DNA from: Candidatus Izemoplasma sp.
Lineage (GTDB): Bacteria; Bacillota_I; Bacilli_A; Izemoplasmatales; Izemoplasmataceae
DNA length: 42,738 nt
NCBI GenBank assembly: GCA_007117625.1
Contig: SKGE01000004.1
Coordinates: 1 to 42,738, forward strand
Direction: 5' to 3'
Made by a program: the position numbers and the translations under genes. Shown here in pieces: positions 1 to 42,738 of this stretch (within the stretch, counting starts at the first letter, position 1; each line of letters opens with the position of its first letter). The notes beneath the pieces are model-generated. The model was not told the DNA's origin and did not search any database. It worked only from the letters and a program-made list of their open reading frames with translations.

Positions 1-11
1 AGTTGATTTTG

Positions 12-551
12 ATGCTAGTTGAAGTCAGAGGCAAAAATGGATTTAAAGTCACTGAAGCTATTGAGAATTATGCAAAAGACAAACTCGAAAAGGTTGAAAA
101 GTATTTCAAAGAAGAACTTGACGCTTTTGTTGTTTGTAAGACCTACAAAGATCACCATCGCGTAGAAGTTACGATACCAACCAAGTTCTACACGATGCGC
201 GCTGAAGTAAAAGAAGAAGATATGTACGCTGCAATCGATATCGCAATTGATAAATTAGAAAGCCAAATTCGTAAAAACAAAACAAAAATAACACGGAGCC
301 TTCAGCGAAAAGAAGGAACCGCCGAAATATTTAATGAAGAAGTTGATTTAGAAGCGTTAGAAAGAGAACTTGTAAAATCTCCAGTCAAACGTAAGAGCAT
401 TACATTAGAACAAATGAACACTGATGAAGCCATCACTGCAATGGAAATGTTAGGACACGATTTCTTTATTTATAGAGATGATGAAACGGAAAAAACATGT
501 TTGGTATACTTAAGAGATGATGGCAAATACGCCGTAATCGAAACCCAATAA
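12..551 (+). CDS. hpf: Ribosome hibernation promoting factor, long form
   Basis: Long-form HPF (179 aa from the ATG at 12) dimerises 70S ribosomes into inactive 100S particles in stationary phase. The N-terminal S30AE/RaiA-like domain occupies about residues 1-100 and opens with a strand (VEVRGKNGF) and a helix ending in KLEKVEKYF. A charged linker follows, then the C-terminal dimerisation domain with the family block DEAITAMEMLGHDFFIY and the ending DGKYAVIE. The frame is also open from a TTG at 3, but the ATG at 12 places the first strand as in the family. The upstream RBS and promoter lie outside the window. It is followed by its own terminator and then secA, a common neighbour in Firmicutes. 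Confidence 0.95.
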   Translation: MLVEVRGKNGFKVTEAIENYAKDKLEKVEKYFKEELDAFVVCKTYKDHHRVEVTIPTKFYTMRAEVKEEDMYAAIDIAIDKLESQIRKNKTKITRSLQRKEGTAEIFNEEVDLEALERELVKSPVKRKSITLEQMNTDEAITAMEMLGHDFFIYRDDETEKTCLVYLRDDGKYAVIETQ

Positions 552-556
552 AATAA

Positions 557-580
557 ATGTGCCTTCGGGCACATTTTTTT
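557..580 (+). terminator. Rho-independent terminator of hpf
   Basis: A perfect 7-bp stem (ATGTGCC/GGCACAT) closed by a stable TTCG tetraloop runs directly into a tract of T residues. It lies 6 bases after the hpf stop and separates hpf from secA. Confidence 0.93.
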
Positions 581-625
581 ATCAATATAGCTAGAAAATA
601 CGCAAAAAAGGCTTGGTGATTTTCT

Positions 626-654
626 TTGGAAAAAGAAGCGCTTTGTGATATTAT
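626..654 (+). promoter_or_regulatory. Sigma-A-type promoter of secA
   Basis: The -35 TTGGAA (626-631), a 17-bp spacer and the -10 TATTAT (649-654) form the promoter, with an extended TGA just before the -10. Transcription would start near 661, giving a leader of about 20 bases that contains the secA RBS. Confidence 0.7.
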
Positions 655-679
655 ATTTATGACAAAATGAGGTGGAAGT

Positions 680-3181
680 ATGTTAAAAAAATTGTTTGAT
701 CCGGGACGTAAAGCGCGCAAGCAACTCGACGCATTTGCAGAACAAGTTATCGCTTTAGCACCGGAGGTTAAAAGACTTACAGATGATCAAATTAAAGAAA
801 AAACGGAGTCATTTAAAGCACGCGTTAAAAATGGTGAAACGTTAGAGGAGATCGCAGTAGAAGCTTTTGCGATCGTACGCGAAGCATCAACGCGAGTTAC
901 TGGAATGACACCTTTTAAAGTACAAATCATGGGTGCTATGGTCATCCATCAAGGGAACATCGCAGAAATGAAAACTGGTGAAGGGAAAACCTTGACCGCA
1001 GTTATGCCAGCATATTTAAACGCTTTAACCGGTGATGGCGTTCATATCGTAACTGTTAATGAGTACCTAGCAGCACGTGAGGCTGAAGGAGAAATTGGAG
1101 AGATATTTCGCTTTTTAGGACTTACTGTGGGGCTAAACAAGCGTGAGATGACAAAAGCAGAAAAGCGTGAAGCCTATAACAGTGATATACTTTACTCAAC
1201 GAACAATGAGTTAGGTTTTGATTACTTAAGAGATCACATGGTAATCTATAAAGAAGAAATGGTTCAAAGACCCCTCAGCTTTGCTATTATTGATGAGGTC
1301 GATTCAATTTTAATCGATGAAGCACGTACCCCCTTAATTATCTCCGGTGGTGCTAAGAGCACGGCAAATTTATATTTACAAGCGCAGGCCTTTGCCCGCT
1401 CCTTGACTGAAGATGATTACGATATTGACATCAAAGGAAAATCAGTTTCGCTAACCGCAGACGGGATTGCGAAAGCGGAGCGTTACTTTTCAGTTGACAA
1501 CTTATATGATTTAGATCACGTAAGTCTGTTGCACCATATCAATAATGCCGTTAAAGCAAACTTTACGATGGAAAATGATGTCGATTATGTGGTACAAGAT
1601 AACGCCGTTGTGATTGTCGATCAGTTTACAGGACGTTTGATGCACGGACGCCAGTTTAGTGAAGGGTTACACCAAGCGCTAGAAGCAAAAGAAGGTGTTG
1701 AGATTAAAAAAGAAACCTCAACCCTCGCAACGATTACCTTTCAAAACTTCTTTAGAATGTACAGTAAACTTTCAGGAATGACCGGAACAGCGAAAACAGA
1801 GGAAGAAGAATTTAGAAATATTTATAACATGCTCGTCATTGAAATCCCTACGAATGAACCCGTGATTCGTGAGGATGCTAACGATGTGATATTTGCGACA
1901 ATGAAAGCGAAGTATAACGCCATCGCAGATGAAATCAAAGCTCGTAACGAAATCGGACAACCGATTCTTGTTGGGACAATTTCAATTGAAAGCAGTGAAC
2001 TCTTAAGCAAACTCTTAAAACGACGTGGCGTAAGACACGAAGTCTTAAACGCGAAACAACATGAGCGTGAGGCACAAATCATCGAAGATGCTGGTAAAAA
2101 AGGCTCAGTCACCATCGCAACGAATATGGCAGGTCGTGGAACCGACATTAAATTAGGCGAAGGTGTTCGTGAAGTTGGTGGACTCGCAGTCATCGGAACA
2201 GAGCGTCATGAGTCACGCCGGATCGATAATCAGCTTCGCGGACGTAGTGGTCGACAAGGGGATCCGGGATTCTCTAGGTTTTTCCTATCAGCAGATGATG
2301 ATTTACTAAAACGTTTTGGTGGAGACAGCTTCAAAAAACGTATTGAAATGCTTACGAGAAGTAAGGGTGAAGATTCTGAAAAGCCAATTGATTATGGTAT
2401 TTTCTCACGCTTTATAAAACGAGCTCAAAAACAAATTGAAGGAAACAACTTTGACCGCCGTAAAACGGTTTTACAATATGACGAGGTCTTAAGAAAACAG
2501 CGCGAAATTATTTACCAACAACGGCGTGACATTTTATTAAAAGAAAGTGTTACAGATATTGGCGAATCTATTGTTCATCGCCATATTGAGCGCATGGTTG
2601 ATCAACATGTCGATTTTGATAAGAAAAAACCTATCGTTGAAGTGGATCGTTTGTTCGATACACTAAATGGGAACGTGTTCCATATCGATGCTCTCAAAAA
2701 ATCCGACTTTAAACAAGATCCTGAGGCTATGAAAGCATATTTGCACGATGCCATTGATCACCAGTTATCACAAAAAAGAAAATCGTTTGGAGAAGAGAAG
2801 TATAACGAATTCTTCAAAGCGATGATGCTTCGTGTCGTCGATACTTTTTGGGTTCAACACATCGATCAAATGAGTGAGTTAAGACAAAGCATTTCACTGC
2901 GTTCATATGCGCAACAAAACCCACTTCGAGAATATCAAGAAGTTGGATATACGATGTTTGAAGAGATGATTGTATCGATTGAAAACGATGTTACACGCTA
3001 CGCTCTACGCGCTGTCATACGCGATCAAGTGAAGCGAGTTCAAGTCGCAAAACCGACTGCGACCCACTCAGGGAAAGATGCTCCAGAAAAACGAAAACCA
3101 CGCCGCTCAACTAAAGTTGGACGTAACGATCCATGTCCATGCGGTAGCGGAAAGAAATATAAGCACTGCCACGGGCGGTAA
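680..3181 (+). CDS. secA: Preprotein translocase ATPase SecA
   Basis: SecA is the ATP-driven motor that pushes unfolded preproteins through SecYEG at the cytoplasmic membrane. At 833 aa it is close to the usual Firmicutes length (about 840). Visible motifs are Walker A GEGKT (residues 100-104), Walker B DEVD (205-208) followed by the IDEARTPLIISG block, and the helicase-like motifs MAGRGTDIKLG and QLRGRSGRQGDPG. The C-terminus is the zinc-binding SecB/ribosome tail NDPCPCGSGKKYKHCHGR with its C-x-C-x8-CH pattern. The start is set by GAGGTGG at 669-675, a few bases before the ATG. secG lies at 38.5 kb in the same window. Confidence 0.98.
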   Translation: MLKKLFDPGRKARKQLDAFAEQVIALAPEVKRLTDDQIKEKTESFKARVKNGETLEEIAVEAFAIVREASTRVTGMTPFKVQIMGAMVIHQGNIAEMKTGEGKTLTAVMPAYLNALTGDGVHIVTVNEYLAAREAEGEIGEIFRFLGLTVGLNKREMTKAEKREAYNSDILYSTNNELGFDYLRDHMVIYKEEMVQRPLSFAIIDEVDSILIDEARTPLIISGGAKSTANLYLQAQAFARSLTEDDYDIDIKGKSVSLTADGIAKAERYFSVDNLYDLDHVSLLHHINNAVKANFTMENDVDYVVQDNAVVIVDQFTGRLMHGRQFSEGLHQALEAKEGVEIKKETSTLATITFQNFFRMYSKLSGMTGTAKTEEEEFRNIYNMLVIEIPTNEPVIREDANDVIFATMKAKYNAIADEIKARNEIGQPILVGTISIESSELLSKLLKRRGVRHEVLNAKQHEREAQIIEDAGKKGSVTIATNMAGRGTDIKLGEGVREVGGLAVIGTERHESRRIDNQLRGRSGRQGDPGFSRFFLSADDDLLKRFGGDSFKKRIEMLTRSKGEDSEKPIDYGIFSRFIKRAQKQIEGNNFDRRKTVLQYDEVLRKQREIIYQQRRDILLKESVTDIGESIVHRHIERMVDQHVDFDKKKPIVEVDRLFDTLNGNVFHIDALKKSDFKQDPEAMKAYLHDAIDHQLSQKRKSFGEEKYNEFFKAMMLRVVDTFWVQHIDQMSELRQSISLRSYAQQNPLREYQEVGYTMFEEMIVSIENDVTRYALRAVIRDQVKRVQVAKPTATHSGKDAPEKRKPRRSTKVGRNDPCPCGSGKKYKHCHGR

Positions 3182-3187
3182 TCCATA

Positions 3188-3212
3188 GACTCAAGAACTT
3201 TCTTGAGTCTTT
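3188..3212 (+). terminator. Hairpin between secA and prfB (weak terminator)
   Basis: A perfect 9-bp stem (GACTCAAGA/TCTTGAGTC) with an ACTT loop lies 7 bases after the secA stop. Only three T residues follow, so it may attenuate rather than stop transcription into prfB, for which no strong separate promoter is seen. Confidence 0.55.
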
Positions 3213-3246
3213 GTGCTATTCATACTAATGTAAAGGACGAACTTTT

Positions 3247-4362
3247 ATGGAACGATCAGAACTCCAACAAAAAATACAAAATTACGAAAAAACCCTTCAC
3301 GAGCTGAAAGGTCTTTTAGATTTAGAAAATCTCACAAAACAAATCGCAACCATCGAACAAAAAACCTACGAACAAGGGTTTTGGGACAATCATGAAACAG
3401 CCAATAAAACGATTGCAGATTTAAAGATTTTAAAGCATAAAGTCGCCAGCTATGAAGCGTTGAATGATTTGCTTGAAAACTTAAAGCTTTCAGATGAGTT
3501 ATTAGAAATTGGTGAGACAGTTGATACGCTTGATCAAGATGTTAATCAGTTTGAAAAAAAGCTCGAAAAGTTTGAAACAAGTCTTTACTTATCTGAATCT
3601 TATGATCCACTTTCAGCGATTATCGAAATCCATCCAGGGGCTGGAGGAACGGAATCACAAGATTGGGCGCATATGCTTTACCGAATGGTAACCCGCTACG
3701 CTGAACAACAAGGATTCTCAATTGAACTTCTAGATTATCAAGATGGTGGTGAAGCTGGTATTAAGAGCGTCACTTTTACGGTCAATGGACCGTATGCTTT
3801 TGGGTATCTTAAAGCGGAAGCAGGGGTTCATCGTTTAGTACGTATTTCCCCTTTTGATGCATCGGGACGGCGTCATACCTCGTTTGCAAGTATTAATACG
3901 ATTCCTCAAATAGACGATACCATTGATGTAGAAGTCCAAGAATCAGACTTGAAAATTGATACTTACCGATCAAGCGGTGCTGGAGGACAAAGCGTTAATA
4001 CTACGGATTCTGCAGTTCGTATTACGCACTTGCCAACAAAGCTTACGGTGACGTGTCAAAATGAACGTTCTCAAATAAAAAATCGAGCAAAAGCGATGCA
4101 AATACTGAAAGGGAAACTATATCAGCTCGAATTACAAAAGCAACAAGAAACCCTAAACAGCATGAAGAATATTGGTTTAAGCAACGCTTTTGGTTCGCAG
4201 ATTCGGTCTTATGTCATGCATCCTTATTCGATGGTTAAAGATCATCGTACCAATATTGAAACTGGAAACGTCCAAAAAGTTTTGGACGGTGATTTAGACC
4301 GGTTCATTTCAGCCTACCTTAAACAACTTGCCAAAGGAGAAGTACACGATGAAAGCACTTAA
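3247..4362 (+). CDS. prfB: Peptide chain release factor 2
   Basis: RF2 releases peptides at UGA and UAA stops. The protein is 371 aa. The stop-codon recognition tripeptide SPF is present in RISPFDASGRRHTSF, and the catalytic GGQ in SGAGGQSVNTTDSAVR. A glutamate-rich N-terminal helical domain precedes these. The usual RF2 programmed frameshift (CTT TGA C near codon 25) is absent: the equivalent place reads CTT TTA GAT (about 3313-3321) and the frame is continuous. An intact RF2 agrees with TGA being a stop in this organism. The RBS AAGGA lies about 10 bases before the ATG. The gene overlaps the downstream membrane-protein gene by 14 bases. Confidence 0.97.
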   Translation: MERSELQQKIQNYEKTLHELKGLLDLENLTKQIATIEQKTYEQGFWDNHETANKTIADLKILKHKVASYEALNDLLENLKLSDELLEIGETVDTLDQDVNQFEKKLEKFETSLYLSESYDPLSAIIEIHPGAGGTESQDWAHMLYRMVTRYAEQQGFSIELLDYQDGGEAGIKSVTFTVNGPYAFGYLKAEAGVHRLVRISPFDASGRRHTSFASINTIPQIDDTIDVEVQESDLKIDTYRSSGAGGQSVNTTDSAVRITHLPTKLTVTCQNERSQIKNRAKAMQILKGKLYQLELQKQQETLNSMKNIGLSNAFGSQIRSYVMHPYSMVKDHRTNIETGNVQKVLDGDLDRFISAYLKQLAKGEVHDEST

Positions 4363-5224
4363 TACGATAACGCATACAAAACGGTATTCGATGATAACCT
4401 TAGGAATTTTCTTAATGGTTGCTGGATTTTATTACTTCATCGCTCCATTCAACCTTGTTATTGGAGGTGTGAGTGGGGTAGGTTTACTTTTTCATGAACT
4501 CTTAAGCGTACCGATTTGGTTGGTCGTTTTAGTGCTTAATATTGTATTACTAATGCTTGGCTGGGTATTTTTAGGATGGAAATCATTTTACCGAAGTATT
4601 TATGGCTCAATTGTTTTTCCAGTGATTCTATTCTTTTTTGAAACGTTCTCACCATTACTTGATCTGCCTGATGATCCTATCATTGCAGTTGCATTTGGCG
4701 GATTCTTAATGGGTGTAGGGTTTGGCTATGTCATCCGTTTTGGTGGAACGAGTGGCGGCACCGATATTCCGATTAAGATTCTCAATAAAAAATTAAAACT
4801 CCCGTTAAGTGTTTCAATTTATGCAGTTGATGGCGTGATTATTCTCTCTGGGATGTTTGTTTTCTACGCTGAAAACGGTATTGCTGGAGGTTTATATGCA
4901 ATTTTAACGGTCGTGATTGCTGGTAAAGTTGCAGATATGGTTGTGATTGGTAACAATGCTTTAAGATCGGTTCAAATCATCACCGATAAACCTCAAGAAA
5001 TTAAAGATTTAATCTTTCAATCGATTGAAAGAGGGGTAAGTTTGGTTCCTATTTCTGGAGGTTATTCAAACCATCCCAAAACAATGCTGGTTACGGTTAT
5101 TACCAAAGGAGAGTATTACACGATTCGCAACATTATTGCAGAGGTTGACCCAAAAGCATTTGTTTTCGCAAACCCAGCAAGTGAAATACAAGGCGACTTT
5201 GCATCACGCATGGAGGATGAATAA
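4349..5224 (+). CDS. YitT family membrane protein (DUF161 + DUF2179)
   Basis: A 291-aa integral membrane protein of the YitT family, widespread in Firmicutes with an undefined transport-like role. The N-terminal part has about five or six hydrophobic segments containing GGVSGVG and the glycine-rich FGGTSGGTDI block typical of the family. The C-terminal soluble DUF2179 domain (about the last 90 residues) contains GGYSNHPKTMLVTVITKGE. The frame is open from a TTG at 4328, but AAAGGAG at 4333-4339 points to the ATG at 4349, inside the end of prfB. The stop overlaps the start of the protease gene (TAATG), so the three genes are translationally coupled. Confidence 0.9.
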   Translation: MKALNTITHTKRYSMITLGIFLMVAGFYYFIAPFNLVIGGVSGVGLLFHELLSVPIWLVVLVLNIVLLMLGWVFLGWKSFYRSIYGSIVFPVILFFFETFSPLLDLPDDPIIAVAFGGFLMGVGFGYVIRFGGTSGGTDIPIKILNKKLKLPLSVSIYAVDGVIILSGMFVFYAENGIAGGLYAILTVVIAGKVADMVVIGNNALRSVQIITDKPQEIKDLIFQSIERGVSLVPISGGYSNHPKTMLVTVITKGEYYTIRNIIAEVDPKAFVFANPASEIQGDFASRMEDE

Positions 5225-6681
5225 TGATGGAACAAGGACAAGAAAATAAAAAGCGAAGAATCCCACAGCGCATTGTGACAATTGTTTTATTCGTCGCAAG
5301 TATTTTTACCGCATTTATGATAGGCCTTTATCGCATGCCGCCAACGGCTGATTACGACAATAGTACCTTTAATGAAGTGTTTAATAGTTTGTACAACCAG
5401 CACTTTTCACAACCCTCTGAATCGCAACTTTGGGAAGGTGCAATTCAAGGGATGATTGATAGCTTAGATGATCCTTTCACCATCTATCGAGATGCTGAAG
5501 CATTTGAAGCTTATCAAGAAAGCCAACAAGAAGGATTTGTTGGAATCGGTGTCAGTGTCTTAAACGTTGAAGAAACTGTTGTTATTACAGACGTTTTCCC
5601 AGAGTCACCTGCTGAAGAGGCAGGGCTGATGATCGGAGATATTATCACCCATGTTGATGGGGTTGACTTTACCGACCGAACGTTTTTTGAAACTGTCAGT
5701 CAGATTCGAGGTGAGGTTGGTTCAACGGTTGAGGTTGGAGTCTATCGTCCTGGTTTAGGAGAAACCATCACGTTTACGATGACGCGCAAGGAAATCGACT
5801 TTCCATCAGTGGTTGGAAAATGGTTAGACGATGATATAGCATTGATTGAATTACGTTCTTTTAACCAAGATACGGCAGACTTGTTTAAGTCGATTTTGGA
5901 AGACTTTGAAGCAGCCGGTATGAACGGGTTAGTGATTGATGTTCGCAACAATGGTGGTGGGTTTTTAACAACCCTAGTTGATATATTGGATGAATTTTTA
6001 GAAAAAGATGATATGCCACTATTTAGCCGTGAGGTTTGGAATAATCGAACCATGTTTAGAGATGTTGAGTATGGAGATGGAAGCGGAATGAAACCATATC
6101 CGATCAGCATTGTTGTGAATCAGTTTAGTGCTAGTGCCTCTGAAGTTTTTGCGGCCGCAATGCATGAAAAAGGTGGCTATGATATTTTTGGTGTAACGAC
6201 GTATGGTAAAGGCACCCATCAGACTGGAAGACGTTTAGAATCAAGGTCTGACCATTTCTTAACTATCACCACAGGGATTTGGCTTACGAGTGAAGGTCAT
6301 TGGATTGATCGTGCTTCCGATACACCAGGGTTTGAACCAAACCATTACGTGACTGAAAGTGATGCCTTCACGATGCCGTTGATTTATCTTCGAAGCGATG
6401 AAACTTATCAGTTTGATATGGTACATGATAAAATCGAACTCGCTCAAAAGATTTTAAATCTTCTGGGGTATGATATTCGTGAAGATGGCTATTTTGATAT
6501 ATTGACAGAAAATGCAATGAAAACCTTCCAAACCGAACAAGGTTTAACTGATTCTGGTGAGCTGAACAATGAAACGGCAAACGCCTTATCAAACTTCTTA
6601 CTAGAGTACCGCGACGATATCAACAACGATGTACAGCTACAAGCTGCACTAAACTTTATTAAGGATCAGCTCAATGATTAA
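5224..6681 (+). CDS. S41 carboxy-terminal processing protease (CtpA/CtpB type)
   Basis: A membrane-anchored serine protease that cleaves C-terminal segments of extracytoplasmic proteins. Residues 1-15 are basic and about 16-36 form a single TM or uncleaved signal segment. A PDZ domain lies near 100-175 (GFVGIGVSV, SPAEEAGLMIGDIITHVDG). The S41 core follows, with RNNGGG and SASASE; S304 is the likely nucleophile and K329 in YGKG the base, at the family's 25-residue spacing. The C-terminus (about 402-465) is a peptidoglycan-binding-like repeat (GYFDILTENAMKTFQTEQG), as in Bacillus CtpB-like enzymes. Two ATGs (5224 and 5227) follow GGAGG at 5212-5216; either can serve. The 3' end overlaps recX by 8 bases. 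Confidence 0.93.
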   Translation: MMEQGQENKKRRIPQRIVTIVLFVASIFTAFMIGLYRMPPTADYDNSTFNEVFNSLYNQHFSQPSESQLWEGAIQGMIDSLDDPFTIYRDAEAFEAYQESQQEGFVGIGVSVLNVEETVVITDVFPESPAEEAGLMIGDIITHVDGVDFTDRTFFETVSQIRGEVGSTVEVGVYRPGLGETITFTMTRKEIDFPSVVGKWLDDDIALIELRSFNQDTADLFKSILEDFEAAGMNGLVIDVRNNGGGFLTTLVDILDEFLEKDDMPLFSREVWNNRTMFRDVEYGDGSGMKPYPISIVVNQFSASASEVFAAAMHEKGGYDIFGVTTYGKGTHQTGRRLESRSDHFLTITTGIWLTSEGHWIDRASDTPGFEPNHYVTESDAFTMPLIYLRSDETYQFDMVHDKIELAQKILNLLGYDIREDGYFDILTENAMKTFQTEQGLTDSGELNNETANALSNFLLEYRDDINNDVQLQAALNFIKDQLND

Positions 6682-7477
6682 AGTTGTGAATCTAAAACCG
6701 AAGAGTAAAACTCAGTTTGAAGTAGAGGTTGAAGACAAAGAGACTAAAACCTTGACTGTCCATCAAGAAACCGTTATCCAATACAAGCTTTTGCAACTTC
6801 CTGAGTTTTCGGAGAAAGCTTGGCGTAAACTGCTTGAAGATGACCGTTTTAACCAAGCTTATGCGCTCGCCTTATCAAAGTTGAGCTATAAATCGTATAC
6901 CCCAAAAAAATTATCTGAAACACTTTCTTCAGCAAAAGTGCCATCATCAGTTCAAGTACGTGTCATTGAAGCGCTTAAAAAAGCAAAATATATTGACGAG
7001 AAAAAACAACTTGAGATGTTCGTCGATGATTTTTTAGCATTTCAAGACAAAGGCCCTAAAGCATTAGAAGAAAAGCTATATAACGATGGTTTTAGTAAAG
7101 CCTTAGTGCTAGAAGCACTGGCTAGTTATACAGAAACCATTGAAACGAAAAAGTGTTTAAGTTTTTTAGAAAAAACATTAAAAATAATGAAACCAATGCC
7201 CAAGCAAGCTTTAAAGCAAAAATTATTTCAAAAAGCTTATCAAAGAGGCTTTTCTCAACAAGTCATTGAATCAACTACAACAGCTGTACTAAAAAGTAAC
7301 GCAGCGATTGATGAAACAGAACTTCTTTTGCAATCGCTTGATCGCTATATAAAAAAGTATGATGTTAAGGACCACAAAGAAAAGCAAAAACTGATTGCTG
7401 CACTATTGCGTCAAGGCTATCAGTATGAAACGATTAAAAAAGCCATAGAAAAGAGGGGATTTGATGAAGAAGTTTGA
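6674..7477 (+). CDS. recX: Regulatory protein RecX
   Basis: RecX binds the RecA filament groove and modulates recombinase activity. At 267 aa it matches the long Bacillus form. After an N-terminal beta part (residues 1-50), three-helix RecX repeats are seen: SYKSYTPKKLSETL, then a second with KGPKALEEKLYNDGFS, and further C-terminal repeats including LIAALLRQGYQYETIKKAI. The RBS AAGGA (6661-6665) lies within the end of the protease gene, 8 bases before the ATG. It ends in TGA and overlaps glgB by 14 bases. No recA is present here, so placement between a protease and glycogen genes looks like operon packing, not a functional link. Confidence 0.9.
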   Translation: MIKVVNLKPKSKTQFEVEVEDKETKTLTVHQETVIQYKLLQLPEFSEKAWRKLLEDDRFNQAYALALSKLSYKSYTPKKLSETLSSAKVPSSVQVRVIEALKKAKYIDEKKQLEMFVDDFLAFQDKGPKALEEKLYNDGFSKALVLEALASYTETIETKKCLSFLEKTLKIMKPMPKQALKQKLFQKAYQRGFSQQVIESTTTAVLKSNAAIDETELLLQSLDRYIKKYDVKDHKEKQKLIAALLRQGYQYETIKKAIEKRGFDEEV

Positions 7478-9320
7478 TAGTGATACCTTGTATTATTTCC
7501 ACCAAGGAGAGTTGGTCGATGCTTATCAACATTTTGGTGCACATTTAGTTAAAAACAACCAAGGTGAAGTTCAAGGAACACGATTTACCGTCTATGCACC
7601 CCATGCAAAAGCGGTCAGTGTAATTGGTGAGTTTAACGATTATCAAGCCTGGATTCACCAACTCACAAAAATTGATTCAGCAGGTATTTGGCGGATTGAA
7701 ATCCCAGAAAACTTGGAGTGGAAATCCTATAAATACCACATTGAAACATATGACGGTCGAACCCTTTATAAAAGCGACCCATATGCCTTTTTCAGTGCTG
7801 AACGACCTGATACCGTTTCGAAAGTTTACGATATCGATGGCTATGAATGGCATGATGAATCCTATTACCAAAATGTTCAAGCACCGTATACACGCCCAGT
7901 CAATATTTATGAAGTGCATCTCGGATCTTGGATGCAAAAACCAGATGGTAGTTTTCATACCTACAGTGAGCTTGTCGATTTATTAATTCCTTATGCAAAA
8001 GAACACGGGTATACCCATATTGAAGTTTTACCAGTGGTTGAGCATCCGCTCGATCAGTCATGGGGATACCAAGGCACGGGATACTATAGTGCAACGGCAC
8101 GCTACGGTGTACCGAAAGACTTTATGTACTTCATCGATAAATGTCACCAAGAAGGGCTCGGCGTTATTTTAGACTGGGTTCCTGGACATATTTGTAAAGA
8201 TGCCCATGGGCTTTACATGTTTGATGGGCAACCACTCTATGAATACCGCGATCCATTCATTCGTGAAAACGTTGGTTGGGGTACCGCAAACTTAGATTTA
8301 GGACGCCATGAGACACGTAGTTTTTTGATTTCGAACGCGTTGTTTTGGATGAAGTATTTTCATGTTGATGGCTTCCGCGTAGATGCTGTTTCAAATATCA
8401 TCTATTATTTAGGCAACTCGCAACATGGTGTGAATGAAGGTGGCATTGATTTCTTGCGAAAACTTTCACATCGGGTGTTCGCGGAAAATGACAAAGCGTT
8501 GTTGATTGCAGAAGATTCCACTGCTTATCCAAAAGTTACCCATCCAGTAGAACATGGAGGCTTAGGGTTTAACTACAAATGGAATATGGGATGGATGAAC
8601 GATACTTTGAAGTATTTCGCGAAAGATCCCATCCACCGAAAATACCATCATAGCGAGCTTACGTTCTCACTGCATTATGCTTTTTTTGAAAACTTTGTTT
8701 TGCCGCTTTCGCACGATGAATTTGTGCACACAAAGCGTGCACTCGTAGATAAAATGCCGGGTGATTACTGGCAAAAGTTTGCAAATGCTCGCGCCTATTT
8801 AGGTTATTTCTATACACATCCTGGAAAAAAATTACTCTTTATGGGACAAGAGTTTGGTCAAATGCATGAATGGAAAGACTATACAGAACTTGACTGGCAC
8901 CTTTTAAAGTACCCGATGCACGATGCTTTCCATCGCTTCAATCGCGATTTTAAGTGGTTGGTACAGCAAGAAAAAGCATTGCATGAAAAAGATCATGACC
9001 CAGATGGTTTTGCATGGATTGATGCCGATAACAACGAACAAAGCGTCATCAGTTATGTACGCTTTGCAGAAAATCGCAACAATCACTTAGTCATCGTTTT
9101 AAACTTAACCCCAAACGTACACCACCATTTCGAGATTGGTGTGCCAATGCCAGGAAAATATATAGAGATCCTTAATAGTGATGCAGCGAAGTATGGCGGT
9201 TCCAATATTTATAATGGGTTACCGCTAAATACGATTAACGAAGGCCGTCACGGCTATGAGCAAAAAATAGCACTAACCTTATCGCCTTTGAGTGTCACGG
9301 TTTTAAAATGGAGTGATTAG
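7464..9320 (+). CDS. glgB: 1,4-alpha-glucan branching enzyme
   Basis: GlgB makes the alpha-1,6 branches of glycogen. The protein is 618 aa from the ATG at 7464; the frame also opens at a TTG at 7461, but AGAGGGG (7452-7458) suits the ATG. An N-terminal CBM48 domain (about 30-125, RFTVYAPHAKAVSVIGEFNDY) is followed by the GH13 barrel. Catalytic residues, numbered from the TTG, are D308 in DGFRVDA, E351 in LIAEDST and the H418-D419 pair in LSHDEFVH. GHICKDAHGLYMFDG is a branching-enzyme hallmark. The length matches Bacillus GlgB, which lacks the extra N-terminal module of the E. coli enzyme. It is first in a compact glgB-glgC-glgDA-glgP run. Confidence 0.97.
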   Translation: MKKFDSDTLYYFHQGELVDAYQHFGAHLVKNNQGEVQGTRFTVYAPHAKAVSVIGEFNDYQAWIHQLTKIDSAGIWRIEIPENLEWKSYKYHIETYDGRTLYKSDPYAFFSAERPDTVSKVYDIDGYEWHDESYYQNVQAPYTRPVNIYEVHLGSWMQKPDGSFHTYSELVDLLIPYAKEHGYTHIEVLPVVEHPLDQSWGYQGTGYYSATARYGVPKDFMYFIDKCHQEGLGVILDWVPGHICKDAHGLYMFDGQPLYEYRDPFIRENVGWGTANLDLGRHETRSFLISNALFWMKYFHVDGFRVDAVSNIIYYLGNSQHGVNEGGIDFLRKLSHRVFAENDKALLIAEDSTAYPKVTHPVEHGGLGFNYKWNMGWMNDTLKYFAKDPIHRKYHHSELTFSLHYAFFENFVLPLSHDEFVHTKRALVDKMPGDYWQKFANARAYLGYFYTHPGKKLLFMGQEFGQMHEWKDYTELDWHLLKYPMHDAFHRFNRDFKWLVQQEKALHEKDHDPDGFAWIDADNNEQSVISYVRFAENRNNHLVIVLNLTPNVHHHFEIGVPMPGKYIEILNSDAAKYGGSNIYNGLPLNTINEGRHGYEQKIALTLSPLSVTVLKWSD

Positions 9321-10448
9321 ATGAAAAAACGCGTTGTCGCCATGGTTTTAGTGGGCGGAAGAGGTACCCGGTTAGGAGACATCACAAAACATACGGCAAA
9401 ACCTGCGGTGAGCTTTGGAGGAAAATACAAACTCATCGATTTTGTCTTGAGTAATTTAACCCATGCCTCGATTGATACGGTCGGAATTGTGACTCAGTAC
9501 GAACCGCATGCTTTAATGCAATACATCCAACGCGGTAGTAGCTGGGACTTAGATCTCTCGGACGGTGGGGTCCACTTTTTAACCCCGTATACAAGCCATG
9601 AAGGTGAAAAATGGCAAAGTGGTACCGCGCATGCTATCCAGCAACACATCCATTTTGTGAAAAGTTATCGCCCAGAACATGTCTTAATTTTATCGGGAGA
9701 TCATGTGTATAAAATGGATTATACGAAGCTGATTGCACATCATGAGAAAAACGGAGCTGATATTACTGTCGCAGTTTTCAAACCAACCGATGATTTATCT
9801 CGTTATGGAGTGATGAGTGTTAATCAAGAGGGCGCTATCATCGACTTCGAAGAGAAGCCAACCCAACCTAAAAGCAACTTAGCATCGATGGGAATATATG
9901 TCTTTAAAACTGAAATCCTCGAACGCATTTTAGGAGACGACTGTTTTGAAGAAAATGACTTCGGTCGAGATATTATACCGAAAGCGTTGCGAGAAAACTA
10001 TCGTGTCTTTAGCTACTTTTTTGAAGGCTATTTCCGTGACGTTGGAACAGTTGAAAGTTTATTTGAAGCGAACATGGATTTAATCGACCACCCAGAGTAT
10101 CTCGATATTCATAACTATGATGATTTACCTATTTTTACGAAAACAGAGGACTTGCCACCGCATCATAACATTGCTTCAAATGCTGTGAAAAAGAGTTTGA
10201 TCAGTGATGGCTCACTGATCATGGGAAAAGTAGAACGCTCAATCATATCAAGTGGCGTTTTGATTAAAAGTGACGCGTTTATTCACAACTCAATTATTTA
10301 CTCAAATGTAAAAATCGGGGAGCATAGTGAACTTAAAAACTGTATTGTTTTGGAAGGAACGGTTATTTTACCTCGGACCAAACTTGTCTTTGAACAACCG
10401 ACGATTATCGACAATGCCTTTTTATGGAAGATGGGTGATGCTAAATGA
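9321..10448 (+). CDS. glgC: Glucose-1-phosphate adenylyltransferase (ADP-glucose pyrophosphorylase)
   Basis: GlgC makes ADP-glucose from ATP and glucose-1-phosphate, the committed step of glycogen synthesis. The 375-aa protein keeps the catalytic nucleotidyltransferase loop GGRGTRLGDITKHTAKPAV, then FGGKYKLIDF, LSGDHVYKMDY, the sugar-phosphate site around VDFEEKP-like IDFEEKP, and YFRDVGTVESLFEAN. A left-handed beta-helix hexapeptide domain forms the last ~100 residues. The ATG follows the glgB stop directly, with GGAG about 8 bases upstream. It overlaps the next gene by 4 bases (ATGA). The neighbour's GlgD-like half is the probable non-catalytic partner subunit. Confidence 0.97.
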   Translation: MKKRVVAMVLVGGRGTRLGDITKHTAKPAVSFGGKYKLIDFVLSNLTHASIDTVGIVTQYEPHALMQYIQRGSSWDLDLSDGGVHFLTPYTSHEGEKWQSGTAHAIQQHIHFVKSYRPEHVLILSGDHVYKMDYTKLIAHHEKNGADITVAVFKPTDDLSRYGVMSVNQEGAIIDFEEKPTQPKSNLASMGIYVFKTEILERILGDDCFEENDFGRDIIPKALRENYRVFSYFFEGYFRDVGTVESLFEANMDLIDHPEYLDIHNYDDLPIFTKTEDLPPHHNIASNAVKKSLISDGSLIMGKVERSIISSGVLIKSDAFIHNSIIYSNVKIGEHSELKNCIVLEGTVILPRTKLVFEQPTIIDNAFLWKMGDAK

Positions 10449-12856
10449 ACCGTTTGTTTGCCGTGATTGATGCGACGTCAAAAGCGCAACTTGGAATTTT
10501 ATCAATTCATCGTATGCCAGGGGCACTACCGTTTGGTGGAAAATACCGCCTGATTGATTTTACCTTGTCGAACATGAAACATGCAGGCGTTAAAAACGTT
10601 GCGATTTTTCCCTACGGAAACTATCGCTCGTTACAAGATCATGTTGGAAGTGGAAAGCGTTGGGACTTAGACAGAAGACAGGATGGATTGTTTATTTTAC
10701 CGCCTAAAAACATTCAATCCGCCACGCAAGATATGATTACCTTTCAACGGATGCATGAACACAAAGAACATTTTCACCGAAGTAAGCAGCCTTATGTTGT
10801 GATTACCCAAGCAAACATCGTTTGGAATATTGACTTTAATGAAGCTTTGGACCATCACATAGAATCACAAGCTGACATCACCGAAATCGTGACAGAACGC
10901 GCGCGCATTAAAACCTATATTCTGTCCAAAGAAAAGTTGTTAGAGTATATCATCAATTATGATACAATTCCCTATAAAACCATCCAAGAAGTCTTTATCA
11001 GTGCACCATCAATTTCAACGAATACATATTATCATAAAGGCTATTCGAGATATATTTTTGATACTTATAACTATATGAAAGCAAATCTAGACATGTTACG
11101 GTTTGATCGAGGGAGACAAGTCTTTTTAGAAGCTAGGCCGGTGCTATCAAAAGAAAAAACGGCGCCACCAGTACGTTACGAAGCATCAGCAGATGTTCAC
11201 AACAGTCTTATCGCTAGTGGTAGCATTATCAATGGTCGCGTCATCAACAGCGTGATCGGTCGCGACGTCCTTATTAAAAAAGGGGCGATTGTGGAAAACA
11301 GTGTACTAATGAATAATGCTGTCGTTGAAGAAGATGCACATATAACCTATGCGATTTTAGATAAAAGTACAGTTATTAGAAAACATACCGTTTTAGAAGG
11401 AACGTTGCAAGACCCATATGTTACGCAAAAATATCAACTCGTAACGGAACAAACACACATACATGTGTTGCAAGTTGCCAGTGAAATGACACCGTTTATA
11501 AAAACTGGTGGGTTAGCCGATGTACTTGGAGGTTTAACCGAACATCTTGTCAAGCTAGGGATCAAAGTTTCTGTGATTTTACCGCTTTACAAACAGGTTC
11601 GAAAAAACTTTGAAGAGTCGCTAAAAAAAGTTTTCACCCAAGAAGTTGTTTACGATCAGGAAACCTATCAGATTACCGTTCACAGTTTAGAATATAAAGG
11701 TGCCACGATCTATTTTGTTGAACACTTTAAATATTTTTCTAGAGATGAAATATATGGGTACAAAGACGACTGTGATCGTTTTGCGTTTTTTAATAAATGC
11801 GTTGTAGAAATGCTCGAGCATCTCGACAACTTCAATCTTATGCACTTACACGATTGGCATACAGGACTTATTCCTTTAATTCTCAATGAAAAAAATATTG
11901 ATTTAAAGACTTTGTTAACCCTTCATAACATTGATTACCAAGGGGTTTGCAATAAGGAAACCTTGACACGATTAGGATTAACGCATACAATAGTGCAGGA
12001 TAAAGAACTCAATTTTTTAAAAACTGGAATCCTGAATGCGACGAAACTTTCAACAGTTTCGGAAACCTATCGCGATGAGCTTCGATATGATTATTACGGT
12101 AAGAATTTAACAGAGAGTTTATTGCGACGTGAACGTGATTTCTTTGGCGTCTTAAATGGTATTTCGAACAAGCAGAGTCCTGCTCAAGATAAAGTTATCG
12201 TGTCACAGTATTCAACCAAGCACCCAGAAGGAAAACTCGAGAATAAACGCTATTTACAGCAAGAGATGGGATTAGAGAAAGACGATAACGCTTTTTTAAT
12301 CGGATCTGTCACCCGGATTACTGAACAAAAAGGTTTTGAGATTATTATCCCTGCACTCGAACGTTTATTTGAGCAACATCAAGATGTGCAGTACATCTTA
12401 CTAGGTCAAGGTGATGCGAATTTTGTGAATGGTCTAAGAAGCCTTGAATCAAAATATCCGAATAGAATTAAACTGAACATCGGATATGATTCTGCCAATC
12501 CAAATCATATTTATGCAGGCTGTGACGTATTCTTAATGCCTTCACGCGTAGAGCCATGTGGATTAGGTCAAATGATTGCCATGCGTTATGGAACCGTACC
12601 AGTCGTACGCCAAACAGGTGGCCTTGCAGATACTGTTCGCGGCTATGACCCCGTCACCAATCGCGGCACAGGATTTAGTTTTTTCAACTACGATATTGAT
12701 TCTTTAGAACACACTTTAAAAGAAGCCTATCATGTGTATAAAACCAATCCAACCATATGGAAAAAGTTGATTCGCAGAGACATGGAAAGTGATTTCAGTT
12801 TACTAAGACAAGCTAATAAAATGTTTGAACTTTACCGTTTAACCATCGGTAATTAA
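10445..12856 (+). CDS. glgA: GlgD-GlgA fusion: ADP-glucose pyrophosphorylase-like domain joined to glycogen synthase
   Basis: An 803-aa protein in one open frame. Residues 1 to about 335 are GlgD-like: FGGKYRLIDFTLSNMKHAG is kept, but the catalytic GGRGTRL loop is gone (LGILSIHRMPGALP in its place). Hexapeptide beta-helix repeats run about 250-330. From about residue 339 a complete GT5 glycogen synthase starts (HVLQVASEMTPFIKTGGLADVLGG; K353 is the ADP-glucose-binding KTGGL lysine). It ends with the GT-B C-domain block PSRVEPCGLGQMIAMRYG and TGGLADTV. The two parts match the usual GlgD (slightly short) and GlgA (about 465 aa) lengths. No internal stop or convincing internal RBS is seen at the junction near 11450, so one fused polypeptide is expected. 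Confidence 0.93.
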   Translation: MNRLFAVIDATSKAQLGILSIHRMPGALPFGGKYRLIDFTLSNMKHAGVKNVAIFPYGNYRSLQDHVGSGKRWDLDRRQDGLFILPPKNIQSATQDMITFQRMHEHKEHFHRSKQPYVVITQANIVWNIDFNEALDHHIESQADITEIVTERARIKTYILSKEKLLEYIINYDTIPYKTIQEVFISAPSISTNTYYHKGYSRYIFDTYNYMKANLDMLRFDRGRQVFLEARPVLSKEKTAPPVRYEASADVHNSLIASGSIINGRVINSVIGRDVLIKKGAIVENSVLMNNAVVEEDAHITYAILDKSTVIRKHTVLEGTLQDPYVTQKYQLVTEQTHIHVLQVASEMTPFIKTGGLADVLGGLTEHLVKLGIKVSVILPLYKQVRKNFEESLKKVFTQEVVYDQETYQITVHSLEYKGATIYFVEHFKYFSRDEIYGYKDDCDRFAFFNKCVVEMLEHLDNFNLMHLHDWHTGLIPLILNEKNIDLKTLLTLHNIDYQGVCNKETLTRLGLTHTIVQDKELNFLKTGILNATKLSTVSETYRDELRYDYYGKNLTESLLRRERDFFGVLNGISNKQSPAQDKVIVSQYSTKHPEGKLENKRYLQQEMGLEKDDNAFLIGSVTRITEQKGFEIIIPALERLFEQHQDVQYILLGQGDANFVNGLRSLESKYPNRIKLNIGYDSANPNHIYAGCDVFLMPSRVEPCGLGQMIAMRYGTVPVVRQTGGLADTVRGYDPVTNRGTGFSFFNYDIDSLEHTLKEAYHVYKTNPTIWKKLIRRDMESDFSLLRQANKMFELYRLTIGN

Positions 12857-12878
12857 TAGATAAAAAAGGAGTTTTACA

Positions 12879-15278
12879 ATGAACATATTTAAAGATACCA
12901 AGACATTTAAAAGACACTATAAAGCGCGTGTTGAAAACCTTTATGCTAAACCGTTTAAAGATAGTACTGTGCGTGAACAATATCACGCTTTAGGCAGTTT
13001 GGTATTTGAAGATTTGAGCAAGCGTTGGAAACAAAGCAAAAAAGTCTACAAAGACCAATCACCGAAAACCGTCCATTATTTCTCGATGGAGTTTTTGATG
13101 GGGCGACTAATCACGAATAATATCATGAACTTAGGGTTACGTGACGTCATTGAAGAAGGCTTGAATGAACTTAAACTTGATTTAAACACGATTGAGCACT
13201 ATGAAGTTGATGCGGCACTTGGTAATGGCGGTTTAGGTCGTTTAGCCGCATGTTTTTTGGATTCACTTGCTTCACTTGGATTGCCAGGTCATGGGAATGG
13301 TATTCGATACCGTTATGGTCTTTTTGAGCAAGGGATTCAAGATGGATACCAAGTTGAAAAACCGGATGATTGGTTAAAAGAACAATACGTTTGGGAAGTT
13401 CGTGCAGAAGAAGCCGCTGTTGATATTCCATTTGGAGGATATACGTACTTTGATAATGGAAAAGCTGTCTATGTCCCAGACGAATACATCAAAGCTGTGC
13501 CATATGATGTACCAATTGTAGGAAATGCCAACGAAACCGTAAACTATTTAAGACTATGGAACGCTGAACCTACTAGCGTTTATCCAAAAGATGTTCACGC
13601 CTTTGAATATGATCAAGAAATCCGCCGTATTAGTGGATTCTTATATCCAGATGATACGACTAAAGAAGGTAAAACCTTACGCATTAAACAACAGTATTTC
13701 TTTAGCGCCGCAGGGGTTCGAAGTTTGCTTCAAGAACACTATAATCAATATAAAACATTTGATAACTTACCGGAGAAAAAAGTTTTCCAAATCAATGATA
13801 CCCATCCATCGCTGATCATTCCAGAAATGATGCGTATTTTTCTTGATGAGCATCGTTTAGACTGGGATAAAGCATGGGATATTACGACACAAACTTGCGC
13901 ATATACCAACCATACCATTTTAGCGGAAGCACTAGAGCGCTGGCCAGTCAGCATTTTACAGCCGGTACTTCCAAGGATCTATCAAATCATTGAAGAAATC
14001 AACAAACGTTACTGTCATATGCTTATCGAGCGCTTTAACGGAGACCAAGAAACCGTTAGACGTTTGGCGATTATTGCGGATCAAGAAATCCGTATGGCTC
14101 ACATGGCAATCGTTGGATCTTTCAGTGTAAATGGTGTTGCAGCGCTGCATACTAACATCATTAAAACCATCGAAATGAAAGATTTCCATGAAATGTATCC
14201 AGGGAAATACAACAACAAAACAAATGGGATTACCCATCGCCGTTGGTTAAAGCATATCAATAAAGACTTATCTGAGATTTTAGATGGTGTCAGTGATAAC
14301 TGGATTTTCGAACCAAACGAGCTAGAGAAGCTTTTACCAAAAGCAAAAGATAAAGCGACTCAAGAAGCGGTCGCAAAAATGAAGTATGATAAAAAAGTTG
14401 CATTAGCAGAACGCATCAAAGCAGAACAAGGTGTTGAACTAGACCCTAACAGCATTTTTGATGTTCAAGTTAAAAGAATGCATGAGTATAAACGCCAGTT
14501 AATGAATGCGTTACACATCATGATGGTTTACAACCGCTTAAAAACAGATCCGTTGTACAAAGAAAACTATCATCCACACAGCTTTATCTTCGGAGCAAAA
14601 GCTGCTTCAGGCTATTGGTTTGCAAAGAAAATCATCAAGTTGATCAATACGATTGCGGATAAAGTTAATAATGACCCAGATACAAAAGACTATCTCAAAG
14701 TTGTCTTCGTTGAAAACTACAACGTTACCTATGCCGAGCAAATCATTCCAGCATGTGATTTATCCGAACAAATTTCGCTTGCTACTAAAGAAGCAAGCGG
14801 GACAGGGAACATGAAGTTTATGATGAATGGTGCGATCACGATTGGGACACTCGATGGTGCAAATGTTGAAATTGCTGACCTCGTCGGGGAAGAAAATATC
14901 GTTATTTTTGGAATGACGAGTGAAACCGTCAATGAAAGAAAACACACCAATGACTACAACCCTCTTGATGTCTACCAAAACAATCCGGAAATTAAAACCG
15001 TTATTGATCAGTTAACAAACGGATTCTTTGGAAATGTTGACCGTGATGAGTTTAAAGAAATCAGAGATAAGCTGTTAGGTCGCGATGAATATTATGTACT
15101 TGAAGATTTATCTTCGTATCAAGAAGCTCATGCATTAGCGAATGATTTATATAAAGACCAAGCCCGTTGGTGGGAAATGGCGATTGTTAATATTGCGAAG
15201 AGTGGATTCTTCTCTAGTGATCGTACGATTGGCCAATATGCCGATGAGATTTGGAAGATTAAACCTGTTAAAAAGTGA
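12879..15278 (+). CDS. glgP: Glycogen/maltodextrin phosphorylase
   Basis: GlgP removes terminal glucose from alpha-1,4-glucan as glucose-1-phosphate, using pyridoxal phosphate. The protein is 799 aa, standard for GT35. Family blocks are YFSMEFLMGR, ALGNGGLGRLAACFLDSLA, the QINDTHPSL block, KTNGITHRRWL, and the PLP-binding segment EASGTGNMKFMMNGA with the lysine near residue 646. The start has the strong RBS AAAAGGAG. It closes the glg run 22 bases after glgDA, so breakdown and synthesis are probably co-transcribed. The product feeds pgcA just downstream. No clear terminator follows. Confidence 0.97.
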   Translation: MNIFKDTKTFKRHYKARVENLYAKPFKDSTVREQYHALGSLVFEDLSKRWKQSKKVYKDQSPKTVHYFSMEFLMGRLITNNIMNLGLRDVIEEGLNELKLDLNTIEHYEVDAALGNGGLGRLAACFLDSLASLGLPGHGNGIRYRYGLFEQGIQDGYQVEKPDDWLKEQYVWEVRAEEAAVDIPFGGYTYFDNGKAVYVPDEYIKAVPYDVPIVGNANETVNYLRLWNAEPTSVYPKDVHAFEYDQEIRRISGFLYPDDTTKEGKTLRIKQQYFFSAAGVRSLLQEHYNQYKTFDNLPEKKVFQINDTHPSLIIPEMMRIFLDEHRLDWDKAWDITTQTCAYTNHTILAEALERWPVSILQPVLPRIYQIIEEINKRYCHMLIERFNGDQETVRRLAIIADQEIRMAHMAIVGSFSVNGVAALHTNIIKTIEMKDFHEMYPGKYNNKTNGITHRRWLKHINKDLSEILDGVSDNWIFEPNELEKLLPKAKDKATQEAVAKMKYDKKVALAERIKAEQGVELDPNSIFDVQVKRMHEYKRQLMNALHIMMVYNRLKTDPLYKENYHPHSFIFGAKAASGYWFAKKIIKLINTIADKVNNDPDTKDYLKVVFVENYNVTYAEQIIPACDLSEQISLATKEASGTGNMKFMMNGAITIGTLDGANVEIADLVGEENIVIFGMTSETVNERKHTNDYNPLDVYQNNPEIKTVIDQLTNGFFGNVDRDEFKEIRDKLLGRDEYYVLEDLSSYQEAHALANDLYKDQARWWEMAIVNIAKSGFFSSDRTIGQYADEIWKIKPVKK

Positions 15279-15287
15279 GTGTTCTAT

Positions 15288-15316
15288 TTGAAATAATAAC
15301 GAATAATCGGTACTAT
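15288..15316 (+). promoter_or_regulatory. Promoter of the peroxiredoxin gene
   Basis: The -35 TTGAAA (15288-15293), a 17-bp spacer and the -10 TACTAT (15311-15316) lie just after the glgP stop. The predicted start is near 15323, ahead of GGAGG and the ATG at 15347. Confidence 0.6.
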
Positions 15317-15346
15317 GTTCTTGTATGAAAATATTGGAGGTATCGT

Positions 15347-15943
15347 ATGAAATACGAAAATGATTTTTATGTAACAGCTGCAAAAGTTGGAAAACAAGCA
15401 CCAAGATTTGAAATGGAAGCCGTTTTACCAGAAGGTAGAGATTTAGATCGTTTTGGTAAAGTTAATTTAGATGCGTTACTAAATGATGGAAAATGGGTCG
15501 TACTTTATTTCTATCCGCTCGATTTTACATTCGTGTGCCCTACCGAAATCCAGCGCTTTAATGAACTCAATAAGAAGTTTGAAGATAAAGGGGCAAAACT
15601 TATTGCTGTTTCAACCGATTCATTATTTAGCCATCTTGCTTGGCAAGAGGGTTCGTTAGGGAAACTCAATCATTACCATGCAAGTGATTCAAACCACACA
15701 GTAAGTGAAGCCTATGGAGTTTTAGATGAAGACAAAGGTGTGTCTTGGCGTGGAACGTTTATTATTGCGCCAAACGGGATTTTGAAAGCGGCCCATGTAA
15801 ACCATGGTGAAGGTGGGCGTAACGTTGATGAAATCTTACGCACCCTTGAGGTATTCCAAAACGAAATCGCTGGAAAGCTTGTGCCTTGTGGATGGCAACC
15901 AGGAAAGCAGTTTGTTTCTACAAATGACAAAGATAAGAAGTAA
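15347..15943 (+). CDS. 2-Cys peroxiredoxin (AhpC/Prx1 type)
   Basis: A thiol peroxidase that reduces hydrogen peroxide and alkyl hydroperoxides. The protein is 198 aa. The peroxidatic cysteine is C64 in FYPLDFTFVCPTE. A second, presumably resolving cysteine is C181 near the C-terminus in LVPCGWQPGKQF. The usual order there is Val-Cys-Pro, but here it is Val-Pro-Cys, shifting the cysteine one place. WRGTFIIAPNG and the trailing NVDEILRTLEV helix are typical of the family. It stands alone between its own promoter and terminator. No AhpF or thioredoxin reductase gene is adjacent. Confidence 0.93.
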   Translation: MKYENDFYVTAAKVGKQAPRFEMEAVLPEGRDLDRFGKVNLDALLNDGKWVVLYFYPLDFTFVCPTEIQRFNELNKKFEDKGAKLIAVSTDSLFSHLAWQEGSLGKLNHYHASDSNHTVSEAYGVLDEDKGVSWRGTFIIAPNGILKAAHVNHGEGGRNVDEILRTLEVFQNEIAGKLVPCGWQPGKQFVSTNDKDKK

Positions 15944-15945
15944 CG

Positions 15946-15972
15946 AAAAGCTGACAAACGTCAGCTTTTTTT
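15946..15972 (+). terminator. Rho-independent terminator of the peroxiredoxin gene
   Basis: A 10-bp stem (AAAAGCTGAC/GTCAGCTTTT) with an AAAC loop and trailing T residues starts 3 bases after the stop codon. Confidence 0.95.
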
Positions 15973-16018
15973 ATGTGATTTTTAAGAGTTTGTATTATTT
16001 AGAAAAACTGATTCGTTG

Positions 16019-16047
16019 TTGAAAATACGTTATCAATAAGTTATAAT
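16019..16047 (+). promoter_or_regulatory. Strong promoter of the pgcA-rnf operon
   Basis: The -35 TTGAAA (16019-16024), a 17-bp spacer and a consensus TATAAT (16042-16047) form a near-ideal housekeeping promoter. The spacer holds CGTTATCAA (16028-16036), identical to the right half of the cre site before ppdK, but the left half does not match. This is the only clear promoter seen for pgcA and the rnf genes. Confidence 0.8.
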
Positions 16048-16096
16048 ACAAATGTTTGATTAAAGTTACATATAATATATGAAAGGATGTATGCTC

Positions 16097-17818
16097 GTGA
16101 ATAAAGACTATCAGGTGTGGCTGAATCATCCGAAATTAGACAAAGATTTAAAAACGATTTTAATGAACATGTCTGATGAAGCAATTCAAGACGCGTTTTA
16201 CAAACCACTTGCGTTTGGAACGGGTGGTATGCGCGGCGTTATGGGACCTGGGACGAATCGCATGAACGTCCATACCTTGCAAAAAGCCGCCTATGGATTT
16301 GGGAAGTATTTATCAGAACAGTCGGATGCGCCAGATAAAACGGTCGCGATTGCTTACGACAACCGCGAAAACAGTGCTTTATTTGCAAAAACATGTGTTG
16401 AAGTTTTAGCGAGTTTTGGTATTAAATCTTACTTATTTGAAGCTTTAAGACCTACGCCATTACTGTCGTTTGCGGTTCGAGAAACTGCATCTTGTGGTGG
16501 TATCGTTATTACTGCATCACACAACCCTCCGAAATACAATGGCTTCAAAATATATGATGCTGACGGTTGTCAGCTTGTTCCTAAGTATGCCGATCGTGTC
16601 GTCGAACATGTCAATGCAATTGAAGACATATTCTCGATTCCTAAGCTTGACTATGAAAAAGCAGAAAAGCAAGGATTGGTTGAACTATTAAGCCGTGCGA
16701 TGGATAATAGTTATTTAGATGCTATTAAAACCGTTCAGTTTCAACCCGAGGCGAAAAAACAGGTGAAAATTGTTTTTACACCGTTACACGGCGCGAGTCG
16801 AGAGATTGGCTTGAGAAGCTTAACTGAACTTGGTTACGAGGTTATAGCCGTTGAGGAACAAATGATTGCTGATCCAACGTTTAAAACAGTAGAATCGCCG
16901 AATCCTGAAGATGTGAAAGCTTTTGAGTACGCGGTAAAATATGGGAAACAAGAAAAGGCTGATCTGTTAATTGCAACAGACCCAGATGGTGATCGCTTAG
17001 GTATTGCTGTGTTACATAATGGTAAGTACGAGTACTTAAACGGTAATCAAACCGGTGCACTCTTTATAGAATATATTCTAGAATCGCTTAAGGCCTCAGG
17101 AAAGATGCCCGAACATGGTGTAATATATAATACAGTTGTGACCAGTGATTTTGGAGCGGCGATTGCAAAAACATATGGTGTTCGCGTTCAATCGACGCTT
17201 ACAGGGTTTAAGTTTATCGGTGAACAAATGAAGTTGCTTGAGGATACTAAAGAGCAATTCATTATGGGGTACGAAGAAAGTTATGGCTATGTTATCAAAG
17301 ATTTTGTTCGCGATAAAGATGCGATTCAAGCGATGGTGTTGGCAACGGAAATCGCCAATCAACTCAAAGCTAGAAATGCAACTTTAATCGATTACTTACA
17401 TGAGCTTTACGAAAAATATGGAACCTATCGAGAAAAACTTGTAAATATCAATTTAGAAGGCGAAACTGGCGAAAAAGCGATAGAGCGTATTATGGAGTAT
17501 TTTAGAACGACTTGGTTCGATACGTTTGAAGGTGCGAAAGTCGTTATTAAAGAAGACTATCAAAGAAGTATTCGCTATGAGGATGGTCACGAGCACATTA
17601 TGGATTACCCAAAGTCGAATGTCATTAAATATATCCTAGAAGATGATGCATGGTTTGTACTCCGTCCGAGTGGTACCGAACCAAAGCTTAAGATCTACAT
17701 CGCAAAAAAAGCGCCGGGCATCGAAGCTGCAGAACAGCATATTAATAGATTAAAAACCCGTTTGATGGAAACCATCGAAACGTTGAAGACAGATGAAAAT
17801 GAGGATGTGAATACATGA
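16097..17818 (+). CDS. pgcA: Alpha-phosphoglucomutase (PgcA type)
   Basis: Interconverts glucose-1-phosphate and glucose-6-phosphate, linking the glg genes to glycolysis. The alpha-D-phosphohexomutase family blocks are FGTGGMRG, the phosphoserine loop GIVITASHNPPKYNGFK, the metal site ATDPDGDRLG, GFKFIGE, GYEESYGY and the phosphate-binding RPSGTEPKLK. It matches the Bacillus PgcA subfamily in length. The frame opens at ATG 16079, but the only RBS (AAAGGA, 16082-16087) lies inside that extension. The GTG at 16097 (9-base spacing) is therefore preferred, with ATG 16091 as the alternative. The TGA stop overlaps the rnfC start (ATGA), so mutase and Rnf are one transcription unit. Confidence 0.95.
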   Translation: MNKDYQVWLNHPKLDKDLKTILMNMSDEAIQDAFYKPLAFGTGGMRGVMGPGTNRMNVHTLQKAAYGFGKYLSEQSDAPDKTVAIAYDNRENSALFAKTCVEVLASFGIKSYLFEALRPTPLLSFAVRETASCGGIVITASHNPPKYNGFKIYDADGCQLVPKYADRVVEHVNAIEDIFSIPKLDYEKAEKQGLVELLSRAMDNSYLDAIKTVQFQPEAKKQVKIVFTPLHGASREIGLRSLTELGYEVIAVEEQMIADPTFKTVESPNPEDVKAFEYAVKYGKQEKADLLIATDPDGDRLGIAVLHNGKYEYLNGNQTGALFIEYILESLKASGKMPEHGVIYNTVVTSDFGAAIAKTYGVRVQSTLTGFKFIGEQMKLLEDTKEQFIMGYEESYGYVIKDFVRDKDAIQAMVLATEIANQLKARNATLIDYLHELYEKYGTYREKLVNINLEGETGEKAIERIMEYFRTTWFDTFEGAKVVIKEDYQRSIRYEDGHEHIMDYPKSNVIKYILEDDAWFVLRPSGTEPKLKIYIAKKAPGIEAAEQHINRLKTRLMETIETLKTDENEDVNT

Positions 17819-19113
17819 TAGCTAAAACAAAAAGAGTTAGCGATTATAAGCAGTTGAACAAAGAACTACCAACCTTGCGTTATGTAGACCCAGAATATGT
17901 TTACATCAATCTCACAACGAACCGCTGTGAAGAGTATCGCCTTGATGTGAAAAAAGGAGACTATGTAAAGCTTGGTCAAATTCTTGGAGAGCGCGATGGT
18001 TGTTTCTTTAAGCAACCAATTTATGCGACTGTCAGTGGTCATATTGAGGACAAGGTGACTAAAATTGATGGGACCGGTATTGAGGTTGAATGCATTACCA
18101 TCCGAAATGATTTTCAGGATACCTATGATGAAACGATTACTGACAGACCGGAAAATGTGATTGAACATTTAACCCAAAAAGAAATGGTTGACATCGTTAA
18201 AGAAAAAGCGTTGGTCGGCCTAGGTGGAAGTGGGTTCCCAACCTATATCAAACTGGCGACAGAAGAAAAAATTGATACAGTCGTGATTAATGCGATTGAG
18301 TGTGAACCATATTTAAGCAGTGATTATCGTCTAATCAAAGACCAACCAGATGAAATCTTTAATGGACTTAAATACATTATGCAAGCCGTAAATGCTAAAC
18401 AAGGGATTATTGCTGTTAAGAAAACCAAAAAAGAACTCATTGAAGTGTTAGAGAACGAACAAAAACGTTTCCAAGACTTAAACATAAAAATTGCTAAGTT
18501 AGGAGATTATTACCCACAAGGATGGGAAATTGAAACGTTTAAAAATGCCACAGGAATAAAGGTTCCGATTGGGGATCTTCCAATGAAACATGGGTTGTTA
18601 GGTTTTAATGTTTCTACCACAGAAAGTATTTATGAAGCGATTAAACACAATTTACCAGTGACAAAACGCTTTGTTACGGTAAACGGTGATGGCGTGAAGT
18701 TCCCACAAAGCATTCGTACTCGTGTTGGAACGAGTGTGAAAGACTTGATTAAGTTGAGTGACGGCTTTGTTGAAGATGCTGGTAATATAGAAATCGTTAT
18801 TGGGGGTCCAATGATGGGATCTTCTGTAAAAAATGATGATGTTATTATCACGCCAACAACTACCTCTGTTTTAGTCTTTAAGAGTGTTGATTACAAAGAA
18901 GAACCATGCGTTCGTTGCGGGTCATGTGTCTATAGTTGTCCTGTAGATATTACACCGGTATCAATTATGAATGCTGTTAAACGAAACGATAAAGAAGCAA
19001 TAAAAGATTTAAGTGCGAACAAATGTATTGAGTGTGGGCTCTGTGCTTACGTTTGCACAAGTAAGATACATGTAACAGACTACGTGAGAAAGGGTAAATC
19101 TTTGATTGGGTGA
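17815..19113 (+). CDS. rnfC: Electron transport complex subunit RnfC
   Basis: A peripheral, cytoplasmic subunit of the ion-pumping ferredoxin:NAD+ oxidoreductase, carrying the NADH/FMN-binding fold and two [4Fe-4S] clusters. The protein is 432 aa, close to clostridial RnfC. Visible features are the N-terminal barrel-sandwich-like region (PIYATVSGHI), the glycine-rich nucleotide/FMN loop GLGGSGFPT starting at residue 135, INAIECEPYLSSDYRL, and two ferredoxin motifs, C365-x2-C-x2-C-x3-CP and C404-x2-C-x2-C-x3-C. The start overlaps the end of pgcA by 4 bases. It leads the rnf order C-D-G-E-A-x-B, as in many Firmicutes. Confidence 0.96.
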   Translation: MIAKTKRVSDYKQLNKELPTLRYVDPEYVYINLTTNRCEEYRLDVKKGDYVKLGQILGERDGCFFKQPIYATVSGHIEDKVTKIDGTGIEVECITIRNDFQDTYDETITDRPENVIEHLTQKEMVDIVKEKALVGLGGSGFPTYIKLATEEKIDTVVINAIECEPYLSSDYRLIKDQPDEIFNGLKYIMQAVNAKQGIIAVKKTKKELIEVLENEQKRFQDLNIKIAKLGDYYPQGWEIETFKNATGIKVPIGDLPMKHGLLGFNVSTTESIYEAIKHNLPVTKRFVTVNGDGVKFPQSIRTRVGTSVKDLIKLSDGFVEDAGNIEIVIGGPMMGSSVKNDDVIITPTTTSVLVFKSVDYKEEPCVRCGSCVYSCPVDITPVSIMNAVKRNDKEAIKDLSANKCIECGLCAYVCTSKIHVTDYVRKGKSLIG

Positions 19114-19119
19114 TGATGA

Positions 19120-20373
19120 ATGAAAATAGTTGAAAAAAGTGCACCTCATCTTAGGAAACCAAATGCCTCTGTTGTAAGAATGATGCGTGATGTTGTGATT
19201 GCGCTGATGCCGCTTGTGATTTTTGCAATCTATAATCATGGACTTGATGCGGTAGTGATTTTAGCAGCGGCGATTGGTTCGATGGTGGGGACAGAGTATA
19301 TTTACTACCAAATTGTTGATTACGTTAAGCGTGATCGCACAAAACATGAAGAAATAAAAGATAAAATTGCTGGATTTAACAAACAGATAGAAACTGCTAA
19401 AGCAGCCTATCAAGAAGATTCTAACCAAGAACTATATGATGAGACTGTTGAAAAGCTGAAAGCGGAAATCCGCAAAGCAAAAGACGAGTTGCGTGCGTAT
19501 AAACAAGCTTCTACCAAAGAAGAGAATAAACGTTTCCATCTTTTCAATCGTAATTTCACATTATATAACTATAGTATTTTAGTTAGCGGAATTATCTTCG
19601 GATTAACGGTACCTGATAGCACACATTTTATGATTGTTATTATCGGTGGTGTGGCAGCGACACTTCTTGTCAAGATGATTTTTGGTGGGATGGGTCAAAA
19701 CATCTTTAACATTGCTGGCTTTGCAAGAGCGTTTATCGCTTTAGGCTTTGGTGCAGCAGTGGGTGTTTCAAACCACTTACCAGTGCAAGATGATGGTTCA
19801 GCAGGCGCGACGGTTCTAGGAAGCCTTACAAGCAACCCTTTTACAGAGCCTTCAACGTTCTCAATTTGGGATATGTTTTCAGGTATTGGTTTTCCAGGTG
19901 CCATCGGAGAAGCTAGTGCTTTACTTATATTAGCTGGGGCACTTTATATGTTTGTGAGAAAGTCATTTGATGTCTTTGTACCACTTGTCTATGTAGGAAC
20001 CGTGTTTGTATTAAGTACTGCAGTGATGGTTCAACAAGATATCGGTTGGTGGTATCCAATGACACACATCTTTAGTGGTGGACTCTTATTTGGGGCTGTG
20101 TTTATGGCAACAGATCCAATTACGATTCCAGTCACACGACCAGGTCGCGTTTATTTTGCTTTCGGTCTTGGGGTTATTACCTTTGTGATTCGTTTGTTTG
20201 GGCAATATCCAGAAGGTGTGGTTTTCGCCATCTTAATTATGAACATGTTTGTGCCGGCGATTGATTACGCAAAATGGTCTAAAAACAAGTTCAGTTTAAA
20301 ATCTTCATTAATCTTTTCTGCGGTCATTTTATTGACGATTTTCGCAGTATGGGTAGGTGCTTCAAATGTTTAG
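19120..20373 (+). CDS. rnfD: Electron transport complex subunit RnfD with coiled-coil insertion
   Basis: A membrane subunit that carries covalent FMN. The core is recognisable: the start SAPHLRKPNASVVRMMRDVV, then KMIFGGMGQNIFNIAGFARAF, and the FMN-threonine site SAGAT (T231) followed by many TM segments. At 417 aa it is about 70-90 residues longer than typical RnfD. The excess lies between TM2 (ending TEYIYYQI) and TM3 (starting near LYNYSILVSG), at about residues 68-140. This stretch is highly charged and heptad-like (KDKIAGFNKQIETAKAAY, EKLKAEIRKAKDELRAY) and is predicted to form a coiled-coil hairpin. The start ATG follows the rnfC stop by 6 bases. Confidence 0.94.
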   Translation: MKIVEKSAPHLRKPNASVVRMMRDVVIALMPLVIFAIYNHGLDAVVILAAAIGSMVGTEYIYYQIVDYVKRDRTKHEEIKDKIAGFNKQIETAKAAYQEDSNQELYDETVEKLKAEIRKAKDELRAYKQASTKEENKRFHLFNRNFTLYNYSILVSGIIFGLTVPDSTHFMIVIIGGVAATLLVKMIFGGMGQNIFNIAGFARAFIALGFGAAVGVSNHLPVQDDGSAGATVLGSLTSNPFTEPSTFSIWDMFSGIGFPGAIGEASALLILAGALYMFVRKSFDVFVPLVYVGTVFVLSTAVMVQQDIGWWYPMTHIFSGGLLFGAVFMATDPITIPVTRPGRVYFAFGLGVITFVIRLFGQYPEGVVFAILIMNMFVPAIDYAKWSKNKFSLKSSLIFSAVILLTIFAVWVGASNV

Positions 20374-21703
20374 TAAATTTAAAATCGCATTTGTGTTACT
20401 CCTAATTGGGGCCTTTAGTGGCTTAGCGATTTGGGGTACGTACACATTGACATATGATCAGATTCAAGAAAACCGTGCAAGAGCACGTTTAGAAATGTAC
20501 TTAGATATGTTTCCAGATATGGATACAACGCTTGAAGATCCAGACGATATAAGTGGTCCGATTTTAGGGATGCGCTTGGTTGAAGAACCAGAACATAGTT
20601 CAGTCTTTGAGGTGTATGAAGTTTACGACAGTAATAGTAATCAACTCGGATATGTGATGCGTGGTCGAGGCAACAATGACTTCGGTTATGCAGAAGTTAT
20701 CGTAGGGGTTGATATGAACGGTGTAATTATCGATGTTCTTATTTCGGATACAGATAATACACCGAGTTATGTAACGCCACTGATTAATAACTACTTAGTG
20801 AATTTTGCAGGGCAAACGTTGAGCGATGTCAGCTTTGATTCAAACACAGGTGCTACGGCAACGTATGGTGTTGTTAGACGCGTTGTTGAAGATTCGATGT
20901 TGTTGATTGAGGGAGACCCGATCTTATCAGTTTATCAAGATGCTATCGCAGAAGTCGATCGCTATGAAACAAGCTACGAATTCTTACTCGGAGTCATTTC
21001 TGAAGAGGTTCGTTTAATCGACAGCAATAACGATACTGTCGGATTTGCATATCTTGGCCGTGTCGATTATGAAGGTCATGAATACCGCATCGGTGTTATA
21101 GTAAGTGACGATGAAGTTCTAAAAGCCTTTGTCGTTGTTGAAGAAACCGTTCCATCAGGATTGAGCGAGGCATTGAGTGCTTTTGATAGCTACTTAGACC
21201 AAGCGATTGAAGATATTACCGATATTTCCGCAAGTGGTGATTTAGAAGAAGCGCTTAAAGCGATTTTAGAAGCTGGCTTAAGACGCTCTACCGAGAGTGA
21301 AGAAGTGCGCTTTGCACGCAATTATTTCTTGGATGCGGAAACCGTTGAGATGACGCAAATCGATGAAGGGCGTCTAAACATGATGGTAAAAGTGTTTGAT
21401 GATCAAGGCGATCAGCTTGGATATCTCATTGAGGGGCGCGATACAAATGACTTTGGCTTTGTTGAAGTTGTTGTCCAAATAGATATGGATGGAATCATTA
21501 TCGATGTTGTTATATCAGATCACGATAATACGGAGGGTTATGTAATCCCATTGATCAATGACTATATGGGCAACTTCTCCGGTCAACCACTCAATGATGT
21601 TGAGTTTGATACAAATACAGGTGCTACAGCGACTTATGGTGTTGTCCAGGCAGTCGTTGAAGAAGCTTATACGTATTATGAAAATGAAATGGGGAGTGAA
21701 TAA
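20366..21703 (+). CDS. rnfG: RnfG with duplicated FMN-binding modules
   Basis: RnfG is a one-TM protein with an extracytoplasmic FMN-binding domain that binds flavin through a threonine in [ST]GAT. Ordinary RnfG is about 200 aa with one such site; this protein is 445 aa. The N-terminal TM is at about residues 7-27. Module 1 ends in DSNTGATATYG (T164) and module 3 ends in DTNTGATATYG (T421). Between them (about 205-260) is a shorter, similar stretch (DSNNDTVGFAYLGRVDYEG) without the TGAT site. The shared phrases are QLGYV...GR, ...GVDMNGVIIDVLISD and QIDMDGIIIDVVISD. The frame opens at GTG 20357, but the RBS spacing favours ATG 20366, overlapping rnfD by 8 bases. Confidence 0.92.
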   Translation: MFSKFKIAFVLLLIGAFSGLAIWGTYTLTYDQIQENRARARLEMYLDMFPDMDTTLEDPDDISGPILGMRLVEEPEHSSVFEVYEVYDSNSNQLGYVMRGRGNNDFGYAEVIVGVDMNGVIIDVLISDTDNTPSYVTPLINNYLVNFAGQTLSDVSFDSNTGATATYGVVRRVVEDSMLLIEGDPILSVYQDAIAEVDRYETSYEFLLGVISEEVRLIDSNNDTVGFAYLGRVDYEGHEYRIGVIVSDDEVLKAFVVVEETVPSGLSEALSAFDSYLDQAIEDITDISASGDLEEALKAILEAGLRRSTESEEVRFARNYFLDAETVEMTQIDEGRLNMMVKVFDDQGDQLGYLIEGRDTNDFGFVEVVVQIDMDGIIIDVVISDHDNTEGYVIPLINDYMGNFSGQPLNDVEFDTNTGATATYGVVQAVVEEAYTYYENEMGSE

Positions 21704-21705
21704 TC

Positions 21706-22464
21706 ATGGCACAGGCTAAAGCAAAGAAAAAAGACCTTGGTTATTTGGCAAACCTTACCAAAGGGTTTATAAAAGAAAATCCAATCTTTACGTTTATGCT
21801 TGGACTCTGTCCAGCACTTGCGGTGACAGGGACGGTAGAAACATCTTTAGGGATGGGACTGCTTGTAATCTTCGTACTCGTAAGTAGTAATGTTGTGGTT
21901 TCGTTAATCAAAGATTTTATCCCTGCAGAAGTTAAAATTCCATCTTACATTGTAATTATTTCAACCTTTGTTACGATGGTTGGGTTGCTGACTGAGGCTT
22001 ATGCGCCAGCGCTGTTTGATTCGCTTGGAATCTTTATTCCACTGATTGTGGTAAACTGTTTGATTTTAGGACGTGCTGAAAGTTATGCATCTAAAAACAA
22101 TGTGTTAAACAGTGCAATCGATGGACTTGGAATGGGACTTGGATTTTTAGGTGCCATGGTTTTAATTGGATTCTTCCGCGAGTTTTTCTCAACGGGAGCC
22201 ATCGCATACGGGGTTTACTTACCGCTTGCGGTTGAAGGATCAATTGTGAATCTTGAATGGTATATTTTAAACATTGCGGTCTTAGCTGGACCAGCAGGTG
22301 GCTTCTTAGTCATTGGATTGTTGCTTGGTTTATTTAATAGTATCGCAATTACGAAGCGTAATAAAAAAGAGCGTGAGCGCCAAAAAATGATTGAAGAGAA
22401 AAAGCGTTTGGCACTTGAGCGTAAGCGTAAAAAAGCAATGGAAAGCGCAGGTGGTAAAGCATGA
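21706..22464 (+). CDS. rnfE: Electron transport complex subunit RnfE
   Basis: An integral membrane subunit homologous to NqrD/RnfA. With RnfA it holds the intramembrane iron-sulfur centre. Conserved cysteines are C35 in MLGLCPALAV and C118 in VVNCLILGRAE, each next to a TM helix. About six TM segments are visible. The protein is 252 aa, longer than usual (about 200-220). The excess is a C-terminal Lys/Arg/Glu-rich tail from about residue 219 (RNKKERERQKMIEEKKRLAL), likely a cytoplasmic helix. The ATG follows rnfG by 2 bases with a GGGGAG-type RBS. It overlaps rnfA by 4 bases. Confidence 0.95.
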   Translation: MAQAKAKKKDLGYLANLTKGFIKENPIFTFMLGLCPALAVTGTVETSLGMGLLVIFVLVSSNVVVSLIKDFIPAEVKIPSYIVIISTFVTMVGLLTEAYAPALFDSLGIFIPLIVVNCLILGRAESYASKNNVLNSAIDGLGMGLGFLGAMVLIGFFREFFSTGAIAYGVYLPLAVEGSIVNLEWYILNIAVLAGPAGGFLVIGLLLGLFNSIAITKRNKKERERQKMIEEKKRLALERKRKKAMESAGGKA

Positions 22465-23066
22465 GTTGGACAGTATTCTTTGTAGCAATTTTTTCCTCGA
22501 TGCTTATCAATAATGTTGTGTTAATGAGATTTTTGGGTGTCTGCCCGTTTATTGGAGTTAGTAAAAAGACCAATTCAGCGATTGGGATGAGCATGGCTGT
22601 ATTGTTTGTTATGGTGGTTGCATCGCTGGTCAGTTATTTGCTCTATTATTTGGTATTAGTCCCACTCAATATTGAATATGTACAAACGATTGGATTTATT
22701 TTAATCATTGCCTCACTCGTACAACTTGTGGAAATGTTCATTAAGAAAGTGAGTAAGAAACTGTATAAGAGTTTGGGAGTTTACTTACCACTGATTACGA
22801 CAAACTGTGCAATCTTAGGGGTTGCCGTTGCCAACATCAGTGAAGATTTTGCAGATCAATATGGCGTATTCCCTGGACTGGCCGTTGCGGTTACAACCGC
22901 TTTTGGTGCGGCACTTGGGTTTGGTCTAATCATGTTTGCATTCTCAACGATTCGCGAACGTTTAGAAGCTGCCGTTATTCCAGAGGCTTGGAAAGGTGTG
23001 CCGATATCACTCATTACAGCTGGTATTATGGCTTTAGCTTTCGCAGGTCTTGGAGGGATCGTTTAA
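22461..23066 (+). CDS. rnfA: Electron transport complex subunit RnfA
   Basis: A 201-aa six-TM membrane subunit (RnfA/NqrE family) of standard length. The two cluster-binding cysteines are C28 in MRFLGVCPFIGV and C116 in TTNCAILGVAV, forming with RnfE the pseudo-symmetric intramembrane Fe-S site. The ending SLITAGIMALAFAGLGGIV is typical. It starts within the end of rnfE (ATGA), and its TAA stop is directly followed by the GTG of a small cysteine protein gene. Confidence 0.96.
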   Translation: MSWTVFFVAIFSSMLINNVVLMRFLGVCPFIGVSKKTNSAIGMSMAVLFVMVVASLVSYLLYYLVLVPLNIEYVQTIGFILIIASLVQLVEMFIKKVSKKLYKSLGVYLPLITTNCAILGVAVANISEDFADQYGVFPGLAVAVTTAFGAALGFGLIMFAFSTIRERLEAAVIPEAWKGVPISLITAGIMALAFAGLGGIV

Positions 23067-23237
23067 GTGCATTTAGGAATAGGATTCTTAGTTATTTTAG
23101 TTGTCATTTATATCGGAACCTATGTATTAAATAAACGTATACCAGCTCCGATTGATAACAAGATTAGCGCTGCAAAATGTGGTGCATGTAGCAACTTTAG
23201 TTGCGCAATAAAACAACAAACAGCGGAGGAGAAATAA
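23067..23237 (+). CDS. Small one-TM protein with CxxCx4C motif in the rnf operon
   Basis: A 56-aa frame starting with GTG immediately after the rnfA stop and ending one base before the rnfB ATG; its last codons include the rnfB RBS (GGAGG). Residues about 2-21 form one hydrophobic TM segment, followed by a basic turn (NKR) and a short soluble part with three cysteines, KCGACSNFSCAIK. C38-x2-C41-x4-C46 has the same spacing as the first three cluster cysteines of RnfB (CGACSYPGC); a fourth is missing. It could be a trimmed RnfB paralogue, an assembly factor comparable to NqrM (small, one TM, four Cys, serving the NqrDE Fe centre), or a FeoB-associated-type Cys protein. The sequence does not decide. 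Perfect operon spacing supports a real gene. Confidence 0.75.
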   Translation: MHLGIGFLVILVVIYIGTYVLNKRIPAPIDNKISAAKCGACSNFSCAIKQQTAEEK

Positions 23238-23238
23238 T

Positions 23239-23544
23239 ATGTGGGCATTTATCACGCTCGGTTTGCTTGGTGGTTTATTAGGACTAGGCCTCGCATTTGC
23301 AGCTGAGTATTTAAAAGTAGAGCAAGATTCTCGTATCGAAGGTGTCCATAAACGCCTTCCAGGATATGACTGTGGGGCTTGTAGCTATCCAGGATGTTCA
23401 GCGTTTGCAGAAGCAATTGTTGAAGGAGAAGTTACGGAACTGAAATTATGTAAGCCTGGAAAAGACACGCATTATGATGCAATCATTGAATACTTAAATG
23501 ATCATCGTAATGAAGACGGGTCACTCATCAAGGTAAAAAAATAA
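23239..23544 (+). CDS. rnfB: Truncated-form RnfB (membrane anchor plus one [4Fe-4S] site)
   Basis: RnfB normally has an N-terminal TM, a four-cysteine [4Fe-4S] domain and then two or more ferredoxin clusters (about 190-330 aa in all). This protein is 101 aa: a TM at about residues 3-23, and then C45-x2-C48-x4-C53-x17-C71 (YDCGACSYPGCSAFAEAI ... LCKPGKD), i.e. only the membrane-proximal cluster domain. It ends in a short polar tail. The stop is followed after about 10 bases by a strong terminator, and no cysteine-rich reading frame lies downstream, so no frameshift explains the loss. The RBS GGAGG lies 8 bases upstream of the ATG. Confidence 0.9.
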   Translation: MWAFITLGLLGGLLGLGLAFAAEYLKVEQDSRIEGVHKRLPGYDCGACSYPGCSAFAEAIVEGEVTELKLCKPGKDTHYDAIIEYLNDHRNEDGSLIKVKK

Positions 23545-23553
23545 TAAATTGTG

Positions 23554-23596
23554 CAAGACGTCATCGCGAAATACTCGATGACGTCTTGTTTTTTTA
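23554..23596 (+). terminator. Strong terminator closing the pgcA-rnf operon
   Basis: A perfect 13-bp stem (CAAGACGTCATCG/CGATGACGTCTTG) with a 9-base loop is followed by a run of T residues. It comes 10 bases after the rnfB stop. Confidence 0.97.
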
Positions 23597-23640
23597 TTTA
23601 TAACAGATAGCTAGGTTGCGAAAACGACCGATACAATATG

Positions 23641-23656
23641 ATGTAAGCGTTATCAA
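23641..23656 (+). promoter_or_regulatory. Catabolite-responsive element (cre, CcpA site)
   Basis: ATGTAAGCGTTATCAA matches the Gram-positive cre consensus WTGNAARCGNWWWCAW at every position. It is centred about 84 bases upstream of the predicted ppdK start, i.e. upstream of the -35. Such a position is more usual for CcpA activation than for roadblock repression. It overlaps an inverted repeat (GCGTTAT/ATAACGC, 23647-23665), and a second ATAACGCC follows at 23671-23678. Confidence 0.7.
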
Positions 23657-23697
23657 ATATAACGCCCTTAATAACGCCGAAAAGTAGCCCTTTTCAG

Positions 23698-23726
23698 TTG
23701 AACTTTTGTGCATGCAATGATATAAT
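23698..23726 (+). promoter_or_regulatory. Promoter of ppdK
   Basis: The -35 TTGAAC (23698-23703), a 17-bp spacer and a consensus TATAAT (23721-23726) preceded by TGA (extended -10). The start would be near 23733. Confidence 0.75.
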
Positions 23727-23776
23727 TATTGAGTGTTTACATGGATATAAATCTTAAGAAATGAAAGGTGAATAAG

Positions 23777-26389
23777 ATGAAACGAATTTACATGTTTGGT
23801 GAAGGAAACCAGGACCAAAAAGCATTGCTTGGTGGTAAGGGTGCAAACTTGTCACAAATGAAGAAACTTGGTGTTCCAGTACCAGCTGGATTTACCGTTA
23901 CAACTGAGATGTGTACAGAATATTACGAAAACGGTGGCAAAAACTCACAAGAACTACTTGATGATATTCAAGCTTATGTACACAAGCTTGAAGAAGAAAC
24001 AGGAAAGGTTTTCGGAGGCTTAGATAATCCACTATTAGTATCTGTACGTTCTGGAGCGAAGTTCTCAATGCCAGGAATGATGGATACGATTTTGAACCTT
24101 GGTATGAATGACGAAGTCATCAAAGGGATGATTGAAAAGACAGACAATGCACGATTTGTCTATGATTTATATCGTCGTTTAATCCAAATGTTCTCAGAAG
24201 TTGTTCTTGAAGTTGATAAAGAGCATTTCGACGAAGTACTTGATAACTTAAAAGAATCGAAAGGATTCGAGAGCGATACAGAGTTAAGCGCGGATGATTG
24301 GAAACATGTTTCGGATGAGTTCTTAAAAATTTACGAGCGTGAAGTTGGGAAACCTTTCCCACAAGATCCAATGGAGCAGCTTTACATGTCAATCGATGCG
24401 GTGTTTAGAAGCTGGGATACGCCACGTGCACGCGTTTACCGTAACCACAACAACATTCCTCATGACTTAGGAACTGCGGTTAACGTACAAGAGATGGTGT
24501 TTGGAAACACTGGGCCAGATTCTGGTACTGGGGTTTTATTTACACGTAACCCATCGACAGGAGAGAAAAAAGTTTATGGTGAGTTCTTATTCAACGCACA
24601 AGGGGAAGATATTGTTGCAGGGATTAGAACACCACTTGACTTAGAAGAGTTAAACACAGCACGTCCTGAAATCTACAAAGAGCTTATCGATATTTTAGAT
24701 AACCTTGAAGCGCATTATAAAGAAATGCAAGACGTTGAATTTACGATTGAAGATGGAACTTTGTTTATTCTTCAAACACGTACTGGTAAACGTACCGCGC
24801 ATGCAGCGGTTCAAATTGCGGTTGATTTAGTTGAAGAAGGATTAATTGATAAAGATGAAGCTTTATTACGCGTTGATACAGCACAAATCGATCAATTGTT
24901 ACACCCTGTCTTTGATGAAAAATCATTAGGAGACGCTTCACCAGTTGCAAAAGGATTAGCGGCTTCACCAGGTGCTGCGACAGGTCGCATCGTATTCTCA
25001 AGTGAAGCAGCAGTTGCGAAAAAAGATGAGTACGGAAAAGTCTTATTATTTAGAAAAGAGACAAGTCCAGAAGACATCGAAGGTATGATTGTCTGTGAAG
25101 GGTTCGTGACACAACTTGGTGGAATGACATCACATGCAGCAGTTGTTGCGCGCGGTATGGGTAAATGCTGTGTTTCAGGTGTTGGATCACTTTCAATCAA
25201 TGAAAAAGCTGGAACTATGACGATTAATGGTGAAACCTATAAAGAGGGAGATTACTTCTCAATTGATGGTACGACGGGTCAACTTTATCCAGGTAAAATT
25301 GAGACAAAACTTCCTGAGTTTAGCGGTCCGTTTGAGCAAATTCTTGAATGGGCAAAAGAAGCAAAAACACTTGGTGTTAAAGCAAACGCTGACAACGAAC
25401 GCGATTCACTTACAGCGATTAAGTTCGGTGCTGAAGGTATCGGCTTAACACGTACGGAGCACATGTTCTTTGATGAAGAGCGCATCAACAACGTACGTGC
25501 GATGATTATTGCTGAAAGCAAAGAAGAACGCGAAACAGCATTAGAAAAACTCTTACCGCACCAGTTAAAAGACTTTAAAGAAATCTTTAAAGTTATGGAC
25601 GGTAAAAGCGTAACAATTCGTCTATTAGATCCACCACTTCATGAATTCTTACCGCAAAAAGACGAAGTTAAAACGGTTGCGAAGAAATTAAACGTTTCAG
25701 AAGAAAGATTGCTTCGTGCGCTTGATCAACTTCATGAGTTCAATCCAATGCTTGGACACCGTGGTTGTCGTTTAGCTGTAACCTACCCAGAGATTTCAAT
25801 TATGCAAACAAAAGCGATTATCATGGCAGCGATTGAAATGGCCAAACAAGATATCGTTGTAAAACCAGAAATCATGATTCCATTAATTTCTACGGTTGAA
25901 GAGTTTGTTTACCTGAAAAAGTATGTTAAAGAAACAGCGGATGCATTAATTCAAGAAGCTGGTGTTGAACTCGAGTACTTAGTCGGTACGATGATTGAAA
26001 CACCACGTGCGGCACTCGTTGCAAACGAAGTGGCAAAAGAAGCGGACTTCTTCAGCTATGGAACCAACGACTTAACGCAAATGACTTATGGATTTAGCCG
26101 CGATGACGCTGGTAAATTCTTAAGTGAGTATTCAGATAAAGGCATCTTTGAACACGATCCATTCCAATCAGTTGATCAAACTGGTGTTGGAGAACTCGTT
26201 CAAATCGCGACAGAACGCGGGAAAGCAAGTAATGAAAACTTAATCATCGGGATTTGTGGTGAGCACGGTGGAGACCCATCAAGTGTGCATTTCTTCCACA
26301 AAGCAGGACTAAACTATGTGTCTTGTTCACCGTTTAGAATTCCAATTGCAATCTTAGCTGCTGCTCAAGCTGCAATTCAAAACAAGTAA
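23777..26389 (+). CDS. ppdK: Pyruvate, phosphate dikinase
   Basis: Catalyses PEP + AMP + PPi to pyruvate + ATP + Pi, reversibly. In anaerobes it often works in the glycolytic direction and saves ATP. The protein is 870 aa from the ATG at 23777; an earlier GTG at 23768 is less well placed relative to AAAGG at 23764-23768. Domain order is an N-terminal ATP-grasp domain (LGGKGANLSQM; SVRSGAKFSMPGMMDTILNLG), the central phosphohistidine swivel domain (GGMTSHAAVVARGMGKCCVSG, H453) and a C-terminal PEP/pyruvate barrel (LGHRGCRLAVTYPEI; GICGEHGGDP with C827). No pyruvate kinase gene is present in this window. Confidence 0.98.
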   Translation: MKRIYMFGEGNQDQKALLGGKGANLSQMKKLGVPVPAGFTVTTEMCTEYYENGGKNSQELLDDIQAYVHKLEEETGKVFGGLDNPLLVSVRSGAKFSMPGMMDTILNLGMNDEVIKGMIEKTDNARFVYDLYRRLIQMFSEVVLEVDKEHFDEVLDNLKESKGFESDTELSADDWKHVSDEFLKIYEREVGKPFPQDPMEQLYMSIDAVFRSWDTPRARVYRNHNNIPHDLGTAVNVQEMVFGNTGPDSGTGVLFTRNPSTGEKKVYGEFLFNAQGEDIVAGIRTPLDLEELNTARPEIYKELIDILDNLEAHYKEMQDVEFTIEDGTLFILQTRTGKRTAHAAVQIAVDLVEEGLIDKDEALLRVDTAQIDQLLHPVFDEKSLGDASPVAKGLAASPGAATGRIVFSSEAAVAKKDEYGKVLLFRKETSPEDIEGMIVCEGFVTQLGGMTSHAAVVARGMGKCCVSGVGSLSINEKAGTMTINGETYKEGDYFSIDGTTGQLYPGKIETKLPEFSGPFEQILEWAKEAKTLGVKANADNERDSLTAIKFGAEGIGLTRTEHMFFDEERINNVRAMIIAESKEERETALEKLLPHQLKDFKEIFKVMDGKSVTIRLLDPPLHEFLPQKDEVKTVAKKLNVSEERLLRALDQLHEFNPMLGHRGCRLAVTYPEISIMQTKAIIMAAIEMAKQDIVVKPEIMIPLISTVEEFVYLKKYVKETADALIQEAGVELEYLVGTMIETPRAALVANEVAKEADFFSYGTNDLTQMTYGFSRDDAGKFLSEYSDKGIFEHDPFQSVDQTGVGELVQIATERGKASNENLIIGICGEHGGDPSSVHFFHKAGLNYVSCSPFRIPIAILAAAQAAIQNK

Positions 26390-26392
26390 ACC

Positions 26393-26421
26393 AAAAAGAC
26401 TCAGCAATGAGTCTTTTTTTT
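26393..26421 (+). terminator. Terminator of ppdK
   Basis: An 11-bp stem (AAAAAGACTCA/TGAGTCTTTTT) with a GCAA tetraloop and a T tract starts a few bases after the stop. Its last T is also the first base of the ung extended -10. Confidence 0.96.
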
Positions 26422-26429
26422 GATATAAT
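26421..26429 (+). promoter_or_regulatory. Extended -10 promoter of ung
   Basis: TGATATAAT (TGn plus consensus TATAAT) is joined directly to the T tract of the ppdK terminator. There is no recognisable -35. The predicted start, near 26436, coincides with the ung RBS, so the leader would be extremely short. Confidence 0.55.
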
Positions 26430-26447
26430 ACGATTGAGGTGAGCCTG

Positions 26448-27095
26448 ATGACATGGAAAGAAGCACTTACAGATGTAAAAGCAGATCCACGTTTTAGTCA
26501 ACTGATTGAGACAGTAAAAGTGCGGATGCAACATACGAATGTATATCCGCCTTATTCAGATTGGTTTCGAGCATTAAAGTTAACACCACTCGAACATGTA
26601 AAAGTGGTAATTTTAGGCCAGGACCCATACCATCAACCTAACCAGGCTAATGGGCTTGCGTTCAGTGTCCATAGGGGAGTTAAAACACCTCCTTCACTCG
26701 TTAATATTTTTAAAGAGTTAAAAGATGACTTAGGCTTTAACATTCCACCCCATGGAGATTTAACGCCATGGGCTGAACGTGGAGTCTTACTTTTGAATAC
26801 TACACTAACAGTTGAAGATTCGAAACCAATGGCGCATGCTAAGCTAGGTTGGACATGGTTCACAGACAATGTCATTCAAGCCGTTTCTGCAAAACCAACG
26901 CCTGTAGTCTTCATGCTTTGGGGCGCGCATGCAAAATCGAAAATACCGTTGATTGCAAGCCACCATTTGATCTTAACCGCACCCCATCCAAGTCCACTAT
27001 CGGCGCACCGTGGATTTTTTGGTTGTAAGCACTTTTCGAAAGCGAACACATTTTTAAAATCACAAGGGCTTGAGCCAGTGAGTTTTCAGTTATAG
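26448..27095 (+). CDS. ung: Uracil-DNA glycosylase (family 1)
   Basis: Removes uracil from DNA as the first step of base excision repair. The protein is 215 aa from the ATG at 26448, chosen because GAGGTGA (26436-26442) lies 5 bases before it; the frame also opens at GTG 26439, inside the RBS. Family 1 motifs are the water-activating LGQDPYH (D59), the uracil-pocket segment GLAFSV, LLLNTTLTV, and the DNA-intercalation loop HPSPLSAHRGFFG near residue 180. Length is normal. It stands alone between ppdK and the folate-transport gene. Confidence 0.97.
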   Translation: MTWKEALTDVKADPRFSQLIETVKVRMQHTNVYPPYSDWFRALKLTPLEHVKVVILGQDPYHQPNQANGLAFSVHRGVKTPPSLVNIFKELKDDLGFNIPPHGDLTPWAERGVLLLNTTLTVEDSKPMAHAKLGWTWFTDNVIQAVSAKPTPVVFMLWGAHAKSKIPLIASHHLILTAPHPSPLSAHRGFFGCKHFSKANTFLKSQGLEPVSFQL

Positions 27096-27098
27096 TGC

Positions 27099-27126
27099 TT
27101 GCTTTTTTATAAGGAATTGTTACAAT
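27099..27126 (+). promoter_or_regulatory. Promoter ahead of the THF riboswitch
   Basis: The -35 TTGCTT (27099-27104), a 16-bp spacer and the -10 TACAAT (27121-27126) with a preceding TGT (extended -10). The predicted start, near 27133, lies just before the riboswitch P1 stem. Confidence 0.6.
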
Positions 27127-27136
27127 AAGTGTAGAT

Positions 27137-27229
27137 ATCAGAGTAGCTGTTCTCGCGTTAAGTGTTATACCATGGAATGTTGGGTATAAACGAACACATT
27201 CGTGGCGGTGAGGCGGCGCGTTCGCTGAT
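27137..27229 (+). ncRNA. Tetrahydrofolate (THF/folT) riboswitch
   Basis: The leader matches the THF aptamer. It has GAGTAG near the 5' side and the conserved CGCGTTAAGTGT block at 27154-27165. A P3 hairpin is formed by GTTATACC with GGTATAA. GGAATGT follows in place of the usual GGGATGT, then CGAA and GGTGAGG on the 3' side. P1 is closed by ATCAG (27137-27141) with CTGAT (27225-27229). P2 can form from GCTGTT with GGCGGC and from CGCG with CGTG. It sits directly upstream of a FolT-type gene, the most common context for this riboswitch. Reduced folate is expected to lower transporter expression. Confidence 0.88.
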
Positions 27230-27262
27230 TTTACTTGTTTGAACATGCAGGTATAATTTGTG

Positions 27263-27295
27263 AACCTCTCTAATAAAATTTTAGGAGGTTTTTTT
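27263..27295 (+). promoter_or_regulatory. Expression platform: hairpin that holds the folT RBS and ends in a T tract
   Basis: AACCTC (27263-27268) pairs with GAGGTT (27285-27290), and inside it CTAA pairs with TTAG, with a one-base bulge. The AGGAGG RBS (27283-27288) lies in the 3' arm, so folding would hide it. Seven T residues follow, so the same hairpin also has the form of an intrinsic terminator. It is probably the switch output, though how it is coupled to the aptamer is not evident from pairing by eye. Confidence 0.65.
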
Positions 27296-27297
27296 CT

Positions 27298-27840
27298 ATG
27301 GAAAAGACACACATGCAGCGCTTGGTGCTAGCATCGATGTTGGCATCACTATCAGGTGTTATTAAAATTATGTTTCAAGTCACAACGTTAAGTGATTATC
27401 GATTTTCGTTGTATGAAATTCCGTTAATCATTGCGGGCATTGTGCTTGGACCAGGCTTCGGTGCCGTTTCAGGATTTGCATCAGACTGGATTTACAGCAC
27501 AAACTTTGGTTATGGATTTAATCTAATGACAGTATCTTCTGTGATGTGGGGATTTATCCCAGGGTTATTATTGCATCGTCGTCATTTTAGCTTGCTGCGA
27601 ACAATGATCGTAATCATTATTACTGCAATCGTTTCATTCAGCATTAACTCCGTTCAACTTGGGCTTTGGTTTGGCTGGCTTGCGATGCTAGGTAATGTTC
27701 CAATAAGACTAGGTATTCTTATTATTAGTTTGCCAATTCAAGGCTATTTAGTCCATCATATGTACCATCGTGTCGTAATACCAAGTGGCTATTTAGAAGG
27801 TATCGAAATGCGTAAACATAAACCCATCGAAGAACAATAA
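27298..27840 (+). CDS. folT: ECF transporter S component, folate family (FolT-like)
   Basis: A 180-aa integral membrane substrate-binding component of an energy-coupling factor importer. About six hydrophobic segments are visible, with the family block SDYRFSLYEIPLIIAGIVLG near residue 45, GAVSGFASDWIYS, and the C-terminal NVPIRLGILIISLPIQGYLV. The substrate (folate) is inferred from family resemblance plus the THF riboswitch upstream. The ECF ATPases and EcfT are not in this window, as expected for group II systems with a shared module. The start is set by AGGAGG with a 9-base gap. Confidence 0.9.
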   Translation: MEKTHMQRLVLASMLASLSGVIKIMFQVTTLSDYRFSLYEIPLIIAGIVLGPGFGAVSGFASDWIYSTNFGYGFNLMTVSSVMWGFIPGLLLHRRHFSLLRTMIVIIITAIVSFSINSVQLGLWFGWLAMLGNVPIRLGILIISLPIQGYLVHHMYHRVVIPSGYLEGIEMRKHKPIEEQ

Positions 27841-27871
27841 AAGTGGTAGAATTTCTACCACTTTTATTTTG
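27839..27871 (+). terminator. Terminator of folT
   Basis: A stem of at least 10 bp (AAGTGGTAGA/TCTACCACTT, extendable by flanking A/T pairs) has a 3-base loop and a T-rich 3' side. It overlaps the folT stop codon. Confidence 0.9.
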
Positions 27872-27960
27872 TGATGAAAGAAAAAGAAAAATAATGAAAA
27901 ACATATAAATCTAAAATAAGCTATATTAGGCAATATTAAAGAAAACTAACTGATTAAAAG

Positions 27961-27998
27961 TGAAAAAGTTTGACAATAAATGAAAAAGTTGATATAGC
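27961..27998 (+). promoter_or_regulatory. Promoter and candidate FruR operator of the fructose operon
   Basis: A consensus -35 TTGACA (27970-27975) is followed by a 17-bp spacer and the -10 TATAGC (27993-27998). Two exact copies of TGAAAAAGTT (27961-27970 and 27981-27990) lie 20 bp apart, about two helical turns. One overlaps the -35 and the other lies within the spacer. DeoR-type regulators commonly bind direct repeats, so this is a plausible operator for the adjacent regulator. Confidence 0.6.
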
Positions 27999-28033
27999 AA
28001 GTTTATAAAACGATTGTTTGAAAGAGGGATAAC

Positions 28034-28723
28034 ATGCAAAAAAGTAAGCGCTTAGATATTATAAAAGCTTATATCAAAGAACATAAAAATGTTCAAATCC
28101 CTGAGCTTTTATCGCATGTTGATGCAAGTGAATCAACGGTTCGAAGAGATATTAAACTGCTAGTTCAAGAAGGTTTTATTAAAGAACTTTATGGTAGTGT
28201 TATTTTACGAGAGAAGAATCAACCTGATACACTTTTAAAAGAAAGATTGGGTCAAAACTTAGAAGCAAAAAATGTCATCGCAAAAAAAGCAGCAAAACTG
28301 ATTCAAAATGAAGATTTTATCTATATCGATGCCGGAAGTACCACACACCATATATTGAAATATATTGAAGCAAAAAATGTCACTATAGTTACTAACGGGC
28401 TTCACATAGCTCAAGAGGCTGCAGCCTACAATATCGCTGTTTATTTACTCGGTGGTGAACTGAAACATACGACGATGGCTGTGGTTGGGTCACAAGCGCT
28501 AGAATCGATTGAACACTATCAGTTTGATGCTTGTTTTATGGGAACAAACGGCATTACTGAAGAGAGCTATTCAACACCGGATGTCAAAGAAGGTATTTTA
28601 AAAAAACATGTGATTAGTCGCTCACGGAAGAAATATGTATGTTCCGATCAATCGAAACTTCATGTTCATACCGCTTATGTATTTGCAAAGCGTGACCAGT
28701 GTGAACTTATTACAGAAACTTAG
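28034..28723 (+). CDS. DeoR-family transcriptional regulator (FruR-like)
   Basis: The 229-aa protein has the DeoR winged helix at residues 1-57 (KSKRLDIIKAYIKEHK; SESTVRRDIKLLVQEGFIKELYG) and the sugar-phosphate sensing domain with DAGSTTHHIL, TNGLHIA, LLGGELKHTTMAVVG, CFMGTNGI and the C-terminal DQSKLH. Being first gene before fruK and the fructose PTS, it probably represses the operon and is relieved by fructose-1-phosphate, as known for Firmicutes FruR. The RBS AGAGGG precedes the ATG. Confidence 0.92.
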   Translation: MQKSKRLDIIKAYIKEHKNVQIPELLSHVDASESTVRRDIKLLVQEGFIKELYGSVILREKNQPDTLLKERLGQNLEAKNVIAKKAAKLIQNEDFIYIDAGSTTHHILKYIEAKNVTIVTNGLHIAQEAAAYNIAVYLLGGELKHTTMAVVGSQALESIEHYQFDACFMGTNGITEESYSTPDVKEGILKKHVISRSRKKYVCSDQSKLHVHTAYVFAKRDQCELITET

Positions 28724-28734
28724 GAGGATTTTAT

Positions 28735-29658
28735 ATGATTTATACATGTACGTTAAATCCTGCCATTGACTACCGGCTTGAGGTAGATGATTTTCAACTC
28801 GGAAAGCTGAATCGTGCAACCTTTAACAAATTCAGTGCGGGAGGCAAAGGTATTAATGTTTCTTTAGTTTTGAAAGCGCTCGGGCTTGAGTCCATAGCTT
28901 TGGGGTTTATGGGCGGATTCACAGGTATATACCTGCAACAGTACCTAACCGAAGTACATCAGTTAAAAAATGACTATACAATAATCAAAGCACCTACTCG
29001 TATCAACGTCAAATTGGCAAGTAAAGAGAACACTGAGATTAACGCGGTTGCACCTACTGTAAGTCGGGAAGAACGCGATTTATTGATTGGAAAAATAGAT
29101 CAGCTTACTGAGAAAGACTTGTTGGTGTTAGCGGGGTCAAGCATCGAAGCGGACGACAATTTTTATGAACTCATCGCAAAGACGTGTGCAAAAAACAACG
29201 TTCCTTTTATTATCGATGCCGAAGAAGAGAACTTAAGAAAGTCTATCGTGCATAAACCACTTTTGGTTAAACCAAATATACATGAACTTGAGCGATACTA
29301 TAAAGTCACAATTAACGATGAAGCAAGTATAGTTACACATGCTAAAAAACTTGTTCAAGAAGGTGCAAATCATGTCATTGTTTCCCTAGGAAGAGATGGT
29401 GCCTACTATGTATCCAAAACACACGTGTATCGTGCTAAACCTGTCGAAGGCATCGCACTAAATCCAGTCGGAGCCGGGGATTCAATGGTTGCTGGCTTTA
29501 TCTTTGGAATGTTAGAGAACCAATCACCAAAAGAAAGCTTTAAGCTGGCGGTTGCAAGTGGTACCGCTGCAGCATTCAGTTATGATTTAGCGAGTCAAGA
29601 AGCGGTTGAGACGATTCTACCAAATGTTGAAATTAATGAGGTGCCTTATGAAGATTGA
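28735..29658 (+). CDS. fruK: 1-phosphofructokinase
   Basis: Phosphorylates fructose-1-phosphate to fructose-1,6-bisphosphate. This is a 307-aa member of the PfkB/ribokinase family, FruK/LacC branch. The start MIYTCTLNPAIDYRLEVDDF is the branch signature, followed by SAGGKGINVSLVLKALG and the C-terminal catalytic/anion-hole block NPVGAGDSMVAGF with the base aspartate. AGGAGG lies before the ATG, 11 bases after the regulator stop. It overlaps the EIIA gene by 11 bases. Confidence 0.95.
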   Translation: MIYTCTLNPAIDYRLEVDDFQLGKLNRATFNKFSAGGKGINVSLVLKALGLESIALGFMGGFTGIYLQQYLTEVHQLKNDYTIIKAPTRINVKLASKENTEINAVAPTVSREERDLLIGKIDQLTEKDLLVLAGSSIEADDNFYELIAKTCAKNNVPFIIDAEEENLRKSIVHKPLLVKPNIHELERYYKVTINDEASIVTHAKKLVQEGANHVIVSLGRDGAYYVSKTHVYRAKPVEGIALNPVGAGDSMVAGFIFGMLENQSPKESFKLAVASGTAAAFSYDLASQEAVETILPNVEINEVPYED

Positions 29659-30112
29659 AGATTTGATTAATGAAGATTTAATCCTTGAAGATTTAAAAGC
29701 TAAAACAAAAGATGAAGTCATTGATGAGTTGAGTGCTCTGTTGCATAAACTCAGTAGAATCACTCACCTAGATCACTTTGTGGAAGCCATCCACGCCCGG
29801 GAAAAAGAAAGTTCAACAGGCGTTGGATTTGGGATTGCAATACCACATGCGAAATCGAAGCATGTTAAAACCCCGAGTTTGGTTTTCGGAAGACATCGTG
29901 ACGGTATTGACTACGACGCGATGGATGGAGAACTTAGTCAACTGTTTTTTATGATTGCGGTACCAGAGGAAAGTTCAAATTTACACTTACAAACCTTAGC
30001 ACAATTGTCAAGAAAGCTTATGGATGAGCGTTTTCGCGATCAGCTCAAAGCCGCAGACAATAAAGGTAAGCTCTTATCATTGATTGAATCTATAGATAAG
30101 GAGGAAAAGTAA
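29648..30112 (+). CDS. PTS fructose-family EIIA component
   Basis: A 154-aa stand-alone EIIA-2 domain that accepts phosphate from HPr. The phosphorylated histidine is H67 in GFGIAIPHAKSK; upstream are AIHAREKESSTGVG and downstream HLQTLAQLSRKLMD, all typical of the family. The frame runs back to 29606 inside fruK, but GAGGTG at 29638-29643 selects the ATG at 29648. The stop overlaps the EIIB start (TAATG). In many Firmicutes EIIA, EIIB and EIIC are fused into one FruA; here they are three genes. Confidence 0.93.
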   Translation: MKIEDLINEDLILEDLKAKTKDEVIDELSALLHKLSRITHLDHFVEAIHAREKESSTGVGFGIAIPHAKSKHVKTPSLVFGRHRDGIDYDAMDGELSQLFFMIAVPEESSNLHLQTLAQLSRKLMDERFRDQLKAADNKGKLLSLIESIDKEEK

Positions 30113-30441
30113 TGAAAAAAATCGTTGGCGTTACAGCGTGCCCTACCGGAATTGCGCACACTTACATGGCAGCTGAAATGTTAGAAAAAGCTGGGAAAAA
30201 ACAAGGTGTCAAAGTTATTATTGAGACCAATGGTTCCATCGGTGTTGAAAACCGCTTAAAGCAAAAAGATATCGATGAAGCAGTTGCCGTAGTTATTGCG
30301 GCAGACACCAAAGTAGAGAAAGCGCGATTTAACGGAAAGCCTATGCTCGAAGTCAGTGTATCAAAAGGCATCAAGAAAGCGGACGAAATTATTAAAGATG
30401 CACTTGAAGGTAAGTTTTCAACCTATCAACACGGGGAATAA
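30112..30441 (+). CDS. PTS fructose-family EIIB component
   Basis: A 109-aa EIIB-2 domain that transfers phosphate from EIIA to the sugar. The phospho-cysteine is C10 in VGVTACPTGIAHTYMAAE, the family signature. KVIIETNGSIGVEN and VIAADTKVEKARF follow. The strong RBS AAGGAGG lies inside the end of the EIIA gene. The length is that of a single domain, with no EIIC attached. Confidence 0.95.
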   Translation: MKKIVGVTACPTGIAHTYMAAEMLEKAGKKQGVKVIIETNGSIGVENRLKQKDIDEAVAVVIAADTKVEKARFNGKPMLEVSVSKGIKKADEIIKDALEGKFSTYQHGE

Positions 30442-30468
30442 AAAAACAAAATATAAAGGAGCAGTACA

Positions 30469-31499
30469 ATGAAAAATTTCAAGTTTTATCGTCATTTAAT
30501 GAGTGGTGTATCACAGATGATTCCATTTGTTGTTGCGGGTGGAATTCTCATCGCACTAGCGTTTTTGTTTGATGTAAACAATGCCGGTGCAGACAATTAT
30601 GGTTCTGGAAATGCAGTTGCAGCATGGTTCATGAATGTTGGAGGAACAGCCTTTGGATTCATGTTACCGATTTTAGCAGGTTTTATCGCGTATTCAATTG
30701 CTGACCGTCCTGGATTTGTACCTGGGTTTATCGGTGGCGCTTTAGCAATGGATGAAAGTGGATTCTTAGGTGCTATTTTAATCGGGTTCTTAGCGGGTGC
30801 TGTTATCGTTGGCTTAAAGGAAGCTACGAAAGGGCTACCTCGAAGCTTGAATGGGATTAAACCAGTGCTTATTTTCCCACTTGTAGGGACTTTGATTGTT
30901 GCGTTATTAATGACACCAATCAACTTAGGTCTTGAACCGTTTAACGCATGGTTGACAGATGGTGTTCAAGGTATGGAAGGTACCAGTGCGATTATTTTAG
31001 GTATCTTAGCTGGTGGTATGATGGCTGTTGATATGGGTGTCCAATCAACAAAGCAGCTTACATCGCAGCAGTAGGTACGATTGCAGGTGGTGTATCGACA
31101 GTATTAATGGCAATCGTTATTGCTGGTGGTATGGTGCCACCACTTGGTATTGCATTAGCAACCGTATTGTTTAAAGATAAGTTCACGCTCCAACAAAGAG
31201 AAGCTGGTAAAACTAACTGGGTTATGGGATTTAGCTTTATTACAGAAGGTGCGATTCCATTTGCTGCGGCAAAACCGCATTTAGTCATTCCTTCAATTAT
31301 CGCAGGTAGTGCTTTAGCTGGTGCTATAGTAGGTATTTTCCAAGTTGCTTCACCAGCACCTCACGGTGGTATCTTCATCGTACCACTGATGGCAAACTGG
31401 GGATTCTTCTTAGTAGCACTTATCGCAGGTTCTTTACTCACAGCATTCTTACTTAAAGTTTTATTGCCAGACGCTGTTGAAGAAGAGGTAGAGGCTTAA
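30469..31499 (+). pseudogene. PTS fructose-family EIIC permease, interrupted by a one-base deletion
   Basis: The first frame (30469-31074, 201 aa) begins with the normal EIIC start (SGVSQMIPFVVAGGILIA) and runs to GGMMAVDMG, then reads out-of-frame residues to a stop. The downstream frame from 31041 continues exactly where the family sequence should (PINKAAY, then GGMVPPLGIALATVLF) to the stop at 31499. At 31036-31040 the sequence reads GGTGT where GGTGGT would restore Gly-Gly-Pro and one frame of about 344 residues. This is either a true recent frameshift or a base-call error. Everything else (RBS AAAGGAG, operon spacing, both halves well conserved) looks intact. It is the membrane channel of the fructose PTS. 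Confidence 0.9.
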
Positions 31500-31500
31500 C

Positions 31501-31764
31501 ATGCAAAAACGTGTTTACAGCATTGTTAGCAATGAAGGGTTACATGCACGACCAGCATCATTGCTCACAAAGATTGCGAGCCGCTACGAAGCAGATGTTT
31601 TCATCGAATACGATGGCAAAAATGTTACGTTAAAATCTGTCATCGCTGTGATGAGTTTAGGGATTCCAAAAGACGCTGAATTCTCTATTGAAGTTGATGC
31701 CGACAATGCTGAAGAAGTCTTTGAATCATTAGAAACCGTACTTAAAGATAATCATATTATTTAG
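31501..31764 (+). CDS. ptsH: Phosphocarrier protein HPr
   Basis: An 87-aa HPr that carries phosphate from EI to the EIIA. H15 lies in GLHARPAS, and the regulatory serine S46 in LKSVIAVMSLGI, the target of HPr kinase in Firmicutes. Having both sites means it could act in transport and as the CcpA corepressor (P-Ser-HPr), which fits the cre site before ppdK. It is the last gene of the fructose operon, 1 base after the EIIC stop. The gene for EI (ptsI) is not in this window. Confidence 0.94.
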   Translation: MQKRVYSIVSNEGLHARPASLLTKIASRYEADVFIEYDGKNVTLKSVIAVMSLGIPKDAEFSIEVDADNAEEVFESLETVLKDNHII

Positions 31765-31769
31765 TCAAA

Positions 31770-31803
31770 AAAACACCTCTATACCTAGGTATTGAGGTGT
31801 TTT
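31770..31803. terminator. Bidirectional terminator between ptsH and the flavin reductase gene
   Basis: A 10-bp stem (AAAACACCTC/GAGGTGTTTT) surrounds an inner ATACC/GGTAT pairing. A-rich and T-rich flanks suit termination on both strands, as expected between convergent genes. Confidence 0.88.
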
Positions 31804-31813
31804 AAATTTAGTA

Positions 31814-32353
31814 TCATATAGACCTTTTAAAGCTTGCAACTTCATCTTGATAGGTTGCAAGAATATCCTTACAATCATCCGTGCCACCGAGTGTTAAGGC
31901 ATTAGTATGTTCAGCACTAAAGAGTGCTTTAAGAATGCTTAGTGTAAGTTTTGCACCTTGAAACATACTTGTATCAGTACTTGCGGCGGTGCTGATTAGA
32001 TAGATATTTTTTAACGTTGTAAAAGGTTTTTGATGCGTAAATTTAGCTTCAAACATCATCTGAAAACGGTTTATGATTCGCATGCATTGATCGCTGAGTG
32101 CACCGAAATAAATCGGTGATACGAGGATTAAGGTGTCAGCATGCTGAATGGCTTTCTTAATAGCATCCATATCATCTTTATGTTTGCAAGCTAATTTATG
32201 ATGACATAGTTTGCAATCGTCGCAAGGATGGATGTTTTGTTCGTAAGCATGAAAAACCTGGATGTTTGATGCGTCAAAGACATGTTTGGCTACTTGCATG
32301 GAATAGCCATCTTTGTTTGGAGAACCATTGATTAAAACTGTTTTAGATTTCAA
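31814..32353 (-). CDS. NAD(P)H-dependent FMN reductase / iron-sulfur flavoprotein-like oxidoreductase
   Basis: A 179-aa flavodoxin-fold protein. The N-terminal phosphate/FMN loop is INGSPNKDGYSMQVAK, then a cysteine cluster C44-x2-C47-x2-C50-x5-C56 (HPCDDCKLCHHKLAC), and the FMN-ring segment LVSPIYFGALSDQCMRIINRF. The cysteine pattern resembles archaeal-type iron-sulfur flavoproteins, which use it for a [4Fe-4S] cluster, but many simple oxidoreductases of this family share part of it. Substrate unknown. The start is a TTG within the end of the upstream maltosyltransferase gene (11-base overlap) with only a weak RBS, suggesting coupled translation. Confidence 0.85.
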   Translation of the reverse strand: MKSKTVLINGSPNKDGYSMQVAKHVFDASNIQVFHAYEQNIHPCDDCKLCHHKLACKHKDDMDAIKKAIQHADTLILVSPIYFGALSDQCMRIINRFQMMFEAKFTHQKPFTTLKNIYLISTAASTDTSMFQGAKLTLSILKALFSAEHTNALTLGGTDDCKDILATYQDEVASFKRSI

Positions 32354-34400
32354 TGATTTTCACTTCACCAGGGCCTAGGTGAATATCCAATACATGATTG
32401 TTTACAAACTGTGTAAAGGCTCTAGGAAACTCGTGGGTTGAAAACAAGAGTTTACCTTCCATAGCGGTATTGTTTGCTTTATGTCTTAACTTTCCAATAT
32501 CTAAATGCCAGCTGTAATCGTGATCTGGATTAAGGTTTGCAAGGACGATTAACATGTTTCCTTTTTGTTTTTTCGAAGTTTTATAGAACCCATAACCGAT
32601 AAACGCTGGATTATCCGTTTCTAAAGCAATGACATGTTTTGGATTGTGCATTTGTGTCAAGTAACGTTTTCGAATTTTACTGACGTGTTCAAGGATATCT
32701 GGAATATTCCAGCGGCGCTCGTGCATATAATGCAGGGCAACTTTATCGAATAAAGCAAGCTTGTTGTAGTAAGGATCATCTTCTGGTAAATGGTAGCGAT
32801 CCGCTTCAGTTGCATCGAGCCCTAGATTCATTGGTTGGACCTCGTAGACTTCTTGACCAGCATTTAAAAACGGTACACCGTTTGGCATGAACATGTTGAG
32901 TACGGTGAGCGTTGTTGCTAAACGTTCTTTTCCAAATCTAGAAGCAATTCTTGGCGTGTCGTGGGTCTCGCTGCAGGCAAAGGTTGGAATTGGAAGTTTA
33001 ATGGATTCTTGATAATATTCTTTCGCATGACCGGTAAACACTCTTGGACTCATCATAAACCCATTTCCAATAATCATATTGTAACCAAATGATTCGGCGA
33101 TATCAGCATACTTTGGATTCAACTCTTCGGCAATAAAAGCGAAGTCTGGATCGATTGCTTTTGCTTTTTTGATAATCATATCCAGCAATGGTTTTGGTAA
33201 GGCGTGTCCCATATCAATGCGCGCACCGTCAATCCCGAAGCGTTTTTGATAGGTAGGGATAATGTTTGCGAGCGTTTCCCAAAGTGGCATGTTTGGCTTA
33301 TCACCAGGATAAAGGTTACTTTTAATGGTATCGTATAAAATATACGGGGCTTGTTTGTCTGGGTTTTTTAAGAAACCTCTGGTTGCTTTGGGGTGGTCAA
33401 GATACAACCGGAAGAATGTCACATCGGTCCAAGGTGGTTGCAAGTCATTGATGTAATCGCTAAAGGCTGGAGCGATGGTTAGGTTATAGTGGTTTTTAAC
33501 CGCTTCTAAGATATTTTTACTACGTTTTACTTTGTTCCATAACGCTAAATCTTTTGTCATCGGGTCTTCGTCAAAAAGACTTAAATGTTTTTGAATCATT
33601 TTGTCTTTAAAAGCGACTTCTAAAGGTTCAAGTTCTGGATAAGTACCATCTTCGATACCTGCAACACGCGGTGTTTCATAAGCTTCGTCTGCTTTCACCC
33701 AGTAAAACCAATCAGGGTGTTTTGCGATCAAATCGTTATCGATTGCATTGGTTCGTGGAATAATATCAATGACGACACGGATATCGAGTAGATGACACGC
33801 TTCAACAAGTGCGGCAAACTCTTCATCAATCGTCATTTTATCTTCTGTGATGGGATCTTTTAAGTTCGGATCAAGTTCGGTAAAATTTGTGACTGCATAA
33901 GGTGATCCAAAATCCCCTTTTTTAATTTTTGTACTGTGTTTTGAAATAGGTAGAAGATAGAGCGTATCGATATCCATTTTTTTGAGTAGAGGTAATAAGG
34001 CGAGCATCTTAATAAATGTTCCGGTTTCTTTTAAGTTATAGAGATTATTTATTTCAAGCTCTCCAGAACGATCATGATCCCAAGCACTAGAGGTGCGGAT
34101 CATGGTTGAATACATAAAACTTTTTTTGACCCAGTCACCACGGTCTCTACGCTTATTGTTTTGGCTAATTGCGATATGGGGGTCAAAGCCTTTACGTGTT
34201 TTTTTAATAAAAACTTCATCCACTAAGTAGCGATAAAAGTCGTATGGATTTACCATCAATTCGCCTGAGCGGGTTTGAATCATTGCATCTTTTGGATAAT
34301 CAAAACAGTTCCACAGATCCGGGACAACGTAGTTGTATGGCGTTTCTGTTTTTAAGGTTTTTAAAGTGTCAGCGAGTTTCGTTAAATTTTTCGCATTCAT
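32343..34400 (-). CDS. GH13 alpha-glucan maltosyltransferase (Thermotoga MTase-type)
   Basis: A 685-aa cytoplasmic GH13 enzyme, no signal peptide. It resembles, as remembered, the Thermotoga maritima maltosyltransferase along its whole length: an N-terminal domain with VKKSFMYSTMIRT, ETGTFIKMLALLPLLKKM, LYLLPISKHSTKIKKGDFGS, HPDWFYWVK, FSDYINDLQPPWTDVTFFRL and the catalytic FGIDGARIDMGHALPK. Expected catalytic residues are D396 (nucleophile), E425 (acid/base, FIAEEL) and D481 in SETHDTPR. That enzyme moves maltosyl units between alpha-1,4-glucans. A plain alpha-amylase annotation is the alternative. It has a good RBS (AAGGAG) and lies divergent to gpmI. Together with glgP it could recycle short maltodextrins, a job usually done by MalQ, which is absent here. 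Confidence 0.8.
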   Translation of the reverse strand: MNAKNLTKLADTLKTLKTETPYNYVVPDLWNCFDYPKDAMIQTRSGELMVNPYDFYRYLVDEVFIKKTRKGFDPHIAISQNNKRRDRGDWVKKSFMYSTMIRTSSAWDHDRSGELEINNLYNLKETGTFIKMLALLPLLKKMDIDTLYLLPISKHSTKIKKGDFGSPYAVTNFTELDPNLKDPITEDKMTIDEEFAALVEACHLLDIRVVIDIIPRTNAIDNDLIAKHPDWFYWVKADEAYETPRVAGIEDGTYPELEPLEVAFKDKMIQKHLSLFDEDPMTKDLALWNKVKRSKNILEAVKNHYNLTIAPAFSDYINDLQPPWTDVTFFRLYLDHPKATRGFLKNPDKQAPYILYDTIKSNLYPGDKPNMPLWETLANIIPTYQKRFGIDGARIDMGHALPKPLLDMIIKKAKAIDPDFAFIAEELNPKYADIAESFGYNMIIGNGFMMSPRVFTGHAKEYYQESIKLPIPTFACSETHDTPRIASRFGKERLATTLTVLNMFMPNGVPFLNAGQEVYEVQPMNLGLDATEADRYHLPEDDPYYNKLALFDKVALHYMHERRWNIPDILEHVSKIRKRYLTQMHNPKHVIALETDNPAFIGYGFYKTSKKQKGNMLIVLANLNPDHDYSWHLDIGKLRHKANNTAMEGKLLFSTHEFPRAFTQFVNNHVLDIHLGPGEVKIIEI

Positions 34401-34423
34401 GCAATCACTCCTTCACATCATTC

Positions 34424-34429
34424 ATTATA
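34424..34429 (-). promoter_or_regulatory. -10 element for the maltosyltransferase gene (minus strand)
   Basis: ATTATA on the plus strand is a consensus TATAAT on the minus strand, about 25 bases upstream of the start codon. No good -35 is visible at 16-18 bp, so this promoter may need an activator. Confidence 0.45.
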
Positions 34430-34466
34430 CAAAAAAAGTGTGTGGTTGTATAGGAAGAAAGCTTTA

Positions 34467-34482
34467 AAGTAAACGCTTTCGA
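34467..34482. promoter_or_regulatory. Cre-like site between divergent maltosyltransferase and gpmI genes
   Basis: AAGTAAACGCTTTCGA matches the cre consensus WTGNAARCGNWWWCAW except at two positions (2 and 15). It is centred about 57 bases from both predicted transcription starts. Weak by sequence alone; the perfect cre at 23641 shows that this organism uses the motif. Confidence 0.35.
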
Positions 34483-34516
34483 TAAAGACTTTTCACTGTT
34501 AAAGCATCCTTAAACT

Positions 34517-34525
34517 TGTTATAAT
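34517..34525 (+). promoter_or_regulatory. Extended -10 promoter of gpmI-eno
   Basis: TGTTATAAT (TGn plus consensus -10 at 34520-34525) lies 35 bases before the gpmI ATG. No convincing -35 is present. Confidence 0.6.
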
Positions 34526-34560
34526 GTTTATGGATTTAGAAAAGCAAATCGAGGTGAACT

Positions 34561-36078
34561 ATGAAAAAACCAGTAGCACTAATCATCATGGATGGACTTG
34601 GACTTGCCGCAGAAAGTGAAGGCAACGCTGTTCATTTAGCAAAAACACCAAATTTAGATCGTTTAATGGAAAAATACCCAACTAAAACGTTAAAAGCATC
34701 GGGTATGGCTGTAGGACTACCCGAAGGACAAATGGGGAATTCTGAAGTTGGCCATATGAACTTAGGTGGGGGACGCATTGTTTATCAATCGTTAACCCGG
34801 ATTCACAAAAGTATTGAAGATGGTGACTTTTATACCAATGAAGCGTATCAAAACGCCTTCAACCATGTAAACAAACACCAATCAGCATTACACATCATGG
34901 GACTTTTAAGTGATGGCGGTGTGCATTCACACATCGATCACTTCAAAGCGATGCTCGATGCGGCTAAAAAAGCGAATGTTGATACAGTTTATGTCCACGC
35001 GTATTTAGATGGGCGTGATGTTCCACCGCAATCAGCACTGACTTATATTCATGAGTTAGAAGCGCACATGAAAGACATTGATAAAGGTATGATCGCAAGT
35101 GTTCATGGACGTTACTATGCGATGGACCGCGATAAAAACTGGACGCGTACACAACTCGCATACGATATTTTAACCGAAGCGAAAGGATTATCCGCAGAAA
35201 CGGCTGAAGCGGGTGTTAAAAAGTCGTATGAAGATGGAGTTGTTGATGAGTTTGTAAAACCGTTTAATGTTGTCAAAGAAGGTATTATTCAAGATAAAGA
35301 TGCGATCATTTTTATGAATTTTAGACCAGACCGAGCGATTCAGCTTAGCAAAGCGTTAACAAATCCTAAAACTACAGAGATTGAAAGTGCGAAGAACTTT
35401 AAAGACTTGCATTTTGTTTCTACGATGCATTATCATGAAGATGTGAAAGGTTCAATTGCATATGGACTTCAAACGCTTGTTAATATGTTTGGTGAGGTTT
35501 TAAGCCAAGCAGGTAAAACACAACTGCGCATTGCAGAAACAGAAAAATACGCTCATGTTACATTCTTCTTTGATGGTGGTGAAGACAAGGAAATCAAAGG
35601 AAGTACTAGACTATTAGTGCCTTCACCAAAAGTTGCAACGTATGATATGAAACCTGAAATGAGCGCGTATGAAGTGACGGATAAAGTTATGAATGAACTT
35701 GAAAAAAATGCACATGATGCAATTGTCCTAAATTATGCAAACTGCGATATGGTAGGACATACCGGAGTTATTAGCGCGGCTGTAAAAGCGGTTGAAGTTA
35801 CCGATGCATGTGTTGGCAAAGTCGTTGATAAAATCATTGCAATGGGTGGTGTGGCAATCATTACTGCAGACCATGGAAATGCTGAAAAGATGCTAGACCC
35901 AGAAGGTGGTATTCATACGGCACACACATCAAGTTTGGTGCCAATCACAATTACGGATGACAGTATTGAGATTAGAGATGAAGGTATTTTAGGTGATATC
36001 GCCCCAACGATGCTTGAGTATCTTGAGTTAAAGCAACCAAAAGAAATGACCGGTTCATCCCTGTTAATCAAGAAATAA
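34561..36078 (+). CDS. gpmI: 2,3-bisphosphoglycerate-independent phosphoglycerate mutase
   Basis: Interconverts 3- and 2-phosphoglycerate with two manganese ions through a phosphoserine. The 505-aa protein is of the alkaline phosphatase superfamily. The metal-binding start is ALIIMDGLGLA, the nucleophile is S61 in MGNSEVGHMNLGGGR, the substrate-binding parts include SDGGVHSHIDH, HAYLDGRDVPP and NFRPDRAIQL, and late metal ligands lie in NYANCDMVGHTG and TADHGNAEKM. GAGGTG precedes the ATG. It is followed by eno 39 bases later, consecutive glycolytic steps in one operon. Confidence 0.98.
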   Translation: MKKPVALIIMDGLGLAAESEGNAVHLAKTPNLDRLMEKYPTKTLKASGMAVGLPEGQMGNSEVGHMNLGGGRIVYQSLTRIHKSIEDGDFYTNEAYQNAFNHVNKHQSALHIMGLLSDGGVHSHIDHFKAMLDAAKKANVDTVYVHAYLDGRDVPPQSALTYIHELEAHMKDIDKGMIASVHGRYYAMDRDKNWTRTQLAYDILTEAKGLSAETAEAGVKKSYEDGVVDEFVKPFNVVKEGIIQDKDAIIFMNFRPDRAIQLSKALTNPKTTEIESAKNFKDLHFVSTMHYHEDVKGSIAYGLQTLVNMFGEVLSQAGKTQLRIAETEKYAHVTFFFDGGEDKEIKGSTRLLVPSPKVATYDMKPEMSAYEVTDKVMNELEKNAHDAIVLNYANCDMVGHTGVISAAVKAVEVTDACVGKVVDKIIAMGGVAIITADHGNAEKMLDPEGGIHTAHTSSLVPITITDDSIEIRDEGILGDIAPTMLEYLELKQPKEMTGSSLLIKK

Positions 36079-36117
36079 AGCACTAAAAATATAAAAAATA
36101 GGTTAGGAGAGATTTAG

Positions 36118-37404
<1,287 letters not shown>

Positions 37405-37406
37405 TG

Positions 37407-37432
37407 AAACCTGCCTTCGGGTAGGTTTTTCT
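37407..37432 (+). terminator. Terminator of gpmI-eno
   Basis: A 9-bp stem (AAACCTGCC with GGTAGGTTT, one G-T pair) has a TTCG tetraloop and a T tract, just after the eno stop. Confidence 0.95.
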
Positions 37433-37461
37433 TTAATTTGTATTTGATTCTTTGATTATTT

Positions 37462-37470
37462 TGCTATAAT
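37462..37470 (+). promoter_or_regulatory. Promoter of the CaCA exchanger-secG pair
   Basis: TGCTATAAT (extended -10, TATAAT at 37465-37470). A poor -35 (ATTTGA) lies 17 bp upstream. The ATG is about 45 bases downstream. Confidence 0.6.
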
Positions 37471-37514
37471 AGATTTAGTGATTTGCATTTTACAAGACGT
37501 GAGGTTCGATTATT

Positions 37515-38531
37515 ATGAGTTTAGGATTGGTAGTAACACTTTACTTAGGATTGGCAATCATCACTGTTTTTGCGACGACTCGAGCGTCGCATTTTGTCAA
37601 CGAACTCGATAAAAAGACGAAAATCAGTGGTGCCTTAATCGGTGGTGTTATGTTAGCAACCGTAACCTCATTGCCAGAGTTTATTACAAGCATTACTTCA
37701 ACGATTGTGCTTGATGAACCAGGCCTAGCATTTGGGAATGTTTTTGGTTCGAACATGTTCAATCTGCTCATTCTTGCGGTTGTCGATTTAATTTTTATCA
37801 AACATTTATTTTTTAATAAAACTAAAACAGGTGTGAAGACAAACAGCTTGATTATTATGATGTATGTGATTTTCTTACTGCCGATGTTACTCTCACGAAT
37901 CAGTAACTTAGGATATGGAACGTTTGATATTCGTATTGGCATCGCTTTTAGTGTTATTTCATTGTTGATTATACTTGTTTACATCTTATCTTTAAAAAGC
38001 ATGAATAATGAGTTGCCTCAAGAAAAACTTGGGACATCAAACTTGTCGATGAAAAAAATCTTAATCAGTTTTGCCGTTTGGGCTTTCGTTGTTGTCATCG
38101 CGAGTTATTATGTAACCGTCATCACCAACGATTTATCGATCAAACTCAACTTAAGTGCAAGTTTTTCAGGAGCGATATTTCTTGGTGTTGCCACGAGTTT
38201 GCCAGAACTGACTGCGGTCATATACTTGTTTAGAGTTAAAAATTACGACGTTGCACTCGGAAACATTCTTGGGTCAAATATCTTTAATATGATGATTATC
38301 AGTGTTGTTGACTTCATTAACGTGCGCAATCACATTTATCAAGGGGTTGCCGATGACCCGGGACTCAGTAAAAATCTTTCTTTGCTCTTGATTTTAGGGC
38401 TTATAAACTCTATAATGTTATTGGTGGCTTTAAAACGCAAGCCGCAAATGCATAAATTACTATATGCTTTACCAAGTATAGCTATTATCATTGCTTATAT
38501 CATTTATATTGCGTTTAGCATTGGAGGTTAG
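37515..38531 (+). CDS. CaCA-family cation exchanger (Na+ or H+/Ca2+ type)
   Basis: A 338-aa membrane antiporter with about ten TM segments and the two inverted alpha-repeats of the family. Alpha-1 is GGVMLATVTSLPEFITSITS followed by AFGNVFGSNMFNL; alpha-2 is LGVATSLPELTAVIYLF followed by ALGNILGSNIFNM. The paired glutamates (PEF, PEL) are the ion-binding residues known from the family. Whether sodium or protons drive it, and whether Ca2+ is the true substrate, cannot be read from the sequence. The stop codon region doubles as the RBS (GGAGG) of secG. Confidence 0.9.
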   Translation: MSLGLVVTLYLGLAIITVFATTRASHFVNELDKKTKISGALIGGVMLATVTSLPEFITSITSTIVLDEPGLAFGNVFGSNMFNLLILAVVDLIFIKHLFFNKTKTGVKTNSLIIMMYVIFLLPMLLSRISNLGYGTFDIRIGIAFSVISLLIILVYILSLKSMNNELPQEKLGTSNLSMKKILISFAVWAFVVVIASYYVTVITNDLSIKLNLSASFSGAIFLGVATSLPELTAVIYLFRVKNYDVALGNILGSNIFNMMIISVVDFINVRNHIYQGVADDPGLSKNLSLLLILGLINSIMLLVALKRKPQMHKLLYALPSIAIIIAYIIYIAFSIGG

Positions 38532-38535
38532 TCAA

Positions 38536-38757
38536 ATGGGAGTTCAACATATACTATTGCTGATTGTTGCAATTATACTTATAACGCTTGTCGTTGCACA
38601 AAGTTCAAAAGATAACATTCAAAGTGCTTTTAGTGGTGAGAAATCAGAACTTTTCTCAAACCAAAAGCAACGCGGATTCGAGCTGTTTTTAACACGGATT
38701 ACCGCTGTTGCTGCTGCACTCTTTATCGCGTTAGCCATTTGGGCTATGGTATCTTAA
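38536..38757 (+). CDS. secG: Preprotein translocase subunit SecG
   Basis: A 73-aa accessory subunit of SecYEG. Two hydrophobic segments (about residues 4-22 and 51-71) flank the polar SecG loop with SSKDNIQSAFSGEKSELF and KQRGFELFL. The frame extends upstream to 38491 inside the exchanger gene, but GGAGG (38523-38527) selects the ATG at 38536, 4 bases after the exchanger stop. The order secG-rnr-smpB-ssrA is the conserved Firmicutes arrangement. Confidence 0.93.
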   Translation: MGVQHILLLIVAIILITLVVAQSSKDNIQSAFSGEKSELFSNQKQRGFELFLTRITAVAAALFIALAIWAMVS

Positions 38758-38782
38758 GAACACTCACAAGTGTTCTTTTTTT
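38756..38782 (+). terminator. Terminator of secG
   Basis: A 9-bp stem (AAGAACACT/AGTGTTCTT) with a 4-base loop and a run of T residues overlaps the secG stop. The rnr gene follows with no obvious own promoter, so read-through may matter. Confidence 0.85.
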
Positions 38783-38803
38783 CACTAAGAAAGTAGGAGA
38801 AAA

Positions 38804-40903
38804 ATGAAAGAAACCATTGAAACGTTCTTGCAAAAAGAACCAAAGAAAAAATATACGGCAGAAGCATTAAGTGATATCTTTAGCGCAAAAGATAGTGAAT
38901 CGTTCAAAGCATTAATCAAAGCCTTAAATACGTTAACGGATGAAGCGAAGATTATCCTTGATGAGAAAAACCGTTACCAGCACATTCAACACACCCCCTA
39001 TTTTACGGGTGTTTTAGACGTGAAAGATAAAGGTTTCGCCTTTTTAAAACTCGACGATAGCGATTTAGACGATGTCTATATCGCACCGAACAAACTCCGC
39101 GATGCGATGCACAAAGATCGCGTTTTAGTCAAGGTAGAATCGAGTAAGCGTGGAATTCGTAAAGAAGGTGATGTCATACGCGTTCTTGATCGTTATCTTA
39201 CGACGTTGATTGGAACAGTTATTAAACGTGGTAACCGCTTCGAAATCATTAGTGATGAGAAAAATATCAAGCAACGTATCTTGGTTCGTAAAAATGGACT
39301 AAACGGTGCCAAAGAACACGATAAAGTGCAAGTTACGATTACGCGCTATGCACACCGTGGCATTATCGAAGTTGAAATCATCCATATTATTGGACACATG
39401 AATCAAGCAGGTGTCGATATCTTAAGTAAAATTCTTAAACATAACGTTGATCCTGCTTTTCCTAAAGCAGTTTTAGATGAAGCCAAACAGTATCAAACCA
39501 TCGATCCAAAAGACTATCAGGGTAGAAAAGATTATCGCGACCGAAAAATCATAACGATCGATGGTGAAACGGCGAAAGATTTTGATGATGCCGTTGAAGT
39601 CTATAAAATCGATGAAGATACCTACTATTTGGGGGTTCACATTGCCGATGTCTCGCATTATGTTAAAGAAGAAAGCCAACTCGACAAAGAAGCTTATAAA
39701 CGTGGGACTAGTATTTATTTGGTTGACCGAGTCATTCCAATGCTACCGGAAAATTTATCGAACAACTTATGTTCTTTAATGCCAAACGTTGATCGTTTGG
39801 CGATTAGCTGTGAAATGCATATCAGCAAAAATGGAACGATTAAAGAACACCACGTGTTTCCGAGTGTGATTCGTTCGCATGCTCGCATGACCTATACCAA
39901 AGTGAATCAGATTTTATCAGGAGATAAAACATTACAAGCAGATTATGAAACATTGATGCCAATGTTTTTTGAAATGGCAGAACTTGCTAAAATCTTACGA
40001 GAAAAACGGACGCAAAAAGGTAGTATCCATTTTGAAACTGAAGAACCAATGATTCACTTAGATAAAGCAGGACGCGCAATTGATGTAAGTTTGCGCGAAC
40101 GCGGTGAAAGTGAAAAAATAATCGAAGAGTTTATGCTGATTGCGAATCAAGTTGTCGCTGAACACGTCAGTTGGTTATCACTACCGTTCATTTACCGAAT
40201 TCATGAGCAACCAAAAGAAGAAAAACTTGAAAAGCTTTTGACCATGGCACAAGCTTTAGGCTTTAAAGTTAAAGGTAAACATGAGATTTCACATCGTGAA
40301 CTTCAAAAACTACTTCAAAAAGTTGAAGATACTGCAAGTGAAAAAGGCATCAATCTAATGATGTTACGTTCGATGCAAAAAGCTGTTTATTCCGAACGCA
40401 ATATTGGTCATTTTGGTCTTGCATTTGAGCACTACACACACTTTACCTCACCAATAAGAAGATATCCTGACTTAATCGTTCATCGTTTGTTAAGAGAATA
40501 TTTCTTTAACCAAAACCAAACGGAAAAAACCTTGAGACACTATGAGAACATCATGCCACTAATCGCCCGTCAAACGAGCGAGAAAGAACGCTCTGCCATC
40601 GATTTAGAACGTGATGTCTTAGATATGAAAAAAGCTGAGTACATGAGCCAGTTTATCGGGGAGAAATTTGAAGGTACGATTTCATCTGTCACCGCATTTG
40701 GTGTCTATGTATCGCTTTCAAACACCATCGAAGGTCTCGTACACATCAGTGAACTCGACGATGACTATTATAACTTTAACGAAGATTTGTTGATCCTTGT
40801 TGGAGAACGCAAAAAACGTGTGTACCGCATTGGAGAAACCGTAACAGTAGAAGTCACCGGAACAAACATCTTTGATGGAGAAATAGATTTTAAAATACGC
40901 TAG
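38804..40903 (+). CDS. rnr: Ribonuclease R
   Basis: A processive 3'-5' exoribonuclease that degrades structured RNA and, with tmRNA-SmpB, non-stop mRNA. The protein is 699 aa. An N-terminal helix-turn-helix-like part (about 1-65) precedes cold-shock domains (GVLDVKDKGFAFLKLD). The RNB catalytic domain holds the metal-binding aspartates in TIDGETAKDFDDAVEV and the block HFTSPIRRYPDLIVHRLLREY. The S1 domain near the end is FEGTISSVTAFGVYVSL with GLVHISELDDDYY. It is shorter than E. coli RNase R because the lysine-rich tail is missing, as is common in Gram-positives. TAGGAG precedes the ATG. Confidence 0.97.
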   Translation: MKETIETFLQKEPKKKYTAEALSDIFSAKDSESFKALIKALNTLTDEAKIILDEKNRYQHIQHTPYFTGVLDVKDKGFAFLKLDDSDLDDVYIAPNKLRDAMHKDRVLVKVESSKRGIRKEGDVIRVLDRYLTTLIGTVIKRGNRFEIISDEKNIKQRILVRKNGLNGAKEHDKVQVTITRYAHRGIIEVEIIHIIGHMNQAGVDILSKILKHNVDPAFPKAVLDEAKQYQTIDPKDYQGRKDYRDRKIITIDGETAKDFDDAVEVYKIDEDTYYLGVHIADVSHYVKEESQLDKEAYKRGTSIYLVDRVIPMLPENLSNNLCSLMPNVDRLAISCEMHISKNGTIKEHHVFPSVIRSHARMTYTKVNQILSGDKTLQADYETLMPMFFEMAELAKILREKRTQKGSIHFETEEPMIHLDKAGRAIDVSLRERGESEKIIEEFMLIANQVVAEHVSWLSLPFIYRIHEQPKEEKLEKLLTMAQALGFKVKGKHEISHRELQKLLQKVEDTASEKGINLMMLRSMQKAVYSERNIGHFGLAFEHYTHFTSPIRRYPDLIVHRLLREYFFNQNQTEKTLRHYENIMPLIARQTSEKERSAIDLERDVLDMKKAEYMSQFIGEKFEGTISSVTAFGVYVSLSNTIEGLVHISELDDDYYNFNEDLLILVGERKKRVYRIGETVTVEVTGTNIFDGEIDFKIR

Positions 40904-40914
40904 GAGGCAATCCC

Positions 40915-41361
40915 GTGAACGTAATCGCACGCAACAAACAAGCATCTCATCTATACTTTCTCGAAGACCGTTTTGAAGCGGGCATTGTTTTGCGTGGCAC
41001 CGAAATCAAAGCGATTCGCGAAGGTAAAGTAAACATTAAAGATGCTCATGTCCGAATCAAAAACAACGAAGCTTTTATCATCAATATGCATATCTCTAAA
41101 TACAAACAAGCCAATCAATTTAACCACGATGAAACACGTTCGCGAAAACTGCTTTTACACAAACGAGAAATTGTCCGATTAGGAAGTAAAATTCAGCGTG
41201 AAAACTACACCTTAGTCCCAACAATGATTTACATTGAAAAAGGCTTATGTAAAATAGAAATCGCGCTTGCCAAAGGAAAAAAGCTTCACGACAAACGCCA
41301 AAGTTTAAAAGAAAAAGATATGCAACGTCGCATGGATAAAGCAATGAAAGATTATCTATAA
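40915..41361 (+). CDS. smpB: SsrA-binding protein SmpB
   Basis: Binds tmRNA and delivers it to stalled ribosomes. The 148-aa protein has the core NKQASHLYFLEDRFEAGIVLRG (positions 7-28, given here in two overlapping family blocks: HLYFLEDRFEAGIVL and GTEIKAIREGKVNIKDAHVRI), HDETRSRKLLLHKREI and GLCKIEIALAKGKKLHDKR, with a basic C-terminal tail (RRMDKAMKDYL). It starts with GTG at 40915, 7 bases after AGGAGG, and lies 11 bases after rnr. The ssrA gene follows immediately. Confidence 0.97.
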   Translation: MNVIARNKQASHLYFLEDRFEAGIVLRGTEIKAIREGKVNIKDAHVRIKNNEAFIINMHISKYKQANQFNHDETRSRKLLLHKREIVRLGSKIQRENYTLVPTMIYIEKGLCKIEIALAKGKKLHDKRQSLKEKDMQRRMDKAMKDYL

Positions 41362-41390
41362 CATAGCTTAAAAATTCAAGCTATGTTATA
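41357..41390 (+). repeat. Inverted repeat overlapping the smpB stop and the ssrA -10
   Basis: Perfect 13-bp arms TATAACATAGCTT (41357-41369) and AAGCTATGTTATA (41378-41390) are separated by 8 bases. The left arm includes the smpB stop codon; the right arm includes most of the ssrA TATAAT. There is no T tract, so it is a poor terminator by itself. Confidence 0.85.
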
Positions 41391-41392
41391 AT
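41384..41392 (+). promoter_or_regulatory. Extended -10 promoter of ssrA
   Basis: TGTTATAAT, with the consensus -10 at 41387-41392, ends 8 bases before the tmRNA 5' end at 41401. The -35 region (TAGCTT) is poor. Confidence 0.7.
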
Positions 41393-41400
41393 ATGAATAT

Positions 41401-41748
41401 GGGGTTGATTCTGGATTCGACAGGGTAGTTAGAGCTTGATAAGCATGCCTTGGTTGTGCAAGTAAAAACACTAGGTTAAATATAACCGGAAATCAAAACT
41501 ACGCTTACGCGGCTTAAGAAATAAGCCCGACTACATTCTTAACCAGTCTACGGGTTTAGAGTGTAGACAATTAGTAGACTATATACAGTGGGCGCAGATC
41601 TAGCACACTGTACGAACCCAATAGATCTCGCGTGTAACCATGGGTGTTCGTTGTCGGGGTGCACGTTAAACAAATCAGCGAACTAAGCATGTAGAAAGTT
41701 AAGTTTCGCCTACTTTGGACAGGGGTTCAAATCCCCTCAACTCCACCA
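41401..41748 (+). ncRNA. ssrA: Transfer-messenger RNA (tmRNA)
   Basis: Rescues stalled ribosomes. The 5' end GGGGTTGATTCTGGATTCGA and the 3' end, with the T-loop GGTTCAAATCC and CAACTCCACCA, are the universal tmRNA ends. GGGGTTG pairs with CAACTCC (one G-T pair) to make the alanine-tRNA-like acceptor. CCA is encoded. The length is 348 bases, one-piece form. The mRNA-like part (41488-41517) encodes the tag and is followed by pseudoknot-rich sequence. It lies next to smpB. Confidence 0.97.
41488..41517 (+). other. tmRNA tag-peptide reading frame
   Basis: The frame GGA AAT CAA AAC TAC GCT TAC GCG GCT TAA inside ssrA gives GNQNYAYAA. It ends in the hydrophobic degron Ala-Ala. The resume codon is inferred to be GGA (Gly) because it follows ATAACC, as the Bacillus resume codon follows ATAACT. 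Alanine is the more usual first residue. The exact first codon is an inference; the stop and frame are clear. Confidence 0.7.
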
Positions 41749-41761
41749 AACTTACCCGCGT

Positions 41762-41811
41762 CCCGAGGAATAATGCAAACATCTTTGTTTGATAAAATCC
41801 TCGGGTTTTTT
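41762..41811 (+). terminator. Terminator of ssrA
   Basis: Outer stem CCCGAGGA/TCCTCGGG with an inner hairpin (CAAAC with GTTTG) and a run of T residues. Confidence 0.9.
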
Positions 41812-41862
41812 ATTTGTCTTGGGCTTGAAAAAACGACAATCATGATTAACTTTAAAGTCTCT

Positions 41863-41891
41863 AAAACCCTATTGCAATTGGGGTTTTCTTG
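41863..41891. terminator. Second terminator-like hairpin downstream of ssrA
   Basis: AAAACCC (41863-41869) pairs with GGGTTTT (41881-41887); an ATTGCAAT core lies between them. An A-rich 5' side and T-rich 3' side follow. The stretch 41812-42003 holds no gene that I can support. Confidence 0.6.
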
Positions 41892-41935
41892 TTTGATAGC
41901 ACGATTTTAAATGCGTGACAAACAAAGTGAAATTT

Positions 41936-41953
41936 AGAGGTAGTAGAGGTAGT
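41936..41953 (+). repeat. Short tandem repeat
   Basis: Two exact copies of AGAGGTAGT stand side by side, followed by the related AAAGGGAGC. No function is evident. Confidence 0.5.
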
Positions 41954-42003
41954 AAAGGGAGCAATTAATACGCGTTTTTTTGGCTACATTTTATGTTTAA
42001 TAG

Positions 42004-42018
42004 ATGCTATAATAGCAT
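42004..42018 (+). promoter_or_regulatory. Promoter with palindromic -10 for the 130-aa gene
   Basis: TGCTATAAT (extended -10, TATAAT at 42008-42013) sits inside the perfect palindrome ATGCTAT-A-ATAGCAT. The palindrome could be an operator or chance. The ATG is at 42037. Confidence 0.5.
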
Positions 42019-42036
42019 ATATAGGCAGGTGATACA

Positions 42037-42429
42037 ATGACATTTTTGCAGTTTCAGATGGATAAGGAGTTTCTTAACTATTATAAAAACTTCAAGAAAT
42101 TCAAAGAGGGAAGCTATAGACCTTATTGGGATCTCTGTTTTAAATCTCTATCAAATAGAGATTTTCTTAGTTATATGATTTTGTGTAATGATCTAAATGG
42201 CATCCCACCTGTAAAGTCTTTTCTACTTTACCATCAAAAGCATATTAAAGAGTTAACAGGAAATAACAATTGCACTCTCGATTCTTTTACACGTAAGGCT
42301 ATTGGTGCATTTTTTGGTATGTTGTTTCAATATGTGTTAGGTTACGATCAAAATCAGACCAAGACAGTTAGAGTAAGCCTGAAGGTGTTTGGATTAGTTA
42401 CTGCATCGGTATTTAATAAAGTGATGTAA
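42037..42429 (+). CDS. Hypothetical protein, 130 aa
   Basis: I do not recognise this protein. It starts at an ATG with a fair RBS (GCAGGTG about 9 bases upstream) and a good extended -10. It is rich in aromatic and basic residues in the first half (NYYKNFKKFKEGSYRPYWDL), with one moderately hydrophobic segment around GAFFGMLFQYVLGY (residues 91-104). It has no signal peptide and no clear motif. Its base composition is more AT-rich than the preceding genes, and it lies just downstream of ssrA, a frequent integration site, so it may be accessory DNA. No terminator is seen after it. Confidence 0.65.
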   Translation: MTFLQFQMDKEFLNYYKNFKKFKEGSYRPYWDLCFKSLSNRDFLSYMILCNDLNGIPPVKSFLLYHQKHIKELTGNNNCTLDSFTRKAIGAFFGMLFQYVLGYDQNQTKTVRVSLKVFGLVTASVFNKVM

Positions 42430-42486
42430 TTATTGTTTTAATATAACAGAACTAACTGCGATTTTTTATAATATTACATTTCTTAT

Positions 42487-42515
42487 TTGTAAGTTATATC
42501 AAAAAAGCTTATAAT
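42487..42515 (+). promoter_or_regulatory. Promoter of the PAS-domain protein gene
   Basis: The -35 TTGTAA (42487-42492), a 17-bp spacer and a consensus TATAAT (42510-42515) lie ahead of GGGGAGG and the GTG at 42549. Confidence 0.65.
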
Positions 42516-42548
42516 TATACTAAATTGAGTTTCTGGGGAGGCAGTTAT

Positions 42549-42738
42549 GTGAAGAAAATAATGAGTTTATTAGTTTTGATCTTTTTGTTGATTTCAAACA
42601 TAAATGTGATCAATGCGGATAGTGATATTGATTTTGAGGACTTGTTTAACAATCATCAATCAGTAATGTTAATTATTCATCCAATAACCGGTGAAATTTA
42701 CTATGCGAATCAAGCGGCAGTAGAATTTTATGGATACC
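42549..42738 (+). CDS. Exported PAS-domain sensor protein (partial, runs off the window)
   Basis: Only the first 63 codons are present. The GTG start follows GGGGAGG (42535-42541) by 7 bases; the ATG two bases earlier runs straight into TGA. Residues 1-22 form a signal peptide or membrane anchor (KKIMSLLVLIFLLISNINV). After an acidic linker a PAS domain begins at about residue 40: SVMLIIHPITGEIYYANQAA, then VEFYGY. PAS domains with this opening commonly precede GGDEF/EAL or histidine kinase domains, but the output domain lies beyond the window. Confidence 0.75.
   Translation, partial: MKKIMSLLVLIFLLISNINVINADSDIDFEDLFNNHQSVMLIIHPITGEIYYANQAAVEFYGY

Follow-up and report, generated by a model that had tools for sequence, protein, structure and literature searches.

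Among the energy-conserving complexes of anaerobes, Rnf is a central one, and the window, the whole 42,738-nucleotide stretch of Candidatus Izemoplasma DNA analysed here, carries an operon for it in the order pgm, rnfC, rnfD, rnfG, rnfE, rnfA, a small gene, rnfB, ppdK and udg (Table 1). The small gene leaves no gap after the TAA of rnfA, and its own stop codon (23235-23237) stands 1 nt before the rnfB ATG. Its translation, VHLGIGFLVILVVIYIGTYVLNKRIPAPIDNKISAAKCGACSNFSCAIKQQTAEEK, is 56 residues long. The preliminary description had proposed a 56-residue, GTG-started frame fitting between rnfA and rnfB, and the coordinates bear this out, with the ribosome-binding site of rnfB lying inside the 3' end of the frame. 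A strong transmembrane segment followed by CxxCx4C occurs in 1 of the 380 stop-to-stop frames of at least 40 aa in the window, namely in the small gene.

Table 1. Features of the Rnf locus in the window.
Feature	Position	Strand	Remarks
pgm (phosphoglucomutase type)	16079..17818	+	syntenic flank; directly upstream of the small gene in families f2/f3
rnfC	17815..19113	+	profile search
rnfD	19120..20373	+	inserted charged segment
rnfG-like	20369..21703	+	two flavinylation-type motifs, SNTGATATYG / TNTGATATYG
rnfE	21706..22464	+	PF02508, NF009070 above cut-off; long basic C-terminal tail
rnfA	22461..23066	+	TIGR01943 above cut-off
likely ribosome-binding site of the small gene, GGAGGG	23052..23057	+	within the rnfA 3' end, 9 nt upstream of GTG
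small Rnf-associated protein gene	23067..23237	+	56 aa, GTG start, unnamed family
transmembrane helix codons, residues 2-24	23070..23138	+	AlphaFold helix
motif codons C38-x2-C41-x4-C46, invariant	23178..23204	+	alignment of homologues
rnfB ribosome-binding site, GGAGG	23225..23229	+	inside the 3' end of the small gene
minimal rnfB, 101 aa	23239..23544	+	transmembrane helix + PF04060 FeS domain (4 Cys), without ferredoxin domains
udg (uracil-DNA glycosylase type)	26439..27095	+	by inspection; syntenic flank, downstream of the small gene in f2/f3

Several neighbouring gene products have features of their own. The insert in RnfD (residues about 60-140) is charged, probably forms a coiled coil and is missing from the RnfD profile, while the doubled RnfG-like protein might bear two covalent FMNs on its two flavinylation-type motifs. 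In family f2, RnfA has a C-terminal extension of 30-40 aa without cysteines (L347-L350, L361).

The structure predicted by AlphaFold for the small protein agrees with the single transmembrane segment proposed earlier: one helix spans residues 2-24 with a pLDDT of about 95, and most of the tail is predicted at 58-65. Lysine and arginine are enriched on the C-terminal side of the helix in 39 of 39 homologues, which places the cysteine tail, by prediction, in the cytoplasm. The same class-wide alignment shows C38, C41 and C46 to be invariant (39/39). The start position, the transmembrane segment, N22, P28 and the three cysteines are conserved across 27 family members and class-wide, with N22 and the cysteines invariant in all 27, although the tail is otherwise poorly conserved and the cysteine spacing varies among homologues. 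The class-wide pattern reads transmembrane helix, LNKKTPxPExC, x(n), C-x2-C-x(3-5)-C. A fourth, upstream cysteine (P-x2-C) is present in 25 of the 39 homologues and missing from the window lineage; the site is ancestrally P-x2-C...C-x2-C-x4-C and has been reduced to its last three cysteines in that lineage.

Conservation among relatives establishes the gene. Judged by rnfA, the closest relatives with a name are Candidatus Izimaplasma MAGs; a cultured relative, Xianfuyuplasma coldseepsis zrk13, has an RNF complex (PMC8397711). Every genome of family f1 with an assembled locus has rnfA, then the small gene, then a short rnfB. In these relatives the start of the small gene lies at -4 to +1 nt from the rnfA stop, overlapping or abutting it, and is preceded by a similar purine-rich stretch; the distance from the small stop to the rnfB start is usually -4 to +3 nt and reaches 35 nt in some. 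Joint loss was considered for the f1 genomes with no rnfA match and rejected: five of them have pgm-rnfC at a contig end, so that the missing rnfA is an assembly gap. Unsaturated close pairs gave NG86 dN/dS ratios of 0.08 (L002/L003), 0.19, 0.06, 0.17 and 0.31; judged by these substitution ratios, the small gene is under purifying selection. The preliminary description had staked its claim on conservation of the frame, start codon and cysteines in relatives and had suggested the dN/dS comparison: all three are conserved, and the range of 0.06-0.31 indicates purifying selection. Its remark that automatic annotation would probably miss the gene also holds, the gene being real yet unannotated, conserved and tied to Rnf. 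What it did not mention are the truncated rnfB, the spread of the gene through the class and the copies outside the operon.

The idea that the small gene is confined to one family was rejected when homologues were found in the pgm-udg locus of f3 and f2, and then in the arrangement rnfA-small gene-rnfB class-wide. An HMM built from diverse members (A2) matched 184 of 395 genomes assigned to the class by the search tool, many of them incomplete, and nearly always once. RnfA and the small protein occurred together in 182 genomes and were both missing from 193; 18 had RnfA only and 2 the small protein only, both of the latter being incomplete assemblies (G055, 85 %; G289, 86 % complete). The co-occurrence has a Fisher p of about 3e-88, without phylogenetic correction; linkage adds to it in most genomes, and the families in which the two are unlinked are the informative ones. 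Among 20 contexts inspected from 11 other families, 18 have the small gene exactly between rnfA and a short rnfB; by coordinates, its place is immediately 3' of rnfA in 62 of the 73 genomes that represent other families of the class. By this conserved position and its co-occurrence with RnfA, the small gene is a component of the Rnf operon.

The exceptions to this arrangement are patterned. The two among the inspected contexts belong to f7, where the small gene precedes a dCMP deaminase gene, and the coordinate exceptions come mainly from f5, f7 and part of f18, again upstream of dCMP deaminase. In f7 and f18 these copies follow aspS, from which a HesA-like gene often separates them. A second type of Rnf operon, in which rnfB directly follows rnfA, lies elsewhere in the genomes of f5, f7 and part of f18. 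The f2/f3 homologue is a single-copy gene flanked by pgm and udg, and Rnf is encoded elsewhere in the genome; as these two genes also flank the whole f1 operon, the f1 and f2/f3 loci share an origin and differ in rnf genes that were gained or lost around the small gene. The order rnfA-small gene-rnfB is probably ancestral in the class, and the copies outside the operon would then mark sites that rnf genes have left. The small gene is thus retained, usually as a single copy, in families where Rnf is unlinked (f2, f3, f5, f7 and part of f18). Several f1 genomes (G011, G025, G031; L353-L356) have Rnf operons of different types, two or three per genome, and some also have Nqr.

Two of the genomes scored as having RnfA only are instructive. 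G402 has a 39-aa TM-CxxCx3C frame between rnfA and rnfB, which shows that the HMM misses divergent copies. G398 (L294) lacks the small gene, has a full-length RnfB of 266 aa, and carries a Cx3Cx2Cx4C tail on RnfE, encoded on the reverse complement of 2824-3537, where the C-terminal tail reads ECGGDCTHCHGITCFEEY. A cysteine-motif tail was found in 1 of 70 RnfE sequences, that of G398, so this suggestive case is a single one. The small protein did not match in 13 genomes with an Nqr-type match alone, a set in which the rnf locus is cut by a contig end in two genomes, including G023, and in which about eight near-complete f12/f15 genomes carry the point. The locus is likewise cut in G015 and others outside this set. 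Genome G000 has an Nqr-type operon (L074, C68:26000-36847), beside whose genes no NqrM-like frame was recognised.

Comparison with known families leaves the small protein without a name. Neither it nor the other members have a Pfam or NCBIfam assignment, and no match was found among PDB chains, in plasmid records or, as a described gene, in the open-licence literature. NqrM is the maturation factor of Na+-NQR, acting on a homologous [2Fe-2S] site (PMC12174285), and its precedent for maturation of an Fe centre is also described in PMC6209661. In contrast to NqrM (PF04400, DUF539), the small protein tracks Rnf rather than Nqr and is encoded between rnfA and rnfB; PF04400 matched neither the window protein, nor the 27 members (E<=10), nor the other homologues, and a genome search for NqrM gave no match, with the controls giving no signal either. 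The likeness to NqrM noted in the preliminary description therefore survives as a proposal about how the protein works and fails as family membership, there being no PF04400 match and no link to nqr genes.

The nearest profile was PF12669, the FeoB-associated cysteine-rich membrane proteins, with E 6.4e-4 and a score of 20.4 bits, the cut-off being 27. Homologues from f3 gave E values of 5e-4 to 8e-2, the best at 20.4-21.8 bits and so below the gathering score of 27 bits, and the window protein itself did not match. Both kinds of protein are short, with a single transmembrane helix and a C-terminal cysteine motif; the small protein differs in scoring below the curated cut-off, in its cysteine spacing, which in PF12669 proteins is Cx3-5Cx2-3Cx6-8C (PMC8749426), and in lacking the feoB linkage, as no feoB-like neighbour was seen in the inspected gene contexts.

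Accessory proteins of Rnf itself offer further comparisons. RseC is larger than the small protein and has two transmembrane helices. The RseC/MucC profile gave no match in Pfam scans of the window protein, which has a single helix, the members and the other homologues. RseC/MucC is likewise an accessory protein working with an Rnf-type complex, RsxABCDGE (PMC12174285). RnfH, an additional subunit of Azotobacter Rnf1 (PMC12174285), resembles the small protein in being a lineage-specific extra of Rnf and differs in being cytoplasmic and free of cofactor.

RnfB supplies the closest likeness in motif. As proposed earlier, the spacing C38-x2-C41-x4-C46 equals that of C45-x2-C48-x4-C53 in RnfB, and the N-terminal FeS domain of RnfB (PF04060) likewise combines an N-terminal transmembrane helix with CxxCx4C. 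The small protein lacks the fourth cysteine of that domain and the CGAC.YPGC...CKPG context; with three cysteines instead of four, neither the window protein nor the members matched PF04060. The shared spacing might mean that it was split off from RnfB or duplicated from a part of it, or the frame might be decaying, but this is very improbable: the RnfB encoded next to it keeps its own transmembrane helix and complete four-cysteine FeS domain, the hhalign match between the small family and the RnfB N-terminus is weak (13-47 %), and purifying selection and class-wide conservation speak against a degenerate frame. The earlier suggestion of a split-off RnfB part is accordingly set aside.

What is unusual in RnfB is its length. 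In RnfB proteins of known structure, a single FeS domain of this kind is joined to a ferredoxin-accepting C-terminal domain, which contains two to seven [4Fe-4S] clusters (PMC12174285). Throughout the class, RnfB is cut to a transmembrane helix and one FeS domain of about 95-115 aa (the window, L030, L031, L087, L271-L290, L347-L361), and the RnfB accompanying the small gene is always of this length, 95-115 aa, save one 194-aa frame in L275. This pairing raises the main rival to a role in assembly, an extra structural subunit whose cysteine site, alone, as a dimer or shared with RnfA, RnfE or RnfB, relays ferredoxin electrons to the minimal RnfB and so would compensate for its missing ferredoxin domains. 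The reading is rather unlikely. The matching cysteine spacing, the tight coupling between rnfA and rnfB and the full-length RnfB of the class genome shown without the gene (L294) argue for it; the three cysteines of the window lineage, the variable spacing and the poorly conserved tail argue against it, as do the type-2 Rnf operons, whose RnfB is equally short with no small gene in place, and a Clostridiales locus (L091) with a similar frame beside a full-length RnfB. Rather unlikely, too, is the fuller version in which RnfB of the class was stripped of its ferredoxin-accepting domain and the 40-75-aa cysteine membrane protein provides a new cluster for electron entry, making it a redox subunit and not an assembly factor.

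By analogy with NqrM, though outside its family, the small protein may instead deliver iron or an Fe-S cluster to the [2Fe-2S] site of RnfA-RnfE, a proposal that is the most likely of those considered, its chances being about even. Its predicted cytoplasmic cysteine tail would bind iron, or else a labile Fe-S cluster, for transfer to the intramembrane [2Fe-2S] centre of RnfA and RnfE. Retention of a usually single-copy gene where Rnf is unlinked favours an assembly factor over a stoichiometric subunit, and the low-confidence tail, with three cysteines left in the window lineage, favours transfer over a permanent four-cysteine cluster. The weak relation to the iron-linked PF12669 points the same way, as does G398, which lacks the gene and has a cysteine motif on RnfE, co-ligand of the [2Fe-2S] centre with RnfA. 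Counting against delivery, Nqr has the same centre, yet Nqr-only genomes lack the small gene; many other Rnf operons do without it; the constant pairing with a truncated RnfB suits electron transfer equally; and the fold is not exclusive to Rnf, since paralogues are encoded next to CopA-like ATPase or PAP2/rhomboid genes. Of the assembly factor first suggested, the conserved, Rnf-linked gene stands, and the factor role is the best available mechanism, still at the strength of a proposal.

The cysteines might also serve neither delivery nor electron transfer, binding Fe2+ or Zn2+ or forming disulfides in a small structural, stabilising or redox- or metal-sensing Rnf subunit. The very short tail with its low-confidence prediction, the paralogues in metal-transport contexts (L064, L068, L069, L240) and the cofactor-free RnfH of Azotobacter (PMC12174285) are consistent with such a subunit, which is nevertheless improbable given three cysteines invariant in every aligned homologue and an Nqr precedent that favours Fe handling.

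Similar frames occur elsewhere. Paralogues (L062-L073, L076, L077, L240) lie near PAP2/rhomboid genes, where they have an extra downstream cysteine, or near CopA-like ATPase or two-component genes. The Clostridiales frame (SIG356, L091 4322-4489) encodes 55 aa with TM-CxxCx5CxxxC between rnfA and rnfB and scores 15.4 bits with A2 and 5.1 bits with A5. In Opitutales, Acidobacteria and one unassigned MAG (L152, L153, L154, L156), a 70-75-aa transmembrane protein with AWRR.FP...LGCxGC...C directly follows rnfA; in L153 and L154 a gene for an NAD/FAD-binding reductase-like protein comes next, in the expected place of rnfB. Compared with the class family, the Opitutales, Acidobacteria and Clostridiales frames are not significant or marginal. 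Small cysteine membrane proteins encoded after rnfA probably have more than one origin.

To our knowledge, no NqrM is known for Rnf. Probably, the small gene encodes an overlooked component of the complex, a helper or a subunit, that handles iron or Fe-S. Taken with the equally class-wide minimal RnfB, this class-wide cysteine membrane protein, whose gene stands between rnfA and rnfB, is a directly testable candidate for a part in assembly or electron entry. If this is confirmed, gene finders and Rnf reconstitutions that omit the small frame would have lacked a component.
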